Shown: positions 1 through 42,564 of the stretch, piece after piece
How positions within the stretch are numbered: the first letter of the stretch is position 1
Layout of the letters: every line of letters starts with the position of its first letter
From: a virus
IMG/VR virus record: IMGVR_UViG_3300012204_000013
Location: 1 to 42,564 of that record
Direction: 5' to 3' (one strand)
Length of the DNA: 42,564 nt
Notes under the pieces: model-generated
What the model was told of the DNA's origin: nothing
What the model saw: only the letters and a program-made list of their open reading frames with translations
Databases searched by the model: none
Position numbers and translations under genes: made by a program

Positions 1-36
1 GATCCTCTCCAGCAGCTTCGGGTCACGGCGCAGCAT
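1..36 (-). CDS. 5' end of a leftward gene, cut by the window edge
   Basis: An ATG at 36 opens a frame reading MLRRDPKLLERI before the window ends. A GAGGAG ribosome binding site lies seven bases upstream and overlaps the stop region of the preceding gene, the same coupling seen throughout this arm. Nothing can be said about function. Confidence 0.55.
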   Translation of the reverse strand, partial: MLRRDPKLLERI

Positions 37-39
37 CGG

Positions 40-276
40 CTACTCCTCGATGCGCGTGACCTCGATGCTCGGACCGTACAGGAAGATGAGGTACCTGCAC
101 GACCCGCACTTCGGCCACAGGATTCCCGTCTTCCACGAGCGGCGGACGTTGCCGCCGCACATCGTGCATGAGCGCGACTTACGCATGGTCGGAGTCGTGC
201 GCGCGACGTAGTGGCGATCGTTGAGTTCGCTTTCCCACTTCCTCGGGAACTTCAGCTTCACGATCTGCGCTGTCAT
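40..276 (-). CDS. Small zinc-ribbon-like protein, function unknown
   Basis: This 78-residue protein has two Cys pairs, CTMC near residue 37 and CGSC near residue 57, spaced as in a zinc ribbon, and a basic N-terminal half. The family is not recognised. The start is the ATG at 276. The best Shine-Dalgarno (AAGGAGG) is about 40 bases upstream, on the far side of a GC hairpin at 291-306, so initiation may depend on that fold. It is the second-last gene visible in the leftward transcript. Binding of nucleic acid is possible but only inferred from the Cys pattern. Confidence 0.7.
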   Translation of the reverse strand: MTAQIVKLKFPRKWESELNDRHYVARTTPTMRKSRSCTMCGGNVRRSWKTGILWPKCGSCRYLIFLYGPSIEVTRIEE

Positions 277-290
277 GGTTTTCGGCTCGC

Positions 291-306
291 GGCCGCAGAA
301 GCGGCC
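291..306 (-). other. Hairpin between Shine-Dalgarno and start codon
   Basis: GGCCGC, loop of four, GCGGCC forms a perfect 6-bp stem in the 51-base gap upstream of the ATG at 276. An AAGGAGG lies on its 5' side. The stem would either hide the start or bring the distant ribosome binding site close to it. Confidence 0.45.
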
Positions 307-327
307 TCAGCCCTCCTTGGGTGTGGG

Positions 328-564
328 TCAGTCCTCGCCCTCGCGCGCACGCGAGGCCGGTCCTACGTTCGTCCATGTCTCGTTCTCCCTCGGGCTCGTC
401 GTCGAGACGACGATCGCCCGCATCACGTTCAAGCGGCCGACCGCGATCTTCACGTCGATCGCGGAGCCGACCTCGAAGCGCGTCGGTCCTTCGGGCCTGA
501 TCCTCTCTCCGTCGTGTGAGAAGTACGCGCCGAACGCGTCCTCCCTGATGAGCTTCCTCACCAT
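328..564 (-). CDS. Hypothetical small phage protein
   Basis: This 78-residue protein begins MVRKLIREDAFGAYFSHDG. The ATG at 564 is chosen because AAGGAG sits five bases upstream; the longer in-frame start at 603 lies inside a strong hairpin and has no ribosome binding site. The middle (residues 28-50) looks like a short beta-strand domain and the C-terminus is charged. The family is not recognised and no catalytic motif is visible. It follows the inverted repeat at 589-636. Confidence 0.7.
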   Translation of the reverse strand: MVRKLIREDAFGAYFSHDGERIRPEGPTRFEVGSAIDVKIAVGRLNVMRAIVVSTTSPRENETWTNVGPASRAREGED

Positions 565-588
565 GCGTCTCCTTCGTCCAACGAAACC

Positions 589-636
589 GCGGGCCGCGGT
601 CACCCGGCGCGTATTCGCCGAGTGACCGCGGCCCGC
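589..636 (-). terminator. Very stable 15-bp stem-loop, possible terminator
   Basis: GCGGGCCGCGGTCAC (589-603) is perfectly complementary to 622-636, and inside it CGGCG pairs with CGCCG across a six-base loop, for about 20 bp in total. It lies between two leftward genes, after the stop at 675. The 3' flank on the minus strand reads GGTTTCGTTGG, a weak U-tract, so it may be a terminator/attenuator or an RNA-protecting hairpin. The plus strand shows the same dyad. Confidence 0.5.
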
Positions 637-674
637 GCCCTACGTTCGCGACCGACCGGCCGCGTCAGGCGTCA

Positions 675-851
675 TCACCTGAACGCCTCGCTGCGCGGGA
701 CGTAGCGGTCCCGTTGCTCCGTTCCGCAGCGCGGGCACTTATGCGCTGCGCCGAACTCCTGCGGAGTCCGCTCCTTCGCACCATCGTGTCGCCACACGTG
801 ACCGCAGCGGATGTTCGGGCATTTGTGGCTGTGGATGTCCTTCTCACGCAT
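675..851 (-). CDS. Small zinc-finger protein
   Basis: This 58-residue protein starts at the ATG at 851, just after the stop of the lipoprotein gene. It carries CPNIRCGH at residues 11-18 and CPRC at residues 39-42, with extra His residues, so it probably folds around one zinc ion. The rest is basic. The family is not recognised. The ribosome binding site is weak, so translation may depend on coupling to the gene before it. A role in nucleic-acid binding is inferred only from the Cys/His pattern. Confidence 0.65.
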   Translation of the reverse strand: MREKDIHSHKCPNIRCGHVWRHDGAKERTPQEFGAAHKCPRCGTEQRDRYVPRSEAFR

Positions 852-856
852 GACGC

Positions 857-1276
857 TTACTGCTTCGTGCCGGTGACCGCGTTCCCCTGGAAGACCCCGG
901 GCGTGCAGCCCTGGGTCGTGCAGACGTTCGGGCTGTACGCCGCGCCCGAGATCGAGCTGCTGGTGAACGTGCCGCGGATGGTGAACTCGATGACGCTGCC
1001 GCCCGCGTCCGACATGATGAGCAGCAGCGACCCGTCCTCGTGCCCGGTCCCCGTCGCGGCTCCAGCGTAGGAGCCGCACGCGTACGTCCCGACGACGGTC
1101 CCCGCGGACGGGGTCTTCAGCGCCATCGAGCCCGAGCACCCGCCCGACACGGTCAACGACCAGGTGCCCGACAGCGGACCTCCCTGATCCTCGACGCGGT
1201 CTGCAGCGTTCTCATCCGAGCTACCGCCGCACGCGGCGAGGGCAGCGACCAACGACATCATCACGATCTTCTTCAT
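857..1276 (-). CDS. Phage-encoded lipoprotein
   Basis: The 139-residue product begins MKKIVMMSLVAALAAC, a textbook signal peptide with basic n-region, hydrophobic core and lipobox (ALAAC, cleavage before Cys-16). The mature part starts GGSSDENAAD, so Asp is not at +2 and outer-membrane sorting by the usual rule is expected. It continues as a Gly/Ser/Thr-rich beta domain (GTWSLTVSG...) with two or three Cys pairs. The ATG at 1276 has AGAGGA upstream; the longer open frame upstream is not coding-like. Phage lipoproteins often act in superinfection exclusion or alter the host surface; that role here is inference. Hammerhead-like element 1 lies in the leader of this gene. Confidence 0.85.
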   Translation of the reverse strand: MKKIVMMSLVAALAACGGSSDENAADRVEDQGGPLSGTWSLTVSGGCSGSMALKTPSAGTVVGTYACGSYAGAATGTGHEDGSLLLIMSDAGGSVIEFTIRGTFTSSSISGAAYSPNVCTTQGCTPGVFQGNAVTGTKQ

Positions 1277-1336
1277 ACGTCCTCTGAACCCTGGACTTCG
1301 GATCGATGGAGGCAGGGTCGCCCGTCCCATCGCTTC

Positions 1337-1400
1337 GGCTTGTCTCGTCAGCGCAGCGGGAGCCACCCGGACGCGTACGCGCCGAGCGGCGCGTTTCGAC
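1337..1400 (-). ncRNA. Type II hammerhead ribozyme, copy 1 (divergent)
   Basis: Read on the minus strand: GUC-GAAAC, stem III (ACGCGCC, GCUC loop, GGCGCGU), then A as the cleavage-site base (GUA), stem I closed by a UGGCU loop, then the CUGACGA core and GAC. The GAC pairs with the first GUC to close a 3-bp stem II. The downstream AAGCC can pair with the GGCU of loop I. It differs from the other three copies in having GUA rather than GUC at the cleavage site and an interrupted stem I. It lies 5' of the lipoprotein gene. Predicted cleavage is between 1376 and 1375. Confidence 0.75.
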
Positions 1401-1404
1401 ACCA

Positions 1405-1722
1405 TCAACCAGCGATCTTCACGCCGTCCGCGTCGTACGCCTGACCGAGCCCGTCGCCGACGCCTACGCCAAATCGCTCGAAGCACGCGGGGCAGAGGTT
1501 ACCCCATGGACCCATCTTCGTCTTGCAGTCGAACCAGCCCGCGATGAGCGACTCCTGACAGACGTCGCACTCCTTCGGCTTCGGTCCGATCCACCGCTTA
1601 GCACGCTCGACGCTCACCATCGGCTGACCGCAGTGAGCGGGATGCTCGTCGCGGCTGAGGTAGCCGACCGGATCGTCCTCGCTGTCCCACGTTACGCCGC
1701 ACGCCTCGCACCTCCACTTCAT
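1405..1722 (-). CDS. Cys-rich zinc-binding protein, function unknown
   Basis: This 105-residue protein has two metal-binding clusters. The N-terminal MKWRCEACGVTWDSED with a later HPAHCG resembles a rubredoxin/zinc-ribbon knuckle. A second set, CDVC near residue 53 followed by CPAC near residue 77, forms another likely zinc site. The family is not recognised. It overlaps the preceding gene by four bases (ATGA), so the two are translationally coupled. Its stop codon lies five bases from hammerhead-like copy 1. Confidence 0.75.
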   Translation of the reverse strand: MKWRCEACGVTWDSEDDPVGYLSRDEHPAHCGQPMVSVERAKRWIGPKPKECDVCQESLIAGWFDCKTKMGPWGNLCPACFERFGVGVGDGLGQAYDADGVKIAG

Positions 1723-1997
1723 GGGTGCCTCCTCTCCCTCGCGCGCTCGATGGCCTGCTCCGCGCTCTCCGCGCGGAGGACGGCGAACGAGACGAAGCGC
1801 GGGCCGTCGTGGAGCAGCTCGTCCCAGCTGCCCTCGGTGTCGCGATACAGCACGCGCCGTCCCTCGAGGACGCCGAGCGCGCCGAGGTCCTCGATGACCG
1901 CCTCCGCATCGTTCGTCACGCTGAGGCCCACGTCCTGATCGATGACGAGCACGAAGTCCCCGCGGACCTCGTGCGTCCAGCTCGATCTGCTCTTCAT
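1719..1997 (-). CDS. Hypothetical protein, 92 residues
   Basis: The ATG at 1997 is chosen because GGAGG lies seven bases upstream and because it overlaps the stop of the previous gene (ATGA). The protein looks like a small alpha/beta domain (DFVLVIDQDVGLSVTNDAE near residue 14) with an acidic middle and a basic, helical C-terminus. No family or catalytic motif is recognised. Confidence 0.7.
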   Translation of the reverse strand: MKSRSSWTHEVRGDFVLVIDQDVGLSVTNDAEAVIEDLGALGVLEGRRVLYRDTEGSWDELLHDGPRFVSFAVLRAESAEQAIERARERRHP

Positions 1998-2488
1998 CCG
2001 AGCCTCCGCAGCGCGCGGCGGGCGAGCGCGACGACGGCGCGCAGCTCGTGGAACCGCTCGTATCGCGCGACCCACGCCTTCATCTCATCGCGCGCGCGGC
2101 TCACGACCTGTTCGCTGAACTCGTCGTCCCGCATCGCGTCGACCACGCCGATGTATCCGCGCCCCGCGTTCGGCAGCTTGACGATGACGTGCGCGCGCGT
2201 CGGCTTGCTCGGCGCTGCGCCCGGCATCCGCACCACGACGTAGTGCTGCTGGATGAGCTTGCGCGCTTGCTCCAGCCGCCACCTCTCTGACGCCTTCGCG
2301 TCGTCCCACTCGAAGTAGCGATGGAGCGGGCTCAGCTCGCCCCGCGCGTCCTCGAGGACGAGTGCCGCCGTCAGTCGTCCTCCGTTCCTCCTCTTGATGA
2401 GCTTGAAGCGCTCGACTATCTGTCGGATCGCAGCTTTGCTCCACCGCGACCCGGGCCTCGCAACGTCTTTGATGCTCATGTTTTGCAT
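1994..2488 (-). CDS. Phage protein with winged-helix-like N-terminus, unknown function
   Basis: This 164-residue protein starts at the ATG at 2488, with GGGAGAG nine bases upstream; ATG 2479 is an alternative. Residues 1-45 look like a small helical DNA-binding region. The middle carries a pattern I recognise from other phage proteins of unknown function: an 'SPLHRYFEWDD' element, then a helix 'RWRLEQARKLIQQHYVVV'. The C-terminal third is helical. It is the first gene after the pentamer repeat. A regulatory role is plausible but unproven. Confidence 0.75.
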   Translation of the reverse strand: MQNMSIKDVARPGSRWSKAAIRQIVERFKLIKRRNGGRLTAALVLEDARGELSPLHRYFEWDDAKASERWRLEQARKLIQQHYVVVRMPGAAPSKPTRAHVIVKLPNAGRGYIGVVDAMRDDEFSEQVVSRARDEMKAWVARYERFHELRAVVALARRALRRLG

Positions 2489-2747
2489 CTCGTCACGCTC
2501 TCCCTTCGTTGTTTTTTTCCCACGCCTGCCATGCCAGACCGCGCCCAACACTACCTAGCCCGACCGTACCGCTCCGGACCCTGACTGCCACGCCGCGCCA
2601 GACCGTAACTCACCATGACGTACGCCGCCAAGACTGCCTCGCCAGGCCAGACCTTACCTGACCGTAACGTTCCCGGTCCAAGACTGCCGGGCCCCGCCAC
2701 ACTTCGCCGCACCACGCGCCGCCAAGCCAAGCCTGCCACGATCGCCA
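2489..2747 (-). repeat. GG-phased pentamer (NNNGG) repeat tract
   Basis: Between a stop codon and the next start, the minus strand consists of imperfect pentamers that put GG every five bases, for example tacGGtcaGGtaaGGtctGG and tacGGtctGGcgcGGcgtGG. The phase is broken by occasional indels, and an 11-base unit (GGCAGTCTTGG) occurs twice. The tract ends in a run of seven A residues. It holds no convincing gene: the open frames through it are short low-complexity strings rich in Gly, Arg and Trp. The repeat starts directly at the stop codon of the gene at 2748-3404 and lies on the same transcript. Confidence 0.8.
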
Positions 2748-3404
2748 TCACTTCTTCTTCTTCCCCTTCGTCTGCACCTCGAACGTCCCGAACTGCCCGT
2801 CCTTCTGCGGCCGCCACTCCCCGATCCCGACGCTGAAGCCCGCGCTCTGGAGCAGCGCGACGAGCTGATCGGGAGCGATCATGTCGGTGCGGAACTTGAA
2901 CTCGAGGTCCGCACCCCAGTCGCGGTACTCCGGCCGATAGCGGAGGTCGGCGGAACGGTTGCCGAACGGACCGACGCGCACGGTGTCTTCTCGCATCACG
3001 CACCGCTTGTGCTTGATCTCGAAGTAGTCTCCGACGATGAAGATCGCCTGCCGGATGACCGACTTCGAGATGCCGAGCGCGTAGCCCGCATCGCACATCG
3101 CCTTCTTGATCGAGACGGTCGGGAAGCTGTCCTTTCCGTTGATCACGTACTTCGCCTCCTCGAAGTCGCGCTTGGGGTCCTTCGCCGTGCGGTTCTCCTT
3201 CGCCTTCTTCTTCTCCTCCTTGCTCATCTGCTGGAGGTCGAGCATCTGCTTCAGCGCCTTCTTCCCCCACCCATGGACGATGAGCGGCGAGAGTCCGTTG
3301 ATTCTGACGTTGAGCGTGCCGATGCTGATCGGCTTCAGCCCTACGATCACGCCCTTCGCCTCGCCGTTGTCCTCGACGTGCTGCGTCTTCTCGATCTTCG
3401 CCAC
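2748..3404 (-). CDS. Conserved phage protein of unknown function (possible Cas7/RAMP-like fold)
   Basis: This 218-residue protein starts with GTG at 3404, seven bases after AAGGAGG. Its layout matches a phage family I know by pattern but not by function: a first strand 'INGLSPLIVHG' (residues ~36-46), a charged Lys/Glu loop, 'FPTVSIKKAMCDAGY', 'MREDTVRVG', 'DLRYRPEYRDWGADLEF', and a closing 'AGFSVGIGEWRP' with 'FGTFEV'. The Gly-rich 'GIGEWRP' near the C-terminus and the strand/helix alternation recall RAMP proteins such as Cas7; this is an impression, not a homology result. The lysine-rich tail could bind nucleic acid. The pentamer repeat follows its stop at once. Confidence 0.85.
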   Translation of the reverse strand: MAKIEKTQHVEDNGEAKGVIVGLKPISIGTLNVRINGLSPLIVHGWGKKALKQMLDLQQMSKEEKKKAKENRTAKDPKRDFEEAKYVINGKDSFPTVSIKKAMCDAGYALGISKSVIRQAIFIVGDYFEIKHKRCVMREDTVRVGPFGNRSADLRYRPEYRDWGADLEFKFRTDMIAPDQLVALLQSAGFSVGIGEWRPQKDGQFGTFEVQTKGKKKK

Positions 3405-3405
3405 G

Positions 3406-3579
3406 TCACCCCTCCTTCTTTCGTCGCTTGCGCTCCTCGCGCCTACGCTTCGCCTCTTCCTTCTTCCGCTTGGCGCGCTCGACGCGCCTCCGCCTCTTCT
3501 CCTTCCAGCCCGGGTACGGGCGTCGCTTGATGACGTGCTTCACGTGCAGGTCTGGTCCCTCGAGTTCGTCATCGTCCAC
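3406..3579 (-). CDS. Small, extremely basic protein
   Basis: This 57-residue product (GTG start at 3579) has an acidic N-terminus (DDDELEG), a short middle with VIKRRPYPGW, and a C-terminal half of almost only Arg, Lys and Glu, predicted as one long charged helix. It overlaps the end of the metallopeptidase gene by eleven bases and stops one base before the GTG of the next gene, as expected for a coupled gene. The ribosome binding site is weak. Nucleic-acid binding is likely from the charge. It could instead be an accessory to its neighbour at 2748-3404. Confidence 0.65.
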   Translation of the reverse strand: MDDDELEGPDLHVKHVIKRRPYPGWKEKRRRRVERAKRKKEEAKRRREERKRRKKEG

Positions 3580-4216
3580 GTGCGATCCACGACTCAGCTG
3601 CCGCGATGAACTTCGGATGCGCTCGCCGCAGCACCGCTCGCCAGCTGAGATCGCGGACGGGCTTCAGCTTGAGACGCTTCGTGAAGAACTCCCACCGCAG
3701 CGGACGACCGACGCGGAGGAGGTCCGGGTTCGTGAGGAAGAGCTTGAACGCCTCGGCGAACGCCTCAGACATGTTCGGCTCGTACCTCGTGCACGGCGCC
3801 TCGCGCTTGAGGACGTCGCGCCACGCTCGCTTGTCGATGCGGCGGTACATCTGCGAGTAGACGTGATGCCCGGCCTCGTGCGCCGCGACTCCGAGCGGCG
3901 TAAGGTCGGCCTTGTAGCCGGGATAGGTCCAGCTGAAGCCCGGCTTCTTCGTCGGCGCGCGCGCTCGCTTGACATCGACCACGATGCGGCCGCGGCCGTC
4001 GTACCATCCATAGAGGCCGCGCGACGGGAGCGAGCCGCCGTCGCCACCGCGCCATCCGGGCCAGCTGCTGAGCAAGTTCACGCAGCGGAAGCGGAGGTGA
4101 AGCTCGCCTGCGGAGAGGCCGAGCAGCTCCTCCAGCTTCCGCTGGTTTGGTCCGCCTGAGAACGCGAGGGGCGAGTCCGACGAACGGCTCGGCGCTTGCC
4201 CTACGATGAGGATCAC
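3569..4216 (-). CDS. Uracil-DNA-glycosylase-like N-terminus fused to a zinc metallopeptidase
   Basis: This 215-residue protein starts with GTG at 4216 behind GGAGGGAG. Residues 1-60 (VILIVGQAPSRSSD..., FSGGPNQRKL, RCVNLLSSWPG) match the opening of small phage uracil-DNA-glycosylase-like proteins: the 'GxAPSxxSD' turn, the 'SGxxxxKL' turn and 'NLLxxWPG'. The rest of that fold is absent. From about residue 75 there is a different domain with HEAGHH near residue 117, a zinc-peptidase helix, and SEAFAEAFKLF about 30 residues on, which could supply the third ligand. The conserved peptidase motif suggests an active enzyme; substrate unknown. It may be a deletion fusion or a natural two-domain protein. 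Confidence 0.75.
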   Translation of the reverse strand: MILIVGQAPSRSSDSPLAFSGGPNQRKLEELLGLSAGELHLRFRCVNLLSSWPGWRGGDGGSLPSRGLYGWYDGRGRIVVDVKRARAPTKKPGFSWTYPGYKADLTPLGVAAHEAGHHVYSQMYRRIDKRAWRDVLKREAPCTRYEPNMSEAFAEAFKLFLTNPDLLRVGRPLRWEFFTKRLKLKPVRDLSWRAVLRRAHPKFIAAAESWIARGR

Positions 4217-4269
4217 CGCGCCGCTCCCTCCGTTCCCTCGACGAGGTACTCCCTCTCGCACTTGGCCAT
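4213..4269 (-). CDS. Putative 18-residue peptide upstream of the peptidase gene
   Basis: ATG at 4269 is preceded by AGAGGTGAG and opens a frame of 18 codons (MAKCEREYLVEGTEGAAR). Its TGA overlaps the GTG start of the next gene (GTGA). It exactly fills the gap between two coupled genes. It may be a leader peptide that drives initiation of the downstream gene, or a genuine micro-protein; the sequence does not decide. Confidence 0.45.
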   Translation of the reverse strand: MAKCEREYLVEGTEGAAR

Positions 4270-4272
4270 GTC

Positions 4273-4518
4273 TCACCTCTCCGCGATGACGATGATGACG
4301 AGCGTGGACCACTTCGGGTGCGCCTCGCTCGGCTCGACGCGCGCCGTCCACGAGACGATGTTCCACTTGTCGCCGCGGAGGTTTTGGACGAGTATCTCCG
4401 CAAGCTTCGTGGCGTCCTCCTGCTTCGCCTCGAACAGGCAGAGCTGCTTCGCGTAGAAGTGTGTCCGACCGCGCGCGTCCTTCTTCGCCTTGTTGAACCC
4501 GTAGCCGGGGCTCGTCAC
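4273..4518 (-). CDS. Hypothetical protein, 81 residues
   Basis: The GTG at 4518 has AGGAGG six bases upstream and overlaps the previous stop. The protein begins MTSPGYGFNKAKKDARG and alternates strands and a helix (LCLFEAKQEDATKLAEIL, KWNIVSWTARVE, TLVIIVIAER), suggesting a compact alpha/beta fold. The family is not recognised. Confidence 0.7.
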   Translation of the reverse strand: MTSPGYGFNKAKKDARGRTHFYAKQLCLFEAKQEDATKLAEILVQNLRGDKWNIVSWTARVEPSEAHPKWSTLVIIVIAER

Positions 4519-5051
4519 AGGTACCTCCTGATGCGGCGCGTCGAGATGCGGTCGCGCACCTCGTGCGCCTTCGCGGAGCCCGCCTTCCGCAGCTCGAGGA
4601 ACGGCAGCAGCTCCTTGGACCGCGTAGGAGCGACGTAGACGGTCACGCGGGCGAGCACGTGAGGTCCGGCGCCGACGCGGAGCACGTCGATGGGGCGCGT
4701 GTCGCCCTCGTCGATCCTGCCGCTCGTGCCCAGCGCGAGCCCGTCCGGCGGGATGCGGACCGCGTACGTGCGGTCTGCGATCGACGCGTCCGTCATGCGG
4801 GCGCGGTGGCCCGCGTGGCGGATGAGGAGCGTCGGGATGCACCACCCGAAGCGCTCCGTGTACCACATCTCGAACATCGCGGGCTGCGCGAAGCCGATCT
4901 GCTCGTCGAACCACCGCGCGAGGCGGTTGAGCGCGAGCGGCGACTTGAGGTCGCGGAGCTTCACGCCCTCCGGCAGATCGATGCTTCGACGTCCGACGAC
5001 GTACTGCTCACGGCGCGGCTTGCGCGCGGCCCTCTTCTTCGTACTCTTCAC
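4515..5051 (-). CDS. Hypothetical protein, 178 residues
   Basis: GTG at 5051 follows GAGAGGAG by seven bases and overlaps the stop of the gene before. The N-terminus is very basic (KSTKKRAARKPRR), followed by a globular region with many aromatic residues (RLARWFDEQIGF, FEMWYTERFGWCIP) and a strand-rich second half (HVLARVTVYVAP). The C-terminus is basic again. The family is not recognised. Confidence 0.7.
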   Translation of the reverse strand: MKSTKKRAARKPRREQYVVGRRSIDLPEGVKLRDLKSPLALNRLARWFDEQIGFAQPAMFEMWYTERFGWCIPTLLIRHAGHRARMTDASIADRTYAVRIPPDGLALGTSGRIDEGDTRPIDVLRVGAGPHVLARVTVYVAPTRSKELLPFLELRKAGSAKAHEVRDRISTRRIRRYL

Positions 5052-5407
5052 GGTAGGCTCCTCTCCAGCGAGCGCTGTCCGCGCGCCGCCTTCACGACCT
5101 TCGACTTGTTCATCAGCTTCAGCTTCCGCTTCAGCTCGACGTCGGCCGACTTGAGGTCGACCTCGGTCTGCGCGATGAGGTTCAACGCCGCCTGACCGCG
5201 CGTCGCGGCGAGCGCGCGCAGGCGCTGGCCGTGGTTCGAGACGAGGCCGCCGTACCCGCCGAACCGACCGACGACGCGGAACACGCCCTCGGTCGCGCGC
5301 TCCACGCGCAGCTCGTCGATGAGGACCTCGTCCGTCGCCGTCCCGAGGTACGCCTCGAACACCGTGACGCCGCGCCTCCTCGCGTCCATCAGCTCCTCGA
5401 TCGTCAT
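5048..5407 (-). CDS. Hypothetical protein, 119 residues
   Basis: The start at ATG 5407 has GGAGG eight bases upstream; the longer open frame belongs to the overlapping frameshifted gene. The N-terminal half (MTIEELMDARRRGVTVFEAY) is mixed alpha/beta, then a Gly-rich turn (RFGGYGG), then a helical C-terminus rich in Lys and Arg. It is coupled to both neighbours by 4-base overlaps. The family is not recognised. Confidence 0.7.
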   Translation of the reverse strand: MTIEELMDARRRGVTVFEAYLGTATDEVLIDELRVERATEGVFRVVGRFGGYGGLVSNHGQRLRALAATRGQAALNLIAQTEVDLKSADVELKRKLKLMNKSKVVKAARGQRSLERSLP

Positions 5408-5713
5408 GACGCCACCTCCGAGCGTGCGCGGTCGGCCTCTGAGCGATCCGCGCACACGCGCCAGCCGAACGAGGCCCAGCGCTCGATGGTCGGCTCCTTC
5501 GTGGCGCAGAGGACGACGGTCCTGCGGTCGTCGAAGTAGGCCTTGCGGTTCGACACCTCGTCCGGCTGCAGCGTGATCGACGCGAGCGAGCGCGCCGCCG
5601 TCGGCGGGCCACGCGCAGTCGTACCGCAGCATGTCGATCGGGAAGTGACCCGCACCGACGACGACGTACTCCACGACCTCTCGCTTGCCGAGCTTCTTGA
5701 ACTTGGTCTTCAT
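5404..5713 (-). pseudogene. Hypothetical phage protein interrupted by an apparent +1 frameshift
   Basis: The ATG at 5713 (GGAGGAG upstream) opens MKTKFKKLGKREVVEYVVVG with 'FPIDMLRYDCAWPADG'. That frame then loses coding character. A frame shifted by one base continues with ARSLASITLQPDEVSNRK and ends 'RWASFGWRVCAD...' at 5404. The two halves read as one protein of about 102 residues joined near 5595-5602, in a GC-repetitive stretch. 'FPxDMLRYD' followed by 'RWxSFGWxV' is a pairing I know from intact phage proteins of unknown function. An assembly error, a real mutation or programmed +1 shifting are all possible. Confidence 0.65.
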
Positions 5714-5739
5714 AGCTCCTCCGTTTCGGCGAGTTCACC

Positions 5740-6437
5740 TCATGTGTCGAGTGGCTTCCTGACCTGGACTTCCTTACCGTCCTTCCGACCGTCCGTGACC
5801 GCGGACCAGTCCATGTTGCGCTTCTTCTCCTTCGACGTGCGACCGCCGGTCTGCTCCTCGACGTACGCCTTCACGCGCGCGGCGACGCTCGGCCGCACGA
5901 GCGGCTCCACCTTCTTGACCACCTCGTTCGCCCAGCCGAGGCAGTATGAGTCGCCCTTGCGCGCGAGCGCGCGCCGCGGCTCGACCAGCCCTCCGCCTTG
6001 AGCCGAACGAGGTAGGCGGCGCGGGCCTTGCGCATCGCCTTGGACAGGCTCGTCGCCGCGTACGTCGCGACCTTCACGTCCACGCTCGGGCCAACGAAGA
6101 TGTAGTGGGCGAAGTACCGGTCCACGCCGACCTCGCTCGACTTGAAGAGCCCGCCGACGCCGGCCTTGAACATCACCTCGCAGCCGAACGCGTGGGCGAT
6201 GCCGCCGAACAGCAGCCACTCATAGTCCTTCGCGCGGCGCGCTGAGGCCCACGAGCGGAGCGGGTGCTCCTTGATCGGCCCGATCTCGGCGTCGGACGTC
6301 GACACGCCGTGCTGCTTCATCATCTCCTGCGCTCGCTGCAGGGCGAGCGCCGCCTCGTTCGCGTTCGGGTTGTTGCTCGCGAGCGCAAGCAGCTTGGCGA
6401 TGCGTTCGAGGATCTTCGGGTCCACGTCGTTGCTCAT
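5740..6437 (-). pseudogene. DUF2786-type protein with an apparent -1 frameshift
   Basis: ATG 6437 opens a typical DUF2786 N-terminus (ILERIAKLLALASNNPNANE, ALQRAQEMMKQHGVS), then a domain with DYEWLLFGGIAHAFGCEV and strands continuing to about residue 155 (RAAYLVRLKAEGW). Near 5960-5985 this frame turns into Arg/Ala/Ser junk. The frame one base back carries ARKGDSYCLGWANEVVKKVEPL and a charged tail ending at 5740, as expected for the rest of the family. The join lies in a GCGCGC-rich run. The full product would be about 230 residues. Function of the family is unknown. Confidence 0.7.
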
Positions 6438-6479
6438 GACTTCACGCCTTTCGTCGAGTTCACCTATGGAGAGGGAAAG

Positions 6480-6507
6480 GGGCGGCGCCGTAGCTGCGGC
6501 GCCGCCC
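6480..6507 (-). terminator. Rho-independent-type terminator
   Basis: An 11-bp perfect GC stem (GGGCGGCGCCG pairing with CGGCGCCGCCC, six-base loop) begins about 21 bases after the stop at 6529. On the minus strand it is followed by CTTTCCCTCTCC, a short pyrimidine tract. It would end or attenuate the transcript of the gene at 6529-6819. Confidence 0.6.
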
Positions 6508-6528
6508 TGGGGAATGGCACGGTCGACC

Positions 6529-6819
6529 TTACGCGTGCTTCTCTGCGAAGTCGGCCTTGATGAGCTTCGCGATGACGAGCTGGCGGCGGTACCACGACGG
6601 GTAGCCGCGGTGGTTCTTCGTCACCTTGAACTTCTTCACGAGCGCGGCGAACACCTCCTCGTTGGTCTTGCCCTCGAGGATGAGCTTACGCGCGAAGGAG
6701 GACATCGAGCCCTCGCGACCCTCGACGCTCTTGAGGACGCGGGGCGCGGAGGTGTCCTTCGCGGAGCGCTGGTTCTTCTTCGAGCTGCGGCCGTTGTTCT
6801 TCTTGGCGATCGTCGTCAT
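6529..6819 (-). CDS. Small basic protein, paralog of 7838-8155
   Basis: This 96-residue protein has a Lys/Ser/Asn-rich flexible N-terminus (residues 1-25) and a C-terminal domain with ARKLILEGKTNEEVFAALV and YPSWYRRQLVIAK. That C-terminal domain occurs in other small phage proteins and looks like a compact helical DNA-binding unit. It is clearly related to the gene at 7838-8155, about 60% alike over the C-terminal part by eye. Hammerhead-like copy 2 lies in its leader and a terminator-like hairpin follows. The two paralogs may be a nucleoid-associated or regulatory pair; inference only. Confidence 0.8.
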   Translation of the reverse strand: MTTIAKKNNGRSSKKNQRSAKDTSAPRVLKSVEGREGSMSSFARKLILEGKTNEEVFAALVKKFKVTKNHRGYPSWYRRQLVIAKLIKADFAEKHA

Positions 6820-6847
6820 GACTTCTCCACGTGCTGCGTTGGGGTTT

Positions 6848-6911
6848 GGCTTGCCTTCATCAGCGCCGAGGGAGCCACCCTCGACGGACGCCGCTCGCGC
6901 GGCGTTTCGGC
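6848..6911 (-). ncRNA. Type II hammerhead ribozyme, copy 2
   Basis: Minus strand: GCC-GAAAC, stem III ACGCCGC with a GCGA tetraloop and GCGGCGU, cleavage-site C (GUC), stem I of nine pairs closed by UGGCU, CUGAUGA core, an extra A, then GGC. The GGC pairs with the leading GCC, whereas the other copies have GUC with GAC: a compensatory change in stem II. AAGCC follows and can pair with loop I. The element starts on the last base of the stop codon of the gene at 6911-7339. Predicted cleavage is between 6887 and 6886. Confidence 0.85.
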
Positions 6912-7339
6912 TACTCGTGGCTCCCGCGGTGCTCGTCGTCGCCGTGGTCGTCGGCGAGTCGGCGCATCGGGTGCGGCTCCGATCCCTTGACGGGCGAGTC
7001 GCACTTGGGGCACGTCAGGATCTCGCCGTCGTCCGCGGCCTGCGACCACTCCGACTCGCATACGCCGCACGAGTAGTCTCGGACGATGTACTCCTCATCG
7101 GCCTCGCCCTCGACGGCGGAGCGGTGTCGCACGGTGACGAGCGCCGTCCCCTCGTAGCGGACCGACGCCATCGTCCCCTCGACGAGGAACACCAGATAGA
7201 CGGTGGTCGCCTTGTGGTTCGCGAACGCGATCTCCCGCACCTCGAACCAGCCGAGGTCGGTGAGGACGAGGTCGCCCGTACGGACTTGGCTCACCGGCGC
7301 GACGCGCTGCGCTCCGTGCTTCGTCTTGCGCGCGCTCAC
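6911..7339 (-). CDS. Beta-domain plus zinc-finger protein, unknown function
   Basis: This 142-residue protein (GTG 7339 behind GGGAGG) has a strand-rich N-terminal domain (VRTGDLVLTDLGWFEVREI, TTVYLVFLVEGT) that looks like a small barrel. A C-terminal zinc finger follows: CGVC near residue 91 and CPKC near residue 110. The end is His/Asp-rich. It overlaps the gene before by four bases. The combination suggests binding of nucleic acid or a protein partner; the family is not recognised. Confidence 0.75.
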   Translation of the reverse strand: MSARKTKHGAQRVAPVSQVRTGDLVLTDLGWFEVREIAFANHKATTVYLVFLVEGTMASVRYEGTALVTVRHRSAVEGEADEEYIVRDYSCGVCESEWSQAADDGEILTCPKCDSPVKGSEPHPMRRLADDHGDDEHRGSHE

Positions 7340-7581
7340 GACTGGCCTCCCGGCGCGAGCTTCTCAACGCGGATGCCCCAGCGCCCGTCGGGACGCAAGC
7401 TGCCGCAGCGCACTTTACCATCGCGCCCGTTGTGGTCCCACTTGACGGAGAGCGAGATGCTGTTGACGCGGACGACGGTCGCGGTGAAGCCGCGCCCTCG
7501 AGCGCTCCCGGGCTTCGTCGTATCGAACACGTGGATGCGGTCGCCGGAGCTGAACTTCTTGAGGTCGTCGATGGTGAACAT
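7336..7581 (-). CDS. Hypothetical small barrel-like protein
   Basis: This 81-residue protein starts at ATG 7581 with GAAGGG about ten bases upstream. It is mostly beta (GDRIHVFDTT, FTATVVRVNSISLSVKWD) and resembles SH3/KOW-type small barrels in layout, though I cannot assign a family. It is coupled to 6911-7339 by a GTGA overlap, and that gene has a similar N-terminal barrel-like part. Confidence 0.7.
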   Translation of the reverse strand: MFTIDDLKKFSSGDRIHVFDTTKPGSARGRGFTATVVRVNSISLSVKWDHNGRDGKVRCGSLRPDGRWGIRVEKLAPGGQS

Positions 7582-7612
7582 TTCGTCGTGCCCTTCTTTC
7601 GGTTACTGGTGG

Positions 7613-7753
7613 TTACTTCGTTTCCTTGCAGGTACCGCCCTCGAACGCTGCGGCGACGTTGCAGAACGTGTGCCGGAGCTCCTCGCCGAGTCGCGACGCG
7701 CCGAACGCGAGCGCGACCGAAACGAGGGCGGCGATCAGCGCCTTCTCGATCAT
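7613..7753 (-). CDS. 46-residue single-pass membrane protein
   Basis: ATG 7753 is preceded by AGGAGG at ideal spacing. The product starts MIEKALIAALVSVALAFGAS, one hydrophobic helix with Glu/Lys at the N-terminus, then a short soluble tail with two Cys (TFCNV, GTCKE). It could be an inner-membrane anchor or a small holin-like or host-takeover protein; there is no evidence to choose. Its leader contains hammerhead-like copy 3. Confidence 0.7.
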   Translation of the reverse strand: MIEKALIAALVSVALAFGASRLGEELRHTFCNVAAAFEGGTCKETK

Positions 7754-7768
7754 CTCTTCCTCCTAGTG

Positions 7769-7838
7769 GGCTTGTCATCATCAGCGCCGAAGGAGCCACC
7801 CTCGACGGACGCGCCGGCCGCGGTCGGCGCGTTTCGAC
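7769..7838 (-). ncRNA. Type II hammerhead ribozyme, copy 3
   Basis: Minus strand: GUC-GAAAC, stem III ACGCGCCG with CGGCGCGU and an eight-base loop, cleavage-site C (GUC), stem I (CGUCGAGGG with CCUUCGGCG, two wobble pairs) closed by UGGCU, CUGAUGA core, an extra U, GAC pairing with the leading GUC, then AAGCC complementary to loop I. It starts on the stop codon of the gene at 7838-8155 and ends about 15 bases before the start of the 46-residue gene. Predicted cleavage is between 7808 and 7807. Confidence 0.85.
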
Positions 7839-8155
7839 TAGTGAGCGTGCTGCTCAGCGAACTTCGGGTTGACCTGCTTCGCGACGACGAGCTGCCGGCG
7901 ATACCACGACGGGTAGCTGCGGTGCGACTGCGGGACCTTCTTCGTTCCGAACTGCTTCACGAGCGTGGCGAAAACCTGCTCGTTCGTCTTGCCCGACTTG
8001 ATGAGCTTCCGAGCGGCGAAGGAGATCGAGCCCTCGCGGCCGTCGCCCTTGAGGACGCGGGCGACGGACGAGCCCTTCGCGACGATCTTGCCGTTCTTGG
8101 AGGAGCCGTTGCGGCGGGAGTTCTTCTTCGAGGACTTCGCGTTCTTGGTAGCCAT
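7838..8155 (-). CDS. Small basic protein, paralog of 6529-6819
   Basis: This 105-residue protein has a Lys/Asn/Ser-rich N-terminal tail followed by RVLKGDGREGSISFAARKLI, GKTNEQVFATLVKQF and YPSWYRRQLVVAK. The last segments are shared with 6529-6819. The ATG at 8155 has AAGGAG upstream. It is the first gene of the block transcribed out of the gene-free region and has hammerhead-like copy 4 in its leader and copy 3 right after its stop. It probably binds DNA; inference from charge and family pattern. Confidence 0.8.
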   Translation of the reverse strand: MATKNAKSSKKNSRRNGSSKNGKIVAKGSSVARVLKGDGREGSISFAARKLIKSGKTNEQVFATLVKQFGTKKVPQSHRSYPSWYRRQLVVAKQVNPKFAEQHAH

Positions 8156-8182
8156 GGTGTTCTCCTTGTCGCGCTCAGCGCG

Positions 8183-8248
8183 GGCTTGTCATCGTCAGCG
8201 TCGAGGGAGCCACCCTCGAACGGACGCGGCGCTTCGCCGCGTTTCGAC
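8183..8248 (-). ncRNA. Type II hammerhead ribozyme, copy 4
   Basis: Minus strand: GUC-GAAAC, stem III ACGCGGCG with an AAG loop and CGCCGCGU, cleavage-site C (GUC), stem I (CGU, bulged U, CGAGGG with CCCUCGACG) closed by UGGCU, CUGACGA core, an extra U, GAC pairing with the leading GUC, then AAGCC complementary to the loop. Stem III has C-G swaps relative to copy 3 that keep pairing. It lies 28 bases upstream of the ATG at 8155. Predicted cleavage is between 8223 and 8222. Confidence 0.85.
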
Positions 8249-9149
8249 TTCACTCCGAAGCACCGACGTTAGGGACGATCACCCGTTGCGATGACTGTGA
8301 CGTCATCCGCCCTCGCGTTCGCCTCGAGAGCGCACCGAGTTGTAGCTCGGTCGCGCTCGCGGGACGTCGGAGCGTTGTCGCTCCGCCGCATCGATGCTTC
8401 GTCGTCTCGCAGACCTGCGCACCGTGTCGTGGTGAGACGCTCTTCCGAGTATTCAGTTGGCGAAGGTCGCTCGACGGAGACTGCTCGTTCCGTACCGGAT
8501 GTCCACTCTGCGGGTTTCCGCGTCGCGCTATCGCGCTTTGAGTCGGGCCGGTTCGCTACTTCGTGCTACGAAGGAAAGATATCACCTCCAATTGGATGTG
8601 CTAGGGCACCCGAACAGGTATAGGCCTGCCCGTTCGGCCGCCGCAGAGGTCGGATGGCTCGCGCGACGAGCGCGCAGGGTCGCCGCAGCGCGACGATCGC
8701 GAGCGCCGACGGGTCGCGAGCGCGGCCGCGTCGTTTCGAGCGCGCTAGAGAGGAGCCAGCGCGTACCTGAGAGGAGCCTGCGGCTCAGAAGGGTCGGGCA
8801 GCTCGTCGGAGCGCTCGTCGAGCGCGCGCGAACCGTGGGCGAGCGCTCGTCGCGCTCGAACCGTCGTCCGTGAGCTTCGTGGAACGAACGAAGGGCGGCG
8901 AGGTCGACGTGACGCCGGTTCCGCAACCGGAGCACGCTTGACTCGCCGCCCTTCTCAGCCCGCTAACGGGCCCTCTCGCACCTCGCCTGAGCGGGTGCTT
9001 CACTCGTCGCTAACCAGCGTCTGGTACTTCGCCCGCAGACCTAGAGCATGACGTCACCTCAAACTGGTCTCGCAGACTCGTCCACGCACACGATACGCGC
9101 TGCGACTTCAGAGGCTCCGATCGTAGATCGCCCGCGCCTGCGCGTCGAG
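8249..9149. other. Gene-free 900-base region rich in inverted repeats
   Basis: I see no credible gene on either strand; the open frames are Arg/Ser/Ala-rich noise without ribosome binding sites. The region holds several dyads: GATGAC/GTCATC at about 8290-8307, ACCGAG/CTCGGT at 8334-8351 within a longer imperfect stem, GCATCGATGC near 8390, CTTCGT/ACGAAG near 8565, a 12-bp stem AAGGGCGGCGAG (8891-8902) with 8942-8953 enclosing CCGGTT/AACCGG, and GCCCG/CGGGC at 8958-8971. TGACGTCA occurs near both ends. It probably contains the promoter of the leftward hammerhead block; an origin or a structured RNA is possible. Confidence 0.6.
8891..8953. other. Nested inverted repeat, possible structured RNA or origin hairpin
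   Basis: A 12-bp perfect outer stem (8891-8902 with 8942-8953) encloses a second perfect hairpin, CCGGTT-CCGC-AACCGG at 8915-8930. A further 5-bp hairpin follows at 8958-8971. The fold is not a tRNA: no T-arm or anticodon arm fits. It lies downstream of the methyltransferase gene on the minus strand. Confidence 0.5.
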
Positions 9150-10310
9150 CTATGCTGCCGCCTCCGCCTCGTCCGCCGCGGCGCCGATGGCGTCCTCGCC
9201 GTCGGCCCACCGCTTGCGCGAGCGCGGCTGGACGTCGATGAGGTCACCGGGCCGCGCCTCGAGCGAGTGGCGCGAGGTCCTTCCCGTGACGTTCGCGATC
9301 GTCGTCTCCGCGATCCACCGCGCGACCGGGGGGCAGACGCCGCGCGAGAGGTAGAACCTCAGCTGCGGGACGCGACGCTCCGGCACCGCGTAGTCGGCCG
9401 GGAACCCCATGAGCCGCTTCCACTCGCGCTGCGTCAGGTTGCGGCCGTTCACCGTCCACCACGAGATGCCGAGGATGGTGAACGCGTGGCTCCGCGGATC
9501 GAGGACGCGCATCGTCTGCGACATGTAGAAGCCCCACACGCAGTGCTTGCGCGCGACCTCGAGCTGGCTCCCGACCTTCTTCCCGTCGGAGCGGAGCTTC
9601 CTGCGCAGCAGCGCGGGGAGCATCCCGTAGCCGTACTCCCCGCGGACGAGGTTGTGGGCGAGCTTCGGTCCGAAGTCGTCCTTGAGGCGGCGCACCTGCT
9701 CCGCGAGCTTCCGCTCCAGCACCTCGACGGCCGGCCCGCGAGCGTCGAGGATGTCCTTCACCGTCGTGCGCTCCGGCTCGTGGTGGTAGGTGAAGCGCCC
9801 CTGCTTGAGCGCGCCCTTCCGGACGAAGATCGCCCAGAACCGCGGTCGCCACTGCGGCACGCCGAAAGTGACCGCGTTCTGCATGACGCGGAAGAGCTGG
9901 TACCCGTGCTCCTTGGCGAACGCATCGTGGACCTCGCGCGCACCCTCGAGCGCTCCCGGCACCGACTCGACGCACAGGGCGAGCGCGCGGTTCGTCATCG
10001 CGTAGTTGATGACGTCGAGCGTGCACTGGAACTTCGGCGCGTCCTTCCCTCGCTTCGACGGCGAGTTGTTCTGCGCGGAGAACGCGGCGCACGGCGGGTG
10101 CGCTAGGACGATCGTGTCGCGGAGGTCCTGCCGCTCCGGCCACTGGTCGCGCGTCTCGCGGTAGTCGAGGTCCGGGAAGTTCGCCTGCTGGAGGTCGATG
10201 CCGTATCCCGAGTCCTCGTATGACCCGCGGATCTTGAGCCCCGCCGCCTTCGCAGCCACGACGAGGCTGCCGGCGTAGCTGTTGATGATGAGCACGTCTG
10301 GTTTGGACAT
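9150..10310 (-). CDS. C5 cytosine DNA methyltransferase
   Basis: This 386-residue enzyme would transfer a methyl group from S-adenosylmethionine to cytosine C5 in phage DNA. Visible motifs: SAM-binding motif I as INSYAGSLVVAAKAAG (residues ~9-24), catalytic PPC in AHPPCAAFSAQN (Cys-74), the motif VI equivalent ESV (Glu-115), QWRPR (motif VIII, residues 153-157), LTQREWKRLMGFP (motif IX region) and GVCPPVARWI (motif X). Motif I lacks the usual DLFSGxGG, so this is a divergent, phage-type member. ATG 10310 has GGGAGA upstream; a longer frame upstream is rejected. No restriction endonuclease is adjacent, so it is likely an orphan protecting phage DNA from host restriction. Target sequence not predictable. 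Confidence 0.9.
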   Translation of the reverse strand: MSKPDVLIINSYAGSLVVAAKAAGLKIRGSYEDSGYGIDLQQANFPDLDYRETRDQWPERQDLRDTIVLAHPPCAAFSAQNNSPSKRGKDAPKFQCTLDVINYAMTNRALALCVESVPGALEGAREVHDAFAKEHGYQLFRVMQNAVTFGVPQWRPRFWAIFVRKGALKQGRFTYHHEPERTTVKDILDARGPAVEVLERKLAEQVRRLKDDFGPKLAHNLVRGEYGYGMLPALLRRKLRSDGKKVGSQLEVARKHCVWGFYMSQTMRVLDPRSHAFTILGISWWTVNGRNLTQREWKRLMGFPADYAVPERRVPQLRFYLSRGVCPPVARWIAETTIANVTGRTSRHSLEARPGDLIDVQPRSRKRWADGEDAIGAAADEAEAAA

Positions 10311-10336
10311 GGTTCGTCTCCCGACTGCGATGTGGT

Positions 10337-10630
10337 TCAGATCTCTCCCGACCCGCCGCACGTCTCGCACGTGAGCTTGACCGACGTGAAGCCGGACCTC
10401 ACCTCGATCTTCTTGCGCCCCTCGCACGTCGGACACTCGCGCGGCTCCGGAGCCGCACCGGACGGCCTCGCGACCGCCATGAGGCGTCGGTACGCCGCGC
10501 TGATGCGCGCGAACTCCTCGGCGTCCCCGCCGCGGTCGGGGTGGTGGACGAGCGCAAGCGCGCGGTAGGTCGACTTCACCTGCTCCTGCGTCGCGCCCTC
10601 GTCGAGGCCGAGCAGCTCGCGATCCGTCAC
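10337..10630 (-). CDS. J-domain protein with DnaJ-type zinc finger
   Basis: This 97-residue protein starts with GTG 10630 behind GGAGG. Residues 1-55 are a J-domain: helix II 'EQVKSTYRALALVHHPDRGG' region with HPD at 30-32, then helix III. Residues ~66-95 carry two Cys repeats, CPTCEGRKK and CETCGGSG, half of the four found in full-length DnaJ. It should stimulate host DnaK (Hsp70) and could direct it to a phage replication or assembly complex. It is a mini-DnaJ: J-domain plus half a zinc finger, without the substrate-binding C-terminal domains. Confidence 0.9.
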   Translation of the reverse strand: MTDRELLGLDEGATQEQVKSTYRALALVHHPDRGGDAEEFARISAAYRRLMAVARPSGAAPEPRECPTCEGRKKIEVRSGFTSVKLTCETCGGSGEI

Positions 10631-10643
10631 CGAGGCCTCCGCT

Positions 10644-10991
10644 TCACGTTCCGCATCCGAGCTGCATGAGCGCCACCGTCAACGCCCGCACGCCGTCCGC
10701 GTCGCGCCGCATGCTCTCCGTCGCGCGGTCGATCCTCTTCGCGACGTCGGCCTTGAGCGCGGCGATGGTGGCGTCCAGCGCCTCGTCGAGCGTGGGTCCG
10801 ACGGCCTCCACCCGACCGTACATGCCGTCCGTCCGCACGGTGACGCGGTAGCGGACGAGTCCCAGCTCCTCCGGCTTGTGCCTGCGAAGCTCGGCGACGT
10901 GCTCCATGACCACGACGTACCGCGCGATCTCCACGTCCGGGAACTGCCCGCTCGCGCCCGCGATGAGCGACAGCTTCTCCTCGATCGTCAT
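10644..10991 (-). CDS. Hypothetical protein, 115 residues
   Basis: This protein begins MTIEEKLSLIAGASGQFPDV and is helical at both ends, with a short beta section (LVRYRVTVRTDGMYG) in the middle. It overlaps the upstream gene by four bases and ends 14 bases before the J-domain gene. No family or motif is recognised. Confidence 0.7.
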   Translation of the reverse strand: MTIEEKLSLIAGASGQFPDVEIARYVVVMEHVAELRRHKPEELGLVRYRVTVRTDGMYGRVEAVGPTLDEALDATIAALKADVAKRIDRATESMRRDADGVRALTVALMQLGCGT

Positions 10992-11416
10992 GTCGCGCTC
11001 CCGTTCGGCGGCCGCGTGCCGGGAACGATGACGAGGTCCGGCGGCTTGATGATCGCGCCCTTCATCCGCAGCATGATGAAGCCTCCCTCCTCCTGCTTCG
11101 CCTCGATCTTGAAGCGGTGCGCGGCCGCGTCCTGGACGTCCGTCTCGTGGATGCGGACCTCACGCCCGAGCCTGCAGATGAGCGCGGCGAGGAACTGGTT
11201 GGAGATCGCGAGCTTCTGCTCCAGCGCCTCGACCTGCGCCATCGACTCGAACGCGCCGACCTTCAGCAGGCAGACCTCGTGCGCGCTCGGCCCGTCGTCG
11301 CCCGCCGCCTCCACCGCCTCAGGCGTTGGCGGGTGGACCTTCTCCCTCGGCGGCTCGTTCACCGGTCCATCGCACAGGCAGCAATCGGGCACCGCAACCG
11401 CTCCGTCCGTCGTCAT
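10988..11416 (-). CDS. Hypothetical protein with Cys cluster and coiled coil
   Basis: The ATG at 11416 has GAGGAGG upstream, so the longer frame is rejected. This 142-residue protein has CCLCDG near residue 14 and a further Cys near residue 50, then a heptad-rich helix (SMAQVEALEQKLAISNQFL), then a strand-rich C-terminus (GGFIMLRMKGAIIKPPDLVIV). The family is not recognised. The Cys set may bind one zinc ion. Confidence 0.7.
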   Translation of the reverse strand: MTTDGAVAVPDCCLCDGPVNEPPREKVHPPTPEAVEAAGDDGPSAHEVCLLKVGAFESMAQVEALEQKLAISNQFLAALICRLGREVRIHETDVQDAAAHRFKIEAKQEEGGFIMLRMKGAIIKPPDLVIVPGTRPPNGSAT

Positions 11417-11706
11417 CTCGACCTCCTCTTCCTTCGCTTGTGTCTGTTCTTGATCACTCGCATCTGGTGCTGGCTCTTGTCGAACTGCTCGCGCGAACGC
11501 GACGGCGCGGCGAACGCGTGGATGTCCGTCCTCGGGTCCCAGATCCACCGCGGCCACGCGAGGTGCGCGATGCGTCCGACGATCGTGACGATGAGCGCGA
11601 GCAGCCTGCGACCCCACGGCGCGGGATAGCGCCACTCGTGGTTCCGATGATCGCGCCGCTTCCCGCAGGTGATGCAGCGGTCGGCGTTGAACGCCCTGCC
11701 GCTCAT
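11413..11706 (-). CDS. Small membrane protein with CxxC and basic tail
   Basis: This 97-residue protein starts at ATG 11706 with GGGAG upstream. It has a CITCGKRRDHRNHEW zinc-binding-type segment near the N-terminus, one transmembrane helix (LLALIVTIVGRIAHLAW, residues ~35-51) and a C-terminus of HKRRKRRSR type. The orientation would place the basic tail in the cytoplasm by the positive-inside rule. The same order, CxxC and membrane segment, appears in the next gene. Function unknown. Confidence 0.7.
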   Translation of the reverse strand: MSGRAFNADRCITCGKRRDHRNHEWRYPAPWGRRLLALIVTIVGRIAHLAWPRWIWDPRTDIHAFAAPSRSREQFDKSQHQMRVIKNRHKRRKRRSR

Positions 11707-12143
11707 CGCAGCTCCCGTCGCCGGTACTCGGGACAGTCGTTGAGGTGATGCGCGCCGGGCGAGCCTGGCGTCGCCCCGCACCCGCGCGGACACTTCGTGC
11801 CGTGACGAGGGCACTCGGCGTTCCACCGCAGTCGAGCCGCGTGGAAGTCGGAGCCCGCTCCGGCGTCGGAGTTGACCGACTCGCACGTGCAGGTCTTGAA
11901 CTCGCCGCCGTGGCGCGGGCACTTCGGATCGAGCGTAATCGCCCTAGGGCACGTGCAGGCCTTGTAGCGCGGCGAGCACGGGCAGTTGGGATCCTCGCAC
12001 GGCGCGACGGGGAACGGGTGTCCGCGCGTCGAGGCCGCGCGCAGCACGATCACGATCACGGTGGAGATCGTAACGAAGAACAGCGCGACGAACGATCCCA
12101 CGACGGCGGTCACGACCGCTCTCCATCGTCGCCGCGGCGCCAC
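11703..12143 (-). CDS. Membrane-anchored Cys-rich protein
   Basis: This 146-residue protein has a basic N-terminus (APRRRWR), one transmembrane helix (VVTAVVGSFVALFFVTISTVIVIVL split over residues ~10-34), and a Cys-rich remainder with repeated CPxH and CxCP motifs (CEDPNCPCSP, CTCPR, CPRHGGEFKTCTC, CPRHGTKCPRGC). The GTG at 12143 is preferred because AGGAG lies just upstream; TTG 12170 and GTG 12161 are alternatives. The Cys repeats may bind several metal ions. No family is recognised. Confidence 0.65.
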   Translation of the reverse strand: MAPRRRWRAVVTAVVGSFVALFFVTISTVIVIVLRAASTRGHPFPVAPCEDPNCPCSPRYKACTCPRAITLDPKCPRHGGEFKTCTCESVNSDAGAGSDFHAARLRWNAECPRHGTKCPRGCGATPGSPGAHHLNDCPEYRRRELR

Positions 12144-12211
12144 GCGCTCCTCACGCGCCACGTCGCCCAAGCGAACACGGCGATCGTCAGGAGGACCTTG
12201 AGCGCGGTCAT
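12110..12211 (-). CDS. 33-residue membrane peptide
   Basis: ATG 12211 with GAGGAGG upstream opens MTALKVLLTIAVFAWATWRV, one hydrophobic helix, followed by a short charged tail (RSAWRRGDDGERS). It overlaps the start of the next gene by 34 bases and the end of the previous one by four. It is too short for family assignment and could be a small inner-membrane effector. Confidence 0.6.
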   Translation of the reverse strand: MTALKVLLTIAVFAWATWRVRSAWRRGDDGERS

Positions 12212-12618
12212 GCGCCCTCCTCGCGCAGCTCGGGCGCGTGCGCCATCAGCTCCTCGATCTTCGCCTCGGCCGCCTCCGCGCGCGTGCGCTCGCCGTCGAC
12301 CTCGCCGCGCAGGAACTCGATCTGCGTGATGAGGTCCTCGGCCCGCTCCGCGCCGATGCCCAGCACCTCGCAGGCGCGTCGGCAGACGGAGCACCCGTCG
12401 CCGCCGTCCTTCGTCCGCTGGCGGAGGACCTCGAGCGTCTCCTGCGCCGCCTGCGCGAGCAGGTGAACCTCGGCCAACTCGTCGCCCTCGCACCCCGTCG
12501 TCCCGTCGCGGACCAGCGCAAGCTCCGGACCCATCTCCTTCTCCAGCTCCTCGAGGAACATCCCCGCGACGACCCGCCGCGCCTCCTCGATCGTCCTCGC
12601 GACCAGCCTGAGCCTCAT
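12208..12618 (-). CDS. Helical coiled-coil protein with Cys pair
   Basis: This 136-residue protein starts at ATG 12618 (GGGAGG upstream). It is nearly all helix: MRLRLVARTIEEARRVVAGM, then a long amphipathic stretch, a CSVCRRACEV cluster near residue 80, and a C-terminal coiled coil (LRGEVDGERTRAEAAEAKIEEL). It may oligomerise. The family is not recognised. Confidence 0.7.
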   Translation of the reverse strand: MRLRLVARTIEEARRVVAGMFLEELEKEMGPELALVRDGTTGCEGDELAEVHLLAQAAQETLEVLRQRTKDGGDGCSVCRRACEVLGIGAERAEDLITQIEFLRGEVDGERTRAEAAEAKIEELMAHAPELREEGA

Positions 12619-12839
12619 GGCGACCTCCCGACGCGCTTGAGGAACTTCTTGAAGTGGAACTCGAACTGCGATCGGTTGAAGTTGATGCGCTGCCAGTCCG
12701 CGCGCTCGGGCGAGCGCATCCACGCGGAGTGGTGCTTCTCGCAGAGGTCTCCGCTGCGCGGCGTCGAGCTGAGGCCCGAGCACGCAGAGCACGCGAGGTC
12801 GGCGTCGGACTGGACGAGCCTGAGGACGGCCGCGGTCAC
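12615..12839 (-). CDS. Small zinc-finger protein
   Basis: This 74-residue protein (GTG 12839, GGGGAA upstream) has CSAC at residues 17-20 and CEKHH at 33-37, giving a Cys/His site of the HNH-knuckle or zinc-finger kind, but no complete HNH motif. The C-terminal half is a basic helix (FHFKKFLKRVGR). It is coupled by 4-base overlaps on both sides. Nucleic-acid binding is possible. Confidence 0.65.
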   Translation of the reverse strand: MTAAVLRLVQSDADLACSACSGLSSTPRSGDLCEKHHSAWMRSPERADWQRINFNRSQFEFHFKKFLKRVGRSP

Positions 12840-13009
12840 AGCGGGTTCCCCAGGATCGCGTTCACGATCTCGATGCGGAGGTGAGCGTTCGACTCGCGCG
12901 CCTCGCGGTCGCCCTCCTCGTTGGGGAAGAGCAGCGTCTGCCCCGTGACCTCCTCGATCGCCTTCAGCACCGCGTCGGCCGCCTTCCTCATCCTGTCTTG
13001 TTGGTCCAT
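12836..13009 (-). CDS. Hypothetical helical protein, 57 residues
   Basis: ATG 13009 has GAGGAG eight bases upstream. The product (MDQQDRMRKAADAVLKAIEE...) is an amphipathic helix, a short loop with LLFPNEEG, and a second helix. It is too small for a family call, but its spacing and coupling to the next gene support it. Confidence 0.65.
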   Translation of the reverse strand: MDQQDRMRKAADAVLKAIEEVTGQTLLFPNEEGDREARESNAHLRIEIVNAILGNPL

Positions 13010-13020
13010 CTGGTCGCTCC

Positions 13021-13320
13021 TCAGCGTTCGTCGTCGTCGTTTACCACCGCCGGTGCACCCGCACCGCCAGCGGGTACCTCGTTCCCTCTCCGCACAGCGT
13101 GCCGCAGGTGCGTCCGTAGTGCGCGGCGTGCTCGCCTCGCGAGCGCGATGGCGTCCCACGCCGCCTGCTCCGCCTTCTCCGCCGCCGTCTTCAGGTTCTG
13201 GGCGGAGCACTCATCGCTGCGAGCGCGCCTGTGGGTCTGCTCGGCCTCGGCCAACTCCTCCTTCCTCTTCATCCAGTCGGCGGTCAGCTCCGCGATCGTC
13301 ATCCTCTTCGTGTCGATCAC
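13021..13320 (-). CDS. Coiled-coil protein, 99 residues
   Basis: GTG 13320 follows AGGAGG by eight bases; ATG 13302 is an alternative. Residues 5-70 form one long charged helix with heptads (MKRKEELAEAEQTHRRA, LKTAAEKAEQAAWDAIA), and the C-terminus is a flexible Gly/Ala/Asp-rich tail. The family is not recognised. Confidence 0.65.
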   Translation of the reverse strand: MIDTKRMTIAELTADWMKRKEELAEAEQTHRRARSDECSAQNLKTAAEKAEQAAWDAIALARRARRALRTHLRHAVRRGNEVPAGGAGAPAVVNDDDER

Positions 13321-13541
13321 GACGCGTACCTCCTGACGATGCGGCCGAACCGCTTCCGCACGATAGCGCCGAAGCCGCGTCGGACGTGGACGTGGACGTC
13401 CGGCCGGAGGTCGACGACGGACGACTTGCGCATGTTCGCCTCCGCGCCGCGGTGCGTCCGCCGCTTCGCCTCGGCCGCCGCCTTCTTCCGCGTCGACCGC
13501 TCCTTCACGATCCTGCCCTCTGCGTCCGCGATGCCGTACAT
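13317..13541 (-). CDS. Very basic small protein
   Basis: This 74-residue protein starts at ATG 13541 with GAGGAGG upstream. It begins MYGIADAEGRIVKERST, a short beta element, and then becomes strongly basic (RKKAAAEAKRRTHRG, RKRFGRIVRRYAS). DNA or RNA binding is likely from charge alone. The family is not recognised. Confidence 0.65.
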   Translation of the reverse strand: MYGIADAEGRIVKERSTRKKAAAEAKRRTHRGAEANMRKSSVVDLRPDVHVHVRRGFGAIVRKRFGRIVRRYAS

Positions 13542-13543
13542 GA

Positions 13544-13858
13544 TCACCACCTCCTCGTCTGCGCGTCGTCGCGCGGGCCGCCCGTCTTCTCCTCCACCGG
13601 CTTGACCGCAGGCGCCTCCTCGACGGCGATGAGCTGCCCCTCGTCGAAGGTGAAGGACTCGATCGGCTTCCCGTCCTTCATCTCCTGCGGCGACACCGAG
13701 CAGCGCACGCAGCCGTAGAGGTACTCGAACCTCCCCGTCACGATGCCGGTGAAGCCCGTGATCTCGTCGCGGACCCGCTGGCCCAACGACACGCGGCGCT
13801 TCGAGCAAGCGTGCTCCTCGTACTTGACGATCTCCTTACCGCATCTTTCGCACTTCAT
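13544..13858 (-). CDS. Zinc-finger and small-barrel protein
   Basis: This 104-residue protein opens MKCERCGKEIVKYEEHAC, a one-zinc knuckle (CxxC and HxC). A KOW/SH3-like strand pattern follows (RVRDEITGFTGIVTGRFEYLYGCVRCSVS), of the type seen in phage proteins that describe a modification or binding range ('GFTGIVTGRxEYLYGCVR'). The tail is acidic and disordered. Function unknown. It sits directly after the primase-helicase gene. Confidence 0.7.
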   Translation of the reverse strand: MKCERCGKEIVKYEEHACSKRRVSLGQRVRDEITGFTGIVTGRFEYLYGCVRCSVSPQEMKDGKPIESFTFDEGQLIAVEEAPAVKPVEEKTGGPRDDAQTRRW

Positions 13859-13879
13859 CTGTCACTCCCGGTCTGGTTA

Positions 13880-15973
13880 TCAATACTTCTTCCCGCGCTT
13901 CGACGTCCCTGCCGACTGCTCCCTCCGCTCCTTCACCTTCGTGAGGTACGCGACCACGTCCGCGTGCGACGCGCGCCGCCATTTGTCGACGTTCCGGATC
14001 ATGTAGTAGCGGTCGAGCACGCCGTCGAAGCGCACCGGCTTCCTGCCGTTGACCTGCTTGAACCCCGTCGCCGACAGCTCGCGGCCGAGCGAGGTCGCCG
14101 ACGCCTTCCCGACGTTCGCCGCCTGCGCCGAGTACGCCATGAACAGCTCGCGCGGCCGCACGAGGTCGGGGACGGGCTGTCCGAACAGCAGCACCGAGTC
14201 GGGGTTGTCCTTGAGCTGCGCGATCCACGTGCCGAGGTCGTTGCGGCCGGCGTCGACCATTGCCGACTTCGCAATCGTCTCGGGCGCGGGCGCGGCGGGG
14301 TCGAAGTCGCCGAGGTCGACGCGCGAGAGGTGATGGTGGAGCGCGGCCGCGCCCGGCGTCTCGACGTACGTTCCGTCATCGTTGATGCCGAGCCACTCGC
14401 AGTAGGCGCGCGCCCACTTCGTGGACAGCCGCTCGTGGTGCGTCACCTCGTGGACGAACTGCCTGCGGTCGAAGTCGTCGATGAGGAACGCGTCGGGGCG
14501 GTTCGACGTGAAGTAGTAGTTGATGCAGTCCGGCAGCGCGTACGTCGGCATGAACTTTACGTTGATGTGGATCTCCGGCTGCGTGATGAGCTTCTTGAGG
14601 AGGTCCTGCTGCTCGCGCTTGTCGATGCCGATGTTGGTGATGTCGTCCACGATCACGAACTGCTTGTCCTGCGCCCAGCCGTTGAACGGAGCGAGCAGCT
14701 GCTCCTGCGAGATCATCGTCGCGTTCGTCCCGTACACGCGCATCAGCGAGCGGCCGATGAGCGTCTTCCCCGTTCCGGTCTGCACGCCCCACACCGCGGC
14801 CGCCGTGAACATCTTCACGCCCGGGTGCTGGATCGGGTACGCCGCCCAGCGCTCGAACCACCGCCGCGCCTCGCGCTCGTCGCCGAACACGTTGTCCAGC
14901 AGCTTCTCCCACAGCGTGACGTCGCCGGCCCGCTTCCCGATGCCCCAGCCCGACCACGTGTTGTACAGCCCCTCCTTCGTCACGCGCTGCTGGCCCGGCG
15001 CGTACGTCATCTTGGCGTACTGCCTGCGCTGCGGCCAGTCGACCCACGTCGGCGCTACCTTCGTCCGCTTGAGCTTCGGCCCCTCCTCGGTCGCCTCGCT
15101 CCTCATCGCCCACACGTTCGAGAACTGCGACTCCTTGAACGAGCGCGGGTTGTACTTCGCGATCGGCGTCGCGGCCTCGTCGAGCACGAGCCCCGGATCC
15201 ACGATGAAGCTGAAGCGCGCGTTGAACTCCCACAGCTTGCGCGCCATCTCGTCGTCCTCGGCGGCGTTGATGATCTCCTGCAGCTCGGCCTTCGAGCGCG
15301 CCACGAGGAAGTCGTCGAGCCCCGTCTTCCCCTCCTCGTCGAGGTCCGGCAGCGTCACGAGCTTCGGCAGCGCGCCGCGGAACGCCAGCTCGCCGGCGAG
15401 CGCGGAGAGCGCGCGCGCCACGTCGACCTTCGTGCTCGCGTCGGAGTCGAAGATCAGATAGGCCTCGCGGTGCGTCCAGTCGATCGCCGCCAGCTCCGGC
15501 AGGAACCCCTGGCCGAGCCGCGCCGAACGCCACGACGAGACGCCGCCGAGCCCGATGCACGGCAGGTTGTGCTTGCACGCGCAGTCGGCCTTGAACTCTC
15601 CCTCCGTGATGATGAGCGGCAGCTGCTTGTTGTCGAGTATCTGCGGCCACTTCACGAGGCGAGAGAAGTAGGCCGCGACCCCGGACGCGGGAGGCTGGAG
15701 GTAGCGCAGCGGCTTCTCCGCCTTCTCGCCGAAGTCGCCGACGACCTCCTCGAGGAGCCGGATGCGGTAGAACCCGTCCCCCCTCCGCCGTCCCTCGGCG
15801 TCGAAGTAGTTGATCCTCAGCGATGCCACGTCCGGCGGGTTCTTCAGGTTGAGCCGGCGCGTCTGCGCCCGCTCCAGCGGCTCCATCCCCAGCGTCTTCA
15901 GGTCGCGCTCGCCGAGCCCAGACCGCTTGAGCTTGGCGAGCGCGAGCGCGCGCGCGTTAGGTCCCCTCGACAT
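13880..15973 (-). CDS. Primase-helicase: Toprim-like (DUF3854) plus SF3/D5-type ATPase
   Basis: This 697-residue protein should prime and unwind phage DNA. The N-terminal half has a Toprim-like module: ITEGEFKAD with Glu near 124, GLGGVSSW, FDSD at about 175-178, and GKTGLDDFLV near 215-224. The C-terminal half is an SF3/D5-like helicase with Walker A GVQTGTGKT (396-404), Walker B FVIVDD (439-444), and a sensor-like YYFTSNRPDAF. The C-terminus carries a winged-helix-like tail (TSLGRELSATGFKQV...). The start at ATG 15973 (GGAG upstream) fits MSRGPNARALALAKLKRSGL; the longer frame is rejected. This is the central replication gene of the leftward arm, beside ligase and J-domain genes. No DNA polymerase is visible, so the host replisome is probably used. 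Confidence 0.9.
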   Translation of the reverse strand: MSRGPNARALALAKLKRSGLGERDLKTLGMEPLERAQTRRLNLKNPPDVASLRINYFDAEGRRRGDGFYRIRLLEEVVGDFGEKAEKPLRYLQPPASGVAAYFSRLVKWPQILDNKQLPLIITEGEFKADCACKHNLPCIGLGGVSSWRSARLGQGFLPELAAIDWTHREAYLIFDSDASTKVDVARALSALAGELAFRGALPKLVTLPDLDEEGKTGLDDFLVARSKAELQEIINAAEDDEMARKLWEFNARFSFIVDPGLVLDEAATPIAKYNPRSFKESQFSNVWAMRSEATEEGPKLKRTKVAPTWVDWPQRRQYAKMTYAPGQQRVTKEGLYNTWSGWGIGKRAGDVTLWEKLLDNVFGDEREARRWFERWAAYPIQHPGVKMFTAAAVWGVQTGTGKTLIGRSLMRVYGTNATMISQEQLLAPFNGWAQDKQFVIVDDITNIGIDKREQQDLLKKLITQPEIHINVKFMPTYALPDCINYYFTSNRPDAFLIDDFDRRQFVHEVTHHERLSTKWARAYCEWLGINDDGTYVETPGAAALHHHLSRVDLGDFDPAAPAPETIAKSAMVDAGRNDLGTWIAQLKDNPDSVLLFGQPVPDLVRPRELFMAYSAQAANVGKASATSLGRELSATGFKQVNGRKPVRFDGVLDRYYMIRNVDKWRRASHADVVAYLTKVKERREQSAGTSKRGKKY

Positions 15974-15977
15974 CGGC

Positions 15978-16259
15978 TCACTCCGCGCTGCGGACGTTGA
16001 GGAGGATCGATTGCAACTCGCCACGCTTGCCCTTAATGAGGACGGCGCTTGATTCGATGACATCGTCGGGCCGGAGCCCGAGCGCGCTCCGCAGCTCCGA
16101 CTCGAGGTGGGTCTGCACCGTCTCCAGCGCCTCGACGTACTCCTCCAGCGGGCACCTCACCGACGCCATCTCCTCGATCATCGCCGTCGCCTCCTCGGCC
16201 GCGAGCGCGATCTCCGACTTCTTCGCCGCCTTCTTCGTCGTCGTCTTCTTCTTCGCCAT
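15978..16259 (-). CDS. Hypothetical protein with Lys-rich N-terminus
   Basis: ATG 16259 has GAGGAG upstream. This 93-residue protein begins MAKKKTTTKKAAKKSE, a basic flexible tail, followed by a helical acidic body (AAEEATAMIEEMAS, YVEALETVQTHLESEL) and a short C-terminal strand segment. It precedes the primase-helicase gene and may act with it; this is inference from position only. Confidence 0.65.
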   Translation of the reverse strand: MAKKKTTTKKAAKKSEIALAAEEATAMIEEMASVRCPLEEYVEALETVQTHLESELRSALGLRPDDVIESSAVLIKGKRGELQSILLNVRSAE

Positions 16260-16267
16260 GGCGCTCC

Positions 16268-16498
16268 TCACTTCCTGGTTGGACCCCACGTGACCTCGCC
16301 CTTCGGCAGCGTCGCGAGCGCGCGGCCGAGCTGCTCAAGCGCGCGCTCGATGTTCCTCCTCGCCGCCGGGACCGACTTCGAGTCGAGGTCGCCCGCGGCC
16401 GCGTACAGCGAGCGGTGCGCCTCCGCCATCGCCGTCCTCGCCGCCTTGACCGTCGGCGGCTCGGGTCCGATGGAGCTGATGCTCTTGAGGTCAGCCAC
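16268..16498 (-). CDS. Hypothetical helical protein, 76 residues
   Basis: GTG 16498 with AAGGTG upstream opens MADLKSISSIGPEPPTVKAA. The remainder is two long helices (RTAMAEAHRSLYAAAGDLD, ARRNIERALEQLGRALATL). It overlaps the gene before by eight bases. The family is not recognised. Confidence 0.65.
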   Translation of the reverse strand: MADLKSISSIGPEPPTVKAARTAMAEAHRSLYAAAGDLDSKSVPAARRNIERALEQLGRALATLPKGEVTWGPTRK

Positions 16499-16715
16499 GG
16501 CGCACCTTCCTCGTGCCCGACAGGATGTCGACGCAGCGGAGGCACGCCTCGGCGCCTACGACGTTGCAGGTGTCGACGAACTCGTCCGCGGTCTGAGCGT
16601 GGTACAGTGCCGGCGCGCGCCTCGCTGCGACTCCGCGGCCGCCGCACGCGGGCTTCGCGGGCCACCGCTTCGACCTCGCGTGGGCGACGATCATCTTGTC
16701 CTCGTGAGCGGGCAT
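16491..16715 (-). CDS. Hypothetical Cys-containing protein, 74 residues
   Basis: ATG 16715 lies directly after the stop of the preceding gene. The product has a basic N-terminal half (HARSKRWPAKPACGGRG) and a CNVVGAEACLRC segment near residues 50-62, possibly one metal site. The ribosome binding site is weak. The family is not recognised. Confidence 0.55.
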   Translation of the reverse strand: MPAHEDKMIVAHARSKRWPAKPACGGRGVAARRAPALYHAQTADEFVDTCNVVGAEACLRCVDILSGTRKVRRG

Positions 16716-16717
16716 CG

Positions 16718-17113
16718 CTAGATCCCACCGCCGTCGGAGAACAGCTCGGAGCCGACGCGGGAGAAGTAGGTCAACGCGTACTCCTCGGCTGCGCGAGTGC
16801 CACGACGAGAGGCCCGCTCCACCGCCGACGCAGTCGCCGCAGAGGTATGGGTGAGCCTCGCCGTGCGTCGCGACGCACGGTCCAGAGTGAGCCGCGAGAA
16901 CCGCGACGGCGAGAAGTCGCAGTGGTCGGAGGCCTTGAGCGTCGCGATGAGCGCGCCGCCCTCCTCCATCAGACGATCGCGCATCCGCCCCACCTCGGAG
17001 AAGTCAACGCGCTTGGCGGGGATGCGTCCTTCGACGATCTTCCTCGGCGGCGGGAGGGGTGCCCGCGTCGGCGCTACGTCGCGCGGCCTCGCCGGATCCT
17101 TGCGATGTCCCAT
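16718..17113 (-). CDS. Hypothetical protein, 131 residues, start uncertain
   Basis: The ATG at 17113 has no clear ribosome binding site, while ATG 16984 has GAGGTGGGG just upstream, so the real protein may be only 88 residues. Residues 28-65 (IVEGRIPAKRVDFSEVGRM, LIATLKASDHC) look coding. The Arg/Ser/Ala-rich middle is less convincing and could hide a frameshift. The family is not recognised. Confidence 0.5.
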   Translation of the reverse strand: MGHRKDPARPRDVAPTRAPLPPPRKIVEGRIPAKRVDFSEVGRMRDRLMEEGGALIATLKASDHCDFSPSRFSRLTLDRASRRTARLTHTSAATASAVERASRRGTRAAEEYALTYFSRVGSELFSDGGGI

Positions 17114-17342
17114 GTCAGCATCCGGCGGTGCGGTCCGCCGGTCCTCGTTGCGCGCCCACGCTCCTCAGCAGGTCCGTGCCCGCGGCGCGTCGTTGGCGGC
17201 TCAGCCCGCCATCGAGTGTGGAGTAAGACGTCCGCGGGACCCCGGCGCTTTGCTGAGGAGCGGTGCTCGGGAGCGAGCTAGCTCCGACGTATCGTCGGAG
17301 CGGGCACGTGACGAGCGCGAGGTCCCGCGGACAGAGGAGACG
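17114..17342. other. 229-base gap with large inverted repeat
   Basis: No gene is visible. GTCCGCGGGACC (17230-17241) is a perfect inverted repeat of GGTCCCGCGGAC (17321-17332). It encloses a 9-bp hairpin GCTCCGACG-TAT-CGTCGGAGC (17281-17301). The enclosed 79 bases could fold into a compact RNA. It is the largest gap within the replication part of the leftward arm and may hold an origin, a promoter or a small RNA. Confidence 0.55.
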
Positions 17343-17663
17343 CTAGCCGATCGATCGCTTGCGCGTACAGGATGAGCGCGGGCCAGCGCGCCAGCCGGCC
17401 AGCGACTCCGCGATGTTCGCCTCCCTGACGATCGTCCGCGCGCGTCGGGACTGCGACTCCGCGCGAGCGACGTCCTGACCGACGACCCCGTGTCCCCACG
17501 GCTTGCCGCGTCGCTCCTTCTCCGCGCGCTGCGCCTCGCGCCGCCGAGCGTAGACCTCGGCGAAGCACTCGGCCTGCAGCTCCAGCGCGCCCTCGTCGTG
17601 GACCGCGAGCGCCGCTCCGACGAGTAAGAAGCGCCGCGCGCTCGTAGCGATGACGTGGATCAT
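17343..17663 (-). CDS. Hypothetical protein, 106 residues
   Basis: ATG 17663 overlaps the previous stop by four bases. The N-terminus (MIHVIATSARRFLLVGAALAVHDEG) is partly hydrophobic but too short and charged for a clear membrane anchor. The remainder is a charged helix (YARRREAQRAEKERRGK) and a basic tail. The family is not recognised. Confidence 0.6.
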   Translation of the reverse strand: MIHVIATSARRFLLVGAALAVHDEGALELQAECFAEVYARRREAQRAEKERRGKPWGHGVVGQDVARAESQSRRARTIVREANIAESLAGWRAGPRSSCTRKRSIG

Positions 17664-17986
17664 CGACGCGCCCCGAGTAGGCACTCCAGCTCGATGAGGC
17701 ACGAGAGCGGCATCCGCGGGGTGTGCGAGTCGCCGACGCGCTGTCCGCCGCGCCCCTCGAGGTCGCGCGCGTGGTTGTCGCGCCGACCGCGCTCGTTCTC
17801 GACCCACGAGCGGACGCACGCGAGCCGCGCGCGGACCTCCTGCTCGCTCATCCCCTCGTCCGCGCAAGTCGTGTGAAACGGACAGGGCAGCGGGTATCCG
17901 CAGATCACCTTAGCGACGTGTCGATCGGGCTGCGTACACTTGCCCGTTTCCTTCAGCCGCTGCCTCAGCGTCTTGGACTCGCTCAT
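17660..17986 (-). CDS. Hypothetical Cys-containing protein, 108 residues
   Basis: The ATG at 17986 overlaps the stop of the upstream gene (ATGA), so it is preferred over GTG 17995. The product begins MSESKTLRQRLKETGKC and has a CGYPLPCPFHTTC cluster near residues 29-41, likely one metal site, followed by a helix with MSEQEVRARLACVRSWVENE. The family is not recognised. Confidence 0.65.
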   Translation of the reverse strand: MSESKTLRQRLKETGKCTQPDRHVAKVICGYPLPCPFHTTCADEGMSEQEVRARLACVRSWVENERGRRDNHARDLEGRGGQRVGDSHTPRMPLSCLIELECLLGARR

Positions 17987-18159
17987 CGCAGCCACGCAGC
18001 GAGGTCGCGGAGCGCAGCTCGTAGGAACCCGACCACGATCGAGCCGACGAGGAACGCGATGACGTCGCGCGCCGTGATCCAGGACTTCGGCTCGCGGCGG
18101 CGCTCGTCGCGGATGAGCGTGACGCGCGCCCTGCTCCTCTTGAAGTCCGGGTCTATCAT
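17983..18159 (-). CDS. 58-residue membrane protein
   Basis: ATG 18159 is preceded by AGGAGGCGGCG. The product starts MIDPDFKRSRARVTLIRDER (basic, soluble) and then has one transmembrane helix (VIAFLVGSIVVGFLRAAL) near the C-terminus. Its TGA overlaps the ATG of the next gene. It resembles a tail-anchored small protein; function unknown. Confidence 0.65.
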   Translation of the reverse strand: MIDPDFKRSRARVTLIRDERRREPKSWITARDVIAFLVGSIVVGFLRAALRDLAAWLR

Positions 18160-18341
18160 CGCCGCCTCCTGCGGGCGAGGAACACCTCGGGGTCGCCCAG
18201 CTCCGCGCGCTTCCGCTCGACCAGATCGACGAGCGAGCCGTGCCCGGCGTTCCGCAGGATCGCGTCGGCCTGCGCCTTCAGCACCGCGCGCCGCCGCGAC
18301 AGCTCCCGCTCCGCCCGCTCTACCATCTTCTTGACCCTCAT
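18156..18341 (-). CDS. Basic helical protein, 61 residues
   Basis: The product begins MRVKKMVERAERELSRRRAV and is one long basic helix, followed by a short loop (NAGHGS) and a second helix ending in five Arg residues. It overlaps both neighbours by four bases. DNA binding is possible. The family is not recognised. Confidence 0.65.
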   Translation of the reverse strand: MRVKKMVERAERELSRRRAVLKAQADAILRNAGHGSLVDLVERKRAELGDPEVFLARRRRR

Positions 18342-18709
18342 ATCATCCTCCCGACTTCGTTGACCGCAGGCGGCCGCACGTTCGATCTCGCGACCTTGAC
18401 GCGCAGGCGCTTGAGCCTCACCGTCACCATCTGCTCGCCCTCGTTACCGAAGCCCGTCACCCGATAGATGCGCTCGCAGAGCGTCGGGTCCTGGCAGCTG
18501 AGTCGAAGCTCGCCCTTGCAGCCCTTGGGATCGCCGCGCTTTCGCCGAGCGACTTGGTACACCTTCATGTCGTGGAGCGCGCGCTCGAACCTGCTGCGTG
18601 CGATACGTGCCAGCTTGAAGCGATCGAGCCACATCCGATCCATGAGATCGCGATGCGACGGTCCGTTTAAGTCGATCACCGACTCCAGTTTGCGACGTTG
18701 CGTTACCAT
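18338..18709 (-). CDS. Hypothetical protein, 123 residues
   Basis: ATG 18709 has GGGGGAAA upstream and sits on the stop of the ligase gene. The protein begins MVTQRRKLESVIDLNGPSHR, has a helical segment (MDRMWLDRFKLARIARSRFE), two Cys (near residues 65-75) and a strand-rich basic C-terminus. The family is not recognised. Confidence 0.65.
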   Translation of the reverse strand: MVTQRRKLESVIDLNGPSHRDLMDRMWLDRFKLARIARSRFERALHDMKVYQVARRKRGDPKGCKGELRLSCQDPTLCERIYRVTGFGNEGEQMVTVRLKRLRVKVARSNVRPPAVNEVGRMI

Positions 18710-19764
18710 CACGTTTCCCCCTCGTACTGGACGCACTCGCGCGCCCGCTTGTCGTCACGCCACCTCGAGAACTGCGGGTGGCGGAACGCGCCCGTCGGCT
18801 CGCGCCCGTTCGCGCTGATCTCCATCACGCGGCCGACGTACCGCCGCCCGTTCCTCGTCAGCTCCGCGCGCAGCTCGTCGTCGAACCCGCTCGTGCTCCC
18901 GACCGCGACGAGCCGCCGGCCGACGTACTGGCCGAACACGATCGAGCCGACCTGACCGCTGAACTTCGCCGCGCTCACCTCGCCGCCGACCTTCTGGCTC
19001 GACGAGCGCGCGGCCTTGTAGCCCATGACGACCACGTCCGCGTGGACGACCTGCTTCACCTTGACCCAGCGGAGGTGCTGCCCGTACCGGTGATCGACGT
19101 GCTTGAGGATCACGCCCTCGCCGCTGCGCCTCCAGATGCGCTGGAGCAGCTCGGCCTTGTCCCCCGCGCCCGACTGCGGCGCGACGAACGCGAACGGGTT
19201 TCCCCACGCGGCGACGGCCTCGACGAGCAGCGCGCGCCGCTCAAAGAGCGGGAGCCCGCGGACGTCGTGACCCTTGTGCCACAGGCAGTCGAAGGCGGCA
19301 TACCGGAGCCAGCCGCGCTCGACCTGCTTCCACAACGCCTCCTCCGGGAGCGAGCCGATGATCGACGTCACGTGCTTCGACTTCCCGCCGCGCATCGACT
19401 CGAGGCTCACGGGGACGATCATCTCGCCGTCGAGCACCGTCCCGTCGAGCCTCCGCGGCGGGCGGACGATCTGCATCACGCCCTTCGCGCCGAGGTGGAG
19501 GGCGCGCATGCCGAGCAGCGAGCCGGCCCCGTTCTTGAACACCGCGGCCGACAGGTGCGGGACCTGCGCCGACCGCTCGACGAACTTCCCGTCCTTGACG
19601 CTGGCGCGCCGACCCGTGAAGCGCACGACGTCACTGCAGAACTGCGCGATGCGCCTATCGCCGTCGTACTTCTCCTCCGCGACCCACTCGTCCGACGAGA
19701 GCAGCGAGGGATCGAACGCGCCGCGCGCGGGCTGCGGAGTCACCTGGATGAACCGCCAGCTCAT
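18709..19764 (-). CDS. ATP-dependent DNA ligase
   Basis: This 351-residue enzyme seals nicks using ATP. Nucleotidyltransferase motifs are visible: motif I EEKYDGDRR (adenylated Lys-32), the DGE motif in LDGEMIV (111-114), motif IV SGEGVILKH (214-222) and motif V WVKVKQ (233-238). The C-terminal ~100 residues form the OB-fold (GQVGSIVFGQYVGRRLVAVG, LRAELTRNGRRYVGRVMEI). ATG 19764 has GAAGGAGG upstream. Length fits a two-domain phage ligase without an extra DNA-binding domain. It belongs with the primase-helicase in the replication module, probably joining Okazaki fragments or sealing ends. Confidence 0.92.
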   Translation of the reverse strand: MSWRFIQVTPQPARGAFDPSLLSSDEWVAEEKYDGDRRIAQFCSDVVRFTGRRASVKDGKFVERSAQVPHLSAAVFKNGAGSLLGMRALHLGAKGVMQIVRPPRRLDGTVLDGEMIVPVSLESMRGGKSKHVTSIIGSLPEEALWKQVERGWLRYAAFDCLWHKGHDVRGLPLFERRALLVEAVAAWGNPFAFVAPQSGAGDKAELLQRIWRRSGEGVILKHVDHRYGQHLRWVKVKQVVHADVVVMGYKAARSSSQKVGGEVSAAKFSGQVGSIVFGQYVGRRLVAVGSTSGFDDELRAELTRNGRRYVGRVMEISANGREPTGAFRHPQFSRWRDDKRARECVQYEGET

Positions 19765-20330
19765 GACGCGTCCTCCTTCCCGAGGAGCGCGTCGAGCCGC
19801 GTCATCAGCGCGCGCATCAGGTACGACGCGGCTCCGTCCGGCTCCTCCTTGATCGCGACCCTCGCCATCCGCAGCAGCGCGAGCAGGTCCTCACGCTCGG
19901 ACGAGCCCTCGCACGGGCACCCGCACGTGAGCCGCAGCTCGGCGCGCGCGAGCCGCCGCAGCAGCTCGCCGAGCTTCTTGGCTCCCATGCCGCGCAGCTT
20001 GCGCAGCTCGATGCACGTGTGGCCCGCCGCCCACGTCAGCAGCTCTAGCTCCTTCTTGCGGTCGACGTAGGGCGCAAGGTCCTCCTCGAACGCCGACCCG
20101 TGGCGCGCCGTCACGAGCGCGTTGCGCAGCCCGCCCGAGATGCTCCACTTGAAGCGCTTCGGCCTGCGCGCCTTCTTGCGCTTCGCAGGCGTCGGCGCTT
20201 CGACCTCGTCTTTACGCACGCCGTCGGCGTGGACGTTCGGCGCGCAGCGCCCAGGCGAATGCCCGACGCCGCCATGCCTCATGTACGTCTCACCCTCTCC
20301 GAACTCAACCTCGTGGCACGAGCACTTCAT
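19761..20330 (-). CDS. Hypothetical protein with helix-hairpin-helix-like segment
   Basis: This 189-residue protein has a Cys/His N-terminus (MKCSCHEVEFGEGETYMRHGG), a basic linker (PAKRKKARRPKRFKW), and a central 'LRKLRGMGAKKLGELLRRL' that looks like a helix-hairpin-helix DNA-binding turn (RNA polymerase alpha-CTD type). A CGCPCEGSS element and helices follow. It overlaps the ligase gene by four bases. A DNA-binding role next to the ligase is plausible. Confidence 0.7.
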   Translation of the reverse strand: MKCSCHEVEFGEGETYMRHGGVGHSPGRCAPNVHADGVRKDEVEAPTPAKRKKARRPKRFKWSISGGLRNALVTARHGSAFEEDLAPYVDRKKELELLTWAAGHTCIELRKLRGMGAKKLGELLRRLARAELRLTCGCPCEGSSEREDLLALLRMARVAIKEEPDGAASYLMRALMTRLDALLGKEDAS

Positions 20331-20593
20331 ACGTGGTCCTTCCCGCTACGCAGCAGGTAGTCGCGCTTCTCCTTCGCCTTCGTCATCACGTACCGCGCGC
20401 ACTCGCCGACGTCCTCCGCCAGCGCCTCGGTGATGGTGACCGTCGCCCAGATCGAGCCCGGCTCGCCGCCCGGCCGACGCAGACCCCGGAAGACGACCGT
20501 AACCACGAGCCCCGCGCGGTCGACCGACGCCTCCTCCGCGCCCTCGCGCAGGCAGCGCCTTCCGATCTGCTCCGCCCTCTCCTCGTCGATCAT
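20327..20593 (-). CDS. Hypothetical protein, 88 residues
   Basis: ATG 20593 has GAGGG upstream; the longer frame is rejected. The protein begins MIDEERAEQIGRRCLREGAE and has a strand pair (LVVTVVFRGLRR, SIWATVTITEALAED) and a C-terminal helix. The family is not recognised. Confidence 0.65.
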   Translation of the reverse strand: MIDEERAEQIGRRCLREGAEEASVDRAGLVVTVVFRGLRRPGGEPGSIWATVTITEALAEDVGECARYVMTKAKEKRDYLLRSGKDHV

Positions 20594-21045
20594 GCCGCCC
20601 TCGCCTTCTTGCGCCGTGCGTCGGCCTTCGGCTTCGAGTACCGCTTCACGATGTCGCTCGCCTTCGTGGGTCGCTCCTTCGCGCGTCGGTCGGGCTTCGG
20701 GCCCATCGCGTCGTCCCACGCCTTCATCGCGCGGGCGCCGGAGGCCTCGGACTTCGGGAGCGTCGGCTTCCTCCTGCGCCCGCACCGCGCCCCGCGCTCG
20801 TCGATGTGCGAAATCAGGAGATCGATCATCGTCGCGTCCTTCCGCGCTTCCTCAGTCGCGACGCGATCGGCGATGTGAGCGATGACCGCTCGATTGATGT
20901 TCGATATGCTCACCCTCGAGATGATCTGACTCGTCTCGACCCGGTCCTTCGGGCCCTGGCTTGCACGTGCCATCAGCCGTTCTATGCAGGAAGAGTAAAG
21001 CGCGTTGATCGCCGCCTCGCTCTCCCCATCCACGGTGATCATCAT
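20590..21045 (-). CDS. First gene of the leftward operon, unknown function
   Basis: ATG 21045 is preferred over GTG 21054, because GGAGG would abut the GTG but lies at ideal distance from the ATG. The 151-residue protein has a helical N-terminal part (MMITVDGESEAAINALYSSC, SIERL-type helix, ISNINRAVIAHIADRVA) and a C-terminal half rich in Lys and Arg. As the promoter-proximal gene of the early operon it could be a regulator; this is inference from position. Confidence 0.65.
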   Translation of the reverse strand: MMITVDGESEAAINALYSSCIERLMARASQGPKDRVETSQIISRVSISNINRAVIAHIADRVATEEARKDATMIDLLISHIDERGARCGRRRKPTLPKSEASGARAMKAWDDAMGPKPDRRAKERPTKASDIVKRYSKPKADARRKKARAA

Positions 21046-21054
21046 CTTTTCCAC

Positions 21055-21299
21055 CTCCGTTACGCGAGTTCGTTACGTACCTAACCCCGTACTACTCTCC
21101 TTCTCTACCCTCTATACCTTACTGTAGTTCTTTTTTCTACAGGATAAGTATAGACAAGAAGTAGCTAGTAACCGAGGGTAAGCGAGCACGACCAGCAGAC
21201 CAGCGAACCAGCACCGCTCGCGCACCACCTCCCGAGTAGTGCGCGCGTGCGCGACGCTAACCCTTCCCCAACGAGGGTGTGAGGGAGTAGAGTGTCCGC
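21055..21299. promoter_or_regulatory. Divergent intergenic region with long dyad
   Basis: This 245-base gap separates the leftward and rightward arms and is noticeably richer in A and T than the rest. It holds an imperfect dyad at 21112-21153: CTATA-CTTA-CTGTAG pairs with CTACAG-TAAG-TATAG around TTCTTTTTT, with small bulges. TATACT-like -10 boxes occur on both strands in the same place, but I find no well-spaced TTGACA, so promoters are inferred. The dyad could be an operator for both arms or a bidirectional terminator. Confidence 0.6.
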
Positions 21300-21671
21300 A
21301 TGGCTCAAGCAGCACTCCGCCCGTGCCTCAAGCCGGGCAACACGTGTCCCGAGTTAGTGCCTGGTGGAGGACTGTGCCCGGTGCACGCACTAGAGGCGTC
21401 GCGCGCACGGGGGTCGAGCACCGCACGCGGCTACGACTCGAGGTGGAGGAAGGCGCGGCTGCTCTACCTCATCGAGCATCCACTGTGCGTGCACTGCGCG
21501 GAGGAGAAACGAGTCGTGCCCTCGACGCAGGTGGACCACGTGGTGCCGTGGCAGACCGGACGAACCGAAGCCGAGCGCGAGCGGCTGTTCTGGGATGAGA
21601 AGAACTGGCAAGCACTCTGCGCGCCGCACCACTCCCACAAGACGGGCTTGGAGGTCGGCTTCGAGCTGTGA
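21300..21671 (+). CDS. HNH endonuclease beside the terminase genes
   Basis: This 123-residue protein has the full HNH layout: CVHCAEEKR near residue 63, DHVVPW (first His) near residue 80, and NWQALCAPHHSHKT near residue 104 with the Asn, the second Cys pair member and the catalytic His. Such genes directly before terS are common in cos phages, where the HNH protein works with TerL in genome cleavage and packaging. The ATG at 21300 has GGGAG about 13 bases upstream. The N-terminus carries an extra CLKPGNTC / GGGLCPVH cluster that may bind a second zinc. Confidence 0.92.
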   Translation: MAQAALRPCLKPGNTCPELVPGGGLCPVHALEASRARGSSTARGYDSRWRKARLLYLIEHPLCVHCAEEKRVVPSTQVDHVVPWQTGRTEAERERLFWDEKNWQALCAPHHSHKTGLEVGFEL

Positions 21672-21857
21672 AGAACCGTGCCAACGCAGGCACACGGTAG
21701 GTGTATAGGCCTGAAAGAGTCACGGATGGTTACACCCGGGCCCTATTGGTTTTCTGAAGGCGCCATCCTTGGAGACCGGTGGCCGGTTCGTAATTCTTGG
21801 TTTAGATTGGTCGGGGCCTTTTTGACCGACCGTGACGACCTGAAAGGAGCGTCCTCA
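21672..21857. promoter_or_regulatory. Hairpin-rich leader before terS, candidate cos region
   Basis: Four dyads lie between HNH and terS: GTGCC/GGCAC (21678-21693), GGATGG/CCATCC (21724-21729 with 21763-21768), ACCGG/CCGGT (21775-21787) and GGTCGG/CCGACC (21809-21814 with 21826-21831, loop containing TTTTT). The terS frame stays open upstream to ATG 21726, but its composition is not P27-like, so the region is treated as non-coding. Cohesive-end sites usually lie here; no cut site can be defined from sequence alone. Confidence 0.5.
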
Positions 21858-22343
21858 ATGAGTAGACTGCGCAAACCGACGCGCTTGAAGGTGATCGACG
21901 GGACGTACAACGTCACGCACGACGGGAAGAGCCGCAAGGATGAGCCGAACGTCCACCCGCCGAGGATCCCCGATCCGCCGGCGCACCTCAGCCGTGACGA
22001 GGTCGCCGCGTGGAACTTCTTTGCTAACGTGCTCGACGCGAACAAGGTGGTGACCGACGAGGATGCGGCCGCGTTCGAGCAGCTCGCCGTCACGTGGGCG
22101 CAGTGGTTGCACATCACGCAGACACTCCGAGAGATGAAGGGCGAGTACACGTATGAGAGCGTGAGCAAGCACGGCACGATGCAGCGCGCCGTCCCCGAGA
22201 TGGCGGTGCTCGATACGGTCGATCGTCGCCTCAGCACGCTGCTCGCGAAGTTCGGGCTCACGCCGTCGGACCGCTCGCGCGTGAAGATGATGAAGGGAGG
22301 CTCTGGTGGAAAGGATCCGGAAAGCGAGTTCGGTCGCCCGTAA
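21858..22343 (+). CDS. terS: Terminase small subunit, P27 family
   Basis: The 161-residue protein binds the packaging site and delivers DNA to TerL. It has the P27-type layout: RKPTRLKVIDG at the N-terminus, PPRIPDPPAHLSRDEVAAWN, VTDEDAAAFEQLAVTWAQW, and the C-terminal LLAKFGLTPSDRSRV. ATG 21858 has AAAGGAG ten bases upstream; an in-frame ATG at 21726 with AAAGAG is a weaker alternative. It overlaps TerL by 38 bases, with the TerL ribosome binding site inside its end. Confidence 0.9.
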   Translation: MSRLRKPTRLKVIDGTYNVTHDGKSRKDEPNVHPPRIPDPPAHLSRDEVAAWNFFANVLDANKVVTDEDAAAFEQLAVTWAQWLHITQTLREMKGEYTYESVSKHGTMQRAVPEMAVLDTVDRRLSTLLAKFGLTPSDRSRVKMMKGGSGGKDPESEFGRP

Positions 22344-24369
22344 GCCTCGGAAGCTGACGACGGCGAAGCGCACGAAGCCGCTGAAGTCGGAGCTGCGCAA
22401 GGCCATCGATCGCATCGCGCAGCAGAGCGCGTCGCCGCGCAGGCCTCCGCGCACGCCGCCGGACTCCGAGTTCGCCGCGCGTCCGTCAGAGGGCCGCAGC
22501 GCGCCAGCAGCCGCCCCGTGGATGCCGAAGAAGGCGCGCGGGTTCACCGACGAGCACGTGCTCAAGGCGCTGCGCTACATCGAGGACGTCCTTGACGGGA
22601 CGATACCGGCGTGCCAGCTGGTGAAGAACGCGTGCCGACGGCAGCTCCGCGACCTCGACAAGTACAAGGGCGATGACTCGCCCTTCATCTTCGACGAGAA
22701 GAAGGCGGCGGGACGAGTCTGTCGGTTCATCGAGCTGCTGCCGCACGTCAAGGGCCCAAAGGCGAAGCTCGACGCGAACGGCAAGCCCGAGTGCATCGTC
22801 CTCGAGGGCTGGCAGTGCTTCATCCTCACGACCGTGTTCGGCTGGCGGCGGCGCGACACCGGAGGGCGCAGGTTCCGCCGCGTGTACATCGAGGTGCCGC
22901 GAGGCAACGCCAAGTCGACCATCTCGTCCGCGGTCGGCGTCTACGGCCTGACGAGCGACGGCGAGATGGGCGCCGAAATCTACTCGGCGGCCACGACGCG
23001 CGACCAAGCCAAGATCGTGTTCGGCGACGCGCGCACGATGCTCCTTCGGAAGGACGACTTCCGCGTGAAGCTCGGCGTCGCCGTGAACACGCACGCGCTG
23101 ATACAGATCGACACCAACAGTCAGTTCATCCCGCTCTCGCGCGAGGCGAAGTCGCTGGATGGCAAGAACGTCCACATTGCCATCATCGACGAGCTGCACG
23201 CGCACCCGACACGCGAGGTGTATGACGTCATCGAGACGGCGACCGGCAAGCGGTACGCGTCGCTCCTCTGGGCCATCACGACGGCGGGCTCGGACAGCTC
23301 GGGCATCTGCTACGAGGTCCGCACCTACTGTGTGAAGGTCCTCGAGGGAACGATCGAGGACGATTCGCAGTTCGCCGTCATCTACACGATCGACGATGGC
23401 GACGACTGGACGCAGGAGGCGACGTGGCGCAAGGCGAACCCCAACTGGGGCGTCAGCGTCATGCCGGACGTCATCGCGTCGCTGGCTCGGAAGGCGATGC
23501 AGCTGCCGTCCGCTCAATCGAACTTCAAGACGAAGCACCTCAACGTGTGGGTCAACGCCGACCTCGCGTGGATGGACATGCGCTCGTGGGACGCGTGCGC
23601 GGACACGAAGCTCTCGATCGATGACTTCATCGGCGAGGAGTCGTTCGGCTCGCTCGACCTCGCGACCAAGACGGACCTCGTGGCGCGCGCGACCGTGTTC
23701 AAGCGCCACGTGCCGACCGGCAAGGACCCGAAGCTCTGCAGCCGCTGCGGCCTCGACTACGACGCGCACCCGATGGAGGCGACCGACGAGGGCACGTGCG
23801 CGGTCGAGCGCTTCCGCCCGAACCTCGCGAGGGAGCCGCACTACTACGGGTTCCTCACGTGCTACCTGCCCGAGGTCGCGCTGACGGACGGGCGCAACAG
23901 CCAGTATCAAGGGTGGGAGATCGAGGGGCGCATCATCACTAACCCGGGCGAGGTGATCGACTTCGGGCTCGTCGAGCAGGACATCCTGAACGAGCACGCG
24001 CGGCTGAACTATCGTGAGTTCGCGTACGACCCGTGGCAGGCAACGCAGCTCGCTCAGAACTGCACCGCCGCGGGCGTGACGATGGTCGAGATCCGACAGA
24101 CGGTCGCGATGATGTCGGCGCCGATGAAGGAGTTTGCGGCGCTCATCCTCTCGCGCAGGTTCCACCACGACGGCAACCCGCTCTTCCGGTGGATGATGTC
24201 CAACGTCGTCGCGCACCTCGACGCAAAGGACAACACGTACCCGCGCAAGCAGAGGCCCGAGAACAAGATCGACGGGCCGGTGGCGATGATAATGTGCCTG
24301 GCTCGCGCAATGGTTTACGCGCAGGAGGAAGAGCCGTATACTCCTTCCAGAGGTCTGAGGACGATTTGA
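22306..24369 (+). CDS. terL: Terminase large subunit
   Basis: The 687-residue ATPase/nuclease drives DNA into the prohead and cuts it. Walker A is RGNAKST (199-205), Walker B is IAIIDELHAH (Asp-295, Glu-296), and the first nuclease Asp is in SLDLATKTDLV (Asp-451). The GTG at 22306 is preceded by GGGAGG. Between the first nuclease strand and the next (residues ~470-500) there is a Cys/His insert (Cys-478, Cys-481, His-488, Cys-498), likely a zinc knuckle not usual in this family. The N-terminal ~70 residues are basic and disordered. It belongs to the HK97-type Terminase_1 group by pattern. Confidence 0.95.
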   Translation: MERIRKASSVARKPRKLTTAKRTKPLKSELRKAIDRIAQQSASPRRPPRTPPDSEFAARPSEGRSAPAAAPWMPKKARGFTDEHVLKALRYIEDVLDGTIPACQLVKNACRRQLRDLDKYKGDDSPFIFDEKKAAGRVCRFIELLPHVKGPKAKLDANGKPECIVLEGWQCFILTTVFGWRRRDTGGRRFRRVYIEVPRGNAKSTISSAVGVYGLTSDGEMGAEIYSAATTRDQAKIVFGDARTMLLRKDDFRVKLGVAVNTHALIQIDTNSQFIPLSREAKSLDGKNVHIAIIDELHAHPTREVYDVIETATGKRYASLLWAITTAGSDSSGICYEVRTYCVKVLEGTIEDDSQFAVIYTIDDGDDWTQEATWRKANPNWGVSVMPDVIASLARKAMQLPSAQSNFKTKHLNVWVNADLAWMDMRSWDACADTKLSIDDFIGEESFGSLDLATKTDLVARATVFKRHVPTGKDPKLCSRCGLDYDAHPMEATDEGTCAVERFRPNLAREPHYYGFLTCYLPEVALTDGRNSQYQGWEIEGRIITNPGEVIDFGLVEQDILNEHARLNYREFAYDPWQATQLAQNCTAAGVTMVEIRQTVAMMSAPMKEFAALILSRRFHHDGNPLFRWMMSNVVAHLDAKDNTYPRKQRPENKIDGPVAMIMCLARAMVYAQEEEPYTPSRGLRTI

Positions 24370-24536
24370 GATCGATACGTGCAGTGATTCGACGCGTCGT
24401 GACCGATGTCCTCGCGGGCATCGGCCTCACCCTTTTCTTCGTCGGGTTCTACCGCCTCGCAGGCGCCAATTGGTCGATGCTGATCGGTGGCGCAACGCTC
24501 TGCGCTGGCGCAGTGCTCGAACGCATCCGGGACTAG
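24366..24536 (+). CDS. 56-residue membrane protein between terL and portal
   Basis: A TTG at 24366 overlapping the terL stop (TTGA) and a GTG at 24384 are both possible starts. The product has a basic N-terminus (RSIRAVIRRVVTD) and two hydrophobic stretches (VLAGIGLTLFFVGFY and MLIGGATLCAGAVL), a hairpin of two membrane helices. Two-helix proteins of this size can be holin-like, but the position among head genes and the lack of a lysin beside it leave that open. Confidence 0.65.
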   Translation: MRSIRAVIRRVVTDVLAGIGLTLFFVGFYRLAGANWSMLIGGATLCAGAVLERIRD

Positions 24537-24540
24537 AGCG

Positions 24541-26274
24541 ATGATCGCAGACCGCATCGCATCGTGGTTCAGTCCACGTGACGCCACCAAAACGGCGTCG
24601 CCGAACCCGGAGCAGTTCTTCCGCTACCCACTACCGGTGTCGCTCGCCGGCGTGCGTGTCACGCGCGAGGAGGCCACGCAAATCTCGGTCGTATGGGCGT
24701 GCATCGACGCCATCACCAAGGCGGTCGTGTCGTCTACGTGGAACGTTTACACGCTCGACGGCCGACACCGCGTGTTGATGCCAGACGATCCGATGGAGTG
24801 GCTGCTCAACGTCCAGCCGAACCCGGAGATGACGGCAATTGCCTTCCGCGAGTGCCTCATGTACCAGGCGATGCCGGGCGGCAACGCGTTCGCCGAGATC
24901 GAGCGGCGCAACAACGGGCAGCCGTTGTGGATGTGGCCGCTGATGTCGGACCGCATGACGCCCACGCGCGGCGCCGACGGCGCACTCTGGTTCCGATATC
25001 AGGACTGGGACGGCGCGGTCAAGTACATCCCTCAGAAGGACATCTTCCACCTCCGCGGCCCGTCGCTCACCGGTTGGATGGGCGACGACATGGTGGCGCG
25101 CATGTCGCGCGCGCTCGGGCTCGCGGCCGCAGCGGAGCGGTACGCGTCGTCCTACTTCGCCAACGGGACGGTGCTCAACACCTACATCGAGTATCCCAAG
25201 AAGCTCGACGATCCAACGTACGAGCGGATCAAGGCCGACTGGAAGGAGATGAGGAAGGGACCCGGCAACGCGCACAAGCCGATCTTCCTCGAGGGCGGGA
25301 TGAAGGTCGGGACGATCGCAACCGACCCGTCGAAGTCGCAGCTCCTCGAGGAGCGGAAGTTCAGCATCGAGGAAATCTGTCGGTTCTTCGGCGTACCGCC
25401 GCACAAGGTCCAGCACCTCGACCGCGCGACGTTCAACAACATCGAGCACCTCGGCATCGAGTTCGTGCGCGACGCGGTCAAGCCGTGGGCGCTGCGCAAC
25501 CAGCAGGAGGCGGACGCCAAGCTCCTCCCGCAGCGGGCCCCGTGGCGCAGGACGCGCATCGACACCGACTGGCTCATGCGCGGCGACGCGAAGTCCACCG
25601 CTGACGCGTTCCAGATCCACCGCCGCAGCGGGGTGTACAGCGTCAACGACATCCTGGAGAAGCTCGACGAGAACACGATCGGGCCGGAGGGCGACGTCCG
25701 CGTCATCGAGGCGAACATGACCACCATCGAGGGCGTGCTCGCCGCGGTCGAGAAGACGAAGAAGGAGACGGAGCAGATCGGCAAGGAGCCCGCGGCGCCG
25801 GGCGGCGGCCATGGCGGAGGTGACGGCGGCGGAGGCGGCGGCGGCGGAGGCGACGGCGACGGCAGCGGCGATGGAGGCGACGGCGGGGGCGACGGCGGAA
25901 GCGGCGACGAGGAGGTCCCGACGTACCGACACACCGACTCGCTCCTGCGCGACGCGCTCGTGCTCAACCTGACGTCGATCCTCGAGCGGTACCAGCGACG
26001 GGTCAAGAACCGCGAAGCGGACCTCCGCGCAAACTCGAAGCTCAACGAGCAGGAGATCGAGCAGCGGCTCGTCGAGGAGCGCTCGCGCCTCCGCCCCGCG
26101 CTCGCCGAGGAGGCGAGCGGGTGCCTCGGCCTCATCAAGCGCAGCACGGGACGTGACGTGTCGGAGTTCGAGGTGCTGTTCGCTGCGGACGCGGTCGACA
26201 GTGGAGAGGATCCGCGCGCCGTCGCCGAGCGCCTGGCGTCCTCGTCTCTCACCACGGCGAAGGAGCGGTCATGA
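24541..26274 (+). CDS. Portal protein, HK97 type, with long C-terminal extension
   Basis: The 577-residue protein forms the dodecameric DNA gate at the capsid vertex. The first ~400 residues have the HK97-type order: ISVVWACIDAITKAVVSSTW, PDDPMEWLLNVQPN, the wing MTPTRGADGALWFRYQD, IFHLRGPSLTGWMG, and the stem/clip region with LLEERKFSIEEICRFFGVPPHKV. A Gly-rich linker (about residues 420-460) follows and then an extra helical domain (LNLTSILERYQRRVKNREADL). The linker-plus-domain is not part of the core fold. ATG 24541 is favoured; the ribosome binding site is weak. Confidence 0.93.
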   Translation: MIADRIASWFSPRDATKTASPNPEQFFRYPLPVSLAGVRVTREEATQISVVWACIDAITKAVVSSTWNVYTLDGRHRVLMPDDPMEWLLNVQPNPEMTAIAFRECLMYQAMPGGNAFAEIERRNNGQPLWMWPLMSDRMTPTRGADGALWFRYQDWDGAVKYIPQKDIFHLRGPSLTGWMGDDMVARMSRALGLAAAAERYASSYFANGTVLNTYIEYPKKLDDPTYERIKADWKEMRKGPGNAHKPIFLEGGMKVGTIATDPSKSQLLEERKFSIEEICRFFGVPPHKVQHLDRATFNNIEHLGIEFVRDAVKPWALRNQQEADAKLLPQRAPWRRTRIDTDWLMRGDAKSTADAFQIHRRSGVYSVNDILEKLDENTIGPEGDVRVIEANMTTIEGVLAAVEKTKKETEQIGKEPAAPGGGHGGGDGGGGGGGGGDGDGSGDGGDGGGDGGSGDEEVPTYRHTDSLLRDALVLNLTSILERYQRRVKNREADLRANSKLNEQEIEQRLVEERSRLRPALAEEASGCLGLIKRSTGRDVSEFEVLFAADAVDSGEDPRAVAERLASSSLTTAKERS

Positions 26275-27341
26275 GCGTTCGCGCTGCGGAGCGGTTCAAG
26301 GTCGGTGACCGCGTCACGGTCAAGCCCGGCCAGGAGCACATGGACATGGAGCCGGAGATGTCGGGTGAGGTCCGCTCGATCTCTCCGGACGCCGCGTACG
26401 CTATCCGGTTCGACGGCGAGGCCGAAGATCACAAGTGGTACGTGGACGGCGAATTGAACGCCGAGAGCGGTGGCGGTGGTGGCGGCGGCATGCGCGCGAA
26501 CAAGACGGCCCGCAGGGCGGACCCTGCGGCGATGGTCAAGGGCATCAAGGCGTTCCGCGCGAGCGCGATCGTCCGACGCCTCGAGGCGAAGAAGTCCGAC
26601 GGGGCCGGGAAGACCGGCGAGCTGTTCATCTACGACGTGATCGGCGCCGACTGGTTCGGCGGGATCTCGGCGAAGGACGTGGCGCGCGCGCTCGAATCGC
26701 TGCGCGGCGTCGAGCAGCTCAACATCTACATCAACAGCCCCGGCGGCGACGTGTTCGACGGGGTCGCCATCTACAACCAGATCCGGCGGTTCGAGGGGAA
26801 GAAGACCGTGTTCGTGGATGGGCTCGCGGCGTCGGCCGCGTCCGTCATCGCGCTCGCGGGCGACACCGTCATCACGGCTCAGAACGCGATGTGGATGATC
26901 CATCACCCGTGGACGATCGCGCTCGGCAGCGCGCCCGACTTCCGCAAGGTCGCCGACGAGCTGGACAAGATCAGCGGCGTCCTCATCGAGACGTACGCCG
27001 CGCGCACGAAGCAGACGCCCAAGGACATCCGCGCGTGGATGGACGATGAGACGTGGATGACCGCGGACGAGGCGATGGAGCGCGGTTTCACGGACGAGGT
27101 CGCGAGGGAGGACGACGGCGAGGAAGCCGCCGCCGCGCTCGCTGCGCCCGCCGCGCCCGCGCCGAGCAACCGGGCCATCATCGATCCGGTCCTCAACAAG
27201 TACAAGAACACGCCGGAGCCGCTGCGCAGCGCGGCGGCCTCGGCGCGCGTTCTCATCGAGTCGATGGAGCGCAAGAACAACCTGCGTCGGGCCAGCCCCT
27301 CGCAGGCGCGTCGCGGCCAGCCGGACGCACCGAAGCGGTAG
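26271..27341 (+). CDS. ClpP-like prohead protease (S14) with N-terminal beta domain
   Basis: The 356-residue protein processes the capsid/scaffold. The S14 core has INSPGGDVFDGVAIYNQI, catalytic Ser in GLAASAAS (Ser-188), His in MIHHPW (His-211) and an Asp in the WMDDETWM segment (258-259). Residues 1-62 (FKVGDRVTVKPGQ..., MSGEVRSISPDAAYAIRFDG) form a separate KOW/SH3-like domain not usual in this family, followed by a Gly linker. The C-terminal ~70 residues are Ala/Arg-rich. It overlaps the portal gene by four bases. No separate scaffold gene is visible, so the MCP N-terminal helix may serve that role. Confidence 0.92.
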   Translation: MSVRAAERFKVGDRVTVKPGQEHMDMEPEMSGEVRSISPDAAYAIRFDGEAEDHKWYVDGELNAESGGGGGGGMRANKTARRADPAAMVKGIKAFRASAIVRRLEAKKSDGAGKTGELFIYDVIGADWFGGISAKDVARALESLRGVEQLNIYINSPGGDVFDGVAIYNQIRRFEGKKTVFVDGLAASAASVIALAGDTVITAQNAMWMIHHPWTIALGSAPDFRKVADELDKISGVLIETYAARTKQTPKDIRAWMDDETWMTADEAMERGFTDEVAREDDGEEAAAALAAPAAPAPSNRAIIDPVLNKYKNTPEPLRSAAASARVLIESMERKNNLRRASPSQARRGQPDAPKR

Positions 27342-27378
27342 GAGAGCAACAACCACCAGCACCAGGAGGCATGACCAA

Positions 27379-28779
27379 ATGAACCACGTCAAGGCCATGC
27401 TCGCGTCCCTCGGCGCACTCGCCGTGTACGCGAAGCAGGTCACGATCGAAGCGCTGGAGAGGAAGTGCGACGAGCTGGTCGCGCAGGCCCGCGCAATCCA
27501 GGACCGCGCCGACGCCGACGGCCAGCGCGAGCTGACGCCGGAGGAGAACACGGAGATCGAGGCGATCTTCGCCACCCACGAGAAGACGACGGTGGAGATC
27601 AGCCGCCGCAAGCGCCTCGCCGCCATCGAGGCTCGGCAGTTCGACTCGGCCGGCCGCAAGACCGCGCCCACGCCCGGCGCTGGCATGGAGGTTTCGGACG
27701 GCGCCACCCTCGAGGGCGGCGACAAGAACGGCGCGCGCAAGGGGACCGGCGGGTTCGTCGACCTCGGCGACTTCGCGGTCTGCGTGAAGCGCGCGGTGCG
27801 CGGCGACATGGACGCCCGCATCCGGAAGATCATGGACGCCGTTCCCGGCGCGCCGTCGCAGGAGGGCGTCGGTGCCGACGGTGGCTACCTCGTCCCGCCC
27901 GACTTCCGCACGTCCATCTTCCAGAAGGTGATGAGCGTGGACTCGCTGCTCGGTCGCACCGATCAGCAGACCTCGTCCGGGAACTCGATCACGTTCCCGA
28001 CGGACGAGGAGGAGCCGTGGTCCGCCGGCGGCGTCCAGGCCTACTGGGAAGGTGAGGGTCACCTCATCAAGCAGTCGAAGCCCGCCGCCACGACGACGAC
28101 GGTCCGCGCGCACAAGCTCGCGGCCCTCATCCCCGTCACCGACGAGCAGCTCGAGGACGGCCCGTCCCTCGAGCCCTACCTCCGCCGCAAGGTGGTCGAC
28201 AAGTTCAACTACAAGATCAACGACGCGATCGTGCGCGGCGATGGCGTCGGCAAGCCGCTCGGCATCCTGAACGCGGGCTGCAAGATCATGCAGACGAAGG
28301 AGGGTGGCCAGGCCGCGGCGACCCTCAACTACAACAACATCAGCAAGATGTGGTCGCGCTGCTACGCCCCGAACCGCGCGAACTCGATCTGGCTGATCAA
28401 CCAGGACATCGAGCCGGCCCTCGATCAGCTCGTCGCTCCCGGCGCGACGAACGCGATGCTCCCCGCGTACCTCCCGCCCGGCGGGCTCAGCGCGGCCCCG
28501 TACGGAACGCTGAAGGGTCGCCCGGTCATCCCGAGCGAGTGCTGCTCCACGCTCGGCACGGAGGGTGACATCATCCTCGTCGACCCCTCCGTGTACCTGT
28601 CGCTCATCAAGAACGGCGGGGTCAAGAGCGACGTGTCCATGCACCTGTGGTTCGACTACGGGCTGCAGGCGTTCCGGTTCACGCTCCGCATCGGCGGGCA
28701 GCCCTGGTGGTCGAAGGCGATCACCCCGGCCAAGACCGCCACCACCCGGTCGATGATCGTGACCCTCGAGACGCGGTAA
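27379..28779 (+). CDS. Major capsid protein, HK97 fold
   Basis: The 466-residue protein begins with a helical delta-domain (about residues 1-100, rich in Glu/Arg/Lys). The HK97 core follows: VGADGGYLVPPDFRTSIFQKV, GNSITFPTDEEEPW, ATTTTVRAHKLAALIPVTDEQL, and FNYKINDAIVRGDGVGKPLGIL, ending with FRFTLRIGGQPWW. AGGAGG lies ten bases before ATG 27379. The delta-domain probably acts as the scaffold and is removed by the ClpP-like protease, as in HK97; cleavage here would lie before GADGGYL, by analogy. Confidence 0.95.
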   Translation: MNHVKAMLASLGALAVYAKQVTIEALERKCDELVAQARAIQDRADADGQRELTPEENTEIEAIFATHEKTTVEISRRKRLAAIEARQFDSAGRKTAPTPGAGMEVSDGATLEGGDKNGARKGTGGFVDLGDFAVCVKRAVRGDMDARIRKIMDAVPGAPSQEGVGADGGYLVPPDFRTSIFQKVMSVDSLLGRTDQQTSSGNSITFPTDEEEPWSAGGVQAYWEGEGHLIKQSKPAATTTTVRAHKLAALIPVTDEQLEDGPSLEPYLRRKVVDKFNYKINDAIVRGDGVGKPLGILNAGCKIMQTKEGGQAAATLNYNNISKMWSRCYAPNRANSIWLINQDIEPALDQLVAPGATNAMLPAYLPPGGLSAAPYGTLKGRPVIPSECCSTLGTEGDIILVDPSVYLSLIKNGGVKSDVSMHLWFDYGLQAFRFTLRIGGQPWWSKAITPAKTATTRSMIVTLETR

Positions 28780-28816
28780 CCTCGACGGCCCTGATCCCGA
28801 CAAGAAGGAGATCGAC

Positions 28817-29230
28817 ATGAACGTCGTGAACATAAAGCCCTCGCAGCTGTACCCCGTGAAGGACCACATCCTGCCGCAGTCGGTCGCTGCGGCCGCGTCG
28901 GTCAGCTCCGGCTGGATCGACGCGTCTCAGCAGGACTGGCTCAGCATCCTCGCGCTGTGCGGCGCGGGCGCGGGCACGGTCGCGATCAAGGTGGAGCAGG
29001 CGGACAGCTCCGTCGGCGGCAACGCGAAGGACCTCTACACCGCCGTGCAGACGGGCATCACCGTCCTCGACACCACGATCAAGAAGCAGCAGGCGGACCT
29101 GCAGCTCGGGGCGAACCTGGACGTGGACGCGAACTTCCGCTGGATCCGGATCACGGCGACCGTGACCGGTGGCGCGGGTACGCTCATCTCCGCCGGCGCG
29201 CAGCTCGGCCCGTCGCGGTACCTCGCCTAG
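28817..29230 (+). CDS. Probable capsid decoration or accessory head protein
   Basis: The 137-residue protein is strand-rich and Ala/Gly/Asp-rich (SVSSGWIDASQQDWLSILALC, GTVAIKVEQADSSVGG, ANFRWIRITATVTGGAG) and follows the capsid gene directly with AGAAGGAGA upstream. Decoration-type proteins often occupy this place. The protein at 34379-34717 has a similar size and style. No family motif is certain. Confidence 0.75.
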   Translation: MNVVNIKPSQLYPVKDHILPQSVAAAASVSSGWIDASQQDWLSILALCGAGAGTVAIKVEQADSSVGGNAKDLYTAVQTGITVLDTTIKKQQADLQLGANLDVDANFRWIRITATVTGGAGTLISAGAQLGPSRYLA

Positions 29231-29236
29231 CGGTAG

Positions 29237-29260
29237 ACGCACCAACACCAACACCAACAC
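29237..29260 (+). repeat. Short (CACCAA)3 run
   Basis: The gap before the connector gene has three near-exact copies of ACCAAC. It is followed by AAGGAGG and the GTG start at 29285. It may be an unstructured ribosome standby site. Confidence 0.5.
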
Positions 29261-29284
29261 GCAGCTGAAGGAAGGAGGAACGGC

Positions 29285-29893
29285 GTGGCCAGCAACTACG
29301 ATCCCCGGCGTAGCTTCTCGCTGGTCACGCCGCCCTCCGCCGAGCCGCTGACGCTCGCCGAGGCGAAGACCCACCTCCGGCTGGAGACGAGCGCGGACGA
29401 CGCGTACGTGACTCGGCTCATCACGGCCGCCCGCGTCCACGTCGAGGGCGAGACGCGGCGCACGCTCATCGAGCAGACGCGGCGCATGATGGTGCCGACC
29501 TTCCCACCCGGCGCGGAGCCGCTGCGGCTGAGGCCGCTGCCGTTCCTGCTCGCCGTCAAGCTGTCGTACCTCGCCGATGACGACGTGGAGACTGACACGG
29601 AGATCGTGAGCCCGCGCTACGGGGCGAGCAAGGACGATCCGTGGGTCATCCCGCCGATCGGCCAGGACTGGCCGACCGACCTCGCCGAGCGCGAGGACGC
29701 GGTCCGCGTGGACTTCAAGTGCGGGTACGGTCCCGCCGGGACCGACGTGCCCGAGACGCTGCGTCAGGCGATGCTCCTCGTCATCGGCTCGCTGTACGAG
29801 AACCGCGAGACGGAGGTGATCGGGACCATCTCGTCGGCGCTCACGTTCAGCCTCGACGCGCTGATGGAGCGCTACGTCGTGCGGAGGCCGTGA
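29285..29893 (+). CDS. Head-tail connector, HK97 gp6-like
   Basis: The 202-residue protein opens with the helical pattern of phage connector family gp6: EPLTLAEAKTHLRLETSADDAYVTRLITAARVHVEGETRR. A strand-rich middle and an Arg-rich C-terminus follow. GTG 29285 has AAGGAGG upstream. It would sit under the portal and form the next ring of the neck. The next gene overlaps its stop (TGATG). Confidence 0.9.
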   Translation: MASNYDPRRSFSLVTPPSAEPLTLAEAKTHLRLETSADDAYVTRLITAARVHVEGETRRTLIEQTRRMMVPTFPPGAEPLRLRPLPFLLAVKLSYLADDDVETDTEIVSPRYGASKDDPWVIPPIGQDWPTDLAEREDAVRVDFKCGYGPAGTDVPETLRQAMLLVIGSLYENRETEVIGTISSALTFSLDALMERYVVRRP

Positions 29894-30228
29894 TGGCGGT
29901 CCGCGCCGGAGCGATGAGGCACCGGATCAAGATCCAGGTGCGGACCACGGTGCAGGACGAGACGGGCGACCCGCTCAACAACTGGTCGGACGTCGCCGAG
30001 CGCTGGGCGTCGGTCGAGCCGCTGGTCGGCCGCGAGTTCTTCGCCAGCCAGCAGCGCAACGGCCGCGTGCAGACGCGCTTCCGCTTGCGGTACGTCGCCG
30101 GCATCGCGCCGAGGATGCGCATCGAGTTCGATGGACGCGTGTTCGACATCACGGAGGTCCAGGCGCCGCGGAGCATCAAGAACGAGATGATCCTGATGGC
30201 GGACGAGCTGGTCGAGAGGTCGCCGTGA
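29893..30228 (+). CDS. Head-tail joining protein (SPP1 gp16/HK97-type adaptor)
   Basis: The 111-residue protein has the pattern of the Phage_H_T_join family: RAGAMRHRIKIQVRTTVQDETG, WASVEPLVGREFFASQQ, FRLRYVAGIAPRMRIEFDGRVFDITEV. It closes the neck before tail attachment. ATG 29893 shares two bases with the previous stop (TGATG). It lies in the usual connector-adaptor-gp10 order. Confidence 0.9.
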   Translation: MAVRAGAMRHRIKIQVRTTVQDETGDPLNNWSDVAERWASVEPLVGREFFASQQRNGRVQTRFRLRYVAGIAPRMRIEFDGRVFDITEVQAPRSIKNEMILMADELVERSP

Positions 30229-30713
30229 GCGCGCGCTTCAAGCTCGTCGGCCTCAAGGACCTCGTTGAGCAGCTCGTCGACATCGCCGACGTCGGAGGGC
30301 TGAAGGCCGTGGCGAGCGCCGGCCGACGAGCGTTCAAGATCGTCGAGGCCGAGGTGAAGTCGCTCGTCCCGGTTCGATCGGGTGACCTGCACGACAGCAT
30401 CAGGATCGCGGTCGTGAAGCCGAAGGCCGGGAACGTCGTGGCTTCGATCGGCCTCAAGATCGGATCTCGGTTGGTGAAGGACGAGCTTCAGACAGTCGAG
30501 GGCGAGACCATCGAGGTGAAGCGGAAGGTCGACGCAGGCTGGCGGTGGCACTTCGTGGAGTTCGGAACGTCGAAGATGGCGGCTCACCCGTACCTCCGCC
30601 CCGGGTTCGGCCGATCGCATCGCGAGCTGGTCGAGAAGTTCAAGGACGACCTCGCGAAGAGGATCAAGGCGGCTATCAAGCGGCGTCAAAAGTCGGCCGC
30701 GAAGGAGGCATGA
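30225..30713 (+). CDS. HK97 gp10-like tail component
   Basis: The 162-residue protein matches the gp10 family: ARFKLVGLKDLVEQL at the start, AFKIVEAEVKSLVPVRSGDLHDSIRI, WRWHFVEFGTSKMAAHPYLRPGF near the C-terminus. GTG 30225 overlaps the previous stop (GTGA). It completes the head-tail connector series. Confidence 0.92.
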   Translation: MSARFKLVGLKDLVEQLVDIADVGGLKAVASAGRRAFKIVEAEVKSLVPVRSGDLHDSIRIAVVKPKAGNVVASIGLKIGSRLVKDELQTVEGETIEVKRKVDAGWRWHFVEFGTSKMAAHPYLRPGFGRSHRELVEKFKDDLAKRIKAAIKRRQKSAAKEA

Positions 30714-30715
30714 CC

Positions 30716-31297
30716 ATGTCGAAGCTCCGCGGCGTATACCACCACCGTGTCGTTGACACGCTCGACGGCATCTCGCTCGGCGAGCGCTCCGCCCTCTCGC
30801 GCGCGATCCTGTCGGGAAGCCTGAAGGAGCTCCCGCGACTCGGCGAGCGCATCATCTCGCCGTGGACGCCGGTGAAGAACAAGCTGGTGAACGAGGGCGA
30901 GGACTCGATCCTCTCCACGTACTTCCAGAGCCAGAACGCGCCGGCGAGCTTCCTGCTCGGCCTCGCCAAGTCGTCGCTCGGAGCGGATGAGACCGCGGTC
31001 GCGGAGTCGGCGACCTACGCGGGAACGATCGCGGCGAACGAGGTCGGAGCAGGGATCGGCTACGCGCAGGGCGCGCTGACGCGCGACCTCACCGGGTTCC
31101 CGACGCTCGCGGCGCAGAAGGTGACGAGCGCGACGAAGCAGATCGGTCCGGCGACGGGCGACTGGGGCGTCGTCCGCTTCCAGTTCCTCCTCGTCGCCAC
31201 GTCGAACAAGCTCGTGTCGGTGGCGAAGTTCCCCGCGGACCACAACATCCTGACGGGCTACCGCTTCGACGTGTACTGGGAGCTGACGCTGGACTGA
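30716..31297 (+). CDS. Hypothetical virion-region protein, 193 residues
   Basis: ATG 30716 is preferred over 30710, because AAGGAGG is too near the first. The protein is mixed alpha/beta with a Ser/Ala-rich middle (TSATKQIGPATGDWGVVRFQFLLVATSNKLVSVA), and a C-terminus DVYWELTLD. It lies between connector gp10 and the Cys-rich pair, so it may be a neck or tail-start protein. The family is not recognised. Confidence 0.75.
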   Translation: MSKLRGVYHHRVVDTLDGISLGERSALSRAILSGSLKELPRLGERIISPWTPVKNKLVNEGEDSILSTYFQSQNAPASFLLGLAKSSLGADETAVAESATYAGTIAANEVGAGIGYAQGALTRDLTGFPTLAAQKVTSATKQIGPATGDWGVVRFQFLLVATSNKLVSVAKFPADHNILTGYRFDVYWELTLD

Positions 31298-31324
31298 ACC
31301 AGCGCCTGAAAGGGGAGGAGCGTC

Positions 31325-31645
31325 ATGCCACTGCAAGTCTACATCGAGGCGGAGCCGGGGCCGGTGGAGTACACCGACGCCGACGGGCGCGTGTACCGAC
31401 GCGACGGCGCGTGCAACGGCTGCGGCCAGTGCTGCAAGGAGGAGGGGCTCTATTGCTCTTACTTCGTCTGGGCGATGCCGCCGACGCAGGCCGAGCCCGT
31501 GGGGAAGGGACAGTGCGCGGGTAGGACTTCGGACTGCTACGTGTCGAGCTGCAAGAACGAGCTGTGGCCGTGCGACCCGGCTCACATCGCCGACAAGCCG
31601 CAGTGCGGGTACCAGTTCACGCAGACCGCCGGACCGCCTCGGTAG
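31325..31645 (+). CDS. CxxCGxCC protein, first of a pair
   Basis: The 106-residue protein has CNGCGQCC near residues 32-39 and several further Cys (LYCSYF, QCAGRTSDCYVSSCKN, WPCDP, QCGYQF). The CxxCGxCC spacing is that of YkgJ-type proteins, thought to bind iron-sulfur or zinc. GGGAGGAG precedes ATG 31325. It is followed within three bases by a second such gene. The location inside a tail operon is unusual, and a virion role is possible. Confidence 0.8.
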   Translation: MPLQVYIEAEPGPVEYTDADGRVYRRDGACNGCGQCCKEEGLYCSYFVWAMPPTQAEPVGKGQCAGRTSDCYVSSCKNELWPCDPAHIADKPQCGYQFTQTAGPPR

Positions 31646-31647
31646 CG

Positions 31648-31920
31648 ATGGCGTTTCCGGTCATCACGAGCCACGAGCCGTCGGTCGAGCTTGACTTGGC
31701 CGACGGCTCGAGGTGGAGACGAGACGGCCACTGCTGCCGGTGCGGCGACTGCTGCGTCGGCTGCCCGCTATTCCGACGGCTCGACGACGCGACCGGAGCA
31801 TGCACGGTGAGGGGGGCGCCAGGCTCGACGTACGCGCAGGGCTGCAACGTATGGCCGACGAAGCCGCAGCACGTCGCGCCATACCCGCGGTGCACTTACA
31901 CGTTCACGCGCCTGAGGTGA
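31648..31920 (+). CDS. CxxCGxCC protein, second of the pair
   Basis: The 90-residue protein shares the layout of the first: WRRDGHCCRCGDCCVGCPLF near residue 24, then ACTVRG, GCNVWPTKP and PRCTYTF. It starts at ATG 31648, two bases after the previous stop; the longer open frame belongs to an overlapping shadow. The two genes look like a duplicated pair. Confidence 0.8.
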   Translation: MAFPVITSHEPSVELDLADGSRWRRDGHCCRCGDCCVGCPLFRRLDDATGACTVRGAPGSTYAQGCNVWPTKPQHVAPYPRCTYTFTRLR

Positions 31921-31923
31921 TGC

Positions 31924-33528
31924 GTGGCGACGTTCGCGCAATACGTCCAAAAGACGTTGCCTTATCAGAACCTCGCCTCGTCGGCAGATGCGGGGCAGAT
32001 CGACCTCGGCGGTTGGGTCGTCGCCAAGACGACTGGTGTAGTGTACTCTCGGACGCCGTGCTGGAAAGAAACCGTTGCGGAGTACACTCCAACATGGAAC
32101 GCCGCGCTGACGACTGAGGTCATTGATCCCATCAACGGCAACGCGTTTCGTACGCTATATAAGCATACCGGAACGTTCACGACTGGCAACTGGTTGTTCC
32201 GGATCCTCTCCGCCGCGATCACGCAGCCGGGTAGCGCCGACGGAGCGCCGTTAATCAAGTTATGGCGAAGCACTGATCCGGACAACGCTGGAGGAACAGC
32301 CATCACCGGCTGGCTTCAGCTCTCGACGCGAACGAACATCACCGCCGTCCCCGCCATCGCTCACACGCTGACGACTAGCATCAATGGATTCTCGCTCGCG
32401 GGCGAGTATCTGTTCGTTCAGGTCTGTTGGATGATCGCGTCGGTCGGCGCGGGAAGCAGCACGACCTGCGACGTCCACCTCTGGTCGTCGACCGCGGCGG
32501 ACGGCCCGCTGCTCACGACGACGACGTGGACGGCGGCGCCAGACTCCGGCTTTACGACTGATAGCGGAATCGGTACGACGACGGCGGCGGGCACTGAAGT
32601 CTCGCTTACCGACTCGGATTCAACGTCCGACGCGGGCGTCGGCACGACGACGGCGTCGGGCGCCGAAGTCAGCATGATAGTGTCCGACAGCACTGCGGAC
32701 GCGGGCGTCGGCGCTACGAGCGGCGATGGGGCGGAGGTCGGCTCGGCGGTCGACAGCGACAGCACTGCGGACACCGCGAGCGGCACGACTGCAGCGACGG
32801 GCTCGGAAGTCAGCTTCATCGTCAGCGACCAGACGACGGACAGCGCAAACGGAGCGACGACCGCCGCGGGCGTGGTCGTCGCCGTCATCGAAGACCACAC
32901 GACCGACGCGGCGATCGGCGCGACGAGCATGGGCACCTCGGTGCTCGCCGCCGGCAGCACGAGCGGCTCCGCGTCTGGCTCTACGTCGGCGGCCGCGTTC
33001 GTCATCGCCGCCGCTCACGCGTCTGACGCCGCGCTCGCGTACGATTACGCTGGCGAACTCGGCGGCGACTCGACGCTGGACTTTGTGCTCGGCGCGGACC
33101 TCGCGTACGGAGTAGAGGTCGCTGCGCCCGTGGTCGACGAGACGGTGTGGTCATGCGCTGAGGTCGCCTACGGCCTCTTGATCGCGGACCCGGGAGTCGC
33201 CGCCGTCATCAGCGGACGCGTCTTCCCGAACCGGCTTCCGCAGGGGACGCAGCTCCCCGCGATCGTCTACTCGGTCGCGCTCGGCCTGCTGAACTCGTTG
33301 GATGGATTCACGGCGAACCTTCACAACTCGAAGCTGACGGTAGTGTGCTACGATTACACCTACCTCGGCGCTCGGGAGCTGGCGCGGAAGGTCGACGAGC
33401 TGTTCCGAAGTCACACGACGCTGAACTGGTCCTCGAGGAGGAAGTCGATCCGCGGTCGGTACGATGATGCGAACCAGGCGTTCGCGCAGGCGGTGGACGT
33501 CTCCGTCTGGCACGTGGAGCAGGGATGA
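31924..33528 (+). CDS. Fusion: unknown beta domain + degenerate repeats + DUF3168 tail terminator
   Basis: The 534-residue protein starts with GTG 31924. Residues 1-205 form a strand-rich domain (GTFTTGNWLFRILSAAI, WLQLSTRTNI). Residues ~210-404 are about nine degenerate 20-25-residue repeats of the form DSTADAGVGTTTASGAEVS, likely a beta-solenoid. Residues ~408-534 are a DUF3168/gp17-type tail completion domain (VAYGLLIADPGVAAVISGRVFP, LPAIVYSVAL). The fused C-terminal domain is paralogous to the whole gene that follows. The repeat part may be surface-exposed on the virion neck. Confidence 0.85.
   Translation: MATFAQYVQKTLPYQNLASSADAGQIDLGGWVVAKTTGVVYSRTPCWKETVAEYTPTWNAALTTEVIDPINGNAFRTLYKHTGTFTTGNWLFRILSAAITQPGSADGAPLIKLWRSTDPDNAGGTAITGWLQLSTRTNITAVPAIAHTLTTSINGFSLAGEYLFVQVCWMIASVGAGSSTTCDVHLWSSTAADGPLLTTTTWTAAPDSGFTTDSGIGTTTAAGTEVSLTDSDSTSDAGVGTTTASGAEVSMIVSDSTADAGVGATSGDGAEVGSAVDSDSTADTASGTTAATGSEVSFIVSDQTTDSANGATTAAGVVVAVIEDHTTDAAIGATSMGTSVLAAGSTSGSASGSTSAAAFVIAAAHASDAALAYDYAGELGGDSTLDFVLGADLAYGVEVAAPVVDETVWSCAEVAYGLLIADPGVAAVISGRVFPNRLPQGTQLPAIVYSVALGLLNSLDGFTANLHNSKLTVVCYDYTYLGARELARKVDELFRSHTTLNWSSRRKSIRGRYDDANQAFAQAVDVSVWHVEQG
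32551..33135 (+). repeat. Degenerate repeat domain within the tail-terminator fusion
   Basis: About nine units of 20-25 codons repeat the pattern (S/T)(D/T)DxGxGxTTAxGxEVSxxxSDS. Units two and three are clearest (TSDAGVGTTTASGAEVS and TADAGVGATSGDGAEVG). Conservation falls toward the C-terminal units. Confidence 0.75.
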
Positions 33529-33902
33529 TCGTTGAGCGGGTCAAAGCGCTGCTGTCCGCCAACGCCATGGTTGCGTCGATGGTCGGCGACCGCGTCTTCC
33601 CCGAGGTGCTGCCGCAGGGATGCGACATGCCGGCCATCGCGTACTCGGTGGTGGTCGACGAGGGGATCAGCTCGCTCGACGGTTACTCGGACCTGGACAA
33701 CGCGGTGGTGCAGGTCGACTGCTACTCGCGGTCATACATGGAGGGTCATCACCTCGCGGACGCTGTCGGCTCGGTGATGACCAGGTTCATTTCGGTTGAC
33801 TTCTCGTCCTTGCAAGTGTCGAGGCGCGACTTGTACGAGGACGATACGGAGCTTCACCGCGTCTCAATTGACTACTCGGTCTGGGAAAGGAACGCACCAT
33901 GA
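33525..33902 (+). CDS. Tail terminator/completion protein, DUF3168 type
   Basis: The 125-residue protein begins VERVKALLSANAMVASMVGDRVFP, with LPQGCDMPAIAYSVV, SLDGYSDLDNAVVQVDCYS and a C-terminal AVGSVM helix, matching the pattern for the tail-tube-closing ring. It is paralogous to the C-terminus of the previous gene: both have 'RVFPxxLPQGxxxPAIxYSV'. ATG 33525 overlaps the previous stop (ATGA). Confidence 0.88.
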   Translation: MIVERVKALLSANAMVASMVGDRVFPEVLPQGCDMPAIAYSVVVDEGISSLDGYSDLDNAVVQVDCYSRSYMEGHHLADAVGSVMTRFISVDFSSLQVSRRDLYEDDTELHRVSIDYSVWERNAP

Positions 33903-34342
33903 CGACCAAGGCTACCTCCACCTCCGGCGTGCAGCTCAAGCGCGGCAACAGCGACGGTCCGCCCGAGACGTTCACGAAGATCGGCGAGGTCACGAACGTG
34001 GCCGGACCGGCGGAGTCCGCGGCGCAGCTCGACGTCACGTCCTTCGACAGCACGTCGCGCGAGTTCATCGCCGGCCTCCGCGACGGCGGCGAGGTGACGA
34101 TGGACATGAACTTCGTCGGGAGCGACGTGGCGCAGCAGGGCATCCGCGCCGACCTCGCCGCCGGGACGAAGCGCAACTGGAAGGTCATCCTCAACGACCA
34201 CCTGACGACGCCCACCACGATCGCGTTCGCCGCCATCGTCACGGCGTTCTCCGGTCCGCAGGGCGGCGTGGACGCCCCCGTCACGTCGAGCGCCACGCTC
34301 AAGGTCAGCGGCGACCCCGTGTACACCTACGCTCCGGCGTAG
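33899..34342 (+). CDS. Major tail tube protein
   Basis: The 147-residue protein has the siphophage tube layout: TSGVQLKRGNSDGPPETFTKIGEVTNVAGP, AAQLDVTSFDSTSREFIAGLRDGGEVTMDMNF, and DLAAGTKRNWKVILND, ending with an extra strand. It polymerises into the tail tube around the tape measure. ATG 33899 overlaps the previous stop. Confidence 0.92.
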   Translation: MTTKATSTSGVQLKRGNSDGPPETFTKIGEVTNVAGPAESAAQLDVTSFDSTSREFIAGLRDGGEVTMDMNFVGSDVAQQGIRADLAAGTKRNWKVILNDHLTTPTTIAFAAIVTAFSGPQGGVDAPVTSSATLKVSGDPVYTYAPA

Positions 34343-34378
34343 TTCAACCCGCAGAAGAACCATCAAAAGGAGATCGTC

Positions 34379-34717
34379 ATGGCCCTTCTCGCAGTCACCT
34401 CCGTCGATCGCTCGGGAGTCAGGACCGACGACGGCGCCGCGGCCGACGTGGCCGGCGACACGTTCCCCAATACCGGTCAGGAGTATTTCCACGTCGCGAA
34501 CGGATCGGGCGTCTCGGTCGACGCCACGATCGACGTGGTCGCGGCGCTCGATGGTCAGGCGGTGGCGGACAAGGTCGTCACCGTCGCCGCGGGACAGGCG
34601 AAGATCATCGGCCCGTTCCCGAAGGGCGTCTACAACGACGCGAACGCGCACGTCAAGGTGACGTGCAACCCGATCACCACCGTCAAGGTGAAGGCGCTGA
34701 AGTTCACGCAGTCGTAG
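34379..34717 (+). CDS. Hypothetical strand-rich protein, possible tail/head accessory
   Basis: The 112-residue protein is strand-rich (MALLAVTSVDRSGVRTDDG, VVTVAAGQAKIIGPFPKGVYND, VKVTCNPITTVKVKALKF). It is similar in style to decoration-type proteins and to 28817-29230. AAAAGGAGA precedes ATG 34379. The family is not recognised. Confidence 0.7.
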   Translation: MALLAVTSVDRSGVRTDDGAAADVAGDTFPNTGQEYFHVANGSGVSVDATIDVVAALDGQAVADKVVTVAAGQAKIIGPFPKGVYNDANAHVKVTCNPITTVKVKALKFTQS

Positions 34718-34723
34718 CCAACC

Positions 34724-34738
34724 ACCGCCGGGGAGGCG
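34724..34738 (+). other. Short hairpin over the chaperone ribosome binding site
   Basis: CCGCC-GGGGA-GGCGG places the GGGGAGG ribosome binding site of the tail chaperone gene partly in a loop and stem. It ends six bases before the ATG at 34745. It could damp chaperone translation. Confidence 0.45.
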
Positions 34739-34744
34739 GGCAAC

Positions 34745-35092
34745 ATGTACCTGACGAAGCAGCAGATCCTCGAGGCGCAGGACCGACCCACTAAGGACGT
34801 CGAGGTCCCCGAGTGGGGCGGCGTCGTCCGCGTCGGCACGATGTCGGGCAAGCAGCGCGATCAGTATGAGCAGCTGTTCGTGCGGATCAGGGAGGGCGAG
34901 GTCGACGCGTCCATGCGTGCATCGCTCTGCGCCGTCTGCATCGTGGACGAGAACGGGAAGACGATCTTCACGAAGGAGGACCTGGAAGCGCTCGGCGAGA
35001 AGTCGGGCCGCGCGCTCGGCCGCGTGTTCAACGCGGCGACGGAGCTGAACGTGCTCAACGACAAGAAGGCGGAGGAGATCAAGGGAAACTGA
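34745..35092 (+). CDS. Tail assembly chaperone (lambda G-like)
   Basis: The 115-residue protein is helical with a short strand start (MYLTKQQILEAQDRPTKDVEV, GKQRDQYEQLFVRI, LEALGEKSGRALGRVF). It precedes the tape measure gene, where chaperones G and GT always sit. Its frame ends AAG GGA AAC TGA, so the slippery GGGAAAC is in phase right before the stop. A fraction of ribosomes would slip -1 and continue into the next gene, making a G-T type fusion of about 218 residues. Confidence 0.88.
   Translation: MYLTKQQILEAQDRPTKDVEVPEWGGVVRVGTMSGKQRDQYEQLFVRIREGEVDASMRASLCAVCIVDENGKTIFTKEDLEALGEKSGRALGRVFNAATELNVLNDKKAEEIKGN
35083..35089 (+). promoter_or_regulatory. Programmed -1 frameshift site GGGAAAC
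   Basis: The heptamer is X XXY YYZ in the zero frame of the chaperone gene (codons AAG, GGA, AAC). After a -1 slip the next codons are CTG and ATG, the ATG being the start of the next gene, so both halves fuse in frame. Lambda uses GGGAAAG in the same place. Confidence 0.85.
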
Positions 35093-35400
35093 TGGAGCAG
35101 CCAGGACGCCGGTTCGCGTTCCGCCTCGCGCTCGCGTTGGGGTTTCCGCACCCTGACTACTTGCTATCGCTCCTCACGTCGAGGCAGGTCGCGGAGTGGG
35201 ACGCGTACTACCGGGTGGAGCCGTTCGGTCCTCCAGCTGAGGAGCACCGCGCGGGCGTCCTGGCTGCCGTCATCGGCAACTTCTCCTCAGTGAGCAAGCG
35301 TCACGACTGGAAGCCGACCGACTTCTTCCCGCCGCAGCGCAAGCAGCAGTCGTTGATCGACAAGGTGAAGGCCATCTTCGGAGTCCCTCGAAGGAGGTAA
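35092..35400 (+). CDS. Tail assembly chaperone downstream partner (T-like)
   Basis: This 102-residue frame can be made as its own protein (ATG 35092, overlapping TGATG) or as the C-terminal half of a frameshift fusion with the gene before. It has ALALGFPHPDYLLSLLTSRQVAEWDAYYRVEPFG, a pattern common in the T part of such pairs, and a basic end. It would help assemble the tape measure before tube polymerisation. Confidence 0.85.
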   Translation: MEQPGRRFAFRLALALGFPHPDYLLSLLTSRQVAEWDAYYRVEPFGPPAEEHRAGVLAAVIGNFSSVSKRHDWKPTDFFPPQRKQQSLIDKVKAIFGVPRRR

Positions 35401-35403
35401 GAC

Positions 35404-37560
35404 ATGGCGGCGCTCGCAGACCTCCTCGTGAAGATGGATGTCGACTCGGCGAAGTTCCGCTCCGAGCTGGACAAGATGGGCACGGAGCTGCACGGGTTCG
35501 CGAAGACGGTGGCGACGGCCAGCCACCTCGTCTCGGAGGTCTTCGCGGCCGAGAAGATCATCGAGGGAGCGCACGCGCTGTTCGAGTGGATCCACGCCGG
35601 CACGGAGGCCGCCGACAAGATCCAGAAGATGAGTCAGTCCACGGGCATCGCGACTGAGGAGCTGAGCAGGCTCGCCTACGCTGCTCAGCTCAACCACGTC
35701 CCGATCGACCAGCTGAAGTCGGGCCTCAGCCGCCTCGCGAAGTCGATGTCCGAGGCGCAGGACGGGACCGGCGACCAGGCGCTGGCGTTCAAGGCGATGG
35801 GGATCGCCGTCGAGGACTCGAAGGGGCATCTCAAGGGCGAGCAGGTGATCCTCGGCGAGCTTGCCGACAAGTTCGCCGGGTTCGAGGATGGCCCGGCGAA
35901 GGCCGCGCTCGCCATCGCGATCTTCGGGAAGTCGGGCGCTGACCTCATCCCGCTGCTGAACGAGGGTAGCGAAGGACTCGCGCGTCTGTCCGCGGAGTCG
36001 GACAAGCTCGGACTCACCGTGGGAGGACAGGCGTCCAAGTCCGCGGTCGAGTTCAACGACAACCTAACGAAGCTCCATCTCGTCAGCCAAGGCCTCGCGG
36101 TCCAGGTGTCGGCGCAGCTGACGCCGATGTTCAACCACTTCATCGAGAGCATGACCGAGAGCAAGGGCGCCACGACCGCGCTGTCCTCGGCCGCGAAGGG
36201 GCTCGGGATCTTCCTCAAGAGCCTCGTCACGATCGGCGTGACGGTGTACGCCGTCTTCCAAGACATCGTGGAGGTGCTGAGCGGGCTCGTCTCGGCCGCG
36301 ATATTCGCGTTCCAGCGCGACTGGAAGCACGCGTGGGAATCGCTGAAGGGCATTCCGAAGGGCATCGTCGACCGCGAGATGGACTTGGCCAAGTACTACC
36401 TCTCGATCTGGGACGACACTGGCACGAAGATCGAGATGATGAGTTCGCACACCGGCAAGAAGATTGCCGCGCCTGCGTTCAAGGCGAACAAGGAGCTGGA
36501 CGCGCAGGTGAAGGCCGCGCGGAAGAAGCTCAACGACATGATCGCGGACTTCGGGGCCAAGACGGCGGGCCTCGACTTCACAGGCAAGACGGGCAAGCTC
36601 GAGGGTGACGTTATCAAGTTCCGCCTCGACAAGGGCGACCTCGCCGGCGAGCTGGCTACGCTGCGCAAGACGGACTCGAAGGCGGCCGACGAGCTGCGCG
36701 AGAAGTTGATCGCGGCCGCGTACGCGTACGACATTCAGCGCGAGTCGGCCGAGGCCGCCGCCAAGGGCGTCGAGGCTCACGCGGACATGATGAAGCAGGG
36801 CATCGAGATCGTCAAGGACATGCGCACGCCGCTCGAGGCGCTCAACGCGGAGCAGGCGCGCCTCTTGACCCTCGTCTCGCAGGGCGCGATCGACTGGGAG
36901 ACCTACGCCCGCGCGCTGAAGAAGGTGAACAAGGACTTCATGGATCCGCTGAACGCGGAGACGCGCACGCCCGCCGAGACGTACAAGAACGACATGGCCG
37001 CGCTCAACGAGAAGTTCGCCGAGGGCACCGTCACGGCTGAGACGTACTGGCGAGCGCAGGAGAAGTACCTCGAGGACTTTCAGAAGAAGCTCGATGAGAA
37101 CTCGAAGGTGGCTGAGACCATCTCGAAGGGGATCGGCAACATCTTCGAGGAGAACCTGTTCAACAACTTCAAGGACGGGGTGAAGGGGATGTACGCCTCC
37201 TTCACCGACATGCTGCGCAGGCTCGCCGCGCAGATCATCGCGAGCAACCTGCTCAAGCTGTTCGGCCTCACGCCGGGCGGCGCGGCGTACGGTGGGCTCG
37301 CCAGCGCGGGGAACTCGCTCGGCGGCGGGCGCGCTGGAGGCGGCGACGTGTGGGGTAGCCAATCGTACCTCGTCGGCGAGAAGGGGCCCGAGCTGTTCAC
37401 CCCGCGCGTGAGCGGGCACGTGTACTCGACCGAGGACACGATGAGGATGAAGTCGTCGCAGCCCGGGAAGCTCGTCGTCGAGCTGAGTGACAAGGCGCTG
37501 GACGTGACGATGCGCGAATGGTTGGAGGGCGAGCTGGCCGGGCTCGCGGCGACGCGATGA
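35404..37560 (+). CDS. Tail tape measure protein
   Basis: The 718-residue protein sets tail length; by the usual ~0.15 nm per residue this gives a tail of roughly 110 nm (a rule-of-thumb estimate). The N-terminus is coiled coil (VKMDVDSAKFRSELDKMGTEL), the centre has hydrophobic segments (FLKSLVTIGVTVYAVF, VEVLSGLVSAAIFAF) and the C-terminus has the tape-measure ending GGGDVWGSQSYLVGEKGPE, then LFTPRVSGHV. AAGGAGG precedes ATG 35404. No lytic-transglycosylase motif is visible. Confidence 0.93.
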   Translation: MAALADLLVKMDVDSAKFRSELDKMGTELHGFAKTVATASHLVSEVFAAEKIIEGAHALFEWIHAGTEAADKIQKMSQSTGIATEELSRLAYAAQLNHVPIDQLKSGLSRLAKSMSEAQDGTGDQALAFKAMGIAVEDSKGHLKGEQVILGELADKFAGFEDGPAKAALAIAIFGKSGADLIPLLNEGSEGLARLSAESDKLGLTVGGQASKSAVEFNDNLTKLHLVSQGLAVQVSAQLTPMFNHFIESMTESKGATTALSSAAKGLGIFLKSLVTIGVTVYAVFQDIVEVLSGLVSAAIFAFQRDWKHAWESLKGIPKGIVDREMDLAKYYLSIWDDTGTKIEMMSSHTGKKIAAPAFKANKELDAQVKAARKKLNDMIADFGAKTAGLDFTGKTGKLEGDVIKFRLDKGDLAGELATLRKTDSKAADELREKLIAAAYAYDIQRESAEAAAKGVEAHADMMKQGIEIVKDMRTPLEALNAEQARLLTLVSQGAIDWETYARALKKVNKDFMDPLNAETRTPAETYKNDMAALNEKFAEGTVTAETYWRAQEKYLEDFQKKLDENSKVAETISKGIGNIFEENLFNNFKDGVKGMYASFTDMLRRLAAQIIASNLLKLFGLTPGGAAYGGLASAGNSLGGGRAGGGDVWGSQSYLVGEKGPELFTPRVSGHVYSTEDTMRMKSSQPGKLVVELSDKALDVTMREWLEGELAGLAATR

Positions 37561-37784
37561 TCTACGCAGCCGGTCCAGTGAGGAGCGATGGAGGCTCCAT
37601 GTTCGTCTACGTCGGCGCGGCCGGCGTCGGCATCAGGTGGACGCTCACCGGCCACGGCGCGCTGGTCTCGTTCGGCGTGAAGACGAACGCGAACGGTGTG
37701 GCCTGCTGCTACTACGACGCGACGGGCGGAACCCCCGACGCGCCTGGCGATGAGATCACGGTGACGGCGGAGACTTATGCTTAG
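37557..37784 (+). CDS. Small Ig-like strand protein in the tail tip module
   Basis: The 75-residue protein overlaps the tape measure stop (ATGA). It is all strand (SMFVYVGAAGVGIRWTLTG, ALVSFGVKTNANGVACCYYD, DEITVTAETYA) and resembles the Ig-like domains that end the next two proteins. It may be a free Ig-like subunit. Confidence 0.7.
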   Translation: MIYAAGPVRSDGGSMFVYVGAAGVGIRWTLTGHGALVSFGVKTNANGVACCYYDATGGTPDAPGDEITVTAETYA

Positions 37785-38769
37785 CCAAGTCGCTGGTCCA
37801 ACCACCATCAGCGTGCGCGTCGTGGCCGGCGCTCCCGCCGAGGTGCTCGTTCCGACGCAGGCCGCCGCCCTGTGGATCGACGGGTTCGGACTGCTCGTCC
37901 TCCCCGCGTACGGGAGCACGAACTACGGAGCGCCGCACGTCGTCAACCTCGACGGCAAGGCGTACTTCCTGACGGGGAGGTTCACGGGAGCGTCATCGAT
38001 CGAGGGCTACGGCTGGGACGACGACGAGGAAGAGCCGTGGATCAACTGGGCGAGCACGCACGTCACGACGCGCGTGCAGGTCCCGCCGTTCCACGTGCGC
38101 GAGCACCGGCCCGAGGCCGGCCTGACGATGGCTCCGACGTTCGCCGAGCTGTCGGACCGCCGCATCTGGTGTCAGCTCGGCAAGGTCTACTCGTCGACCT
38201 ACACGCCCGGAGTCGGGTGGTCGGCCGCGGTCGTCGAGCACACGCTCGTCGTGAGCGACACGACGCTGCAGTGGGTTATCGCCTCGGCGCGCGACCTCAT
38301 CCCGACGCTGCCCGGCCATTCGTTGTGGTGGTGCATGAACCCGACGACCGGGAACGTGTACCTCTACGACGCGACGACGATGGCGGAGATCGCCGGTCGG
38401 AGGACGACGTTCGGATCCGGCTTCGTCGCCGCCGCCTACAGCAGGAAGCATGACCTCTTCTTCGTGGTGAGGAACTACGCCGGGACCTACAAGCTCGACT
38501 CGTACGCGGACGAGCCCGTCGCCGCGGTCGTGGTCGTCCCCACTTTCGACTTCGCGCCGAGGAAGGGCGCGCCGGTCGGCGTCCGCTCGCGCGTGACGGG
38601 CGGGCTCGGTGAGCCGTGCGCGGGAAGGTTCGTCACGTTCACGGTGACGAGCGGGTCGGTCTCTCCCTCGGTCGTCGAGACGGATGAGGACGGATACGCG
38701 GACGCGGAGTACCAGCCGCCCTTCACGCCCGACGTCGGCGTGCAGCTCACAGCGACGTTGGTGGAGTGA
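37777..38769 (+). CDS. Tail protein with C-terminal Ig-like (Big_1-type) domain
   Basis: The 330-residue protein is strand-rich, with propeller-like repeats in its first two thirds (AAALWIDGFGLLVLPAYG, SRKHDLFFVVRNYAGTYKL). It ends in a domain of about 75 residues with APVGVRSRVTGGLGEPCAGR, VTFTVTSGSVSPSVVETDED and a final strand, the pattern of Big_1 invasin-type modules. ATG 37777 overlaps the previous stop. A tail-tip or host-adhesion role is inferred from position and domain. Confidence 0.75.
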   Translation: MLSQVAGPTTISVRVVAGAPAEVLVPTQAAALWIDGFGLLVLPAYGSTNYGAPHVVNLDGKAYFLTGRFTGASSIEGYGWDDDEEEPWINWASTHVTTRVQVPPFHVREHRPEAGLTMAPTFAELSDRRIWCQLGKVYSSTYTPGVGWSAAVVEHTLVVSDTTLQWVIASARDLIPTLPGHSLWWCMNPTTGNVYLYDATTMAEIAGRRTTFGSGFVAAAYSRKHDLFFVVRNYAGTYKLDSYADEPVAAVVVVPTFDFAPRKGAPVGVRSRVTGGLGEPCAGRFVTFTVTSGSVSPSVVETDEDGYADAEYQPPFTPDVGVQLTATLVE

Positions 38770-38774
38770 TCGCC

Positions 38775-40013
38775 ATGGGACTGCGCAAGGTCTTTGAAAC
38801 GCCGGTCGACTACCGCGAGGGAGAGTCCTGCTACTTCGCCTCCGGAGGAGGGGCTGGCGAGGGTGGCATCGCGGACACGCGCTATTGGGACGCCAAGTTC
38901 GGACCGTGGCTCACGAAGGAGGAGATCATCCCGGGACTCCGCCCCGGCTGGCTCTGGTTCGCCGACCAGCAGCGGACGGTCCTGAAGCAGGACGGCGAGA
39001 CGAGGAGCATCCCGAACGGCATCTGCTTCGGCGCGAACGTGAACCAGATGTGCTGGCCGAGCTGGAACGTGACGATGTGGATCTTCAACGGCCGCACGGG
39101 GGAGAAGTTCCAGCGGCTCGCCCAGGGAGAGTCGTGGGAGGAGCCGGACGCCGACACGTTCTATGACCTCATGCCGCCCGACGCGAACGGCGGCGGACTC
39201 AGGACGGCGATGTTCGACCACTTCGCCTCGGTCGACGCGAGCGGCCTGCTGTGGCAGTTCGGCAACACGACGCCGATCTGGTGGAGCCACGCCGCGGTCC
39301 AGCGCGACCCGTTCACGCTCGACCTCACCGGACGCTACATCGACGCCTTCCCCGACCACTACGGAGTGACGCACGGATCCATCAGCGACATGGCGTATGA
39401 CTCGGTCGCCAAGATCCTGTGGGTGAGGTGGTTCGGCGACGTCACGGGACGCGTCGAGGTCTGGAGCTACGACATCGCGAACCCGGCCGGTCGCACGTGG
39501 CTCCACGACATCTATACGCCGAATGAGACCAACGGGCTCTCGCTCACCTCCGACGGTTACATCTTCGCCGCCGACTCGAAGGACTGGGTCGTGCTCTATG
39601 ACTACGACGGGCGCTATCACTCGGCGTTCATCGAGCCGCGCCCGGCGAGCTGCCCCAACGGAGTCACGTGGGCGTGGGACAGGATCTACAAGCGGCTGCT
39701 GCGCGTCGCCGGCACGCCGAGCGATCCGACCACCGGGCGCAGCACGATGAAGGTAGAGGGGTTCTTCCCGATACCGGCCAACGACTCGCTGACGGCGCCG
39801 ATCCCGCGCAAGGTGCCGCGTAAGAACAGGCGCATCACCGTGCTGTCTCGCCTCGTCGGCGAGGGCTGCGAGGCGATCGGCAGCGCGCCGATCTTCGTCA
39901 AGGTGAACACCGTCAGCGTCACGACCTCGCGCACCGACGGCGACGGCGACGCCATAATCCCGATCACTCCCGCCGCGACGGGCGCTATCACAGTCGAGGT
40001 CTCCACGCCATGA
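38775..40013 (+). CDS. Tail-tip protein with propeller-like body and Ig-like end
   Basis: The 412-residue protein starts MGLRKVFETPVDYREGESCY and has repeated Trp/Tyr/Gly-rich strands (LWQFGNTTPIWWSH, AADSKDWVVLYDYDGRYH) that suggest a beta-propeller. The last ~60 residues are Ig-like (APIFVKVNTVSVTTSRTDGD). It is organised like the previous protein and may be its distant paralog. ATG 38775 with GGTGGAG upstream is preferred over GTG 38766. Probable host-recognition protein; inference. Confidence 0.75.
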   Translation: MGLRKVFETPVDYREGESCYFASGGGAGEGGIADTRYWDAKFGPWLTKEEIIPGLRPGWLWFADQQRTVLKQDGETRSIPNGICFGANVNQMCWPSWNVTMWIFNGRTGEKFQRLAQGESWEEPDADTFYDLMPPDANGGGLRTAMFDHFASVDASGLLWQFGNTTPIWWSHAAVQRDPFTLDLTGRYIDAFPDHYGVTHGSISDMAYDSVAKILWVRWFGDVTGRVEVWSYDIANPAGRTWLHDIYTPNETNGLSLTSDGYIFAADSKDWVVLYDYDGRYHSAFIEPRPASCPNGVTWAWDRIYKRLLRVAGTPSDPTTGRSTMKVEGFFPIPANDSLTAPIPRKVPRKNRRITVLSRLVGEGCEAIGSAPIFVKVNTVSVTTSRTDGDGDAIIPITPAATGAITVEVSTP

Positions 40014-40549
40014 CCATCAGCGCAACCGCCACGTTCAACGTCGCCGACCAGTCCGCGCTCGTCGCGAGCGTGACCCTCATCGTCCAGCCGCCCGTCGGAG
40101 TCGGCACGGGCGGGCGCGGTCGACTCATCCACCCGACGCTCGGGACGTACGATTACGTCAACACGCCGGACGAGACGGTGAACATCGACGGTGACGTGTG
40201 CTTCGCCGCGCTCTGGGCGCGCTCGCAGACGCTGGGCGGGCAGGTCGACACGCTCTGGTCGAGCTTCCTCCGCGACGGGCGCGTCATCGAGCGCTGGATC
40301 CAGGGAGACGTCGGAGCGCCGCTCGCGCACCTCCGCATGCTGTGGCAGATGTACGCCAATCCGCCCGCGCCCGGCGGGACGCCCGTCATCTGGGAGCCGA
40401 ACTACGCGACGGCGAACAGGTACGAGGTCATCATCGCCCGCGTCTCCGCCGGCGGCGAGGAGTACAAGCTCGACCGACGGCTGGCGAGCAAGGGATACGC
40501 ACCGCAGCCGGTCGAAGTCGAGCTGAGGGTCCTCGGCTATGCGCCTTGA
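40010..40549 (+). CDS. Probable distal tail or baseplate protein
   Basis: The 179-residue protein overlaps the previous gene (ATGA). It begins strand-rich (ATATFNVADQSALVASVTLIVQ), then GRGRLIHPTLGTYDYVNTPD, a motif type found in tail-tip rings where an HP-x-GxYxY turn is common, and a C-terminal segment EYKLDRRLASKGYAPQPVEVEL. It lies directly before the hub-like gene. The family is not certain. Confidence 0.7.
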   Translation: MTISATATFNVADQSALVASVTLIVQPPVGVGTGGRGRLIHPTLGTYDYVNTPDETVNIDGDVCFAALWARSQTLGGQVDTLWSSFLRDGRVIERWIQGDVGAPLAHLRMLWQMYANPPAPGGTPVIWEPNYATANRYEVIIARVSAGGEEYKLDRRLASKGYAPQPVEVELRVLGYAP

Positions 40550-42029
40550 CATCGTCGCCACGGCAGATCGCACCGTCCTGTCCAGGCAGGGTGCCTCGGT
40601 CACGCTCTACAAGACCGGCTCCCCGCGCGACCTGATCGTCGGGACGCTCGGGCTCACGACGTACGACCTCACGCCGCTCGTCGCGTCGCTGGAGCAGACG
40701 TCCGCCGGAGCGTCGCTGCGGCTCGTTCACCACAACGAGCTGAGCGGCGCTAACCGCCCGCAGCCCGGGCAGCTCGTGCAGATCAAGATCGGCGCGGACG
40801 TCCTCGCGAACCTCGTGGTCGACCAGGTCTCGTCGGAGCGCGTAGGACCGCGTGGAGGCGAGCGCTCCATGTCGGTCGCGCTCCGCCGCCGCGACGCGAC
40901 GACCTGGTGGCGCGACGTCCACCGCGTGTCGCCGGTGTTCGGGGTCGCGACCGACCTCGGCGTGATGGCGCGCGTCGTGCTCGAGGACCTCGGCCTCACG
41001 CCCGAGGAGTACGACATGATCAACACCGGCGTGTTCCTCGCGCACACGAACGCGCAGCTCGCCGACCTGACCGCGTGGGACATGCTGGAGACGACGCTCC
41101 AGCCTGCGCTCATGGAGCCGTGGGTCGACGCGCTCGGCGTGGTCAAGTCGATCCTGAGGACCGTCGACCGCGAGGCTGACCTCGCGCTCGCGTGGGATCA
41201 GGTCCTCGAACTCTCGGCCGGCGCGTCGAAGTCGTCGGTCACTTCCGTGCGCGTCAAGTGGCTCAACCCCGACCTGACGAAGGTCACGCAGCAGGAGCAG
41301 GTCCTCGCGAACGCGCAGCTCATGATCGGGTTCTTCCGGCCCTGGTCGAAGCAGGAGGTGTGGTGGAGCGAGGACCACCGTCAGCGCGCGGAGAACACGC
41401 GGATGGTCGTGAAGCAGTCCATCAACGACGGGCTGATCTTCGTCGGCCGCGAGCGCTACTACCAGTCGAGCGACGTCGGGGGCTACCTCAAGGGGACGCT
41501 CGGGTACTTCGACCCGCTGCTGGCGACCCTCGGCCTGCTCGGCATCATCGGGTCGTCGTACGTCCCGGACCTGCTCGTCGTCGAGGGCATCGGCGCGGGA
41601 CACACCATTCCGCTCGGCCGCATCGTGGAGCAGGCGTCGAGCACCGCTGTCCTCTACGCCATCATGACGATGGGCTTCGGCATCTACGAGATTTGGGGTG
41701 TGCCGTACGACTTCGTGCACGTGGTCGACGAGGTGGAGGCGTACGATCAGAACGCGCCCGACTGGTCTCAGCAGGTCGACGAGGTCTCCAACGACCTCGT
41801 TCCCAACGAGGAGGCGGCGTCGGCGCTCGCCGTCGCGGAGTTCCTCTACAGGTGCAAGTCGGCGAAGGGCGCGGCGAACCTCGTGATGGTCGACGACCTC
41901 CGCGTCGAGCGCGGCGACATCATCGCGCTGCCGGACGGGAGGCGCCTGTACGTGCTGGACTTCAACCGCTCGCTCACGCGCGGAGCGGACGCGGTCCTCA
42001 ACGTCGAAGGGTTCTGGGCCACGGCATGA
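40539..42029 (+). CDS. Baseplate hub / tail-associated protein
   Basis: The 496-residue protein has a strand-rich N-terminus (DIVATADRTVLSRQGASVTLY, GQLVQIKIGADVLANLVVDQV) and a central helical/strand region typical of tail hubs, including a long helix-strand stretch near the C-terminus (FVHVVDEVEAYDQNAPDWSQQ). It contains a hydrophobic stretch (LLATLGLLGIIGSSYVPDLLVV) that may be inserted during infection. It overlaps the previous gene by 11 bases. Assignment rests on position and fold pattern. Confidence 0.75.
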   Translation: MRLDIVATADRTVLSRQGASVTLYKTGSPRDLIVGTLGLTTYDLTPLVASLEQTSAGASLRLVHHNELSGANRPQPGQLVQIKIGADVLANLVVDQVSSERVGPRGGERSMSVALRRRDATTWWRDVHRVSPVFGVATDLGVMARVVLEDLGLTPEEYDMINTGVFLAHTNAQLADLTAWDMLETTLQPALMEPWVDALGVVKSILRTVDREADLALAWDQVLELSAGASKSSVTSVRVKWLNPDLTKVTQQEQVLANAQLMIGFFRPWSKQEVWWSEDHRQRAENTRMVVKQSINDGLIFVGRERYYQSSDVGGYLKGTLGYFDPLLATLGLLGIIGSSYVPDLLVVEGIGAGHTIPLGRIVEQASSTAVLYAIMTMGFGIYEIWGVPYDFVHVVDEVEAYDQNAPDWSQQVDEVSNDLVPNEEAASALAVAEFLYRCKSAKGAANLVMVDDLRVERGDIIALPDGRRLYVLDFNRSLTRGADAVLNVEGFWATA

Positions 42030-42538
42030 GCATCCTCACCTACATCACCGAAGCGACGATCCGCGACAACGTCCAGACGATCGAGGGCGAGGTCGTCACC
42101 CGCCCCGCGCTGAGCAGGACGGATCCGACCGGTCAGCTGACGTGGGCTGTCGACGTGCGGATCTCGACGAGCGGTCCGGCCGGCGTCGACCCCGTGGTCG
42201 ACGGCGCGAACCGGATCCTTCGGTCGGTGCCGATCGCTTCGTCGGGGACGTCGAGCGCGCTGTCGTACGTGGACGTCGGCGCCGCCGTCACGCTCACGCG
42301 CACGCGCTTCGGCAGGTTCGAGATCACCGGATTCGCCAAGACGAAGCCGGGCCGCAGGATCAGGATCCCGGTCGACTGCGACGCGAACCTCGCCGGAGCG
42401 ACGCAGGACGTGAGCTACGTCGTCCGGCCGCTCACGCTGTATGAGCTGGGCAACGGCGGGTTCGGCGCATTCGGCAGCACGCCGCTCGGCGCCTATGGGG
42501 TTTACATCGGTACCACACTCTTGGAGGTGCGCGCATGA
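42026..42538 (+). CDS. Tail-tip protein, 170 residues
   Basis: ATG 42026 overlaps the previous stop (ATGA). The protein is strand-rich (TYITEATIRDNVQTIEGEVVT, LTWAVDVRISTSG, YVDVGAAVTLTRTRFGRFEIT) with a Gly-rich end (FGAFGSTPLGAYGVYIG). It probably binds to the hub; the family is not recognised. Confidence 0.7.
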   Translation: MSILTYITEATIRDNVQTIEGEVVTRPALSRTDPTGQLTWAVDVRISTSGPAGVDPVVDGANRILRSVPIASSGTSSALSYVDVGAAVTLTRTRFGRFEITGFAKTKPGRRIRIPVDCDANLAGATQDVSYVVRPLTLYELGNGGFGAFGSTPLGAYGVYIGTTLLEVRA

Positions 42539-42564
42539 GCTACTCGCTGGAGCGATTCGCGAAC
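42535..42564 (+). CDS. 5' end of the next tail gene, cut by the window edge
   Basis: ATG 42535 overlaps the previous stop (ATGA) and begins MSYSLERFAN before the window ends. Its length and function cannot be judged. Confidence 0.6.
   Translation, partial: MSYSLERFAN

Follow-up and report, generated by a model that had tools for sequence, protein, structure and literature searches.

Four type II hammerhead ribozymes in a leftward phage operon and their probable role in splitting a long message

The window (the whole stretch of DNA analysed, 42,564 nt of the IMG/VR record IMGVR_UViG_3300012204_000013) stems from a tailed phage that is siphovirus-like, judging from its portal, capsid and tape-measure genes. 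In its leftward early gene set, four gaps hold co-directional segments (copies A to D, Table 1) that lie at least 0.4 kb apart and are spread over 7 kb, typically between genes, with a stop codon just upstream and a start codon just downstream. The original prediction had placed four leftward segments at these gaps, each at an mRNA junction. They are indeed found there on the minus strand, where the leftward gene set leaves gaps, but copy A (predicted at 8183-8248) is not at a gene-gene junction, as no gene is called in the roughly 0.9 kb upstream of it, apart from a possible 18-codon ORF that stops 1 nt before the copy. Two of the flanking genes (6529-6819 and 7838-8155) are paralogues with 78% nucleotide identity, and both directly follow a ribozyme. 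A linked duplication of ribozyme and gene cannot alone explain the spread, as the copies ahead of the two paralogues, A and C, are 82% identical, whereas A and B as well as B and C share 88%. No near-identical phage was found for the first 9 kb among 50,697 phage records, and there were no relatives of the 105-aa gene or the primase in viral contigs, nor of the primase in genomes.

Table 1. Positions of the four hammerhead copies and their neighbouring genes in the window
Feature	Position	Strand	RF02276 match	Predicted cut	Remarks
Copy A, type II hammerhead	8180-8248	-	8180-8249, 33.0 bits, E 0.0052, below gathering	8223/8222 (GUC^C)	Upstream of the 105-aa gene
105-aa basic protein gene	7838-8155	-			Sole gene between copies A and B; weak phrog_17205 match, unknown function
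Copy B, type II hammerhead	7766-7838	-	7765-7839, 44.9 bits, E 3.9e-6, above gathering	7808/7807	
46-aa gene	7613-7753	-			First gene past copy B
81-aa gene	7336-7581	-			Lies between B and C; no match in PHROG or Pfam
142-aa gene with Cys motifs	6911-7339	-			Last before copy C; stop codon overlaps the ribozyme by one base
Copy C, type II hammerhead	6845-6911	-	6844-6912, 51.9 bits, E 5.7e-8, above gathering	6887/6886	
96-aa gene	6529-6819	-			Immediately downstream of copy C; paralogous to 7838-8155
105-aa Cys-rich gene	1405-1722	-			Directly before copy D; phrog_29767, unknown function, E 8.9e-12
Copy D, type II hammerhead, weakest	1334-1400	-	1333-1401, 31.7 bits, E 0.012, below gathering	1376/1375 (GUA^C)	
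139-aa gene	857-1276	-			First gene past copy D; lipoprotein-type signal (MKKIVMMSLVAALAAC), read by eye

The identity of all four segments as type II hammerhead ribozymes, which had been predicted, is confirmed. An Infernal search against all of Rfam with the covariance models, which had been proposed as a check, gave four matches to Hammerhead_II (RF02276), all of which span the full 66-position model. Two of them exceed the gathering score of 37 bits and two, copies A and D, remain below it, and these two reach E values of about 1e-6 when RF02276 alone is searched against the record. This single-family search revealed no fifth copy in the record, and a match at 4760-4835 on the plus strand (14 bits, E 0.12) was dismissed as noise. 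Other ribozyme classes of Rfam were not found in the window up to an E value of 1.

In all four copies the core is complete (C3 U4 G5 A6 N7 G8 A9, G12 A13 A14, A15.1-U16.1 and H17, the latter being C, C, C and A), and the elements follow each other in the order GYC-GAAAC, stem III hairpin, UH, stem I hairpin, CUGANGA and GRC, with stem II open. The compensatory changes that had been claimed for stems II and III are borne out, as stem III covaries between the copies and stem II pairs as GUC/GAC in some and as GCC/GGC in others. The predicted order of CUGANGA and GRC is likewise correct, but it had been overlooked that in three of the four copies an extra base precedes stem II, which is a U in copies A and B and an A in copy C. 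For copies B and C, the hammerhead is also the fold of minimal free energy (-30.7 and -33.7 kcal/mol, respectively), and in copy A it comes close to it (-28.8 versus -29.2 kcal/mol). Copy D, whose stem I is imperfect and whose A9 is not followed by an extra base, favours a competing fold by about 5 kcal/mol (-28.1 versus -22.8 kcal/mol), the pseudoknot not being counted. The modelled folds thus support closed stems I and III with an open stem II for copies A to C, and copy D is less certain.

A pseudoknot between loop I and the AAGCC tail had been suggested as well, and the GGCU of loop I (UGGCU) is complementary to the AGCC of the tail in all four copies. This complementarity covaries over 82 copies from 19 viral records, in which it amounts to a mean of 5.04 bp, compared to 4.42 bp with swapped tails and to 4.67 bp in the highest of 500 swaps, and compensation is clear in pairs such as UGGCU/AGCCA, UGACCU/AGGUCG, UGGGGU/ACCCCG and UAGCCU/AGGCUA. 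The pseudoknot is required for fast cleavage (Perreault et al. 2011, PMC3088659).

In the same 82 copies, an extra residue follows A9 in 31, and it is a U in 28 of these. Also the (+) hammerhead of Chrysanthemum chlorotic mottle viroid (CChMVd) has an extra core residue (A10, between A9 and G10.1), but this viroid is a circular plant RNA with a different hammerhead topology, and its residue is an A, unlike the U of most phage copies. In the viroid hammerhead, a U at the extra position speeds up cleavage 3-4 fold, whereas an A slows it mildly (PMC3705267).

Contrary to the original prediction, four dispersed copies in one phage are not unusual. IMG/VR contigs were fetched with a pattern built from the window's own copies, and the matches listed, which give lower bounds and no estimate of prevalence, comprised 80 viral contigs, of which at least 42 had RF02276 matches and at least 17 had 2 to 20 copies; in each of the 17 multi-copy records listed, all copies are on the same strand, as they are in the window. 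Records with 5 to 20 copies exist, and prophage clusters were published already in 2011. The cultured Streptomyces phages Thestral, Janus and Celia have 11, 11 and 10 RF02276 copies, respectively, and these 32 copies lie in gaps between coding sequences, except for three that have an annotated start codon inside the ribozyme. Like in the window, they are minus-strand copies between small early-type genes, and one of those in Thestral shares 82% identity with copy C. They differ in the copy number of 10-11 per genome and in that the upstream stop codon is less tightly spaced. Multi-copy phage hammerhead arrays are therefore common, and the window adds one clear case to an arrangement that has been known since 2011.

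Perreault et al. (2011, PMC3088659) described type II hammerheads with the pseudoknot, their clusters flanking prophage genes, and the idea of transcript processing. The RF02276 hammerheads of that study and those of the window have in common the core (CUGANGA, GAAA and UH), closed stems I and III, a short open stem II, the pseudoknot, and same-strand clusters that flank phage genes; in the window, however, three of four copies have one extra base that separates A9 from stem II, two score below gathering, and the phage and the genes are others. Tandem hammerhead arrays cleave in vitro, and the triple array at ardA of Agrobacterium tumefaciens, which also lies in a polycistronic prophage transcript, cleaves both in vitro and in E. 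coli (PMC3088659). In contrast to that array, the four copies in the window are at least 0.4 kb apart over 7 kb, lie next to other genes and are predicted to cleave. A review of 2017 (PMC6155905) still regarded the function of hammerheads in bacteria and phages as an open question.

It is likely (probability about 0.8) that these hammerheads, situated in the leftward early operon, split a long message into shorter ones by self-cleavage. Of the roles considered, the originally proposed transcript processing is the one best supported by the anatomy of the locus and by the published precedent. Each ribozyme would fold during transcription into the closed stem III and stem I hairpins and the open stem II of 3 bp, the pseudoknot would lock this fold, and the RNA would cut itself after UC or UA. 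As stem II is open, the upstream piece would end in the stem III hairpin, carrying a 2',3'-cyclic phosphate just past the stop codon, and the downstream piece would begin with a 5'-OH and the stem I hairpin ahead of the ribosome-binding site. The expected pieces would carry only the 105-aa gene from A to B and three genes from B to C, followed by a long stretch from C to D and, past D, a piece that begins with the lipoprotein-like gene. Hairpin-capped ends may alter mRNA stability and thereby permit different expression levels for each gene, which would be the benefit for the phage. What counts against such a dicing are the two scores below gathering, the competing fold of copy D when the pseudoknot is left aside, the extra core base in three copies, and the lack of a hammerhead match in three contigs with a related capsid gene, which are, however, distant and partly fragments.

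In the four copies, 0, 0, 1 or 4 nt separate the end of the upstream stop codon from the first base of stem II. In copies B and C, the G of the upstream TAG is at the same time the first G of stem II, and the 4 nt are those of copy D. In copies of other phages, the upstream stop lies within 8 nt of the ribozyme in 53 of 78 cases, compared to 4.6% of random same-strand positions. It is thus possible, albeit somewhat unlikely, that the hammerheads are active and the cut is regulatory instead of a routine dicing, in that a terminating ribosome covers the 5' strand (GYC-GAAAC) and either delays cleavage or ties it to upstream translation. Stem II and GAAAC would, however, be freed again once the ribosome departs, and close stops may merely reflect compact phage genomes. 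In Thestral, Janus and Celia only 10 of the 32 copies have the stop within 8 nt, with most others at 12-28 nt, and therefore the tight spacing is not universal.

Considerably less probable is that the copies mainly serve as short homologous linkers for the gain, loss and shuffling of gene cassettes among phages, with cleavage being of little use. The copies in the window are 76-88% identical, copies are more similar within records than between them (0.70 versus 0.63), both paralogous genes come after a ribozyme, and flanking genes vary, here as well as in Perreault et al. (2011). Yet the core, the stems and the pseudoknot are maintained by compensatory changes that recombination alone would not need, and all copies are in gaps and oriented with transcription. 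Very improbable is an origin as remnants of a mobile element resembling a retrozyme or a small circular RNA, whose paired hammerheads would release a unit and close it into a circle: several related copies do flank short units (about 414 nt from A to B), but what lies between them are normal phage genes that all run in one direction, have Shine-Dalgarno sequences and differ in spacing, a reverse transcriptase was not found in the families searched, and spliced or circular array products were sought and not found by Perreault et al. (2011, PMC3088659). Hammerhead-like hairpins that are dispersed in GC-rich DNA by chance, terminator-like or REP-like, might be expected at 67% GC and with fold energies unremarkable against shuffles (z scores of 0.0 to -2.0, which are uninformative in GC-rich DNA), but they can hardly account for E values down to 5.7e-8, for four matches of the motif CGAAACGC-N-TGGCT-N-CTGANGA in the window against none in 100 shuffles, and for the same core at the same kind of site in unrelated phages. 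A reading as terminators was dismissed, as the stems are not followed by a T-run and there is no terminator call at the four sites.

The extra U after A9 and the stop-codon placement appear to be two details that have been under-described so far. One may tentatively, and with considerable doubt, go further and suppose that with stop codons abutting stem II the release of the ribosome gates self-cleavage, that every gene piece has a hairpin on both cut ends, that this punctuation replaces terminators and RNase sites, and that the extra U in about one third of the copies is a natural variant that raises the rate. Stop-codon placement and extra U make two specific testable hypotheses, and since such arrays are present in the cultured phages Thestral, Janus and Celia, cleavage and its effects on expression are directly measurable.

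The window, an IMG/VR virus record of 42,564 bases (67% GC), carries, according to gene calls by codon-position GC, nearly all genes from the left end to about 21 kb on the minus strand, and most of the larger genes to the right of this point on the plus strand. Portal, major head and tape-measure proteins are encoded among the plus-strand genes, a primase and a DNA methyltransferase among the minus-strand genes. By this gene content the window is a tailed phage whose early operon runs leftward.

A covariance-model check, as proposed with the original prediction of four type II hammerheads, was part of an Infernal run against all 4227 Rfam families, which gave four matches to RF02276 (Hammerhead_II; gathering score 37), all on the minus strand and each spanning the full model (copies A to D in the table). 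When the record was searched with RF02276 only, these four had E values of 1e-11 to 3e-6 and the remainder was noise; the bare motif matched four times in the window and not once in 100 shuffles. The four hammerheads are thereby confirmed, their type II identity is supported, and the order of their parts had been described correctly. In copies A to C the hammerhead fold either has the minimum free energy or comes within 0.4 kcal/mol of it, whereas copy D is the doubtful member on folding grounds, since its hammerhead fold reaches -22.8 versus -28.1 kcal/mol for the minimum-free-energy fold, the energy of the pseudoknot being left out.

Hammerhead copies and other features of the window
Feature	Position	Strand	Score (bits)	Predicted cut site
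Copy A, RF02276	8180-8249	-	33.0	8223|8222
Copy B, RF02276	7765-7839	-	44.9	7808|7807
Copy C, RF02276	6844-6912	-	51.9	6887|6886
Copy D, RF02276	1333-1401	-	31.7	1376|1375
Paralogous gene after copy A	7838-8155	-		
Paralogous gene after copy C	6529-6819	-		
Possible ORF upstream of copy A	8250-8306	-		
Region without called gene	8250-9149	-		
Palindrome in this region	8580-8603			
Degenerate tandem repeat	2520-2713			
CRISPR-DR29 match, below threshold	11985-12045	-	25.2	

Four copies in one phage had been considered unusual, which does not hold, as four is few compared with other phages (up to 20); the array is of a known kind. When full-length records picked by an IMG/VR pattern scan were searched with RF02276 (E up to 0.01), 42 of 80 gave hits among the matches listed, at least 17 of them with two or more copies (including two pairs of near-identical records) and each of these with all copies on the same strand; the highest counts listed were 20 (one 112-kb record), 7 (four records) and 6 (two records). 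The 20 hammerheads of the 112-kb phage lie within 13 kb, inside its first 15.5 kb, on a single strand, one after most genes. Cultured relatives are found among the Streptomyces phages: Thestral and Janus have 11 copies each and Celia 10, unannotated and placed in gaps between genes of the minus strand. No paper on hammerheads in Streptomyces phages or jumbo phages was found in the open-access papers searched.

For the four window copies, the distance from the end of the upstream stop codon to the first base of stem II is 0, 0, 1 and 4 nt, and in copies B and C this base is the G of the TAG stop itself; the frame upstream of copy A is only a possible ORF of 18 codons, recognized by eye. Of 78 copies in other viral records, 53 lie within 8 nt of the end of the longest frame upstream, versus 4.6% of random same-strand positions, a contrast that is overstated for an intergenic element because the control includes coding positions. 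With the annotated genes of the Streptomyces phages, stops lie within 8 nt in only 10 of 32 cases (within 21 nt in 22), so that tight abutment is common but not a rule; start codons are mostly found 15-21 nt downstream of the element. In three Streptomyces phage copies an annotated start codon falls inside the element, and these starts have probably been placed too far upstream.

The stretch of about 0.9 kb that adjoins copy A on its upstream side has no called gene and no Rfam match; it contains a palindrome and short repeats of the GCGCTCGTCGAGCGC type, both direct and inverted. Another gap of the leftward operon holds the tandem repeat (period about 49 nt, five copies of CCNNGACTGCCNNGCC...), which has a strong excess of C on the plus strand (GC skew -0.37) and resembles iterons or a regulatory repeat. 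The CRISPR-DR29 match (E 0.34, gathering score 39) is probably due to chance.

The proposed stabilizing pseudoknot between loop I and the tail that follows stem II agrees with an excess of pairing, the mean over 82 copies being 5.04 bases versus 4.42 for swapped tails (largest of 500: 4.67) and 3.60 for shuffled tail letters, and with compensatory changes (UGGCU/AGCCA, UGACCU/AGGUCG, UGGGGU/ACCCCG, UAGCCU/AGGCUA, UGUGCCC/GGGCACA). By mutation and compensation, such a pseudoknot was found to be needed for fast cleavage (Perreault et al. 2011, PMC3088659). Between A9, the last base of the CUGANGA core, and stem II there is an extra base that the original description passed over, U in copies A and B and A in copy C. 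Of 82 distinct copies, taken from 19 viral records, 31 have such a base and it is U in 28 of them, although 19 of the 28 come from the one 112-kb phage (19 of its 20 hammerheads) and are not independent. The chrysanthemum chlorotic mottle viroid hammerhead has an extra A at this position, unlike the phage copies with mostly U; in its trans-cleavage A slows moderately, C or G harm, and U speeds 3-4 fold (PMC3705267). The residue preferred by the phages is the fast one in the viroid ribozyme, and by analogy the gain in rate may carry over to the type II form.

The four window copies are 76-88% identical to one another. As likeness within a record exceeds that between records (0.70 versus 0.63), hammerheads multiply or homogenize inside a phage lineage. 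The genes directly following copies A and C are paralogues (78% at the DNA level), but a joint duplication of ribozyme and gene was rejected as a simple explanation of the set, because the pairs A-B and B-C are both more alike than the pair A-C. The paralogues encode two small basic proteins with the shared end GREGS..FARKLI..GKTNE.VFA.LVK..HR.YPSWYRRQLV.AK and resemble phrog_17205 only weakly.

Perreault et al. 2011 observed cleavage of tandem arrays in vitro and of a triple array from A. tumefaciens in E. coli, yet the role of such hammerheads was still listed as open in a 2017 review (PMC6155905). The transcript processing suggested originally is supported, and the simplest account would be co-transcriptional self-cleavage at each site, dividing the early message so that each piece holds one to several genes. 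With stem II as the open helix, each of the two products would retain a hairpin where it was cut, the upstream one stem III immediately after the stop codon and the downstream one stem I before the ribosome-binding site, and these ends may protect or tune each mRNA piece. Three points are useful additions: named phages in culture that carry 10-11 copies each, the position of the stop codons, and the extra U.
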